A stretch of 35,234 nucleotides of DNA from a virus. The notes under the pieces were generated by a model. That model saw nothing but the letters and a program-made list of their open reading frames with translations. It was not told the DNA's origin and searched no databases. Numbering within the stretch: the stretch's first letter is position 1; every line of letters starts with the position of its first letter. Positions 1 to 35,234 of the stretch are shown in pieces. The stretch spans positions 1-35,234 of the IMG/VR virus record IMGVR_UViG_3300024346_000244; one strand, given 5' to 3'. The translations under genes and the position numbers were made by a program.

Positions 1-13
1 CAGAAGGTTCTAG
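1..13 (+). CDS. Probable 3' end of the dnaB-like helicase gene (circular genome cut here)
   Basis: If the window is circular, the incomplete codon TC at 35233-35234 joins the C at position 1. The frame then reads SRRF and stops at TAG (11-13), giving a DnaB-like protein of 441 residues, close to the usual length of phage DnaB proteins. The antiterminator gene starts 27 nt later, a normal spacing. The frame match is seen in the sequence; circularity is inferred. Confidence 0.55.
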
Positions 14-40
14 TTCGGCCGGCGGGGATGGGGATTTCGT

Positions 41-436
41 ATGACTAAGCGTGTATTGAGTAAGTTGCAGCGTGACGATGTGCGTAGCAATTGTTTGTAT
101 TGGGCTGAGTGGAATTCTAGCAATCCTATGGGGTTTACGTCTTCTCAGTTGGGGGTTTCTCCCTCCGGCGAGTTTGGTTCTCGGGTTCCCTATACGGCTG
201 GGGTTGAAGCGGTTGAAGCGGGCATGAGTGACTTGCGGGCGGCTGGGTTTGATGGTGATTTGTTGGTTGTTTGGCTGTTTCGTGAGTTTGCGATTGATTT
301 CTCTGAAGTTGAACGGGCGAGGCGCATGGGGGTTTCGTTGAGTGCGTATCAGCGTTTTGAGGATCGGACGTTTGTTGTTATTCATACTCAGTTGGTGGCG
401 TATGGGGTGGTTGGTGGTAAAAAAGTTGCTTCGTAA
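41..436 (+). CDS. Q-like late antitermination protein
   Basis: A 131-residue protein that I place with phage antitermination proteins of the Q type, which load on RNA polymerase near the late promoter and let it read through terminators. The call rests on weak family resemblance (short, Trp-rich N-terminal part, central region resembling a helix-turn-helix around residues 80-110) and strongly on position: it lies between the helicase gene and the lysis genes, followed by a candidate promoter and two intrinsic terminators, exactly where lambda has Q, pR' and tR'. The start has a G-rich stretch (GGGGATGGGGA) upstream. DUF1133-like or RinA-like late activators are alternatives with the same role. 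Confidence 0.6.
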   Translation: MTKRVLSKLQRDDVRSNCLYWAEWNSSNPMGFTSSQLGVSPSGEFGSRVPYTAGVEAVEAGMSDLRAAGFDGDLLVVWLFREFAIDFSEVERARRMGVSLSAYQRFEDRTFVVIHTQLVAYGVVGGKKVAS

Positions 437-473
437 GTTATTGATTATTAAGGTTTAAAAAATAAAGTTTCGG

Positions 474-520
474 CACGTTTGAAAATAGTAGTTGTAAACG
501 TGACCTTTTTTATACATTAT
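474..520 (+). promoter_or_regulatory. Candidate late promoter with inverted repeat (pR'-like region)
   Basis: CACGTTT at 474-480 and AAACGTG at 496-502 form a perfect 7-bp inverted repeat with a 15-nt spacer. It overlaps a possible -35 element TTGTAA (492-497), with CATTAT (515-520) at 17-nt spacing as -10. The string TTTATACATTATC at 508-520 recurs at 14267-14279, just before the tail-spike gene. Position after the Q-like gene and before tandem terminators suggests the late promoter and a Q or activator binding site. The hexamers are only 4/6 matches. Confidence 0.4.
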
Positions 521-551
521 CCACCTAGCGTCTAGTTAAGCGCCCGAAAGA

Positions 552-582
552 AAAGAACCCAGTCATTGTGCTGGGTTTTTTC
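552..582 (+). terminator. Intrinsic terminator 1 after the Q-like gene (tR'-like)
   Basis: AACCCAG (556-562) pairs with CTGGGTT (571-577) around an 8-nt loop, followed by a T-run to 581. It lies upstream of the lysis genes, so late transcription must pass it. This is the position of lambda tR'. Confidence 0.8.
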
Positions 583-635
583 GTTTCTGGGGTTTGATTG
601 GATGGGTTTACCTGATTGGTTGATGATTGTCCTTT

Positions 636-658
636 GCCCACTTCGCGTGGGCTTTTTT
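636..658 (+). terminator. Intrinsic terminator 2, in tandem
   Basis: GCCCAC (636-641) and GTGGGC (647-652) form a 6-bp GC-rich stem with loop TTCGC, followed by six T. Only 16 nt before the start of the first lysis gene. Two strong terminators in a row argue for an antitermination switch. Confidence 0.8.
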
Positions 659-673
659 GTTTCTGAGGCTGAT

Positions 674-1099
674 ATGCGTTCAGTGGTGTTGCTCCGTGAT
701 CCTTCGAGTGATCAGGGCACATTGGGGCGCGTGTTTGTCGATTGGCGTTTGTTTGTTCGTTCTATCGAGTTACCGGCGCGGAATAACAAGACCAACATCA
801 GCTGTATTTTGCCCGCGGGCACTTACCGTTGTGTGTGGCATAAGTCGCCTAAGTACGGCTGGTGCTACATGGTAACGGGTGTGCCTGGGCGCTCATTGAT
901 TTTGATTCATGCCGCGAATTGGGCGGGTGATCGGGCGATGGGTTATCGCTCTGATTTGCGTGGCTGTATTGCGTTGGGTATGCGTGCCGGTCGGTTAGCC
1001 GGTCAGTTATCTGTACTGGCGAGTAAGCAAGCGGTGAGTAAGTTTAATCGTGTGATGGCTAAGCAGCCGTTTGATTTAATTATTTTGGAGGCTGCATGA
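674..1099 (+). CDS. DUF5675-family protein, candidate peptidoglycan-acting lysis enzyme
   Basis: The frame is open from 566, but the ATG at 674 is the likely start: it has GAGG at 665-668 and lies past both terminators. The product has 141 residues. Its features match the DUF5675 phage family: a beta-rich N-terminus, then a histidine in LIHAANW followed about 18 residues later by RGCIALG. That H...GC(I) spacing resembles the catalytic motif of YkuD L,D-transpeptidases. The stop overlaps the next start (ATGA), so it is coupled to the holin-like genes. No lysozyme, amidase or transglycosylase gene is visible anywhere else in the window, making this the best endolysin candidate. The enzymatic role is inferred. 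Confidence 0.6.
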   Translation: MRSVVLLRDPSSDQGTLGRVFVDWRLFVRSIELPARNNKTNISCILPAGTYRCVWHKSPKYGWCYMVTGVPGRSLILIHAANWAGDRAMGYRSDLRGCIALGMRAGRLAGQLSVLASKQAVSKFNRVMAKQPFDLIILEAA

Positions 1100-1605
1100 T
1101 CGAGTCGTTGTTGTCTGGCGGTCTTGTGGGCCTCTTTGGTTCGTTAGCCAGTAATGTGTTTGGTTATTTCAAGACCAAGCAAGAGCATAAGCAAAGCATT
1201 GAGTTGCGTAAGCTCGATGCGAATATCAGTGCGATGGAGCATAAGCAGGCGTTAGAGCAGATCAAAGCTGAGGCTCAATATCGTGAGCGTGAGTTATCGA
1301 TCAATGCTGAGCGTGATGTTGATGTTGCTTCATACGCCGCGCTGGCTGATAGCTATAAGCTGGATGCTGCATACACAGGCGACAATAAGCTGATGCTGAT
1401 TGCTGAGTTCGTTAAGAAGCTAACACGGCCAGTGCTGACGTTCGTGCTCGTGTTCCTGACGACTGCGATCTATTTCGCGGGTGATGACGTTATCCGTGAT
1501 CTGGTTGCTCGGGCAATCATTGCGCTGACTGCGACGTGTGTATCGTGGTGGTTTGCTGATCGTCAGATAGCTAAGCATGTGAGTGCTAAGGTGTTTGGCG
1601 CATGA
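1096..1605 (+). CDS. Holin-like membrane protein (3TM type) with charged central helix
   Basis: A 169-residue protein. The N-terminal 25 residues are glycine-rich and hydrophobic, residues 27-75 form a long charged helix rich in K, E and Q, and two hydrophobic segments follow near residues 112-130 (PVLTFVLVFLTTAIYF) and 136-155. This layout fits the GTA/3TM phage holin family. It overlaps the genes on both sides by ATGA, so the three lysis genes form one translationally coupled block. The long helix could alternatively indicate a spanin-like or antiholin role, but I see no lipobox. Confidence 0.6.
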   Translation: MIESLLSGGLVGLFGSLASNVFGYFKTKQEHKQSIELRKLDANISAMEHKQALEQIKAEAQYRERELSINAERDVDVASYAALADSYKLDAAYTGDNKLMLIAEFVKKLTRPVLTFVLVFLTTAIYFAGDDVIRDLVARAIIALTATCVSWWFADRQIAKHVSAKVFGA

Positions 1606-1859
1606 GTAGTGCAGTACATGATGTAGTAATGGAACGAGCGGCAAGCGTCGCGGCTTATGGAACGAGTGGAGCTGTTGCTGTGACAGGGTTCAGTATGAAC
1701 GAGTTGTTCGGCTTGATCGGTGTTGCCTTGGCTGCGGCTACGTTCGCAGTTAATTGGTATTACAAAGAGCGAGCAGACCGGCGGGCAGAACGTGAGCAGG
1801 CTCGTAAGGAATGGGCTTCACTCAATAAGTCGGTTGGCAATGATTGCTCTGGCAAATAG
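1602..1859 (+). CDS. Class II (phage 21 S-type) holin
   Basis: An 85-residue protein with the pattern of lambdoid phage 21 pinholins. AAYGTSGAVAVTGF (residues 17-30) matches the first, glycine- and serine-rich transmembrane helix. LFGLIGVALAAATFAVNWYY (35-54) is the second. A basic tail KERADRRAEREQARKE follows. Such holins make small pores that depolarise the membrane and release or activate a membrane-held endolysin. It starts by ATGA overlap with the previous gene and ends the lysis block; 115 nt of non-coding DNA separate it from terS. Confidence 0.75.
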   Translation: MSSAVHDVVMERAASVAAYGTSGAVAVTGFSMNELFGLIGVALAAATFAVNWYYKERADRRAEREQARKEWASLNKSVGNDCSGK

Positions 1860-1974
1860 CCAAGGTACTTCCGTAGGGGTCTAGCATACGCAAACGGAGA
1901 GCGCAGATTTTGGCTACAGATGAAAGTCTGGGAGGGGGTTATAATACCCCTTTGATTTTATTGAGGTTTTCCAT
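1860..1974 (+). promoter_or_regulatory. Lysis-terminase intergenic region with GGGGT-TATAAT-ACCCC palindrome
   Basis: GGGGT (1935-1939), TATAAT (1940-1945) and ACCCC (1946-1950) form a symmetric element whose loop is a perfect -10 hexamer, though no convincing -35 lies 16-18 nt upstream. In phages with Nu1/gpA-type terminases the cos site lies just before terS, so this region is also where cos would be expected. I cannot decide between promoter, cos element or both. Confidence 0.35.
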
Positions 1975-2508
1975 TTGTCTAATTTGATTGATCTCAATTC
2001 AGCAGCCAAGCAAATTACGTTTTGTGAGCTGGTTGGTGTATCGCAATCGGCAATAGCCCAGCATGTTAAAAAAGGTCGGCTGAAATCAGGCGGCACTTAC
2101 GGCGAGTGGTTGCTCGCGTATACAGAACACATCCGAAATGAAGCATCCGGTCGCGGCGGTGATCATCAAGCCAGTTTGACGGCGGTGCGCATTATGGAAA
2201 TGCACGAAAATATTGCGGAAAAGCGCCAGCGGCGGTTGGCTGCGGCTAGTGATCTTCTGGATCGCTCAATGGTTGAGGCGTGGGTTGGTGAGGCAGCGGG
2301 AACAATTCAGACACTGGTGATGGGTGCGGGTGACACCATCGTTGAATCAATCGCTGCAAAATATAATGTAGAGGTAGATTCAGACGATGTTCTTGGACCA
2401 ATCAGAACTGCCCTCGGACACGCGGGCAAAGCTGGGTCAGAACTTGCGGAGCGTCTCTCAAATTTGGGAGGCGACGTTAGTTCCGACGCCTCCGATGGCG
2501 ACAGCTGA
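1975..2508 (+). CDS. Terminase small subunit, Nu1-like
   Basis: A 177-residue DNA-packaging protein that recognises the viral DNA and recruits the large subunit. The N-terminus (residues 8-45) reads as a winged helix-turn-helix: CELVGVSQSAIAQHVKKGRL, then GGTYGEWLLAYTEHIR, as in Nu1. A charged helical middle (EMHENIAEKRQRRLAAA) and a C-terminal segment for large-subunit contact follow. Length matches lambda Nu1 (181). The start is a TTG with GAGG at 1963-1966; no ATG would keep the DNA-binding domain intact. The end overlaps the large subunit gene. Confidence 0.8.
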   Translation: MSNLIDLNSAAKQITFCELVGVSQSAIAQHVKKGRLKSGGTYGEWLLAYTEHIRNEASGRGGDHQASLTAVRIMEMHENIAEKRQRRLAAASDLLDRSMVEAWVGEAAGTIQTLVMGAGDTIVESIAAKYNVEVDSDDVLGPIRTALGHAGKAGSELAERLSNLGGDVSSDASDGDS

Positions 2509-4462
2509 GTGGGCAGAAACTAAATTTCGTTTACCGGCTGAGGGATCGGATAAGCCCGGTCCTTATGATCTTTATTACGCGCCGTACTTGTACGGGATAT
2601 TCGCGGCGCTGGATGATCCAGAAGTTAAAGAGGTTGTGACTCAGAAAGCGGCTCAGATCGGATGGACATTCGCTCTCGTTGCGTATTTAGGAAAAATAAT
2701 CGACACAATGCCGTCACCGGTTGTTGTGATGTTTCCCAAAGAAGACGCGGCCCGCGAATTCAACGATGAAAAATTTGAACCGTCGGTGCTGAGTACGCCT
2801 GCATTAAGCCGAAAAATGAACGTCAACAAGACGCGGAGTAAAGAAAACCGCGCATTGTTTAAGAAATTCCCTGGGGGGTTTCTAAAGTTTGTTGGTTCTA
2901 AATCGATTAGCTCGGTTAAATCGACACCGGCGCGCATCGTTATCGTTGAAGAGCCTGACGATTCCGTAGGCAACTTGAAGGAGCAAGGCAACTCAATTGC
3001 GTTGCTCTGGGAGCGTACGAAGCGCATTCGCAACTCTAAGCGCGTGTTGGGTGGTACGCCGTCGGTCGATGGTCTAAGCAAAGTGCAAGAGCACATGCGA
3101 GGCAGTGATAGGCGAGTGTTGCCGATCATTTGCAATGAATGCCATCAAAGCCATGTTTTGAATTGGGATAACGTAACGTGGCTTGAATCTGACGACGGTT
3201 CAGAGCACGAGATGTTCGGTAAAGCGTTACCGGATACGGCCGTTTATGTATGCCCAGAGTGTGGGTCGCCGTGGTCCGACTACCAACGCAAAGAGAACAT
3301 ACGCCACACCGTTTATACTGCATTAAAAAATGGTGATGAAAAATGCGGATGGGTGGCGACTGCTGAATTTCACGGCAGTGCAGGATTTGAAGAGTTGGGC
3401 GAGTTATACAGTTGCTTGCCCGGTGCCGGTGTTGTTGATCTTGTCCGCGACTATCTTAAAGCGGAATACAAAGCAGCGCAGGGTGACGAAACCGACCGCA
3501 TAGTGTTCGTCAATTCAAAGCTTGGCAGGCCATACGCATACGCCGACGACCAAGCTGATGCAGAAACGCTACGCGAAAAAGCCAAAGACTACCCAGAATT
3601 ACGATGTCCGCGTGGTGGCCTCATGGTTACCGTCGGTATCGACATTCAGCACGACCGTGTGGCCATCATCATCCGTGCATGGGGCCGTGGTGAGGAAAGC
3701 TGGTTGCTGTTTTGGGGGGAGATATCGGCCTCAGTATCAACAACCGACAAAAATGACCCCGTGTGGGATGAATTAGATTACCGCGTATTTGGAGCGATAG
3801 ACCACGAACTGGGTGGAAAAATCTACGCAACGGCAATCAGTATCGACAGTTCCGACGGCAACACTAACGATGCCGTCTATGCGTGGGTCAGAACCCGAAC
3901 AAAGCGCCACTCTCAAGTGCTGATAATGCCGATCAAGGGCTCAAGCTCACAGCAAGATCCTGAAATATTTACAACGCCCAGTTCAAAACCCATTGATCAT
4001 GCAAACGCCAAAAAGCGCACAAAAGCCGACAAGCACGGCCTGAAAGTCTATTTAGTGGGCACGAACAAAGCTAAAGATTACCTAGCTGCACACATGAAAA
4101 TGATAGGTTCTGGTCCCGGTCGTCATCACACTTACAAGGACGTGCGGGCTGACTACTACGACCAAGTAACAGGCGAAGTAAAAGCGCCTCACCGAAGCAT
4201 TCGCAACCGCAAAATCTGGCAACAAAAAGCAGGCCGTGCGGTTGAAGCATGGGATTGCGAAGTGTACGCCTTACATGCGGCTAGAGCGCGGCGGGTGCAT
4301 TTGCTCAAGCCAGCGCAGTGGGACGCTCTAGAGCAAAAACTAACGCAAGTTGATCTCTTTGCGGAGGCTGAAACGGATGAAATCAAAGCCGAAGAACAGC
4401 CCAAAAAACAACGTACGCGGGTAAAACGCCCGTCACGCGGCAACAAATTTACCGGAGTCTAA
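2387..4462 (+). CDS. Terminase large subunit, lambda gpA (GpA) family
   Basis: A 691-residue packaging motor ATPase and nuclease. Residues around 40-50 (AEWAETKFRLP) match the conserved N-terminal motif of gpA. A Walker-A-like stretch QKAAQIGWT lies at 86-94 and a Walker-B-like VIVEEPDD near 185-192. Two CxxC pairs (ICNEC, VCPEC) suggest a zinc site. The nuclease half has VGIDIQHDR, ISIDSSDG and AWDCEVYALHAA with acidic residues. The ATG at 2387 gives a 122-nt overlap with terS; ATG 2495 would drop residues that appear conserved upstream of the AEWA motif, so I prefer 2387, without a strong ribosome site. Confidence 0.88.
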   Translation: MFLDQSELPSDTRAKLGQNLRSVSQIWEATLVPTPPMATAEWAETKFRLPAEGSDKPGPYDLYYAPYLYGIFAALDDPEVKEVVTQKAAQIGWTFALVAYLGKIIDTMPSPVVVMFPKEDAAREFNDEKFEPSVLSTPALSRKMNVNKTRSKENRALFKKFPGGFLKFVGSKSISSVKSTPARIVIVEEPDDSVGNLKEQGNSIALLWERTKRIRNSKRVLGGTPSVDGLSKVQEHMRGSDRRVLPIICNECHQSHVLNWDNVTWLESDDGSEHEMFGKALPDTAVYVCPECGSPWSDYQRKENIRHTVYTALKNGDEKCGWVATAEFHGSAGFEELGELYSCLPGAGVVDLVRDYLKAEYKAAQGDETDRIVFVNSKLGRPYAYADDQADAETLREKAKDYPELRCPRGGLMVTVGIDIQHDRVAIIIRAWGRGEESWLLFWGEISASVSTTDKNDPVWDELDYRVFGAIDHELGGKIYATAISIDSSDGNTNDAVYAWVRTRTKRHSQVLIMPIKGSSSQQDPEIFTTPSSKPIDHANAKKRTKADKHGLKVYLVGTNKAKDYLAAHMKMIGSGPGRHHTYKDVRADYYDQVTGEVKAPHRSIRNRKIWQQKAGRAVEAWDCEVYALHAARARRVHLLKPAQWDALEQKLTQVDLFAEAETDEIKAEEQPKKQRTRVKRPSRGNKFTGV

Positions 4463-4984
4463 ATGGAACCAACCGTCATTACTGCAGGCACTAGCGCCAG
4501 CTGGACCCGTGCAGACGATTACGCGTATGGCCTGTGGGATTTCAGCTATATCCTAACCGGCCCTGAGCGAATCACTATCGCCAGCGAATCTGACTCTGGA
4601 ACCGTAACCGCGTCGGTAACCGCGCAGGATACTGCAGAATGGACGGCAGGCAAATATCAATGGATTCTCGTTCGTGAAAGCGGCGCAGACTCAATACTGG
4701 TCGGCACGGGCTATCTAACCGTAAATGCCAGCCCATTTATTGAAAATACCGTAATTGATCACCGCTCGCATGCTGAAAAAATGCTAATCGCCATTGAAGC
4801 GCGTCTAGAAAACCGCGCGGCAAGCGACTACGAACAATACAGCATCGAAGGCCGAAGCCTAGCGCGTATTCCATTCGCAGAACTCAACAAATGGCGCATC
4901 CACTACCGTAACGAAGTGGCGCGCTTGCAGCGGCGTGAAAGCGGTAAAAAGTCACCGCGTCGAATTATCTACCGGATGCCGTAA
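4463..4984 (+). CDS. Head-tail joining protein, gpW-like C-terminus with beta-sandwich N-terminus
   Basis: A 173-residue protein starting directly after the terminase stop and ending directly before the portal start. Residues 1-90 look like an Ig-like beta-sandwich (SASWTRADDYAYGLWDFSY, alternating hydrophobic strands). Residues 100-173 are helical and basic: AEKMLIAIEARLENRA, YSIEGRSLARIPFAELNKWR, VARLQRRESGKK. The second part resembles gpW head-completion proteins, which sit on the portal and plug the head. Lambda gpW is only 68 residues, so the extra N-terminal domain is a fusion. Position between terL and portal is the lambda W position. Confidence 0.6.
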   Translation: MEPTVITAGTSASWTRADDYAYGLWDFSYILTGPERITIASESDSGTVTASVTAQDTAEWTAGKYQWILVRESGADSILVGTGYLTVNASPFIENTVIDHRSHAEKMLIAIEARLENRAASDYEQYSIEGRSLARIPFAELNKWRIHYRNEVARLQRRESGKKSPRRIIYRMP

Positions 4985-6493
4985 ATGAATATTTTTGGAA
5001 TGAACTTCGGTAAATCCGCTGCCGCACCAGAAGAAAAGCGTTCAGCTGGTCGGCACCCAAACACCGCCCAACACATACGCTACGCAGCGGCAAAGCTAAA
5101 AGAGCACAGTGCTGAGCGATTTATTGGTGGCGCTCAAAGCGTTGATGAAAAACTACGGCGCGACCTAGAGCGCGTGCGGTCGGCCAGCCGCAACGCTGGC
5201 GACGATATCGGCTACGTTCGCCGCTATCTAAGCATGGTCCAAACGCACATCGTCGGTGAGGACGGTCTACGCCTGCAAGCCAAAGTGCGCGATGCCTCTG
5301 GTGGCCTTAATAAAGAAATCAACAAGATTTTAGAAGGCGAGTTTGCCGAATGGGGCGAGCTTGGAATGTGCGAACTCAGTGGCCGTATGAGCTGGATAGG
5401 CGCGCAAGAACTATCAGCAAAAACTACCGCCCAAGATGGCGACATGCTCATTCGCTATCACGTCGATAAATCCAACCGCTACGGGTTTTGTATAGAGCTG
5501 ATACCGTCCGACTTTTTAGACGTAAATCTCAACAACAACCTAAAAAACGGCAACCGTATACGCATGGGGGTAGAGCTAAACAGCCGTAACCAGCACGTTG
5601 CCTACCATATTTTAACTAGCCACCCTGGTGATAATAGTTGGGTGAGCAATGGTCGGCGTTACGAGCGGGTGCCAGCCGAAGAAATGGACCTGCTGTATCA
5701 CCTTTGGGAACCTGGACAAAATCGCGGCTTACCTTGGGCTCATGCCAGCTTATTAGAAATGCACCAGATTGGCGGCTACCGCGAAGGCCAGCTAGCGGCA
5801 GCGCGTATTGGCGCAGCAAACATGGTGTTTTACGAACGTGACCCAGAGCAAGAGCCAAACGATGATTTCGACGATGAAGGCGACTTCATCACCGAACTTG
5901 AGGCGGGCCAAAGTAGTGTGGTGCCCGAAGGCTACAAGATGAACCACACCAACTTTGCACCGCCAGCCAGCATGGGCGACTTTCAAAAAGCCGCCCTTCG
6001 TGGCAGCGCTAGCGGCATGGATGTTAATTACAACGTGCTGGGTAACGATTATGAAGGCGTTAGCTTCAGCAGCCTACGCCAAGCCGTGCTTGAAGATCGC
6101 GAAACATGGAAGCGCAAGCAGCGCTGGTTGATAGAATCCCTCGCTAGCAAAACCTATAAGCGCTGGTTAAAAATGGCATTGCTTAAAAATGCGTTGCCCG
6201 GTTTAAAAGCCTCCGACTTGCAACAGCTATCTAAGCATACGTTCCAAGGTCGTCGCTGGCAGTGGGTAGACCCGCTAAAAGACGAACAGGCGACCGGTGC
6301 TGCAATGGCCAACTACACCATTAACCCAATGCGGACGTTGCAAGAAAAAGGCATAGACCTCGATGAAATGGCCGAAGGATGGACGCAGTACCTCGACACC
6401 ATGCAAGACATTATGAACCGCGCCAACGAGATCAAGGCCAAGGCCAAAGCGCCCTTGCCAGACACCGATAACACAGATCAAAACACAAAATAA
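4985..6493 (+). CDS. Portal protein, lambda gpB family
   Basis: A 502-residue protein (lambda gpB has 533) forming the dodecameric ring through which DNA enters and leaves the capsid. Recognisable parts are the N-terminal basic region, RSASRNAGDDIGYVRRYLSM near residue 67, QDGDMLIRYH near 150, LWEPGQNRGLPWAHASL near 243 and GVSFSSLRQAVLEDRETWKRK near 350, all typical of the lambda-type (Phage_portal_2) family. The C-terminal tail is charged and disordered. Its stop codon is part of the stem of an intrinsic terminator. Confidence 0.9.
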   Translation: MNIFGMNFGKSAAAPEEKRSAGRHPNTAQHIRYAAAKLKEHSAERFIGGAQSVDEKLRRDLERVRSASRNAGDDIGYVRRYLSMVQTHIVGEDGLRLQAKVRDASGGLNKEINKILEGEFAEWGELGMCELSGRMSWIGAQELSAKTTAQDGDMLIRYHVDKSNRYGFCIELIPSDFLDVNLNNNLKNGNRIRMGVELNSRNQHVAYHILTSHPGDNSWVSNGRRYERVPAEEMDLLYHLWEPGQNRGLPWAHASLLEMHQIGGYREGQLAAARIGAANMVFYERDPEQEPNDDFDDEGDFITELEAGQSSVVPEGYKMNHTNFAPPASMGDFQKAALRGSASGMDVNYNVLGNDYEGVSFSSLRQAVLEDRETWKRKQRWLIESLASKTYKRWLKMALLKNALPGLKASDLQQLSKHTFQGRRWQWVDPLKDEQATGAAMANYTINPMRTLQEKGIDLDEMAEGWTQYLDTMQDIMNRANEIKAKAKAPLPDTDNTDQNTK

Positions 6494-6518
6494 CCCAGCC
6501 CACGAGCTGGGTTTTTTT
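6492..6518 (+). terminator. Intrinsic terminator between portal and capsid genes
   Basis: AACCCAGC (6492-6499) and GCTGGGTT (6506-6513) form an 8-bp stem with a 6-nt loop, followed by T residues. It lies inside the head operon, so capsid and tail expression would depend on read-through. Confidence 0.75.
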
Positions 6519-6530
6519 ATGGAGCAAACA

Positions 6531-8372
6531 ATGGCCAATTTAAGCGCATTAGTGCAAAGCATCCGCGATAACGGCGGTATGAAACCTGAGTTTCGAGCTG
6601 CCGACCTGGTGTCTGTAGACCGCGAAACCCGCACCGCCACCTTTAGTTTTAGTTCTGAGTATGAAGTACAGCGTTGGTGGGGTATGGAAATCCTTGACCA
6701 CAAGCCCGAATCCGTCCGCCTAGAACGCATTAATAGCGGTGGCGCACTGCTTTGGATGCATGACCGCTACGACCAGCGTGGAAAAGTCGTTGAAGCGCGT
6801 CTAGAAGGTGATCGCGGCATTTGCACTGTTCAGTTTAGCCGCAACCCCAAAGGGGAAGAATTGCTTAATGACGTAGAGGATCGCGTCATTACCCAAGTAT
6901 CCGTTGGCTACAACATCCACGAATTGGTGTTGGAGCGTAAAGAAGGTGATAACGAGTTTTACCGTGTCACCGACTGGGAACCAACAGAGATTTCATTCGT
7001 TTCCATTGCGGCTGACCCCACGGTCGGTGTCGGTCGCTCGCAGGAAAATCAAACCTACCGACCAGTAAACTTAAAAGGGGTGTCCGCCATGGATCCAGTA
7101 GTAGATGTAGTTGAAGAAGAACGCAGCGCGCCAGCGCCAGCAAAACCAACGCCAGCCGCTCGCGCCAGTGCGCCAGCCCAGCCAGCACAACCCGCAACTG
7201 TCGATCATGCGCGAGAAATCGCCAAAATTGGCGAGCAATACGGCGCAACCGAATTAGCCATGCGCTCAATCGGCGAAGGCCTAACCGTCGATCAGTTTAA
7301 AGACAAACTGTTAGACACTCATAAAGAACGTGCTGCCCAGCCAGATGCGGCTAGCACGATGGGTGACATTGGCCTGACTGACAAAGAACTGCGCCAGTAC
7401 AGCTTAATGAATGTTGTTCGCGGGCTAGCCAGCGGCAACATGAAAAAATACGCAGGCTTTGAGCAAGAAGTATCAGAAGCCATGGCAGAGCGTATGAGCA
7501 AAGACCCTAACGGCTTATTCGTACCATACGAAGTGCTTGGTGCGGGTATGCGTACCCAGTCAGTGGGTACGGCTGCAAAAGGGGGTAACTTAGTTGCTAC
7601 TGAGTTGCACTCGGAAATGTTCATCGAAGCCCTGCGCCAGCGCTCCGTCATGGGCATGATGGGCGTACGCATGATGTCTGGTCTGGTCGGTAACATCGAC
7701 ATTCCAAAGCAAGCGGGTACCGCGACGTTCTACTGGCTCAACGAAGATCAAGACGTTACTGATTCTGACGTAGATTTCGGTCTGGTCAGCATGACCCCGC
7801 GCACTGTTGCTGGTTCTGTGCCCATTACTCGGCGTTTAATGCTGCAAACTAGCATTTCAATCGAACAGTTAATTCGTGACGACTTAATGCGCGGTTTGGC
7901 TGATGCGATCGACAACGATGTGTTGGCAACTATCAAAGCAACCTCGGGCATTGGCGCGGTGACCATTGGTGGTACTGCTGGCGCACCAACGCCAACTTGG
8001 GCGAAGGTTTGCGAACTGGAAACCGATGTTGCAGAAGCCAACGCGGCAGGCCTAGGCATGGGCTACATCTTCCGTCCAAGCATGAATCAGGTGTTAAAAA
8101 CCACCGAGCGTTTTGCTAACACTGGCAAAACACTGATGAATGACGACGGCACTATGAACGGCTACCGTACCGAATCGACTACGCAAATGACCGCTGGTCA
8201 AATTCTGTTTGGTCGCTTCGATCAAGCGATGGTTGGCTTGTGGGGTGCGGTCGATTTGGTGGTTGATAAATCTACCAAAGCGGCCTCTGGCGGTACTGTG
8301 TTACGCATCTTCCAAGATTGCGACAGCGTTGTTCGTCACCCTGGTGCGTTCTCGTTGGGCGCAACGGCGTAA
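6531..8372 (+). CDS. Fused prohead protease and HK97-fold major capsid protein
   Basis: A 613-residue polyprotein. The ATG at 6531 is preferred over 6519 because GGAG (6521-6524) sits 6 nt before it. Residues 1-175 are an S78-type prohead protease: WMHDRYDQRGKV holds the probable catalytic His and ITQVSVGYNI the probable Ser. A Pro/Ala-rich linker (about residues 196-225, APAPAKPTPAARASAPAQ) follows, then a scaffold-like delta region, then the capsid domain from about residue 335 (KGGNLVATELHSEMFIEALR). The protease would cut itself and the delta region off during maturation. A strong internal start at 7089 may give separate capsid precursor. Lambda keeps these functions on two genes. Confidence 0.88.
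   Translation: MANLSALVQSIRDNGGMKPEFRAADLVSVDRETRTATFSFSSEYEVQRWWGMEILDHKPESVRLERINSGGALLWMHDRYDQRGKVVEARLEGDRGICTVQFSRNPKGEELLNDVEDRVITQVSVGYNIHELVLERKEGDNEFYRVTDWEPTEISFVSIAADPTVGVGRSQENQTYRPVNLKGVSAMDPVVDVVEEERSAPAPAKPTPAARASAPAQPAQPATVDHAREIAKIGEQYGATELAMRSIGEGLTVDQFKDKLLDTHKERAAQPDAASTMGDIGLTDKELRQYSLMNVVRGLASGNMKKYAGFEQEVSEAMAERMSKDPNGLFVPYEVLGAGMRTQSVGTAAKGGNLVATELHSEMFIEALRQRSVMGMMGVRMMSGLVGNIDIPKQAGTATFYWLNEDQDVTDSDVDFGLVSMTPRTVAGSVPITRRLMLQTSISIEQLIRDDLMRGLADAIDNDVLATIKATSGIGAVTIGGTAGAPTPTWAKVCELETDVAEANAAGLGMGYIFRPSMNQVLKTTERFANTGKTLMNDDGTMNGYRTESTTQMTAGQILFGRFDQAMVGLWGAVDLVVDKSTKAASGGTVLRIFQDCDSVVRHPGAFSLGATA
7073..7091 (+). promoter_or_regulatory. Internal ribosome binding site and start for capsid precursor
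   Basis: AAAAGGGG at 7073-7080 lies 8 nt before an in-frame ATG at 7089 within the protease-capsid gene, at the junction between the protease and the Pro/Ala linker. A product from here would be 427 residues: linker, delta region and capsid domain without the protease. That would let the phage make more capsid subunits than protease. Confidence 0.5.
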
Positions 8373-8400
8373 GCCAAGCGCGCTGGTAAAAAATGCCCAT

Positions 8401-8430
8401 AAAAAGCCGACCATCGAGTCGGCTTTTTTG
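8401..8430 (+). terminator. Intrinsic terminator after the capsid gene
   Basis: AAAAAGCCGAC (8401-8411) and GTCGGCTTTTTT (8418-8429) form a 6-bp GC stem extended by an A/T run. It lies 28 nt after the capsid stop and before the head-completion genes. Its symmetric A/T flanks make it able to work on both strands. Confidence 0.8.
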
Positions 8431-8463
8431 ATTCTAAATTTTTAAATTAAAGAGGCCACTATC

Positions 8464-8715
8464 ATGGCAAAACCAACTGTAAAAAAAGCGACCGTTAAAC
8501 TCATTCGCTCGATCTATATCAACGGATCATTAGTGCCTGCAACGCAAGCAGGTAAAACCAAAGACGCACCGGCAACCGCTACCGTTATCGACTTGCCAGC
8601 TACCTTGGCGGCTGAGCTGGTTGCTAATAGCAAGGCCGTGCTTGCGGATGCAAAAGAGAAAGCCAATTTCTCGATTGCGGAACCGTCAGACGATGACGAC
8701 CTAGCGGATATCTAA
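8464..8715 (+). CDS. Small head protein, gpFI/DUF7210-like
   Basis: An 83-residue protein in the position of lambda FI. Residues 8-50 (VKLIRSIYINGSLVPATQAG, VIDLPATLAAELVANSKA) follow the pattern of small beta-rich phage proteins: a strand, 'xNGxxVPAG', and a helix beginning 'LPxxxAAELVxxG'. The acidic tail ends SDDDDLADI. FI in lambda aids DNA packaging onto proheads; whether this protein does so is unknown. It begins after the capsid terminator with AAAGAGG upstream. Confidence 0.5.
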   Translation: MAKPTVKKATVKLIRSIYINGSLVPATQAGKTKDAPATATVIDLPATLAAELVANSKAVLADAKEKANFSIAEPSDDDDLADI

Positions 8716-8718
8716 TCC

Positions 8719-8928
8719 GTGACACCGATCCGCGTACTCTCACCCGTTAAGTACGGCGGTATAGCGTTATTGCCTACCGATAGCGGTCTTTCTGGGCCGC
8801 TATTTTCGGTAGGCGACGCTTTTGCAAGTGACTGGATCGCCAGCGGCAAGGCTGAATCCATAACACCCACCGCCACCGATACGGTTACCGAGTTGATCTA
8901 TGAGCCAGAACCCGACCCTGCAGTCTGA
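8719..8928 (+). CDS. Small hypothetical head-region protein
   Basis: A 69-residue protein starting at GTG three bases after the previous stop. Its core (VLSPVKYGGIALLPTDSG, FSVGDAFASDWIASGKAE) has the same strand-G-strand-helix pattern as the preceding gene, so the two may be diverged tandem copies of one small domain. It overlaps the FII-like gene by 29 nt. The role is unknown; position suggests head completion or packaging. Confidence 0.5.
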   Translation: MTPIRVLSPVKYGGIALLPTDSGLSGPLFSVGDAFASDWIASGKAESITPTATDTVTELIYEPEPDPAV

Positions 8929-9184
8929 TATCGATGCCGATATGGACGTGTTTTTTAGCGATCACGACACGGGCGCAGTTATTAACGGCAACGTCATAAC
9001 CGGTTTTTTTTCATCCGGTGACAGCGCATTTATGGATGCCGCAATACCCTATTTCGAAGCGCCTGCGGGCCGATTAACAGCGGTTCGGCGGGGCGACTCG
9101 GTAGAGATTGATAGCCAGCAATATCAAGTGGTGGGAATCGATTTCCCTGCCGGCCGTATTCGTTTAACCCTAGGGCGTGGCTAA
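8900..9184 (+). CDS. Head-tail joining protein, lambda gpFII-like
   Basis: A 94-residue protein. The C-terminal half (FEAPAGRLTAVRRGDSVEIDSQQYQV, then VGIDFPAGRIRLTLGRG) shows the beta-barrel pattern of FII and related attachment proteins, which bind the head-completion protein and create the tail docking surface. Lambda FII has 117 residues. The stop overlaps the start of the next gene (TAATG). Gene order FI-FII-Z-U-V is exactly that of lambda. Confidence 0.7.
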   Translation: MSQNPTLQSDIDADMDVFFSDHDTGAVINGNVITGFFSSGDSAFMDAAIPYFEAPAGRLTAVRRGDSVEIDSQQYQVVGIDFPAGRIRLTLGRG

Positions 9185-9819
9185 TGGCTAAAGCAGCATT
9201 TAATCTCACTGGCAACGTGCTAACCGACGTAAAGCAGCTATCAAAACAACTGAAAAAAATTGCAGGTGTCGAAGTTGTGCGCGCTCATACCCGCGTATTA
9301 AACGCGATTGCCCGAAAAGTAAAAACTGCGACATTGCGCAACGCCTCTAAAAAATTAAAGGTCAAAAATAAAGACCTGCGCTACATGAAGGCAGACGGAA
9401 AAGGTGAGCGTATTTCAGTGTTTAAGGCCAATGCCAGTAACCAAAAAATATTGCGTTCAGAGGTTAAATCATACGGCACCGGCATACCGCTAAGCCGATT
9501 AAATCCAAAGCAAACAAAAAGCGGAGTGCGCACCCGTGCAAAAGTGGCGGCGGGCGCATTTATCGCAACCCCAACGGCCAAGCCAGTTGGCAGCGTCAAG
9601 GGACGATATAAAAAAAGTAGCAAGCGCTTTGATGGCCAAACAGAAGTATTTAAGCGCATTACTAACGAACGCTACCCATTGCGAGTTGAGCGTTTAAACG
9701 TTGCCAAGATTATCAGCACGGAATTGAAAAAAGCCGCCAACGATATTGTTGCAAATGAAGCGGCTACCATGCTGTTAAAAGAATTTGAGTATCGCCTAAT
9801 GCGGAAAATAGGAAAATAA
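9184..9819 (+). CDS. Minor tail protein Z-like (tail completion)
   Basis: A 211-residue basic protein of the lambda gpZ type, required at the end of tail assembly. Features: long N-terminal helices (VKQLSKQLKKIAGVEVVRAHTR near residue 12), a lysine-rich region (ASKKLKVKNKDLR), a central beta part, and a C-terminal helix rich in Ala and basic residues. It lies between the FII-like and U-like genes, as in lambda. Confidence 0.7.
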   Translation: MAKAAFNLTGNVLTDVKQLSKQLKKIAGVEVVRAHTRVLNAIARKVKTATLRNASKKLKVKNKDLRYMKADGKGERISVFKANASNQKILRSEVKSYGTGIPLSRLNPKQTKSGVRTRAKVAAGAFIATPTAKPVGSVKGRYKKSSKRFDGQTEVFKRITNERYPLRVERLNVAKIISTELKKAANDIVANEAATMLLKEFEYRLMRKIGK

Positions 9820-10212
9820 ATGGCCACACGTAAACAAATTCGCGAAGCGGTTAAAGCCCGCATTTCTTCGGCGTTTACCACCGTTTATTCATCATGGCGC
9901 AACCAAGTAGACCCGCGTGATTTTCCTTGTGCCATGGTGTATTTCGAAGGTGGTCAGCCCGAAGGCGTACACGGCAACTACGAAACCGAAGCGCTAATCA
10001 CTGTTGAGATCTGGGAGCACGATGCTAGCAACCTAGACGACGCCCTCGATCTACTTGGCAACCAAACCAAGGCATTAATCGAACAAGACGACACCCTTGC
10101 AGGCGTTATCGACGGCATGGTGCTGAATAATTTTGATTACGACCGCGATCCCGACTCATTTGCCGGGATGCTAACCCTAACATTTAACGTAACTTATCAA
10201 GACGAGGACTAA
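9820..10212 (+). CDS. Tail terminator protein, lambda gpU-like
   Basis: A 130-residue protein (lambda gpU has 131) that caps the tail tube and joins it to the head. It opens with RKQIREAVKARISSAFTTVY, then FPCAMVYFEGGQPEGVHGNYETEALITVEIWE, and ends with beta strands FAGMLTLTFNVTYQDED, matching the alpha/beta fold of gpU. It starts directly after the Z-like stop and is followed 3 nt later by the major tail gene. Confidence 0.8.
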   Translation: MATRKQIREAVKARISSAFTTVYSSWRNQVDPRDFPCAMVYFEGGQPEGVHGNYETEALITVEIWEHDASNLDDALDLLGNQTKALIEQDDTLAGVIDGMVLNNFDYDRDPDSFAGMLTLTFNVTYQDED

Positions 10213-10215
10213 CCC

Positions 10216-10656
10216 ATGTCACTTAATCGCCATATTGACTTCTGCATTTACGACGAAGCCAGTACCAACACCGACAAATTCGAGCGCGTAGGTTCAGTGC
10301 AGGCCTTGGGCGGTATTGATTTAACTGCCGAAACCAACGAAAACACGCCTTACGGCTCCGATCAAGGCGACTATCGTGGCTTTGACTATGGCCTAAAAGA
10401 TGCGGGTGAGTTGAGTGCTACCATTCGTTATGAAAGCGCCAACGCCAACGCCCAAGTACTGGCCGATGCCTTTCACAACGGCACCAAAGTGCAGATCGCG
10501 CTTAAATTCCCTGCAGCACAAGGCAAGCAATTTCAGGCCACTGTGTTGGTGACTAAATTAGCGATCCCGATGGACATTGGCGCGAAAACAGACCGCCAAT
10601 TCACCATGAAAATCGACGGCGAGCCAACATTCGCAACCTTGGTGCCGCTAGCATGA
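10216..10656 (+). CDS. Major tail tube protein, gpV-like
   Basis: A 146-residue protein expected to form the stacked hexamers of the siphovirus tail tube. It is beta-rich, acidic and lacks charged clusters. Segments such as FERVGSVQALGGIDLTAETN, AGELSATIRYESANANAQ, KFPAAQGKQFQATVLVTKLAIP and RQFTMKIDGEPTF fit tube protein strands. Lambda gpV has a C-terminal Ig domain (246 residues) that is missing here. Confidence 0.75.
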   Translation: MSLNRHIDFCIYDEASTNTDKFERVGSVQALGGIDLTAETNENTPYGSDQGDYRGFDYGLKDAGELSATIRYESANANAQVLADAFHNGTKVQIALKFPAAQGKQFQATVLVTKLAIPMDIGAKTDRQFTMKIDGEPTFATLVPLA

Positions 10657-11099
10657 TCTGGCTAATGTCGCTGTTAATCAGCGCCTTGGTTTGGCTGCAA
10701 CTGCTAGACCGCTATGGCAAGTTAGAGCACTTCATGCCCGACATTAAAATCGGGCATTTTTACGTCGGTACTATCAGTGCATTTGAGCACTCAGTATTCA
10801 GCGATGCCTTGCGTGAGCTTGCTGATATGCAAATAGATGTGGCCGAGGGTAATGCACGCTTTGAAATGCTGCGCCTGCAAGTTATAGCCATGTGTTGCTG
10901 CGATCGCTTCGGGTGGCGGGTATACGATCACAATAATCAGGCTCACTTGCGCGAGTTGCAAGACCTGCCGCAATACATGCTCGAAGAGCTGGCGAACGCC
11001 GTTGCTATAAAAACAAGGCTGAGTTGGGTAGGTGTTAAAACCGAAGCGAGTGAGGCCGAAGAAGAGCACGAAAGCGAGCTGGCTACAAACCCCTCGTAG
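10653..11099 (+). CDS. Tail assembly chaperone, gpG-like
   Basis: Up to 148 residues in the position of lambda G. The first start overlaps the V stop (ATGA) but gives an odd hydrophobic N-terminus (MIWLMSLLISALVWLQLL). The ATG at 10734 gives MPDIKIGHFYVGTISAFEHS, which aligns better with the start of lambda G; that product would be 121 residues. The acidic tail (EASEAEEEHESE) is typical of chaperone G. G proteins bind the tape measure and tube protein during tail assembly. The 3' end carries a -1 frameshift signal giving the longer GT form. Confidence 0.7.
   Translation: MIWLMSLLISALVWLQLLDRYGKLEHFMPDIKIGHFYVGTISAFEHSVFSDALRELADMQIDVAEGNARFEMLRLQVIAMCCCDRFGWRVYDHNNQAHLRELQDLPQYMLEELANAVAIKTRLSWVGVKTEASEAEEEHESELATNPS
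10734..10761 (+). terminator. Terminator-like hairpin over the probable gpG start codon
   Basis: ATGCCCGA (10734-10741) and TCGGGCAT (10750-10757) are a perfect 8-bp inverted repeat followed by TTTT. The first ATG of the stem is the alternative start of the G-like gene. It could be an intrinsic terminator, or a structure that holds down translation of the chaperone relative to the major tail protein just upstream. Confidence 0.45.
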
Positions 11100-11119
11100 G
11101 CCAGCAGCACCGGCGCTGG
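11087..11119 (+). promoter_or_regulatory. Programmed -1 frameshift signal (G to GT)
   Basis: The heptamer A AAC CCC at 11087-11093 is an X XXY YYZ slippery site correctly placed in the G reading frame. It lies 3 nt before the G stop codon TAG (11097-11099). Downstream, CCAGC (11101-11105) and GCTGG (11115-11119) form a stem 7 nt after the heptamer. The T frame is open from 11054 to 11419. All elements match lambda-type G-GT frameshifting, though the heptamer differs from lambda's GGGAAAG. Confidence 0.65.
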
Positions 11120-11419
11120 GCATTTCGCCTAGCGATGATCTGCGGTGAATGGAATGTTGATAAATTACTGCATCAAATGCCCGCGCATTTAGCAGTAGAG
11201 TGGCAAACATTCCTCGCCCTAGAGCCTCACGGGGCATTAGCAGATGACCTGCGTTCTGCTCAGGTTTGCGCGCTGCTGGCCAACATCAACGCCCCCAAAG
11301 GGCGAAGTTACAAAATCCAAGACTTTGTCGTAAACACCTACATTCCGCCGAAAAAACAAACGGCAGAAGAGATGTTTGCACTACTCGAAGGCATGTTCCC
11401 AAATGGCAAAAAACACTGA
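11093..11419 (+). CDS. gpT-like domain, made as GT fusion by -1 frameshift
   Basis: The conserved gpT pattern (QQHRRWAFRLAMICGEW, then AVEWQTFLALEPHGALADDLRSAQ, ANINAPKGRSYKIQDF) begins upstream of the first ATG of this frame (11135). The domain is therefore most likely reached by frameshift from the G-like gene and not by independent initiation. The fusion would be about 255 residues from the start at 10653, or about 228 from 10734. In lambda, GT links the tape measure to tube subunits. The frame overlaps the tape measure start. Confidence 0.7.
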   Translation, partial: LVGQQHRRWAFRLAMICGEWNVDKLLHQMPAHLAVEWQTFLALEPHGALADDLRSAQVCALLANINAPKGRSYKIQDFVVNTYIPPKKQTAEEMFALLEGMFPNGKKH

Positions 11420-13787
11420 ATTAAAAGTCCGCATTACGGGCGACAGCGCAAGCTATACGAACCAAGTATTTAAAGCGACCGCTGCCAACGATGCGTTTGG
11501 TAACTCAGTGCATGGCGTTAGCAAAGGGCTGGTTGCGATTAACGGCCCTCTAGGCGGGATCGCCTCGCGGTTTGAAGCCGTGCGTGGCATAGTGTCTGCT
11601 AATACCGTTGGCTGGGTTGGCTTGGGTGCTGCTATTACCGGCGCCTCGGCGGTTTTATTATCGTCAATCAAAACGTACAACCAACACGAACAGCAGCAGC
11701 TAAAAGTTCAGCAGCTGCTAAAAACCACGGGATATGCTGCGGGGTTAAGCGCCCAAGAGCTACAAACTCAAGCCGAAGAAGTCGCGCTTAGCACACTGGC
11801 CAGCGTTACTGGCATTCAAGAGGCCCAAGGTGCTCTATTAACGTTTAAAAGCGTGCAAGGCGAGACATTCACCGAAGCCATCGAACTGTCACAAGATATG
11901 GCGGCGGTATTTGGCGGCACGGCTAAAGATAAAGCCCTGCAATTAGGTAAGGCATTACAAGACCCGATAAAAGGCATTAACGCGCTGTCTCGCTCGGGAG
12001 TAAGTTTTAGCGACTCGCAAAAAGCCATGATTAAATCCATGGTAGAAACCGGCGATAAAGTCGGTGCGCAACGAATTATTTTAGAAGAACTCGCCAATCA
12101 AGTTGAGGGTGCAGGTTCTGCTCAGGCGGGTGGTCTAGCAGGCTCTATCGACACCCTCGGCCAGAGCTGGGAAAAGCTGCAAATTAATCTCGCCAAAGGC
12201 ACTGCGGCTGAAACCGCAACCGATTGGATCAATGGTTTAGCCAATGCATTTTATCGCCTGGGCGAAGCAATCGAACCATCAGTCAAGGGTTTAGAAACCC
12301 AGCTAACAATATTAGAAAATCGTTTAAATAGCGGTTTCTTCGGTCGCAATAAAGACAGCCAAAAATCAGCGGTTTTAAAACAAATTGAGGAAGTTAATCA
12401 AGCCCTATTAATTACCAAAGCGCGCAGCGGTGATCTCGAATCGCTTGATACGCTGATAGGTAAAACTCAATCCAAGATTGAGAATATGAAAAAGCCTGCG
12501 GAACAAGGAGAAAAAGAAAAAGGTATTAGTTGGTTACCAGAGTGGTTGCAGCCAAGCGGTGAAGGGTCTAGTGGTGGGCGTAGTGCGAAAGCTGACGAAC
12601 TATCTAAAGCCAAAGCGCTTTCATCCGAACGAGCCTTTCTCAAGGAAATGCAGGCGTTAAGAGATGATGCTCAAAAAATAAAAGATGAATCTGCGGCAAC
12701 TAAAAAGGCCGAAGAAGCAAAAGATCAAGCTGCAACAGAGGACAAGCAAAAAGCCGCTGCGGACAAAGCAAAAACCAAAGCTCAGTCAGATCTCCAATCG
12801 CTCCGTAAAACTCTAGCCGACAAAAAAGAACTCGAGCAAATGGCGTACCTCGAACGCCAACAGGCAATAGAAAGTATTGCCGCTGCGGGAGCAATCGACG
12901 AAGCAGAGCGTTGGCAGTTAGAGACAGACAGTTTTGAAACCTATCAGCAACGCCTAACCGAAATTCAGCAAGCCGAACTCGACAAGCGCGATAAGGCCAA
13001 AAAAGACGCAGACGCCAATAGTTATATCCAGCTGTTGAACTCCATTGGCTTGGGCATGGAAGCAGAAACCGCCGCGCATGAAGAGCGTATGGGTAAGCTG
13101 CAAGAAAGCCTAGAGCAGCAGCGTATTACTCAGCAGCAATACGATGATATAGCCGTAGCTATGGAATCAATGCACGGCGCTCAAATGGCGGCAATACAAG
13201 CGCAAACTTATGGTGCAGTTGCAAGCCATTCGCTTAGCGCGATGGAAAGTCTAGGCAAGCAAAACTCTAAGTTTTATAAGATATTATTTGCAGCCCAAAA
13301 AGCGGCCGCCATTCCCTCAATTATTGTCGATACCGAAAAAGCAGCAACCAGCGCCTTAGCCTCAATGCCTGGGCCCGCCGGTATTACATTATCCGGATTT
13401 ATTCGCGGAATGGGTTACGCCTCTGCCGGGGTTGTAGCAGGCACCGCCATTGCAGGTGCCTTTGAAAACGGCGGCGTTGTACCTGGCAACAGCTACAGCG
13501 GCGATAAGCTGCTAGCTGCCGTTAACTCCGAAGAAATGATTTTAAACCGCGCCCAGCAAAACCAGCTATTCAAAATGGCCAACGGGCAGGGCGGTGGCAG
13601 TGCGAAGGGCGGCAATAACATTGTGCAAGTGATTAACGCCAGTAGCGGCACCAAAGCCACGACACAAGAAACCACCGACGGCCAAGGCAACACAGTAACC
13701 CAAGTTCTTGTCCACGATCTTGACAGCGACGGCGAAGTAACACGGCGCTTAATGAGCAAATTCCGCTTAAATCCGTACGGAAGTTAA
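11403..13787 (+). CDS. Tail tape measure protein, lambda gpH-like
   Basis: A 794-residue protein (lambda gpH has 853) whose length sets tail length and which passes into the host envelope at DNA ejection. I chose ATG 11403 over a TTG at 11376; GAAGG precedes it. Near residues 60-95 there is a hydrophobic stretch (GWVGLGAAITGASAVLLSSI). A tape-measure core follows (GVSFSDSQKAMIKSMVETG), then a long Lys/Glu/Ala/Gln coiled coil (about 380-520), hydrophobic segments near 635-690, and the typical C-terminal motif FENGGVVPGNSYSGDKLL...NSEEMILNRAQQ. Confidence 0.9.
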   Translation: MAKNTELKVRITGDSASYTNQVFKATAANDAFGNSVHGVSKGLVAINGPLGGIASRFEAVRGIVSANTVGWVGLGAAITGASAVLLSSIKTYNQHEQQQLKVQQLLKTTGYAAGLSAQELQTQAEEVALSTLASVTGIQEAQGALLTFKSVQGETFTEAIELSQDMAAVFGGTAKDKALQLGKALQDPIKGINALSRSGVSFSDSQKAMIKSMVETGDKVGAQRIILEELANQVEGAGSAQAGGLAGSIDTLGQSWEKLQINLAKGTAAETATDWINGLANAFYRLGEAIEPSVKGLETQLTILENRLNSGFFGRNKDSQKSAVLKQIEEVNQALLITKARSGDLESLDTLIGKTQSKIENMKKPAEQGEKEKGISWLPEWLQPSGEGSSGGRSAKADELSKAKALSSERAFLKEMQALRDDAQKIKDESAATKKAEEAKDQAATEDKQKAAADKAKTKAQSDLQSLRKTLADKKELEQMAYLERQQAIESIAAAGAIDEAERWQLETDSFETYQQRLTEIQQAELDKRDKAKKDADANSYIQLLNSIGLGMEAETAAHEERMGKLQESLEQQRITQQQYDDIAVAMESMHGAQMAAIQAQTYGAVASHSLSAMESLGKQNSKFYKILFAAQKAAAIPSIIVDTEKAATSALASMPGPAGITLSGFIRGMGYASAGVVAGTAIAGAFENGGVVPGNSYSGDKLLAAVNSEEMILNRAQQNQLFKMANGQGGGSAKGGNNIVQVINASSGTKATTQETTDGQGNTVTQVLVHDLDSDGEVTRRLMSKFRLNPYGS

Positions 13788-13788
13788 C

Positions 13789-14265
13789 ATGACCGACTAC
13801 ACCCGCTACCCAACTATATTGCCACTGCCGCAATTAATCGGTGCCGCGCCCAAGCGCCAAAGCGGCGTAGTGCGCGTACCCATGGAAAACGGCACCACAC
13901 GCAACCGTCGCCGGTTTCGTGGCCAGCCAGCCCGCGCAAGCCTGCGAATTTTATACACCAGCGCGCAACTGCAGGTATTTGAAAGCTGGGTAGATAATTT
14001 AATCGACGGCGGAGCGCTTCCGTTCACATTTCCCGTGCTCACATCCTCCGGCGTGATCGACCACACAGTAAAAATGATCGACGACTACACGCCAAAAGTA
14101 ATCAGCCCAAACCGCTGGGAAGTGAATGTGCAGATTGAAATTACCGATTTGGTAACCCTCAGTATCGACGACCTCGTCGGTCAGATCGAAGGCCTCGCCA
14201 ATGCCACTGGCCCGACCTACGACGCGCTCAACACCGCGCTAACCGACTACGTAACGCCGAATTAA
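13789..14265 (+). CDS. Minor tail protein, gpM-like distal tail component
   Basis: A 158-residue protein directly after the tape measure, where lambda has M. The beta-rich core LRILYTSAQLQVFESWVDNLIDGGALPFTF, then IDDYTPKVISPNRWEVNVQIEIT, resembles minor tail M / distal-tail proteins, in which a strand pair is followed by a helix and 'W..F....' type residues. A helical C-terminal extension (GQIEGLANATGPTYDALNTA) may contact the next proteins. It would form the ring between tube and tip. Confidence 0.55.
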   Translation: MTDYTRYPTILPLPQLIGAAPKRQSGVVRVPMENGTTRNRRRFRGQPARASLRILYTSAQLQVFESWVDNLIDGGALPFTFPVLTSSGVIDHTVKMIDDYTPKVISPNRWEVNVQIEITDLVTLSIDDLVGQIEGLANATGPTYDALNTALTDYVTPN

Positions 14266-14266
14266 A

Positions 14267-14291
14267 TTTATACATTATCAAGAGCATAAAT
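14267..14291 (+). promoter_or_regulatory. Repeat of the TTTATACATTATC element before the receptor-binding module
   Basis: TTTATACATTATC at 14267-14279 is identical to 508-520 in the candidate late promoter region. It lies 12 nt before the tail-spike start, too close for a standard promoter with a leader, but it marks the left border of the AT-richer module. A chance match of 13 bp in 35 kb is unlikely but possible. Confidence 0.3.
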
Positions 14292-16184
14292 ATGGCCTCC
14301 CTAACAGAAACTTTAGCGCTAATCGAGCAACTGGTCGCCGATCTTGAAAGCCTCGCGTTCGGTGACGACGCAACCAGCGTTACCCACAGCGGCCAAACTC
14401 GCGACAGCGTAGCAAAGGCCATTAAAGGTAAATTCGATGCAATTCAGGCAATGGTTCAGGGGCGATTGACCTACGAAACGAAAACACTCATGGATGCAGC
14501 GGGAGCGCCTCCGGCTGGTGAGTTAGCGGAAGTATGGAATGATCTGAAGCTTGAAAATAATGGTCTTTATGGTTGGGATGGGACAGATTGGGTTAAAAGT
14601 ACTTATGATCCATTAAAAGAATATCAAGAATTAAAACGCCGCGCACAAGGTCTTGAATTTAAAGCGGTGTCATCGTTTGATAAATATACGTCATCTGCTA
14701 GTGATGATATTACTCCGGTTTTAGTTACAGAAGTCGGAGCAAATAAATTATCGGTGCTTGGGCATAATGATGCAGGGGAATTGGAGTTTACGGCAACGCC
14801 AGAAACGGCCCACCGTCTTGTGCGAAGCGGAATAAGTGCGGCAGGTGCAATACCTGTTAATTATTGTTCGGCGTTAGATGATATTTCAATGGCATATTGC
14901 ACAGACGATACAGAGCCTAAAATTATTGCCGCAATAATGAAAGACGGCTCGATATTGCAAGGGGATAGCTCTTATGATGGTTTGCGTATAGCGAACTATC
15001 CGGTTGTTTATCATATTGTTAATGATGGTCAATCGCAAAGCCTAGGAACAACCGCATCGCCTATTTTAACGTCTCCGGGTGATATTCACGGTTATATAAT
15101 GGCTAACGGTAATTTAATCAGTAAAACTGATTTCTATCCGTTAAAGAGCGGCGGAGAGAATAATGTGGAAACACCAGCGTCAGGAATTATCGAAGGATTG
15201 ATAAATTGGCTGATTGAAAAAAAGAATATTAATATATCAGGCAAGAAATTCAAATTTGCCGCTAGCTGTCCGGGCGTTGGTGGTAGTACGATTGATCGTT
15301 ACGTTCCGGGAGGTTGGTATTATGATGGTTTTTTTGATCAAGTTTACGGAATAAAGTCTGCCGCTGAACAGATGGGTTATCAGTATCAAATTCATGCGTT
15401 TACGTGGTCACTCGGCGGAACTGATATGAACAGCGGTACTTTGTATCAAGATTATTACGATAATCTTTTACTACTGAGATCAGATCGAGAGGCACAGCTA
15501 AGGACAACATTTGGAAACCCATTACTAAAGCTGCATTGCATAACGTGGCAAAACGGGCAGCGTGTAGCTAGCGGTGTATTGCGCACAATGGATGTGCCAA
15601 ACGCTCAATGGTATGCTTCAAAAAATGTACCTGAAATCTATTGTGCATGTCCTTACTATCATTTTCAGTTTAACGACTCTGTGCATTTAACAAACCTATC
15701 CAGCAAGGCATTGGGATATTATTTTCAGCGTGTATATCGAGAGGTTGTATTACTTGGGAATGATTGGAAGCCTGTACAGCCAGAGAGCATTACGGCGGTA
15801 GGTTCAACGGTTTATGTATCTTTCCATGTTCCTACCGGCGCACTAAAATTTGATCGTGATCTAATTATTAATACGCCCGCAAATGAAGGTTTCAGGGTTT
15901 TAGATGATACCGGCGAGCTAACAATCACAGCCGTTCGAATTATTGGTGGGAAAAAGGTTGAAATTGACGTTTTAGAAACAATCGGAGCAAATCCCCGCTT
16001 GAGTTATGCGGAAGTTTTCGATGGATCTGGGGTGACAACAGACAACAATCACCCGCGAGGCACTCTGCGAGATAGCGCCGGTGATATTGAGCAGTTAACA
16101 GAATATGAAATAGATGACAACGGTGGCCCTACTGTGTTCCCGTTGCATAATTTCTGTGTGACATTTAACGAAACAATTAACTGA
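14292..16184 (+). CDS. Tail spike / receptor-binding protein with SGNH (SASA-type) esterase domain
   Basis: A 630-residue protein. Residues 1-60 form a helical anchor with composition like the upstream tail genes; from about residue 80 the DNA turns clearly AT-richer. Residues 235-480 hold the blocks of an SGNH/sialate O-acetylesterase-like fold: DGQSQS (nucleophile S248), PGVGGSTIDRY near 328 (block II), TWSLGGTDM near 371, corresponding to WxQGExD of SASA enzymes, and NDSVHLTN (D462, H465). The last 140 residues are beta-rich. It probably removes acetyl groups from a surface polysaccharide used as receptor. It is placed unusually, between M- and L-like genes. Confidence 0.7.
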   Translation: MASLTETLALIEQLVADLESLAFGDDATSVTHSGQTRDSVAKAIKGKFDAIQAMVQGRLTYETKTLMDAAGAPPAGELAEVWNDLKLENNGLYGWDGTDWVKSTYDPLKEYQELKRRAQGLEFKAVSSFDKYTSSASDDITPVLVTEVGANKLSVLGHNDAGELEFTATPETAHRLVRSGISAAGAIPVNYCSALDDISMAYCTDDTEPKIIAAIMKDGSILQGDSSYDGLRIANYPVVYHIVNDGQSQSLGTTASPILTSPGDIHGYIMANGNLISKTDFYPLKSGGENNVETPASGIIEGLINWLIEKKNINISGKKFKFAASCPGVGGSTIDRYVPGGWYYDGFFDQVYGIKSAAEQMGYQYQIHAFTWSLGGTDMNSGTLYQDYYDNLLLLRSDREAQLRTTFGNPLLKLHCITWQNGQRVASGVLRTMDVPNAQWYASKNVPEIYCACPYYHFQFNDSVHLTNLSSKALGYYFQRVYREVVLLGNDWKPVQPESITAVGSTVYVSFHVPTGALKFDRDLIINTPANEGFRVLDDTGELTITAVRIIGGKKVEIDVLETIGANPRLSYAEVFDGSGVTTDNNHPRGTLRDSAGDIEQLTEYEIDDNGGPTVFPLHNFCVTFNETIN

Positions 16185-16194
16185 GGCTATAATA

Positions 16195-16848
16195 ATGCCA
16201 GCAAATAATTTTCCAGTAATTAAGCTAACCGGAATTACATCGCCAAATGCTAACTTGTTGCCATTGAATGGCGTTGATTTATCAAAGCCAATGGGCATTG
16301 TTAAAATTGATTTTGGTGATATCGCGGCTCCAGATTCAACGTGGAACGTAGCGGATACCGTTAGCGATAATTATGGCGGCGGGGTAACTTCGGAAGTTCC
16401 TGAATTTCAGGCTTTGGACACATTAGGTAATCTAACCCGTCTTTTCGTAACAACTGACGAATTATTTTTTGGTAATTCGGATCCGACAGGTGATGCCGCT
16501 GCGGAGGGGCAGGATTATATATTTTTGGCAGTGCCTGGATCGCTTGCTGCCTATCCATCGACTGGCGCATTAACGGCTAGCATATATTTAGATAATTTAG
16601 ATCCCGGCAAAACTTATGATCTAGAGATGCTAGCCCGTCGAGATGCAACAGGAAATCGAACAGCGGAATATCACATCAACGATGGATTAACAAAAATAGT
16701 AAATGCGGCTAGTAATACTACAACTACAACTTGGGCGAGTGTTAGTCCAGACGAAAATGGTCGTATAAAGTTAACAATCGACAAAACAAATTACCAAACA
16801 GCACCGGGGTTTGGTTACATAAATTGGCTGACGGTTTCTGAAAACTAA
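16195..16848 (+). CDS. Beta-sandwich protein of the receptor-binding module, lectin-like
   Basis: A 217-residue protein, 10 nt after the spike gene. The start of the fold, IVKIDFGDIAAPDSTWNVAD near residue 35, and its end, GFGYINWLTVSEN, match galactose-binding-like/malectin-like beta-sandwiches, which bind sugars. In between lies LDNLDPGKTYDLEMLARRDA, a typical strand pair of such domains, and a Thr-rich loop. Low GC like its neighbour, so it was probably acquired together. It may help bind the host glycan or chaperone the spike. No close match recognised. Confidence 0.5.
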   Translation: MPANNFPVIKLTGITSPNANLLPLNGVDLSKPMGIVKIDFGDIAAPDSTWNVADTVSDNYGGGVTSEVPEFQALDTLGNLTRLFVTTDELFFGNSDPTGDAAAEGQDYIFLAVPGSLAAYPSTGALTASIYLDNLDPGKTYDLEMLARRDATGNRTAEYHINDGLTKIVNAASNTTTTTWASVSPDENGRIKLTIDKTNYQTAPGFGYINWLTVSEN

Positions 16849-17342
16849 TGTCCCTCATCCTCAACACCATTTTTCACTCAGCCAGCACAACTGACTCGCC
16901 ACTCTATTTATTAGAGCTGGCGTGTTCGGCGTGGCCTGCGCCGTTGCGTTATGCGGTATCCGCGCAAGACGAAACCGTTACGCTGCCGAGTGCTGAAACG
17001 GCGGTGTTTTTGTCGTCCGGCTTGGCGGTAGCACTGCCCGATCAGTCGGCGAGTGGATCGCAAGACATGGTATTTCAGTTCGACGGTGTCAGTATTATTG
17101 CCTTGGAATATATTGATTTAGCCATTGCCGATTATGCCGAGGTAACCGCAACGCTGTACACCTACACTCATTTACACCGCGATGCCCCGCAAAAGTCGCC
17201 GTTAACGCTGCAGGTTGTTAGTGCGGTTGCTGATAAAAAATCATTTCAGGCGGCGTGCAAGCACCGCGATGTGATTAACTCGCCGTTTCCTAAGTTGCGT
17301 TATACGCCAAAAATAACACCAGGGTTAAAGTATTACGCCTAA
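16848..17342 (+). CDS. DUF1833 tail protein, gpL-like position
   Basis: A 164-residue protein; its start overlaps the previous stop (TAATG) and its stop overlaps the next start. Residues 10-60 (HSASTTDSPLYLLELACSAW) and the C-terminal LRYTPKITPGLKYY fit DUF1833 phage proteins, found before the NlpC/P60 tail gene. In lambda this slot holds gpL, the tip protein that carries an iron-sulfur site; the cysteines here (C26, C136) are too few to claim that. Composition returns to that of the late operon. Confidence 0.6.
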   Translation: MSLILNTIFHSASTTDSPLYLLELACSAWPAPLRYAVSAQDETVTLPSAETAVFLSSGLAVALPDQSASGSQDMVFQFDGVSIIALEYIDLAIADYAEVTATLYTYTHLHRDAPQKSPLTLQVVSAVADKKSFQAACKHRDVINSPFPKLRYTPKITPGLKYYA

Positions 17343-17749
17343 TGAATATTCATTTATATCAGTCTATTCCCTACGTTGACGGTGGGCGAACCCTTGCCGG
17401 TTGCGATTGTTGGGGATTGGTGCGTTTGGTATTAAATACCGATTTTAATGTACTGTATTTGCCGAGTTTTGGCCGTGTAAGTGCTGGGCAATACGATGCG
17501 ATGGATACCGCATTTAAAGATGGCGTAGAAGATTTTAAGCAAGTGCAAGAGCCGCAAGCGGGGGATGTAGCCTGTTGTTTTAATCAGTCGGGTAAAATGG
17601 CACACGTAGCGGTGGTAATTCATGGCGACCGTGGGCTAACCGCATTAGAAACCACCAGTAAATATGGTGTGCGTACCATGCAATTAGCTGCATTCGTAAA
17701 GCTGTATCATAACCCAGTTAAACCCGTGGAATTTTATCGCTATGCCTAA
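17342..17749 (+). CDS. NlpC/P60 tail tip peptidase, gpK-like
   Basis: A 135-residue cysteine peptidase fold. GCDCWGLVRLVLN (catalytic Cys23) and MAHVAVVI (His88) give the Cys-His pair of NlpC/P60 enzymes; QAGDVACC before the histidine is also typical. Phage K proteins carry this domain for tail tip assembly or local peptidoglycan cleavage at DNA entry. Lambda gpK has an additional JAB/MPN domain that is absent here. The stop overlaps the J-like gene by 8 nt. Confidence 0.8.
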   Translation: MNIHLYQSIPYVDGGRTLAGCDCWGLVRLVLNTDFNVLYLPSFGRVSAGQYDAMDTAFKDGVEDFKQVQEPQAGDVACCFNQSGKMAHVAVVIHGDRGLTALETTSKYGVRTMQLAAFVKLYHNPVKPVEFYRYA

Positions 17750-20279
17750 ATTGCGTGTGTATTCGAATAAATTAAAAGACGAACACGAAAGCAATGATAT
17801 TGCCGTGGGTGAATCATTCGCGGGTTATCTACAAAAAAATGTGCGGGATTATAGCGCAGGCCACGAGGCTGAATCGCAGTTTTCCGTAGCGTTGAATGGT
17901 GTGCTATTACCGCCTGCGGAGTGGAATACACCATTAAAAGAAAATGATGTGCTGGATGTTGTATTAGAGCCAAAGGGCACGGTTGCAATTGTTGCGGTGG
18001 TGTTGGCGGTAATTACAACGGTAGCGTCGATTCGTGCTATGAATGCGCTGGATATCCCCGATAATTACAACTCAACAACGCCCGATAGTAGCTCTATTTA
18101 TTCGGTAAACGCGCAAGGCAACAAGCCTAAGCTGATGGGGCCGTGGCCTGAGCTGTTTGGTTTTCATAAAACCTACCCTGATTTAATTGCCTCGCCATGG
18201 CGCAAGTTTGTAGCGCATGAAGAATGGAAATATATTTTATTGGCAGTAACCAATGGCGAGTGTCAGTTAACAACGGCGGATATTTATATCGGCGATACGC
18301 CTGTATCCGAGTTGGGTAGTGATATTGATATCGCGATTTTTGCACCGGGTGATTTTGTTGGGTCTCACCCTGCGCATGCGCACATGTATAACGTGGCTGA
18401 GGTCGCGGGTGGTGGTGTCGAGCTGCTGGGTAAAATCCCTGATTATGATTTTACATATACCAGCGGAGTTGGCGACACGGTGTATTTGTGGGAGGTTCAG
18501 GCAAATCCAAAGCAATTAATGATGGCTTCCTATTTTGTCAGTGAGCCTGGTGTTGCTAGCCGTATGTTCGACGAGAATTGGGCCGAGGATTACTACGCAA
18601 CATACGATACCGCCCTTGAAGGATTGGTGGTGTATTTAACCGGTTATGCGGGTTATTACCGCGTAACGAAGGGCGGCGCTATTCCTACGTTTCAGCGAGT
18701 GGATCCGGTAACGTTTGAATACGACACCAGTTGGACTGGGTTTGGCACGGAGGGTGATATAGCGCAGGGCTATTGGAATACCGTGTTAGATGCGGATTAT
18801 GGCGAGTATGCTGGTTGGTTTAATGCAGTTCCTGAGGGACAGCAGACCGACGCCATTAGTTTTGATTTTCAGTTCCCCGAGGGTTTGACAGCGCTTGACG
18901 CTAACAACACGCCGCAAGAGCGTTCGGTGACGATTGAAATTGACTATCGCACCGGCGCGGGTGGTGCAATCACGACAGAAACCGAAACATTCACTGAGGC
19001 AACGTTAAATGAGCGGGGCTATACCATTACTAAATACGTTCCGTTGGGTGAGTATCAGGTTCGTTGCCGCGTAACCACTTATGCCGCCAACGATTTAAAA
19101 ATAAAAGACCGCTGTATGTGGACGGGTTTGCGTAGCGAGTTTTATGGCGTTTACACGTATCCTGGCACGGTGATCGCGATGGCAATTAAAGGCACGCACC
19201 GTCTAAGCGGTATTGCAAGCCAAAAAGTTAATTGTAGGCCCACACGCAAGCTGCCAGTGCTGCAATACAGCGGTGGCGTATACAGTTGGACTGCGCCACA
19301 AATAACGCGCTCGGTATCCGCTGCGGCGGGCTATGTGTGTAAGCAAGGCGGCAATACCGACGAGCAAATAGATCTTGCTGAACTGTATCGCATTGGCCAG
19401 ATCCTTGATGGTCGTGGTGATTATTTCGATGGCATATTCGATAGCGACACAACCACATGGGAGGCATTAAAACGCATACTCGCCGTGGGGTTTGCGCAGC
19501 CGATTATCGACCACGGCCAGATCGTGCCGGTGCGCGATGATCTACGCACCGATCTTGGCACACAATTCAGCGAAGCGAATTTAAAAAAAGGCACGGGCTT
19601 TAAAGAAAAAACGATTTTACCCGGCGAGGCCTCCGATAAATACGACGGCTGCGAAGTGGAATATACCGACCCCGACACATGGAAAAGCGCGACTGTTAAA
19701 TGCTTGCTGCCTGGGCAAGGGGGCGTAAATCTTGAAAAAGTACGCATGTATGGTGATATCGATCGAACGCGGGCATACCAGTTTGGGATGCGTCGTTTAG
19801 CCGCTAGGCGCTACCGCAACCGCACTATCGAATTTACGACAGAAATGGATGCGCTCGGGCAGCGCTATCTCGATCCTATTCAGATCGGCTGGACCATGCC
19901 GCACCGTAGTCAAACGGGCTATGTGCGTGAGGTGATCGGCAATGTGTTGCGGCTTAGCGAGCCAGTGGCATTTACAACCGGCGAAAACCATACGGTAATT
20001 GTTAGCGAGCCAGATGGCACCGCTAACGGGCCATACGTTGCCACGGCGGGTGACGACGATTATCACATAGTGCTGGATACGCCCTTGAGCTTTTCGCCTG
20101 ATTTTAGCGGCAAGATCGAGCCGCCCAAATATCAGTTTGGGCCAGACGGCAAACGCTCATTGAGTATGCTGCTGGATAAAATGACGCCAAACGGCATGGA
20201 TAGTGCGAACGTTGTGTGTGTGATTAACGACCCGCGAGTATACGACTACGACGATGCAACGCCGCCGGTAGACGCTTAA
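17742..20279 (+). CDS. Tail tip / central fibre protein, lambda gpJ-like with gpI-like N-terminus
   Basis: An 845-residue protein. The N-terminal 85 residues look like a gpI/ubiquitin-like domain (PKLRVYSNKLKDEHE, LNGVLLPPAEWNTPLKENDVLDVV). A hydrophobic segment GTVAIVAVVLAVITTVASI near residue 80 follows, typical of J. Then come the conserved hub parts: KPKLMGPWPELFGFHKTYPD, CQLTTADIYIGDTPVSEL, LYRIGQILDGRGDYFDGIFDSD, and RRLAARRYRNRTIEFTTEMDALG. Lambda J has 1132 residues; the variable C-terminal receptor part is shorter here, consistent with receptor binding being handled by the spike gene upstream. Last gene of the late operon, and its stop overlaps a convergent gene by 4 nt. Confidence 0.85.
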   Translation: MPKLRVYSNKLKDEHESNDIAVGESFAGYLQKNVRDYSAGHEAESQFSVALNGVLLPPAEWNTPLKENDVLDVVLEPKGTVAIVAVVLAVITTVASIRAMNALDIPDNYNSTTPDSSSIYSVNAQGNKPKLMGPWPELFGFHKTYPDLIASPWRKFVAHEEWKYILLAVTNGECQLTTADIYIGDTPVSELGSDIDIAIFAPGDFVGSHPAHAHMYNVAEVAGGGVELLGKIPDYDFTYTSGVGDTVYLWEVQANPKQLMMASYFVSEPGVASRMFDENWAEDYYATYDTALEGLVVYLTGYAGYYRVTKGGAIPTFQRVDPVTFEYDTSWTGFGTEGDIAQGYWNTVLDADYGEYAGWFNAVPEGQQTDAISFDFQFPEGLTALDANNTPQERSVTIEIDYRTGAGGAITTETETFTEATLNERGYTITKYVPLGEYQVRCRVTTYAANDLKIKDRCMWTGLRSEFYGVYTYPGTVIAMAIKGTHRLSGIASQKVNCRPTRKLPVLQYSGGVYSWTAPQITRSVSAAAGYVCKQGGNTDEQIDLAELYRIGQILDGRGDYFDGIFDSDTTTWEALKRILAVGFAQPIIDHGQIVPVRDDLRTDLGTQFSEANLKKGTGFKEKTILPGEASDKYDGCEVEYTDPDTWKSATVKCLLPGQGGVNLEKVRMYGDIDRTRAYQFGMRRLAARRYRNRTIEFTTEMDALGQRYLDPIQIGWTMPHRSQTGYVREVIGNVLRLSEPVAFTTGENHTVIVSEPDGTANGPYVATAGDDDYHIVLDTPLSFSPDFSGKIEPPKYQFGPDGKRSLSMLLDKMTPNGMDSANVVCVINDPRVYDYDDATPPVDA

Positions 20280-20719
20280 ATCGTCTTCAAAAACGCGACC
20301 AGTGTCCTCCGCTGGTCTTCCTTTGCTGTTGCAACCACTCTTAGAAACTCCTTCACTAAATCACGCCTACGCGGGCAATTCAGTGCTTCTAGCTGCTCAT
20401 CTATAAATTCCCGATTCCGTGCGGGAAGGTCTTCAATGCGCTTGATTACGCCTGACTTGTCGCCATAAAACAGCCAATACCCTGTTACACCTGTTAGGCT
20501 GGTGAATACGACGTAAAATAGCGGGGGCGGTTGCGTGCGAGTTGGGCGATATCCTCGCGTGCCTTGCTTCTCCCAATTTCTATACGACTTTTCTGTGATC
20601 GTTTCTGATCCGTTGATCTCAAGGATCGTGTTTATCTCACTGACGAATCTTGCTACTGACGTAAAACCCGCGTCCTTGCGGGCCGAATGCATTCTCAGCC
20701 CAAACGTGTCTCTATACAT
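20276..20719 (-). CDS. XRE-like HTH regulator, accessory
   Basis: A 147-residue protein convergent with the tail operon. Residues 6-60 (GLRMHSARKDAGFTSVARFVSEI, then TITEKSYRNWEKQG) resemble a divergent XRE/Cro-type helix-turn-helix, and GVTGYWLFYGD near 77-87 matches the sequence that usually follows it ('vs..WLl.G'). The C-terminal part is helical and basic. Such genes in this slot are typically expressed from the prophage. Its promoter region (20720-20800) holds a gapped inverted repeat of CCCGCT (20748-20753) and AGCGGG (20782-20787) with T- and A-runs outside. Target unknown. Confidence 0.55.
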   Translation of the reverse strand: MYRDTFGLRMHSARKDAGFTSVARFVSEINTILEINGSETITEKSYRNWEKQGTRGYRPTRTQPPPLFYVVFTSLTGVTGYWLFYGDKSGVIKRIEDLPARNREFIDEQLEALNCPRRRDLVKEFLRVVATAKEDQRRTLVAFLKTI

Positions 20720-20741
20720 TTATCACCCAAAAACTACAGGA

Positions 20742-20837
20742 TTTTTGCCCGCTGCGGACAAATTGCATCAAAATTAACCCTAGCGGGAAAAGAACAGATG
20801 TAAAGTAATTGACGTATATAGTCTGATGGGTAATGTT
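20742..20837. promoter_or_regulatory. Divergent regulatory region between the XRE-like gene and 20883
   Basis: CCCGCT (20748-20753) and AGCGGG (20782-20787), flanked by T5 and A4, form a long-loop inverted repeat that could bind the XRE-like protein. Rightward, TTGACG (20809-20814) with TAATGT (20831-20836) at 16 nt is a possible promoter for the small genes that follow. Only the repeat and the -35 are convincing. Confidence 0.35.
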
Positions 20838-20882
20838 TGGATTACGCACTGAAGCGGCGTTTAATAAACAAGGAGTAGTCAG

Positions 20883-21086
20883 ATGACTAACATAATCCCG
20901 ATTGAAGAAACCCACCAACGCTGGATCGTACAGATTATTGACGGCCGCGTGATGTGCGCTCAAAAAATACCATTCAATGCGGTTGTCATGCCCATTGATG
21001 CGCTGCCCGACGTAGTGGCCGATAGGTCATTAGTTGATGATAATTTGGCGCGGCGTATTGCGGATGAGTGTGCGAGAAGGGCTTAG
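20883..21086 (+). CDS. Small hypothetical protein
   Basis: A 67-residue protein with a good ribosome site (AAGGAG at 20870-20875). It contains HQRWIVQIIDGRVMCAQKIPF, then a proline- and aspartate-rich middle and a basic helical end ARRIADECARRA. No family recognised. The following short gene repeats the QRWI.EI core, so the two may be related. It belongs to the accessory region between tail genes and attP. Confidence 0.5.
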   Translation: MTNIIPIEETHQRWIVQIIDGRVMCAQKIPFNAVVMPIDALPDVVADRSLVDDNLARRIADECARRA

Positions 21087-21117
21087 TTGCCCGATAACAA
21101 CAATAGGGATGTTCATT

Positions 21118-21225
21118 ATGCTAAATAACTATCCTGCAATCATCACTGCGCCTCAGCGCTGGATCACAGAAATCACCCCACTGGTGCCGTCCGGCACGTG
21201 CAAAGAATCTCACATTATCACGTAG
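21118..21225 (+). CDS. Short hypothetical protein, possible shortened paralogue of the previous gene
   Basis: A 35-residue ORF with AGGG at 21105-21108 before the ATG. PAIITAPQRWITEITPLVPSG resembles the N-terminus of the protein from 20883 (QRWIVQI), after which it diverges and stops. It may be a partial duplication or a real micro-protein. The next GTG ORF overlaps its stop. Confidence 0.3.
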   Translation: MLNNYPAIITAPQRWITEITPLVPSGTCKESHIIT

Positions 21226-21326
21226 TGATACGCCTTGAAGACATAACAAATTTATTGATGGATAAACTCATCATTAGCGAAGAAATCGCAGAACAAGCGC
21301 TCAAGGCTCTGGTTGGGTGTCACTGA
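21225..21326 (+). CDS. Possible 33-residue micro-protein
   Basis: Starts at a GTG overlapping the stop of the preceding small ORF (TAGTG) and encodes a helical peptide (IRLEDITNLLMDKL, then SEEIAEQALKALVG). The amphipathic pattern and the stop-start overlap are the only support; there is no strong ribosome site. Confidence 0.25.
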   Translation: MIRLEDITNLLMDKLIISEEIAEQALKALVGCH

Positions 21327-21661
21327 TTCGCTAGCATTGCCCAGCCGCGCACCATGGGGCGATTTGTTGATGAGCATATGCGGGCTGTGGGTTTTGAAGG
21401 GGTGATATGAAAGTTATCCACATATCACAATCTAAATTTTAAAAATAGGGCAAGCTGCGCCATGTTGTATTGTACGTAACGCACGGTTAGACTAAATGAA
21501 GTTGGTCGGGTGATGCTGAATTTCAGGCAAAAAAAACCCAGTGTTGGCGCACTGGGTCTCGATCAACAAAGCACTGCTTTGCTGCCCATATTTGCAAATG
21601 TAGTGCTCCTTACTCATTGAGTCAAGACAGAATTGTCAAGACTGAACTATGGGAGCCTTAT
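21327..21661. other. Intergenic stretch, accessory region
   Basis: About 335 nt with no convincing gene. It holds an 18-codon ORF (21352-21408) that I do not call, the leftward terminator at 21529-21557, and the leader of the gene at 21662. Confidence 0.4.
21529..21557 (-). terminator. Leftward intrinsic terminator after hicBA
   Basis: On the minus strand ACCCAGTG (complement of 21550-21557) pairs with CACTGGGT (complement of 21536-21543) around a 6-nt loop, followed by seven or more T (complement of A-run 21529-21535). It would end leftward transcripts coming from the toxin-antitoxin genes. Confidence 0.75.
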
Positions 21662-21856
21662 ATGGCTAACAAACGAAGAAGTAAATTTGAACGTTTCAAG
21701 CTGGTGTTGCTGGTGATTCGAGCGCTTGCTCGTTTGAAGCAGGTCGTATTTCCCTTTGGTGATGTGGTAGCGCCGTGGGTGTTGGATTGTTTTGATCAGA
21801 TAGCGATATGGAGTGCTGAGATTATTGAAGCTCTCAAGGATTTTGATATCTGGTAG
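21662..21856 (+). CDS. Small hypothetical protein
   Basis: A 64-residue protein with GGGAG at 21649-21653, the reason for preferring this ATG over an upstream TTG at 21617. It has a basic start (MANKRRSKFERFK), then hydrophobic helices LVLLVIRALARL and VVAPWVLDCFDQIAIWSAEII, so it is probably membrane-associated. It converges with the HicA-like gene, 12 nt apart. No family recognised. It could be a lysogenic conversion or exclusion protein, which is speculation. Confidence 0.45.
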   Translation: MANKRRSKFERFKLVLLVIRALARLKQVVFPFGDVVAPWVLDCFDQIAIWSAEIIEALKDFDIW

Positions 21857-21868
21857 GGTTGTTTGCGC

Positions 21869-22183
21869 TCAAGGATGAGATATTAAGGGGTCTTTGCAGG
21901 CTGGGTATCCCTCTGGGACTTTGCCGCGTTTGTTCCTTTTGGTAACGCAGTATTGATGGAATTTACTTTTTCTTAGCCCGCACTGCGCAGCCATGCTTTT
22001 AATGAGGTCGGGGCCAAATGGTGCCTTCGGGCAATCAACAGTCACTTTTGTAAATTTCCCGTTGACGTATCCAACCCATTGCTCATGAGAGGTGCCGTTT
22101 TGGGGTCTTGGTTCTAGCCCGAGCCATCTAAGTGTGTCTTTGACTTGTCTGCAATCTAGTGGTGGTAGTTTTCGACCTAACAA
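21869..22183 (-). CDS. HicA-family toxin (putative mRNA interferase)
   Basis: A 104-residue protein of the HicA/YcfA type, a small dsRBD-like fold that cleaves mRNA using a histidine. KLPPLDCRQVKDTLRWLGLEPRPQNGTSHEQWVG has the order of the family, with catalytic histidine H33 in TSHEQW, then the strand KFTKVTVDCPKAPF and the closing helix IKSMAAQCGLRKSKFHQY. It starts at TTG with a strong AAGGAGG 8 nt upstream. It follows the HicB-like gene on the same strand by 27 nt. It could stabilise the prophage or act in abortive defence. Confidence 0.7.
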   Translation of the reverse strand: MLGRKLPPLDCRQVKDTLRWLGLEPRPQNGTSHEQWVGYVNGKFTKVTVDCPKAPFGPDLIKSMAAQCGLRKSKFHQYCVTKRNKRGKVPEGYPACKDPLISHP

Positions 22184-22210
22184 CTATTAGCCCTCCTTGG
22201 CTGGTGTGCT

Positions 22211-22558
22211 TTATGCGCATTCTCTAGGATGCATTTTTTCAGAGAATACACTTAGATACTCGCTGCGGGTTTTGGCTTTGTTCTTGAGTGCGATTGAGAA
22301 TGAAAGTGCCTTCACGATGACTCTTATGATGTGGTACTCAATCATCACTGACATTGGTGACTTTCTATTCATTAGCTCGTCATAGTGTTCGCGATCAATG
22401 GTTGCTGCTTCGTGTATGTAGGTGCAAATTTGTGCATGAAGCTTTGTGGTTGCATCATGCAAGGAGTCTCCTTGCGCTGACAGACATAAGTCTACGCACG
22501 TAGCAACATACTGATCTCCACTTTTTTTCCCGTAGCAACGAAGATAAGTTTTAGCCAT
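22211..22558 (-). CDS. HicB-like antitoxin
   Basis: A 115-residue protein. Residues 1-50 (CYGKKSGDQYVATCVDLCLSAQGDSLHDATTKLHAQI) match the HicB partial RNase H-like fold ('wvA.c.dl.l.aqGdtl.eA...l'), which blocks HicA. The usual C-terminal helix-turn-helix is replaced by a hydrophobic stretch (MIEYHIIRVIVKALSFSIAL). Antitoxin precedes toxin, the less common order for HicAB. AAAGGAG lies before the ATG. A palindrome at 22664-22685 in the promoter region may be its operator, though the missing DNA-binding domain makes this uncertain. Confidence 0.65.
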   Translation of the reverse strand: MAKTYLRCYGKKSGDQYVATCVDLCLSAQGDSLHDATTKLHAQICTYIHEAATIDREHYDELMNRKSPMSVMIEYHIIRVIVKALSFSIALKNKAKTRSEYLSVFSEKMHPRECA

Positions 22559-22663
22559 ATGTTCTCTCCTTTTTGTGGTCTGCGTGACCGGTAGGGCTTT
22601 TGCCCTTATGTAATTGGTATAGTTTGTTTTTCAAGCTATGCCAGCTAGTCCGTTAGTTTTTAC

Positions 22664-22685
22664 AATACTCTATAGTTTGAGTATT
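22664..22685 (-). promoter_or_regulatory. Palindrome in the hicBA promoter region
   Basis: AATACTC (22664-22670) and GAGTATT (22679-22685) are perfect 7-bp inverted arms with an 8-nt spacer, about 105 nt upstream of the antitoxin start. Toxin-antitoxin operons are usually autoregulated through such a site. The minus strand carries TATAGA within it as a possible -10, without a clear -35. Confidence 0.4.
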
Positions 22686-22950
22686 AATAGATCTTATTGT
22701 TATGTGCCTATGCTTTAGGCGCGGGCATGTTAATGCTAATAACGATTTCGGTAAATATATTCTGTAATCTTTACATTCGTAAAGCATTCTAATTGGTACC
22801 TATGTTGCCACCTAATGCGTAAAACATTCAATCCTATATATTTGGTTATTTCTATATATGTCAATAGATGTCGTGTTTGTCGTCAATATTTATAAGTTAT
22901 AAGGATTTGTTGGTGGGTCTATTTTAGCTGTCGTATTTCACGCGGCCTTT

Positions 22951-23171
22951 CGGAATATACAGTGGTTTTTAGGGATAAAAATGTGGGTTTTGAGGCTGTT
23001 ATTTTTACGAAAAAAACAGGTAAATTATTGTTTTTATTACATTTAGTTCTTGATTGTGATTCCTGTTGTCGCGGGTTCGATCCCCGTCGGCCACCCCACT
23101 TATACAAGCCTTTCAGTGTAAGCGTTCGCTAACATGTAGGCGTTTCGGAATATCTTATTCCGAATATACAG
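22951..23171. repeat. attP arm-type repeats
   Basis: GAATATACAG occurs at 22953-22962 and again at 23162-23171, about 100 nt left and 65 nt right of the tRNA-like core. The second copy partly overlaps a palindrome, CGGAATA (23146-23152) and TATTCCG (23156-23162), three bases apart. Paired repeats on both sides of the core are the usual layout of arm sites bound by lambda-type integrases. Confidence 0.5.
23052..23098 (+). other. attP: attP core: 3' part of a tRNA-His gene
   Basis: The 47 nt match the 3' part of a tRNA-His: anticodon loop with GTG (TTGTGAT), variable loop, T arm (GCGGG TTCGATC CCCGT), acceptor strand CGGCCAC, discriminator C and CCA. A C73 discriminator is specific to tRNA-His. 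There is no 5' half upstream, so this is not a working tRNA gene. It is the sequence a phage carries to rebuild the host tRNA gene on integration. The integrase gene is about 870 nt to the right. Confidence 0.85.
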
Positions 23172-23208
23172 CATGTAATTTTGTACAGCATTAACGTTTC
23201 AAGTTGAA

Positions 23209-23260
23209 AAATAACATATTCACAGCGCGGGACCTTCGGCCCGCGTGCTCAGCGTTATGC
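23209..23260 (-). other. attC-like site c
   Basis: On the minus strand GCATAAC contains the TAA stop of the 90-residue gene, and GTTATTT closes the site 52 nt later. The inner arms CGCGGG and CCCGCG pair, with one extrahelical base followed by a further CC/GG pair around a 3-nt loop. ATAAC/GTTAT of the outer boxes pair perfectly. It ends the array before attP. A plain hairpin terminator is less likely, because no T-run directly follows the stem. Confidence 0.5.
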
Positions 23261-23527
23261 GGATTTACGCTTTCTATAACGCAAGTCCAGCTCCTCAGTT
23301 TTAAATTCACATATAGCGCCGTTAGGGTGTTTAAGTTCATAGCACCATTCCCGACCTACAAAACCTCTTGGTATTGCCCGTAAAACCTCACATTTTGCAT
23401 TTAGCCAGTAATTAAGACTTGCAGGCATGTTCACATCAATTTTTGATATGACCCGAACGGTCTGACCGGCTTCAAACACAGGATTCTCTTTTGGATTAGC
23501 TAGAATCGCTTTTAAAACATCTTCCAT
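23255..23527 (-). CDS. Hypothetical cassette-like protein, 90 residues
   Basis: The gene sits between attC-like sites b and c. Its start lies 15 nt after the GTTATGC box and its TAA stop is inside the next box. The protein opens with a helix (EDVLKAILANP) and continues as a beta-rich, SH3/KOW-like domain (AGQTVRVISKIDVNM, CEVLRAIPRGFVGREWCYELKHPNG), ending basic (LRYRKRKSA). No family recognised. Its size and isolation fit an integron cassette product. The nature of its promoter is unknown; it may ride on the leftward early transcript. Confidence 0.6.
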   Translation of the reverse strand: MEDVLKAILANPKENPVFEAGQTVRVISKIDVNMPASLNYWLNAKCEVLRAIPRGFVGREWCYELKHPNGAICEFKTEELDLRYRKRKSA

Positions 23528-23542
23528 TCTTCAATACCCTAC

Positions 23543-23600
23543 GCATAACAATGCGTTGTAAATGATTCACTGGCGTTCACAGTTAAACGCGGGGTTAGTG
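23543..23600 (-). other. attC-like site b (best example)
   Basis: On the minus strand CACTAAC carries the TAA stop of the 92-residue gene, and GTTATGC, a common integron R' variant, closes the site after 58 nt. On the plus strand GCGTT-G-TAA pairs with TTAAACGC, an 8-bp arm with a single extrahelical G. Extrahelical bases at this place are the hallmark by which attC sites are read as folded single strands. Confidence 0.6.
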
Positions 23601-23873
23601 CGCTAAAGCGGCTTTCCCAGCCTTGATAGCCTCAACCGCCTCTGGGTCACCCTCGGTAATGTTCCAGCTTTCCAGTTCATTTGTAACTGCGCGCAGTGCT
23701 TCCTCTAATCTTGAGACGCGCTGCGATAGGTACATGATTCGGTCGCGGCCCATAGTGCATACCGCCTCGTGGTCGAGCTGGCCCCGCATCAGCATTCGTA
23801 CCTTGTGAGCCACGTCAATATCGCTGTACTGCGCGCCGCACATTGTTTCTTTTTTAACTTCGTCGCCTGTCAT
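23595..23873 (-). CDS. Hypothetical cassette-like coiled-coil protein, 92 residues
   Basis: I take the ATG at 23873, which has GGAG 9 nt upstream. The same frame runs on to 24353, but only as a shadow of the integrase gene. The product is largely helical: a charged N-terminus, then CTMGRDRIMYLSQRVSRLEEALRAVTN with heptad spacing, then EAVEAIKAGKAALAH. No family recognised. It lies between attC-like sites a and b, with its stop inside box b, downstream of the integrase. Confidence 0.55.
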   Translation of the reverse strand: MTGDEVKKETMCGAQYSDIDVAHKVRMLMRGQLDHEAVCTMGRDRIMYLSQRVSRLEEALRAVTNELESWNITEGDPEAVEAIKAGKAALAH

Positions 23874-23896
23874 AATCTTCTCCGTAGTTGGTCGCA

Positions 23897-23962
23897 CACT
23901 AACAACACGCAGCACCATCGCTGCGCTGGACGCCCGTGGCGCCGGTGTGCTCGGGGTTATTC
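23897..23962 (-). other. attC-like site a
   Basis: On the minus strand GAATAAC begins 3 nt after the integrase stop TGA, and GTTAGTG ends the site after 66 nt, 23 nt before the next ATG. AGCACC (plus strand) pairs with GG-T-GTGCT, leaving one extrahelical T, and TAAC/GTTA of the outer boxes pair. This is the only site of the five in which the stop codon is not inside the first box. Confidence 0.5.
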
Positions 23963-23965
23963 TCT

Positions 23966-25090
23966 TCACCGCGTCGCGGTGCCTTTGTTGAGTTTTAAAT
24001 TGTACAGATCGGCCATCCGCTTGGTTTTGTGCCCTAGGTCTTTGCCGTCTGTACCCGCTTTTTTCTTCATGTCGTGCAATGTTACGTCTGTGATGCCGGT
24101 GGCGGTTTTCACGTTGGTGAGTGCTTTTTGTAGTGCTGATTTGCTGATTCGGTCGCCGCGGGTGTTGCGTATGATGGGGCGCTCGCGTATCGGTTCGATC
24201 TTTCCTGCTGGATATAAGCTGATCGCGGTATCGATGGCGGTTTGCAATCGATCGCTTATTTCGATGAGCTCGCCTTTTGAGCCTTTGCTGCGGATGATGC
24301 GCAGGTATTCGATGCCATCTTCGATGATTATGTCTTCGAGGTTGAGTTTGCATACTTCGTTACGGCGCAGGCCGCACAGATAGGCGATTTCTATAAATCC
24401 AAAAAACCACGGGGTTGTGCTGTTAAGTGCGGCTTCTAGCATTTGTAGATACTGTTCGTCGGTGATGTATACCTGGCGAGCGGTCTCTTGGAATTTTATC
24501 AGGCCATCGGCTGGGTTTTGTTCCATGCCTGCGAGATATTGGCGCAGCCACTTGAAAAACGCTTGTAAGCAGCTTAGGTGGCGATTGGCGGTGGTTGGCT
24601 TGGCTTTGCCCTGCAGGATGGTACCGTTCGACTGTGTGACGGTTTGCGGTGTGTTCCAATAGTCCATGTAGCGACGTATGTGGGTTGGTTTGACGTTGGT
24701 GGGGGTCATGGCTCCGAATACATGCCGAATGCCGTTGTGTGTGGCCTTGCTGGCTGGGTTGTTTGGGTTAACGGCCACCTCGATGTAGCGGCGGTAGTCT
24801 TCTTGAGTGAGCCGGTTTAGGCTGATGAATTTGTCAGACACCATGAATTTGTTGAGCCAGTAGTTTACGTCTTTAGCCGGGCGTGCTTCGACGACGGCGC
24901 GGTCGTAGGCGTCCATAACGCTGCGGCGTACTTCTACCGGCTCTATGACGTTGCCGTTGTCGTCGCGTTGCAGTTTGATGAGCGTTTGGCATTTGCCGCC
25001 TTTTGGGCGATATTCGTAAGACGATTTGCCGCGATATACGCGCGGCGGTAGCCAGTTGTCTGCAGTGGTTTTTCTTTTTCTGGGTGTCAT
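23966..25090 (-). CDS. int: Phage tyrosine recombinase (integrase)
   Basis: A 374-residue integrase that would recombine the tRNA-His attP core with the host attB. The N-terminal part has an arm-binding-like region (RGKSSYEYRPKGGKC), then a core-binding domain with SLNRLTQEDYRRYIEVAV and NRHLSCLQAFFKWLRQY. The catalytic residues visible are R242 (CGLRRNEV), K269/K272 (RSKGSKGE), H339 with K342 (HDMKKK, where most families have HxxR), H354 (LGHKTKRM) and Y363 (MADLYNL). HxxK is common in integrases accompanied by DUF4224 proteins, as here. It lies between attC-like sites e and a. Confidence 0.9.
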   Translation of the reverse strand: MTPRKRKTTADNWLPPRVYRGKSSYEYRPKGGKCQTLIKLQRDDNGNVIEPVEVRRSVMDAYDRAVVEARPAKDVNYWLNKFMVSDKFISLNRLTQEDYRRYIEVAVNPNNPASKATHNGIRHVFGAMTPTNVKPTHIRRYMDYWNTPQTVTQSNGTILQGKAKPTTANRHLSCLQAFFKWLRQYLAGMEQNPADGLIKFQETARQVYITDEQYLQMLEAALNSTTPWFFGFIEIAYLCGLRRNEVCKLNLEDIIIEDGIEYLRIIRSKGSKGELIEISDRLQTAIDTAISLYPAGKIEPIRERPIIRNTRGDRISKSALQKALTNVKTATGITDVTLHDMKKKAGTDGKDLGHKTKRMADLYNLKLNKGTATR

Positions 25091-25099
25091 TGTTTTGCC

Positions 25100-25330
25100 C
25101 TAAGCGAGGTTGAAGCCTTCGTCATCTTGCAGTTCTGATAATTGATCAGCAAGTTTTGCTGATTCGATACCTACCATTGAATCGATTAGGCTGCATGGCA
25201 CTAGCGGTGATCCGTCGGAGGCAGGAATGAATGCAATATGCATGTTATTGAGCACAGCAATGCGGGCGGCTTTTTGTCGCTTGCCGGTGAGCGCTGTCAT
25301 GTCTGCGTCTGTTAGAAAATAACTGGCCAT
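25100..25330 (-). CDS. DUF4224-family protein, integrase partner
   Basis: A 76-residue protein. Start chosen at 25330 (AGG in AGGTAACGAT), 8 nt after the stop of the upstream gene. YFLTDADMTALTGKRQKAARIAVLNNMHIAFIPASDGSPLVP matches the DUF4224 pattern (FLT..El..LTG...ka.Qi..L....I.F....G.P.V). Such genes sit directly before phage integrases and are thought to be excisionase-like or regulatory, without firm proof. It ends 9 nt before the integrase start. Confidence 0.75.
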   Translation of the reverse strand: MASYFLTDADMTALTGKRQKAARIAVLNNMHIAFIPASDGSPLVPCSLIDSMVGIESAKLADQLSELQDDEGFNLA

Positions 25331-25338
25331 ATCGTTAC

Positions 25339-25851
25339 CTAAGCTGCTTCTAGCTCTTCTTGCAGGTGTCTTATTAGCGTGGCATTGGCGGTATGATCGC
25401 GGTCCCACGGTTTGTGTAGTTCGAATAATTTAATGATATCGCGCTGGGTTTTTTCGAGATCGACGGTATGGTCCGGCACTAAGAAGAACCCGCTGCTGCA
25501 TACTTGATTTAGGTTTTGTTTATCGACAAAGCTCCAATGCGTGTCATCGATGATTTTATTTATCTCGGTGCGCGTGAGTGGTGCTTTTATTGCATCGATT
25601 AGCGTTTTTGTACCTTGCTCAAAGCCGGTATCGATAAAAACTAATATCATAATTGCCCACGTATTTTTACGATCCAGTATCTCGTTGGCTTGGGCAATGC
25701 TGATGTGATGCTTTGGGTTTCCGACTTCGGAGCCGAGCGAACCCATCATTGTGCCGTGCATGTAAAACGTGGTGCGTCTTACGTCATTTCGGTGACGTTG
25801 CGCGTTGCGGGCGGCGCAGGCATTTCGCGATTTTTTTTTGACTTTTTTCAT
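25339..25851 (-). CDS. Hypothetical protein, 170 residues
   Basis: The first gene after attC-like site e (25 nt from its GTTATTG box). The N-terminus is very basic (KKVKKKSRNACAARNAQRHRNDVRR). It is followed by a compact alpha/beta region (AIMILVFIDTGFEQGTKTLIDAIKAPLTRTEINKIIDDTHWSFV) and a helical C-terminus with DHTANATLIRHLQEELEAA. No family recognised. It is joined tightly to the DUF4224 and integrase genes. It could be a DNA-binding accessory factor because of its basic start, but nothing specific supports that. Confidence 0.6.
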   Translation of the reverse strand: MKKVKKKSRNACAARNAQRHRNDVRRTTFYMHGTMMGSLGSEVGNPKHHISIAQANEILDRKNTWAIMILVFIDTGFEQGTKTLIDAIKAPLTRTEINKIIDDTHWSFVDKQNLNQVCSSGFFLVPDHTVDLEKTQRDIIKLFELHKPWDRDHTANATLIRHLQEELEAA

Positions 25852-25876
25852 ATCTAAATCTCGGTTTAATTTAATT

Positions 25877-25934
25877 CAATAACACCTCGTTACGCGTCGA
25901 TCTCGTACCTCGACGCGCGAACTCTTTGTTATAG
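25877..25934 (-). other. attC-like site e
   Basis: On the minus strand CTATAAC includes the TAA stop of the ASCH gene, and GTTATTG closes the site after 58 nt. The outer ATAACA/TGTTAT boxes pair perfectly. Inside, GTT/AAC pairs are followed by an A versus CG internal loop and then an 8-bp stem, CGCGTCGA with TCGACGCG. This box-spacer-arm arrangement is that of short attC sites. Confidence 0.55.
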
Positions 25935-26276
25935 GTACTCAAATTCGATCCTGTTGACTACGCTCATTGGGTTTGTGTCACCTGTCTTGTCATGGCTGAT
26001 GAGAAAACCAACAAACTGATCCGGTGTCATTTCTGGAAAACCCTCACGAATACAGTCAGCTTGCGTTATGTCGCAAAGACACTCATCTCGCACAGAAATG
26101 ACTCTGATCAATCCGAGTTTTTTTATTTTTTCACCTTTCTTTAAGCCCATCGCTTTTTCGACGCCGCAGATAACATCGCCGGGCTTGAGAAACGACCAGC
26201 CAAATCGCCGTGTTACTGTTTTAGTCTTTTCTTTAAACTGATTCGTAGTTAGAGCAAAACTCATATTTCTCGGCAT
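25929..26276 (-). CDS. ASCH-domain protein
   Basis: A 115-residue protein of the ASCH fold, a PUA-like beta-barrel that binds RNA or modified bases. The typical features are all there: SFALTTNQFKEKTKTVTRRFGW, LKPGDVICGVEKAMGLKKGEKIKKLG, IRVISVRDECL, ITQADCIREGFPEMTPDQFVGFL. In phages these proteins often lie near DNA methyltransferase genes, as here, which suggests recognition of modified DNA or RNA. The gene forms a single cassette-like unit between attC-like sites d and e; its ATG is 8 nt after the GTTATAG box. Confidence 0.75.
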   Translation of the reverse strand: MPRNMSFALTTNQFKEKTKTVTRRFGWSFLKPGDVICGVEKAMGLKKGEKIKKLGLIRVISVRDECLCDITQADCIREGFPEMTPDQFVGFLISHDKTGDTNPMSVVNRIEFEYL

Positions 26277-26284
26277 ATTCGTAC

Positions 26285-26344
26285 CTATAACAATTCACTG
26301 TTGTCTTATTTCGCTCCGCTCAAAAGCAAAGCTCCGGGTTATCC
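26285..26344 (-). other. attC-like site d
   Basis: On the minus strand GGATAAC contains the TAA stop of the upstream gene, and GTTATAG closes the site after 60 nt, 8 nt before the ASCH start. The inner arms TTT-C-GCT and AGCAAA (plus strand) pair with one extrahelical base, but the spacers on the two sides are unequal (about 17 and 9 nt). This is the weakest fold of the five. Confidence 0.4.
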
Positions 26345-26569
26345 CTTGTAATCTATTAGGCTGCGACCATGATCTGGACAACTGCATGTTTCTTTTTTAC
26401 CGCCTTCCCAGCACTGTAGCGGGCGTGGCTCTGTATCTTCTGCGCCAATGTCACCGCTTAAAATATCGGTGGCGCTTTGGATCGCTTGGTATGCCCAGAT
26501 AAACGGGGATGCGATTAGTGCAACAATTGCGATGATAATTACGGTTATTAGTACGGTTGTCGGGCTCAT
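26339..26569 (-). CDS. Small single-pass membrane protein
   Basis: A 76-residue protein. Residues 5-30 (TVLITVIIIAIVALIASPFIWAYQAI) form one transmembrane helix; the rest is soluble and has three cysteines and a histidine (QCWEGGKKETCSCPDHG), a possible metal site. It starts by ATGA overlap with the methyltransferase stop, so it is co-translated with it. Function unknown. Its stop lies in attC-like site d. Confidence 0.6.
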   Translation of the reverse strand: MSPTTVLITVIIIAIVALIASPFIWAYQAIQSATDILSGDIGAEDTEPRPLQCWEGGKKETCSCPDHGRSLIDYKG

Positions 26570-28125
26570 GCTGCTCTCCGGTTTTTCTGTTGTTGTTTTG
26601 TATTGGCTTTGGCGATGGCGGCTATTAAGCCTGGTGGCACTGAATTGCCTACCATTCGCACTTGAGCGGTTTTTGTGAGTGGTTTACCGTCGGCGGTGCG
26701 GTCGTGGATGTATCCGTCTGGAAAGCCTTGGGCTTTATATAATTCGTGCGGGGCCAGCATGCGCATGCCTATGTCGGTAATTTGATAGGTTTCGCCATTA
26801 ATTTTTACTAGCACTAAACCAAAGCGGTCGTTGGTGGTGATGGTGTGCAGTGGTTGGTTGATGTCGCAGCCGTCTTTGTCGTTGCCGTAATATTTAATTA
26901 GAAATGCAGATACTAGGGCGTGATGATCTGTTGTTGTTATCGTGTCGAGTGGTGCGCGCATGTCGATACCTGCGCCTGTGTAATTTCCACCGTAGTGCTT
27001 AACTAGGAAAGCGGTTACCAGTGCAAAATGCCCGCCTTTAACGCCTGCGCATATTGTGCGCAGTGGTTCATCTAGGCGCATGTTGCGTTGGTTGCTGGCG
27101 TTGGCGTGTTCGGTGATGAATGGCGCCATTGTGGCAACGACTAATGCTGACTTTCCGTTGCCTTGGGTCATGATGGTGCCTAGCGGTTCTGCAACGCTAT
27201 TGCCGCCGCCTGTGCCGAATTGACGATCTATGAATGCGTATTTATTTTTTTCTAAAATAAAAGGATCGTTCGATTCTAATACAAATTTACGCAGGCCTTT
27301 GGCGATGCGTGCCATGGTATTTTCTGCCAATGGCTTTGGGCGATTAAATATAGAGCGGCATGGTATGGACCAGTCGATACAGTCGGCTGCGGTTTTGTAA
27401 GGCAATAAGCCTTTGCTGTGAGTGGGTTCTGGCCATTGCACTTGTTGTCCGTCGCAGCGGGCGACCATAAAAAAGCGTTTACGGGTGGTGGGTATTCCGA
27501 AGTCGCAGGCGCGCAATTCTTTGGAATCGACGTTGTAGCCAAGGCCGGTAAATACTGGCGATATATCGAAGCCTAACGGCATGAATTCGCGCAATTCTTT
27601 TACCGCTGGGTGTGTTTTTTTAATGCCGGTGGTAAGCATTAATATAAATGCCTCGAAGGTTTCACCAGCGCGTTCTTTGATCGGTTGGCCTTCGGTGTTG
27701 AGCGGGCCCCATGTTTTAAATTCTTCGACGTTTTCTAAACTAATTTTTTCGGGGCGTTTGAGTATTGCCCATTTAATGACGATCCAAGCGAGGCCGCGAA
27801 TTTCCTTCTTTTTGGGTTTTCCGCCACGGGCTTTGCTGTGGTGTGTGCAGTCGGGCGAAAAATGCGCCCATTCGACGGGCAGGCCGTGAGTGGCTTTTAG
27901 TGGGTCTACGTCCCATACCGATTCACAATAATGCTGTGTGTCTGGGTGGTTCACCTGGTGCATTGAAATCGCTTCGGCATTGTGATTGATTGCGATATCA
28001 ACCGGACGTTTGAATGCCATTTCTAGCCCCATTGATGCACCGCCGCCGCCAGCGAAATTATCGACGATTAGGGCGTTGGGTAGGTGTAGGCCCATCTGGC
28101 CTTGGGTGGCGTTGTAGATGTGCAT
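26566..28125 (-). CDS. C5-cytosine DNA methyltransferase with repeat-containing recognition region
   Basis: A 519-residue enzyme that would transfer methyl from SAM to cytosine C5. Motif I is VDNFAGGGGAS (21-31), motif IV SPDCTHHS (90-97, Cys93 nucleophile; SPDC replaces the usual PPC), motif VI ENV (131-133), motif VIII TTRKRFFMV (213-221), motif X VGNSVPP (492-498). Between VIII and X, residues about 298-438 contain four tandem repeats of some 33-37 residues, each ending in a 'EPLxTI...LV'-like pattern. This probably protects phage DNA from host restriction. No partner endonuclease is visible. Its start codon touches the kinase stop. Confidence 0.88.
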   Translation of the reverse strand: MHIYNATQGQMGLHLPNALIVDNFAGGGGASMGLEMAFKRPVDIAINHNAEAISMHQVNHPDTQHYCESVWDVDPLKATHGLPVEWAHFSPDCTHHSKARGGKPKKKEIRGLAWIVIKWAILKRPEKISLENVEEFKTWGPLNTEGQPIKERAGETFEAFILMLTTGIKKTHPAVKELREFMPLGFDISPVFTGLGYNVDSKELRACDFGIPTTRKRFFMVARCDGQQVQWPEPTHSKGLLPYKTAADCIDWSIPCRSIFNRPKPLAENTMARIAKGLRKFVLESNDPFILEKNKYAFIDRQFGTGGGNSVAEPLGTIMTQGNGKSALVVATMAPFITEHANASNQRNMRLDEPLRTICAGVKGGHFALVTAFLVKHYGGNYTGAGIDMRAPLDTITTTDHHALVSAFLIKYYGNDKDGCDINQPLHTITTNDRFGLVLVKINGETYQITDIGMRMLAPHELYKAQGFPDGYIHDRTADGKPLTKTAQVRMVGNSVPPGLIAAIAKANTKQQQKNRRAA

Positions 28126-28646
28126 TAGATGGCCATCCCGTTTTTTTTATTCGGCGTTGCGATGGTGAGCATCATTCGATCAAGTTCAGCGTATAGCTGC
28201 TCAAGAGTGCCGTTATTGCTTATTACGATGTCGGCATCTTCTTTTGTGACTGTGCAGCTGTCTTCACTTTCTGCGGGCAGGCGGTTGCTGGCGTCGATCC
28301 AAATGGATAGATCAAAGAGGCCGGCGGCCTTGGTTGCATCAAACTCTTTTTTACTTCGAATCCCACAATAAATATCGTGATCTTGAAAAATTATTTCGCT
28401 TAATACGGCTGGGTTGTGGTGGCAATAATTACTAATTAATGCATACCAGATTTTGCGATGATTCCCGCGGTCGTTAAAGCATTCTTCAATCGTTTTGTAA
28501 CCGTGGATATCTTTTAGCGCTGGGTAGATGATTGCTTCGCAGGCAGCCTCTGAGCTGCTTTTGAATGTTAGCCCGTACTTGTCGCGTAGGTATTCGCAGG
28601 CGGTGTCTTTTCCGTGACGGGCGTGGCCCATTATCATTAATTTCAT
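28125..28646 (-). CDS. P-loop kinase, dNMP kinase-like
   Basis: A 173-residue protein opening with KLMIMGHARHGKDTACEYL, a P-loop (residues 7-15) of the form GxxxxGKDT seen in phage deoxynucleoside monophosphate kinases. The middle carries SNYCHHNPAVLSEIIFQ, then YCGIRSKKEFDATK (a typical 'GiR...E'), then LSIWIDASNR, DADIVISNNGTLEQLY, as in the dephospho-CoA kinase/dNMP kinase group. Likely role: raising dNTP precursors, or handling modified nucleotides, before replication. Its start overlaps the stop of a 26-residue ORF. Confidence 0.7.
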   Translation of the reverse strand: MKLMIMGHARHGKDTACEYLRDKYGLTFKSSSEAACEAIIYPALKDIHGYKTIEECFNDRGNHRKIWYALISNYCHHNPAVLSEIIFQDHDIYCGIRSKKEFDATKAAGLFDLSIWIDASNRLPAESEDSCTVTKEDADIVISNNGTLEQLYAELDRMMLTIATPNKKNGMAI

Positions 28647-28723
28647 GCTGTCACCACTGCAATTAGGGTTACGGTTAATAAAAATCCGATGGTGGCTAGG
28701 CCGTGTGTGGTGAAGTGTTTCAT
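28643..28723 (-). CDS. 26-residue membrane micro-protein
   Basis: Starts by ATGA overlap with the upstream gene's stop and ends by ATGA overlap with the kinase gene. MKHFTTHGLATIGF is followed by LLTVTLIAVVTA, a hydrophobic tail long enough for a membrane helix. The two-sided coupling in a tightly packed operon is the main evidence that it is translated. Confidence 0.5.
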   Translation of the reverse strand: MKHFTTHGLATIGFLLTVTLIAVVTA

Positions 28724-29103
28724 GCTGCTTTGCCTATTTTCTTTTTCGCGAGTTCGGCGAGTGCTGCTTTTTCAGCGGCTTTTTTCTCGCGGTAGCGTTG
28801 GCGGGCTTTTGCATTTTTGGTGCGCTGGGCGTTGGCGCGATTGCAAAGCTCGGTTTGGGTGAGGGGTTTGGTTTCGTGAATCGTTGAGTTGGTTTTGCGC
28901 CAGCCGGCGGTTTTTTTGGCTTTTTCGCGGGCTGCGGCTTTTTTGCGGGCGTCGTCGCTGTTGACGATATTTTCACTGGCGTAGGCGTCTGGGCCGTAGT
29001 CCAGCACGTTTACCTTGCCGCCTTTTGCTAAATAGGCAGCTACGTCGGCGGCGATTGATTCGGCTTTGGCTTGGTGCTTTGAGCTTGGGTTATGTGCTGG
29101 CAT
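28720..29103 (-). CDS. Basic hypothetical protein
   Basis: A 127-residue protein. The N-terminus (AESIAADVAAYLAKGGKVNVLDYGPDAYASE) may form a small domain. The C-terminal half is very rich in Lys, Arg and Ala (NAQRTKNAKARQRYREKKAAEKAALAELAKKK), probably a long basic helix that binds nucleic acid. No family recognised with confidence; similar basic proteins in lambdoid left operons act as regulators. It ends by ATGA overlap with the micro-protein. Confidence 0.55.
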   Translation of the reverse strand: MPAHNPSSKHQAKAESIAADVAAYLAKGGKVNVLDYGPDAYASENIVNSDDARKKAAAREKAKKTAGWRKTNSTIHETKPLTQTELCNRANAQRTKNAKARQRYREKKAAEKAALAELAKKKIGKAA

Positions 29104-29112
29104 GACGTTCTC

Positions 29113-29313
29113 CTAGGCGATTTCGCCGGTTGTATCTGCAAATATGTAAATCGGGTTGGCAAATTCTTTGGCGGGTACGCCATGGCTAAAAACACCGATA
29201 AAATTACCGTCGATTAATTGTTTGCACTGCGATGTGACAGTTTCGTCTGGGGCCAGTTGGCGCGCTGCGAGGGTATTTAGTACCGGTGGTTTTGGCAGTA
29301 TGTGTGCGTTCAT
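29113..29313 (-). CDS. Hypothetical protein, 66 residues
   Basis: Start set at 29313, where AAGGA precedes the ATG; the longer frame to 29565 is a shadow of the zinc-finger gene. Contents: a proline-rich start (HILPKPPVLNT), then SQCKQLIDGNFIGVFSHGVPAKEFANPIYIFADT, a small alpha/beta pattern. No family recognised. It lies 9 nt before the next gene. Confidence 0.5.
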   Translation of the reverse strand: MNAHILPKPPVLNTLAARQLAPDETVTSQCKQLIDGNFIGVFSHGVPAKEFANPIYIFADTTGEIA

Positions 29314-29330
29314 GGCGTGTTCCTTAGCGG

Positions 29331-29699
29331 TTAGTGTTTTGCGTTCTGCCAAGCGATACGGCGTATTTCGGGTGTTGGCATGGTCAGCCCGCGCATGAAT
29401 AGAAGTTTTTCGTAGTCGCTGGTTATGGCGGTGATATATGCGTTGCGTGATAGGTCTCCAACGCATTTGCAATCTATTGCGCCGGTGCCATTGCAGTCTT
29501 TGCACTCGCGTTCTTGTTCGCACTCGCAGCATTCCGTCTCGCCAATACCGTTGCATTCCGGACATGGGTGTTTTCGAGTGCTTTCACATTTTTTGCATGC
29601 AGGTGAAAGATCAGAGATGTTCTTTATCCATGCTTCATAGCTGAACGGGCTTGGCATGGGTGGTGGTGGTAAATGTGGTAGTGCGAGTAAATTGTTCAT
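29331..29699 (-). CDS. DnaJ-type cysteine-rich zinc-finger protein
   Basis: A 122-residue protein with a central cysteine-rich stretch (about residues 35-80) made of CxxC and CxGxG units: CKKCESTRKHPCPECNGIGE, then CCECEQERECKDCNGTGAIDC. This is the zinc-binding repeat of DnaJ. No J domain or peptide-binding domain is present, so it is probably not a chaperone itself but a small zinc protein, perhaps binding a nucleic acid or protein partner. The N-terminus is proline-rich (LPHLPPPPMPSP). Confidence 0.6.
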   Translation of the reverse strand: MNNLLALPHLPPPPMPSPFSYEAWIKNISDLSPACKKCESTRKHPCPECNGIGETECCECEQERECKDCNGTGAIDCKCVGDLSRNAYITAITSDYEKLLFMRGLTMPTPEIRRIAWQNAKH

Positions 29700-29767
29700 G
29701 AGTAGCTTCTCTGTTGTCGTTTGTTAGGTTCGCGGCTTCCTTGCCGCTTCACGTCTCGGGTGCGTGA

Positions 29768-30109
29768 TTAGTGGCTCACCAGCGCGGCAATTTCGGCAAT
29801 TTTTTGATGTGCTAGCGCTGGGTTTGTGCGGTAGTTGGCGATTTGTCGGGCGTGGGCGGTGTCGCCTTTGAGTAGTGCGCGCAGGTAGTCGAGGCCTGCA
29901 GGGCGCACGAGTAGCATGGTGTGGATGCGCCATGTTTTGCCAACGTGGTAGCTGGTTGTTTCGGTGTCGAACAGGTGGTTTACGTGCGGACGCGGGGTGT
30001 TGCGGCGCAGGTTGTCGGTGTATAGGTCGCCGTGCTCGCGTAGTTTTGCGAGTAGTTCGCGTGGGCCTATGTTGAGCTTATGCGCGGCGGTGGTGTATGG
30101 GGTGCTCAT
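29768..30109 (-). CDS. KilAC/antirepressor-like DNA-binding protein
   Basis: A 113-residue protein. LNIGPRELLAKLREHGDLYTDNLRRN, then TETTSYHVGKTWRIHTMLLVRPAGLDYLRALL, follows the KilAC pattern of phage antirepressors ('l.ig.reLfa.LRe.giLy....p.q...e.g.F......y..g.......tlvt.kGl..L'). The usual N-terminal Bro/ANT domain is absent, so this is the C-terminal type alone. It sits in the leftward early operon, two genes from its start. Because CI looks unable to cleave itself, this protein is a candidate for the induction switch. It starts by ATGA overlap. Confidence 0.65.
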   Translation of the reverse strand: MSTPYTTAAHKLNIGPRELLAKLREHGDLYTDNLRRNTPRPHVNHLFDTETTSYHVGKTWRIHTMLLVRPAGLDYLRALLKGDTAHARQIANYRTNPALAHQKIAEIAALVSH

Positions 30110-30423
30110 GATGCACCGCCTAGTTTTAAGTCAATCAGCAGCTTTTGAGGGCTTGGGAGTTTTGGGAGTTGTTCAAAGGCGTCTAGTACTGCGTCTTGTA
30201 TTTCGGTGGTATAAATTGATGAGAGGTCGATGAGTGATTTTCGATCGCCTATGAAAAATCCATGTTGTTGAATGGCTTGCTTGATAGCTAGCTGGCGTAC
30301 GGTGGCAAACGCAGGGTTGTTGTAGCTTTGTACGCAATCAATAAGGGATGCGGTGATCCAGTAGTTTTTACGGCATTCAACTATTGCAGTTTGCAACTCG
30401 GCTGGCAAGGTTGGATGGCTCAT
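30106..30423 (-). CDS. Hypothetical helical protein
   Basis: A 105-residue, mostly helical protein (LPAELQTAIVECRKNYWITASLIDCVQSYN, then VRQLAIKQAIQQHGFF, then IQDAVLDAFEQLPKLPS). No family recognised. It is bound on both sides by ATGA overlaps with the first gene of the operon and the KilAC-like gene, so the three are translated together. A role in early control is possible from position alone. Confidence 0.55.
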   Translation of the reverse strand: MSHPTLPAELQTAIVECRKNYWITASLIDCVQSYNNPAFATVRQLAIKQAIQQHGFFIGDRKSLIDLSSIYTTEIQDAVLDAFEQLPKLPSPQKLLIDLKLGGAS

Positions 30424-30575
30424 GCTTTCACCTCGGCGGTGATGTGGTGTATGTCGATTTCGGCATAGGTGCCTTCACCGATAACAACGCGGCCGCATTG
30501 GGCTTCGATGGTGTCCATTGCTTCGAGCCAATCGGGGCGCGTTAGCACTGCTGGGTGTAGGATGATGTCTGCCAT
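30420..30575 (-). CDS. Small first gene of the leftward operon, 51 residues
   Basis: Starts at 30575 with AAAGAG upstream and ends by ATGA overlap with the next gene. ADIILHPAVLTRPDWLEAMD, then AQCGRVVIGEGTYAEIDIHH. It looks like a small alpha/beta protein. It lies directly downstream of the leftward operator-promoter region, where lambda has N. It is not an obvious N protein (no arginine-rich N-terminus). No family recognised. Confidence 0.6.
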   Translation of the reverse strand: MADIILHPAVLTRPDWLEAMDTIEAQCGRVVIGEGTYAEIDIHHITAEVKA

Positions 30576-30589
30576 GGTGGTTGCTCTTT

Positions 30590-30662
30590 AACAACTATTT
30601 GTTGTCAAAGAGTACAACAAAAACTTAACTAGTCAACAACAAAATGTTGTTTTTTGTTGTTT
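30590..30662 (-). promoter_or_regulatory. Leftward early promoter/operator region (PL/OL-like)
   Basis: Several ACAAC/GTTGT half-sites lie within 75 bp: ACAAC-TATTT-GTTGT (30591-30605), ACAACA (30614-30620), AACAACA-AAA-TGTTGTT (30635-30651) and GTTGTTT (30656-30662). On the minus strand TTGACT followed after 16 nt by TACTCT is a possible promoter for the leftward operon. The same GTTGT...ACAAC arms occur upstream of cro, so CI and Cro probably act at both places. Confidence 0.5.
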
Positions 30663-30707
30663 AATTAGATTGATATAGTTTTGATAATTATCTTCGAGGA
30701 TTTTACG

Positions 30708-31355
30708 GTGAGTAAATCTGATGGCACGGAGCCAAACAATAAGCTGATCATATCGTTCTTGGTATTTGGTGTGCTTGTTGGGGTTATTTTGTTTGCGGCT
30801 GGGACGGCTAAAAAGAAAGATAGGGAGGAGGAGCTTAAGTACAGGATGAGCTTAGCTTCAAAAGCGGCTGATATTAAGCCTGTTGAGGTTAAGCCCTATA
30901 CCGCATGGAGTACCCATAATTCAGTAGATGAAATGACGGGAGGTGTCTCTGCATACGCCACGTCAGAGATGTTTCCGGCTTCTGCTCCTATGGCTTTCCC
31001 ATATTCTGATATTACATCTTATATAGGCATCGGTTGCGATAAGAGTTCTCTGTGGGCTTATGTCGGGTTCAGTGATATACCAAATTTGATGGGTGGCGAT
31101 TGGGATTCCGATGGCAGAACATACAATTATAGGGTTAGATGGGATTCTGAAGTTATTAAGACTAGTTTTTATCATTCTGTTGGGGGGAGGGCCATTCATT
31201 TTAATAATGAATTAGAAGCGGTTAATCTTATTAAAGCGCACAAAATAATGCGATTAGAAGTTAATTGGCATGGTAATGGTCTTGTATATTTTGACTATAA
31301 TTTAACGGGATCTTCTAAAGCTATTTCTGAAATGATGAACACTTGTGGGCGTTAA
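30708..31355 (+). CDS. VasI-like membrane-anchored protein beside the immunity region
   Basis: A 215-residue protein. I take the GTG at 30708 with GAGG at 30695-30698. After a short cytoplasmic start, residues 14-34 (LIISFLVFGVLVGVILFAAG) anchor it, and the rest would lie in the periplasm. The pattern W....SVDEMTG near residue 66, GCDKSSLWAYVGFS, RVRWDSEV and the closing 'F.Y.LTGSSKAISEMMNTC' matches VasI/TagO-like proteins, some of which are encoded by phages. It is divergent from the leftward operon and convergent with cI, whose stop overlaps its own. A prophage-expressed surface protein such as a superinfection exclusion factor is possible. Confidence 0.5.
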   Translation: MSKSDGTEPNNKLIISFLVFGVLVGVILFAAGTAKKKDREEELKYRMSLASKAADIKPVEVKPYTAWSTHNSVDEMTGGVSAYATSEMFPASAPMAFPYSDITSYIGIGCDKSSLWAYVGFSDIPNLMGGDWDSDGRTYNYRVRWDSEVIKTSFYHSVGGRAIHFNNELEAVNLIKAHKIMRLEVNWHGNGLVYFDYNLTGSSKAISEMMNTCGR

Positions 31356-31975
31356 GGTAGTATCGCCCCAATAATCTTGGCTGTTACTTTAAATGGCTCG
31401 GCTACGGGCGGGAATTGAGGGTTTAGTGGTATTAGTAGCTCGGTCCCGCCTTCCATATATAGCTGCCTGAATGTGGTTACTTTGTTTGGGCGGTTAGTCA
31501 GTTCTGCAATGACTACATCCCCGTTTTTGCATCTATTTGACTGTTCGGGATCTGCAAAAACTATTGATCCAACTGGGTATGCTCTGCCGAACGATGGGTG
31601 CATGGCGTTCGCTGAGTTTGGCTCGCCTTCGATCAGTAACGCGAATGTATTTTTGTTATGATCAAAAGGGCATAATACAGATCGGGTTGGGCTTTGGTCT
31701 GTATCTAATTCCCTAATTGTATATAGCGGCACTTTGTAAATTGATGCGTAGTTAAGAGTATCTTCCTTAACTTCATTATTACTCCCAAACATTAGCCATT
31801 CTGGCGTTACGTTTAATATTTCAGCTATCTTGCCAATGTGCTTGCTGTGCTTTGTTCTTCCTGAGCAGATGAATTGCACGGCCTGCTGACTGACACCTAG
31901 CTTTTCGGCTAGTTCAACTTGTGTTAAGTCGGCTTTTTCTAATGACTGCTTTAGTCGGTCGCCAAGGCTATTCAT
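31352..31975 (-). CDS. cI: CI-type repressor with S24-like C-terminal domain
   Basis: A 207-residue repressor. Residues 4-63 carry the helix-turn-helix (LTQVELAEKLGVSQQAVQFICSGR, then ILNVTPEWLMFG). Residues 95-207 resemble the LexA/S24 oligomerisation domain of lambda CI (GSIVFADPEQ, LLIPLNPQFPP, AKIIGAILP). By eye, a possible nucleophile S121 (PNSANAM) replaces the usual NSM motif, and the lysine of the dyad is an arginine (R170 in TTFRQL). No Ala-Gly cleavage pair is seen in the linker. It may therefore resist self-cleavage. It is divergent from cro across the shared operator region. Confidence 0.85.
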   Translation of the reverse strand: MNSLGDRLKQSLEKADLTQVELAEKLGVSQQAVQFICSGRTKHSKHIGKIAEILNVTPEWLMFGSNNEVKEDTLNYASIYKVPLYTIRELDTDQSPTRSVLCPFDHNKNTFALLIEGEPNSANAMHPSFGRAYPVGSIVFADPEQSNRCKNGDVVIAELTNRPNKVTTFRQLYMEGGTELLIPLNPQFPPVAEPFKVTAKIIGAILP

Positions 31976-32106
31976 GCAAAACTCATAAAGTTTGTAGTTT
32001 TCCTAATATTACAAGAAAACATTGTATTCGACGAACTACATTTAGTTGTTGACGAAATACAACTAATACTAGTAATCTCTACTATATTGCTATTTAGGAG
32101 GTATCT
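31976..32106. promoter_or_regulatory. Right operator/promoter region between cI and cro (OR-like)
   Basis: TAGTTGT (32043-32049) and ACAACTA (32059-32065) form a perfect 7-bp inverted repeat. Next to it lie TTGTATTCGACGAACTACA (about 32024-32042) and TTGTAGTTTTC further left, similar but imperfect sites. The right promoter has TTGACG (32049-32054) and AGTAAT (32071-32076) at 16 nt, so an operator overlaps the -35. Three sites in a row match the lambda OR plan. Confidence 0.6.
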
Positions 32107-32367
32107 ATGAGCGAGCAACGAGAGGTTACAAAGAAGGCTATAAAGGCATTGGGCGGGCAAGTTGCCGTGGCTGATGATCTTGGTGTTAGCCAGCAAGCTG
32201 TTAGTCAGTGGGTATCGCGTAAGGGTGTTATTCCTGTTGAGCATATTCTTCATGTGGAAAAACTCCTTAAAGATGTGGGGTCTGATGTGGATCGGTACGA
32301 GCTGCGGCCAGATATTTATGGTGATCGTCCTTTCTCTGTTTCTTCGGAATCTACAACTGCAGCGTAA
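32107..32367 (+). CDS. cro: Cro/YdaS-like regulator
   Basis: An 86-residue protein with an AGGAGG ribosome site (32096-32101). KKAIKALGGQVAVADDLGVSQQAVSQWVSRKGVIPVEH is a helix-turn-helix of the YdaS/Cro group, and RYELRPDIYG is the sequence usual for YdaS-type proteins. It is transcribed rightward, divergent from cI, and would repress cI and early promoters during lytic growth. In some phages YdaS homologues behave as toxin-antitoxin-like regulators, but position here argues for Cro function. Confidence 0.75.
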   Translation: MSEQREVTKKAIKALGGQVAVADDLGVSQQAVSQWVSRKGVIPVEHILHVEKLLKDVGSDVDRYELRPDIYGDRPFSVSSESTTAA

Positions 32368-32425
32368 TTAAATGATGGCGCTGTGACTGGTGTCTGGCGA
32401 CATTTTTTGTAAAGGGGATAAATGT

Positions 32426-32944
32426 ATGAGTCATGAGAGATTTCGGGTTTTCCCGCACGTTGATTTGCGTGATGCGTTGCGGCGCGATTTAAAGCGCATG
32501 CCTGGCGGTTTGGCGTCGGCGGCTCCGGTGATTGGCGTCAGTAGTGCGCAATGTATTGCTAATTATACGTGCAGTACTAAGCGCGGTTTTTTGGTATGTG
32601 ATCCTGATTCTGCGCCGCGTTTTCAGTCGGCTATGTCATCTATGACGTTAGATCAGTTTGAATTAGCGTTGGATTATTGCGCGGGTGTGAATGTTGCTCA
32701 TGCGGTGGCGGAGGCGGCGGGCGGGATGTTTATTCAGACTGTGTATGCGGATATTGAGGGCGATTTGATTCCTCAGTTGTCGTTGGCTATTGAGCGGCTT
32801 GGTGCGTTAACGCGGACGGTGACGGAGGCGGTTGCAGATCATCGTGTAACGGGGGCTGAGCTTAAGGCCGTGAAGTTGGATCAGGTGAGCTTGCGTGAGG
32901 CGGTGGATCGCTTGGTGGCTATTGTAGAAAAAATGCGGGATTAG
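32426..32944 (+). CDS. YmfL/CII-like phage regulator
   Basis: A 172-residue protein; AAGGGG precedes ATG 32426, so I do not use the frame's earlier start at 32390. The pattern LRRDLKRMPGGLASAAPVIGVSSAQCIANYT fits YmfL/CII-type (CP76 family) regulators: pGG..aAA..lG.s.....N. FELALDYCAGVNVAHAVAEAAGG fits the second half. The C-terminal helix (VKLDQVSLREAVDRLVAIVEKM) may oligomerise. Position right after cro is that of lambda cII. It probably helps choose between lysis and lysogeny. Confidence 0.6.
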   Translation: MSHERFRVFPHVDLRDALRRDLKRMPGGLASAAPVIGVSSAQCIANYTCSTKRGFLVCDPDSAPRFQSAMSSMTLDQFELALDYCAGVNVAHAVAEAAGGMFIQTVYADIEGDLIPQLSLAIERLGALTRTVTEAVADHRVTGAELKAVKLDQVSLREAVDRLVAIVEKMRD

Positions 32945-32989
32945 TTTGCGCAATTTTTGGCGGAATTTTCGAATTTTTTTGAGGCTGCT

Positions 32990-33919
32990 ATGGGTGATGT
33001 TATCGGTATGAATCGGCAGTATTCAGGGCGTTTTTGGATGATTAATGAGGATGAGGATGCTGCGCTTGAGTATCTGCCTCATCGTGATCAGGTTTTGTAT
33101 TTGCGGGGTATTAAGCCGCATTTGGATATGTCTACGGGGTTGGTGGGTGTGGCTCGGCGGTTGAGCTATAAGGGGCTGGCTGAGCTGTTGGAGGAGCACA
33201 GGGCGCGGGGTAGTACGGTTGCGCGGGTTTCGGTTTCTAAACAGGCGGTTCGTGAGTGTGTAAAGCGGCTGACGGGGGCGGGTTTGTTGGATCAGGTTCG
33301 GTCTGGCGGGCGAGCGGAATGGCTTGTTTTTCGATTGCCTTTGGCTCATGCGGTATCAATCCGTTTTCAGGAGGAACAACGCATGAACAACACACCTAGA
33401 GCAACACACCTCAAGCCAGTAATGGTGCGGCCTACAGATGTAGGAACAACGCATGAACAACACACCATGAACAACACACATCAAGAGATCAAGATATATA
33501 ACTCTACTAACGTAGAGTGTCTTAAACCTGCGGTTTTAGACGCTGGCGTTGGTTGTGATGATTTTGGTGCTGGCGATCAGGATGTGTTGGGTAATTGCCC
33601 TCATGCTGAGATTTTGGCGTTGTGGGCTGAGGTGTTGCCGATGTGTAAACAGCCTAAGCGGGCGCTGTGGTCGCAGGGTGCTGGGGCTGCGAATTTGGGG
33701 CATCGTTGGCGTCAGGCTGCGCGTATTCAGCACAGTGCGGAAAATCGCACGCTGTACCACGATCGTGAGAGTGGTTTGCTTTGGTGGCGGCAGTTGTTTG
33801 TGTATATCGCGAAGCATTGCCCGTTGTTAACAGCTGATGATACCAAGTGGTTTGATCTGCGCTGGTTGGTTAAAAAAGAGAATTTCTTAAAAACCCTAGA
33901 TAAAAAATACGAGGGCTGA
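32990..33919 (+). CDS. Replication initiator, O-like, with winged-helix domain
   Basis: A 309-residue protein; start ATG 32990 with GAGG at 32981-32984, preferred over TTG 32957. Residues 10-110 look like an O/RepL-type winged helix (YLPHRDQVLYLRGIKPHLD, LSYKGLAELLEEH, VSKQAVRECVKRLTGAGLLDQVRSGGRAEWLVFRL). The linker is encoded by the iteron region. The C-terminal part (LWAEVLPMCKQPKRAL, WRQLFVYIAKHCPLL, WLVKKENFLKTLDKKYEG) resembles phage replication proteins that load the helicase. It would bind the origin in its own gene and pass DnaB (next gene) onto DNA. Confidence 0.7.
   Translation: MGDVIGMNRQYSGRFWMINEDEDAALEYLPHRDQVLYLRGIKPHLDMSTGLVGVARRLSYKGLAELLEEHRARGSTVARVSVSKQAVRECVKRLTGAGLLDQVRSGGRAEWLVFRLPLAHAVSIRFQEEQRMNNTPRATHLKPVMVRPTDVGTTHEQHTMNNTHQEIKIYNSTNVECLKPAVLDAGVGCDDFGAGDQDVLGNCPHAEILALWAEVLPMCKQPKRALWSQGAGAANLGHRWRQAARIQHSAENRTLYHDRESGLLWWRQLFVYIAKHCPLLTADDTKWFDLRWLVKKENFLKTLDKKYEG
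33372..33515 (+). repeat. ori: Iterons and AT-rich segment: candidate replication origin inside the initiator gene
   Basis: A 25-bp perfect repeat occurs at 33372-33396 and 33442-33466. Related units ATGAACAACACACC (33383, 33453), GAGCAACACACC (33399) and ATGAACAACACACA (33467) share the core CAACACAC, giving four units in about 115 bp. An AT-rich stretch (AGATATATAA) and the inverted repeat ACTCTAC-TAAC-GTAGAGT (about 33500-33518) follow. Lambda likewise has iterons and an AT-rich region inside O. Confidence 0.7.
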
Positions 33920-33921
33920 GC

Positions 33922-35234
33922 ATGAGGCAGTTATGGAGCCGCGAGGCTGAGCAGTCGGTATTGGGTGCGGTGATGTTGGATGAGTCGGTGTTTGATGATT
34001 TGGCGGCTGTTGGTTTGGTTGCAGATATGTTTTACGACCCTAAGCACCGTTTGATTTTTGCGGTTACGGGAGTGTTGGCGGGTGAGCATTCGCCGCTAGA
34101 TGTGGTGACGATTGCTGAGCGATTGGAGCAGCGCGGGGAGTTGGCGCGGGTTGGCGGTGCTGGGTATTTGTCGTCGTTGTCGGATGTGGTGCCGTCGGTG
34201 GATAACGCGGTGGCGTATGCGGGCTTGGTGCGTGAGTATTCGATTGAGCGGTCATATCTTGAGGCGGCGATCAATATGCGTGCGGTGCTTGAGGATGAGT
34301 CTTTTCCTGATCATTCAAGCCGTGTGGCGGCGTTGCAACAGATTTTGTTGAATACTGAGCGTGATGAGCGTGCGCAGACAATGCAGCCGCTTGGTGCGGC
34401 TTTGAAGGCAATGGTTGAGGATGTTTCGACGGCGTTTGAGGGCGGCGGTTTGACTGGCTTGGCGACGGGTTGGAAACATATTGATTATCGTTTGGGTGGG
34501 TTTCAGCCTGCTGATTTTGTGGTTGTTGGTGCGCGTCCGGGCATGGGTAAAACAGCGTATTTGCTGAATATTGTTCGCCATGTTGCTGCTGAGCAGAATT
34601 TGAATGCGTTGGTGTTTAGCTTGGAAATGCCTAACAAGCAGTTGGCTGGGCGGATGACGGCGGCGGTTGGATCGGTGAATCTTGGATTGATTAAATCGGG
34701 CAAGGTGTTGGGTATTGATGAGCAGTGTTCGAAATTTGGTGCTGCTGTTACGACGCTGACGAATGTGTCTGATCGGGTGTGGCTGGATGACGAGGGCTCG
34801 ATCACGATTAGTGAGATTGTGGCGCGGGCTAAGCGATTTCACCGTAAAAAGCCGCTTGGTTTGGTGGCGGTGGATCATATCGGGTTGGTTGAGAGCACGC
34901 TTAAAACTGAGAACGAACCTCAGCGTATTGCGCAGGTTTCGCGGGCGCTCAAGAAGCTGGCGAAGGAGCTGGATTGCCCTGTGATTGCTTTGTGTCAGGT
35001 GAATCGTGAGTGTGAAAAACGCGGCAATAAACGACCTAACATGAGTGATTTGCGCATGAGTGGGGCGATTGAGCAGGATGCGGATATTATTCAGTTTTTG
35101 TACCGTGATGATTACTACAACGAGGATAACAGTCAGACGCCTGGGCAGGTTGAGGTGATATCGGCGAAGGTGCGTAATGGCGAGCGCGGTACGGATTATC
35201 TGGCATGGAAGGGTGCCTATCAGCGTATGGATTC
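33922..35234 (+). CDS. DnaB-like replicative helicase (3' end wraps to position 1)
   Basis: 437 complete codons are inside the window. Residues 1-110 form the N-terminal DnaB domain (REAEQSVLGAVMLDESVFDDLA, HRLIFAVTGVLAGEHSPLD). The RecA-like domain has Walker A GARPGMGKTA (203-212), H1a region FSLEMPNKQLAGRM, Walker B VAVDHIGL near residue 313, the QVN sensor (CQVNREC) and the Arg-finger region ending in EQDADIIQFLYRDD. It would unwind DNA at the O-bound origin. A phage with its own DnaB needs a matching loader, here probably the O-like protein. The frame would finish with SRRF at positions 1-13. Confidence 0.9.
   Translation, partial: MRQLWSREAEQSVLGAVMLDESVFDDLAAVGLVADMFYDPKHRLIFAVTGVLAGEHSPLDVVTIAERLEQRGELARVGGAGYLSSLSDVVPSVDNAVAYAGLVREYSIERSYLEAAINMRAVLEDESFPDHSSRVAALQQILLNTERDERAQTMQPLGAALKAMVEDVSTAFEGGGLTGLATGWKHIDYRLGGFQPADFVVVGARPGMGKTAYLLNIVRHVAAEQNLNALVFSLEMPNKQLAGRMTAAVGSVNLGLIKSGKVLGIDEQCSKFGAAVTTLTNVSDRVWLDDEGSITISEIVARAKRFHRKKPLGLVAVDHIGLVESTLKTENEPQRIAQVSRALKKLAKELDCPVIALCQVNRECEKRGNKRPNMSDLRMSGAIEQDADIIQFLYRDDYYNEDNSQTPGQVEVISAKVRNGERGTDYLAWKGAYQRMD

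Follow-up and report, generated by a model that had tools for sequence, protein, structure and literature searches.

Gene Organization of the Leftward Operon

The IMG/VR virus record IMGVR_UViG_3300024346_000244, analyzed here over its full 35,234 bases (the window), belongs to a temperate phage whose structural genes run rightward and whose early operon runs leftward. Read leftward, the operon passes through the genes of a C5 methyltransferase (MTase) and a 76-aa protein, a gap, the gene of an ASCH-like 115-aa protein, a gap, the gene of a 170-aa protein (orf170), an excisionase-like gene (xis) and a tyrosine integrase gene (int), followed by a gap, a 92-aa gene, a gap, a 90-aa gene, a last gap, and the 3' part of a tRNA-His gene, which forms attP (Table 1). 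The phage has two docks and not, as the sequence-only reading had it, one array: dock A extends from the MTase gene to orf170–xis–int, and dock B from int to attP.

The product of int was ruled out as an integron integrase or cassette recombinase, as it scored 21 bits with TIGR02249 against a cut-off of 265. Tyrosine recombinases usually carry an HxxR motif; in the integrase family encoded at 23966–25090 the corresponding position is occupied by HDMK, which is conserved in all four aligned relatives. Between the tail genes and attP (21869–22558), a gene of a HicA-like toxin (a weak match) adjoins that of a possible HicB partner.

Table 1. Positions of the operon genes, attC-like sites, and attP in the window, and of the integron integrase genes of two other phage contigs (R1, attC covariance model).
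Feature	Position	Strand	Remarks
attP core, 3' part of tRNA-His gene, end of dock B	23052..23099	.	matches tRNA-His in phage records; in L006 a complete tRNA-His, with more tRNA genes after it, occupies this position
attC-like site 1, last of dock B, adjoins attP	23209..23260	+	R1 13.1 bits; body 98% identical over 49 bp to last dock A site of L006 (5147-5195)
Cassette gene, 90 aa, orphan	23255..23527	-	ends complementary over 8 bases
attC-like site 2	23543..23600	+	R1 22.6 bits; extrahelical base placed as in the training attCs
Cassette gene, 92 aa	23595..23873	-	ends complementary over 7 bases
attC-like site 3, directly 3' of int stop codon, dock B start	23897..23962	+	R1 25.3 bits, best match of the window
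Phage tyrosine integrase (int), backbone	23966..25090	-	Phage_integrase 7.5e-14; phrog_1 6.8e-35
Excisionase-like protein (xis), backbone	25100..25330	-	DUF4224; phrog_8896 excisionase
170-aa backbone protein (orf170)	25339..25851	-	phrog_5434; kept in L006 and L017
attC-like site 4, last of dock A	25877..25934	-	R1 21.3 bits (opposite strand 9.8); canonical attC hairpin fold, z -3.4; 98% identical to L018 11550-11608
Cassette gene, 115 aa, ASCH-like by eye only	25929..26276	-	ends complementary over 11 bases
attC-like site 5	26285..26344	+	R1 only 9.3 bits; 95% identical to L018 10886-10946, itself 16.7 bits
76-aa gene between MTase gene and site 5	26339..26569	-	different in each relative
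C5 cytosine DNA methyltransferase (MTase)	26566..28125	-	PF00145 2.2e-21; upstream border of dock A
L039 intI	5977-6951		array 4459-5924; cassette genes run towards intI
L065 intI	5959-6927		array 3876-5913; cassette genes run towards intI

The Gaps of the Operon Are attC-Type Sites

The coordinates agreed with the earlier description of five gaps of 52–66 bp, all within 3.2 kb and together making up about 1% of the window. As had also been described, xxxTAAC and GTTAxxx boxes bound all five of them; the 90-aa, 92-aa, and ASCH-like genes have their stop codons within the TAAC box. AAC and GTT triplets were found at the outer boxes in 5/5 sites. The outer positions of the 7-base boxes deviate from strict RYYYAAC/GTTRRRY (they are of the GCATAAC/GTTATGC type), but so do those of intI-linked Shewanella and Vibrio attCs used to train our model; the strict form is not an absolute requirement. 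An L''/L' stem with an extrahelical base and spacers of 4–6 bases was in register in sites 2, 3, and 4, partly so in site 1, and weak in site 5.

The gaps were scanned with an attC covariance model (R1) built from 17 attCs, 13 or so of them from the integron of Shewanella phage M16-3 and the rest from the integron of Vibrio phage p16, a dfr cassette on a P1-type phage, and phage TJE1. Its structure included the extrahelical base and had the loops masked. Held-out class 1 cassette sites were found by R1 on the correct strand. With filters off and both strands searched, the four top matches in the window coincided with four of the five gaps (Table 1) and the next best match, elsewhere, reached 11.9 bits, scores that should be read with a small, mostly Shewanella training set and rough E-values in mind. 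In two unrelated control phage stretches (100 kb) the best matches did not exceed 15.0 bits. R1 bore out four of the gaps; site 5 ranked 11th in the window. By its own score, site 5 is weak; it would qualify as an attC through its identity to the L018 attC.

The expectation that the gaps would fold, as single-stranded DNA, better than shuffled sequences held clearly for site 4; the other four gave z values of -0.5 to -1.8. Similarly, a home-made structural scan, too weak as proof for single sites, singled out site 4 genome-wide and gave comparable scores elsewhere for the other sites. As the single-strand fold is convincing for site 4 only, the case for attC does not rest on folding. An Rfam search at gathering and permissive thresholds returned nothing relevant to the gaps. 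A CALIN comprises at least two neighboring attC sites with no intI nearby, and the window has five such sites; a complete integron comprises intI and attI, and the record has no intI. The evidence supports the view that, in a temperate phage lacking an integron integrase, cassettes are delimited by sites of attC type.

Cassette Ends Are Complementary to Each Other

In an integron cassette, the 5' end (TTRRRY...) and the R'' box at the 3' end derive from one recombination junction and are complementary. We compared the ends of 21 phage cassettes drawn from the window and from L006, L008, L009, L017, and L018. The two ends of the same cassette were complementary over a mean of 8.5 bases, as compared with 5.2 for ends of different cassettes, and none of 20,000 permutations reached the observed sum; the boundaries were those defined by the sites, so this result concerns the pairing of ends and not the existence of boxes. 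The same comparison in a bona fide Shewanella integron gave 8.7 versus 4.8. Among unrelated GTTA/TAAC pairs in the window, at least 7 complementary bases occurred in 2.5% and at least 8 in 0.6%. In this respect, the elements of the window behave as integron cassettes do, with R'' complementary to the 5' end of the same cassette.

The 90-aa cassette protein had no family match and no relatives among phages or plasmids. The search of phage and plasmid proteins likewise returned no relatives of the 92-aa protein; one that is 48% identical over 91 aa came from the intI loci described below, where it is encoded beside a truncated phage-borne intI in L043. The ASCH-like 115-aa protein has scattered relatives in phages and plasmids (44–63% identical), and its ASCH name turned out to be unsupported at Pfam or NCBIfam thresholds. 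Among defence families, the one match was SspD-like and concerned a PAPS-reductase-like protein of L006. The product of one L006 cassette (3221–3541) belongs to Phage_gp49_66 (PF13876), a family of phage proteins, which hints at a pool of cassettes carried by phages. In L018, an apparent cassette without a protein-coding gene (11178–11298) has 14-base complementary ends and an internal inverted repeat.

Related Phages Differ in Cassettes at the Docks

Searches with the integrase identified L006 (92% identical integrase), L007/L017 (90%), L008 (63%), and L009 (65%), and L018 was found through an attC pattern. Between the window, L006, and L007/L017, the DNA of the backbone is 81–96% identical, whereas the genes at docks A and B differ, the only exception being a 112-aa cassette after int that is common to L006 and L017. 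The DNA of L008 matches that of L009 at 99.7% identity through int as far as TGATAACCC; unrelated stretches of 592 and 253 bases follow, and from the last attC onward the two are again 91% identical. L006 and L017, unrelated before the box that follows the last attC of dock A, are 95.7% identical from this box onward. The attC bodies at 26285 and 25877 recur in relatives with 95–98% identity beside unrelated genes, and across lineages the variable parts share attC bodies, not genes. The same genes with unrelated spacers, a pattern that the sequence-only reading had named as speaking against cassettes, were not encountered: the relatives have related attC bodies and different genes. As judged from these alignments, close relatives keep the MTase–xis–int backbone and differ in the cassettes at the two docks, with breakpoints at the boxes.

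Further sites of this kind were seen outside the two docks. A third pair of attC-like sites, or dock, lies near the SSB gene in the L008 phage (L037 1976–2280, G003:C1:23975–24280). In another IMG/VR phage contig (L030 6343–6633), two attC-like sites of the same body family flank a 51-aa gene. The latter was the real further case among 13 matches of the attC pattern AGCTTTGCT...AGCGA in viral contigs, most of which were rejected as attC by their context. An inverted repeat, GTGGTTNGTTCYATTTTGGAACRTACCAC, is common to the array borders (L017 7898–7930, L008 7780–7830, and L009 1044–1090), and is possibly a border site.

Most Sites Are Inverted Relative to the Genes

It had been claimed that all sites of the array point the same way. 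Four of them do lie along the plus strand, opposite to the genes, but site 4 scores best in the direction of the genes. In the relatives, R1 likewise placed all sites opposite to the genes, except for the family of site 4. R1 can be trusted on orientation because 45/45 of its matches in intI-bearing contigs were on the strand expected relative to intI. The breakpoints between L008 and L009, at ATAA|C, fit inverted sites; at the ends of the docks, sites 1 and 4 agree poorly with the general orientation or do not agree with it. As a rule, though not as an absolute requirement, a cassette gene runs along its attC. Here, 4/5 sites in the window and most in the relatives are inverted. So the cassette genes at these sites are reversed relative to attC and run with the phage operon, and the cassettes of the window are a variant rather than canonical ones.

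Integron Integrases Are Encoded by Other Phages of the Same Layout

The claim that the window lacks an integron integrase proved correct: neither the window nor the five relatives, six metagenomic and possibly incomplete records, had a match to TIGR02249 above the cut-off. A search of viral contigs for IntI gave 80 loci. Two of them, the temperate phages L039 and L065, combine a related layout with an IntI of their own (419 and 405 bits with TIGR02249, cut-off 265). In L039, the genes of a repressor, a methyltransferase, four small proteins, IntI, an excisionase, and an integrase stand in a row, and the contig has a distant GpA-type terminase. The L065 genes include those of a dNMP kinase, a methyltransferase with 72% identity to the L017 enzyme, small proteins, IntI, a serine integrase, and tail proteins. 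In both L039 and L065, all three attC matches run opposite to the genes. The Vibrio-type contigs L064, L067, and L080, by contrast, have canonical genes only, as far as genes could be assigned; this test is blurred in G+C-rich contigs by open frames on both strands. L008 and L039 have one pair of attCs with 77% identity over 48 bp.

L043 has two intI copies with similar flanks (2659–3495 and 6001–6951), the first of them truncated, and the relative of the 92-aa protein is encoded just upstream of the first. Genome contigs searched with the integrase alignment and an attC pattern gave no matches, and thus yielded neither a host genome nor a chromosomal integron carrying these attCs.

A Model of Cassette Exchange and Its Alternatives

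We consider it probable (about 0.78) that the phage carries integron gene cassettes at two docks, and that an IntI supplied in trans inserts, removes, and replaces them, with the phage operon presumably expressing their genes. According to this model, each cassette would consist of a small gene and an attC site lodged in the leftward early operon, at dock A or B. IntI would come from an integron of the host or from another, IntI-encoding phage, and would join attC sites at G|TT of one box, leading to the insertion, removal, or replacement of a cassette. A plausible occasion, suggested previously, would be the SOS response, which induces a prophage together with many IntI genes (PMC9892861). 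Because the majority of the attCs point against the genes, the latter are read in the direction of the phage operon, and their expression would presumably depend on a promoter of this operon rather than on an integron promoter.

Several observations count against this explanation: the weakness of site 5 by R1, the folding of 4/5 sites, which is no better than that of shuffles, the poor or missing fit of sites 1 and 4 to the general orientation, and the negative search of genome contigs for a host or an integron with these attCs. In the main rival explanation, homologous recombination would take place between attC bodies that are nearly identical; the spacers, derived from attC, would now be mere conserved linkers, between which genes are swapped by homologous or phage-type recombination with no integrase involved. 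Bodies of 49–61 bp are indeed 95–98% identical between phages beside unrelated genes, the records have no IntI, and the same body closes both dock A of L006 and dock B of the window. This would account for the swaps, but not for the complementarity of ends, which is specific to each cassette, nor for the breakpoints, as identity starts and stops at the boxes and not within the bodies (L008/L009, L006/L017). Related layouts also do carry IntI. We regard the linker explanation as unlikely.

Far less probable is that the spacers are intrinsic terminators or members of a repeat family resembling attC. They are imperfect inverted repeats in intergenic positions, and sites 1–3 and 5 do not outfold their shuffles; however, they match the attC model in register, extrahelical base included, the cassette ends are complementary, and even the permissive Rfam search was without a match. 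A chance resemblance to attC, to which the loose structural scan might point, as every site but one had its equals elsewhere in the window, deserves next to no weight: it has already been refuted by the permutation test and the relatives with their related attC bodies, to which the R1 ranking adds.

Comparison with Known Systems

Among phages, Qi et al. (2023; PMC9892861) found 17 clusters of attC sites as well as a few integrons, and IntI1 recombined 5/6 tested phage attCs with attI1. The window is another phage attC cluster of this kind. Like the phage CALINs of that study (clusters of attC sites lacking integron-integrases; PMC9892861), it has attC sites without intI and a methyltransferase gene in or near the array, and the attCs of TJE1 are in the same register. 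Unlike in those cases, a temperate lineage could be compared here across relatives, with cassettes replaced at fixed docks beside xis–int and attP. The cassettes of TJE1 and PH101 were described in one direction (PMC9892861), whereas most attCs here are inverted relative to the genes. The integrons of Vibrio phage Va_90-11-286_p16 and Shewanella phage M16-3 (PMC9892861) share attC and cassettes with the window, and intI with L039 and L065. However, p16 captured a part of a host integron, with genes in the canonical direction (PMC9892861), and the genes discussed here run with the phage operon towards int, or towards intI in L039 and L065.

Sedentary chromosomal integrons, such as that of Vibrio cholerae, also have small, unrelated genes of unknown function that are followed by nearly identical attC bodies, and complementary ends (PMC11023631), but the phage has no intI, genes inverted relative to attC, and two small arrays. 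Variable small genes amid conserved modules are likewise a feature of lambdoid phage mosaicism (morons, linker sequences); here, however, the borders are attC boxes and the cassette ends are complementary.

In the open-access literature, we found no report of inverted cassettes in phages or of phage lineages with cassette turnover. New with respect to Qi et al. (2023) are the temperate lineage with replaceable cassettes at fixed docks, the mostly inverted attCs, and the same layout with its own IntI in L039 and L065. It is conceivable, at somewhat less than even odds, that these phages form a distinct class of phage integrons: several temperate lineages with early-operon arrays beside xis–int, inverted genes driven by a phage promoter, a cassette pool of phage type, and in some members (L039, L065) their own IntI, in which case the window phage would be an intI-less member served in trans.

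Previously, attC clusters in phages were known as scattered cases. With the cassette turnover observed here, phages look like active users of the integron system and not like accidental carriers, suggesting a part for viruses in the gene trade run by integrons. The inverted direction of the genes uncouples recombination from integron-driven expression, and provides a testable signature. Through phages of the same layout with their own IntI, cassettes may be made, transferred between hosts, and passed on to chromosomal integrons, a route that bears on the question of the origin of cassettes.
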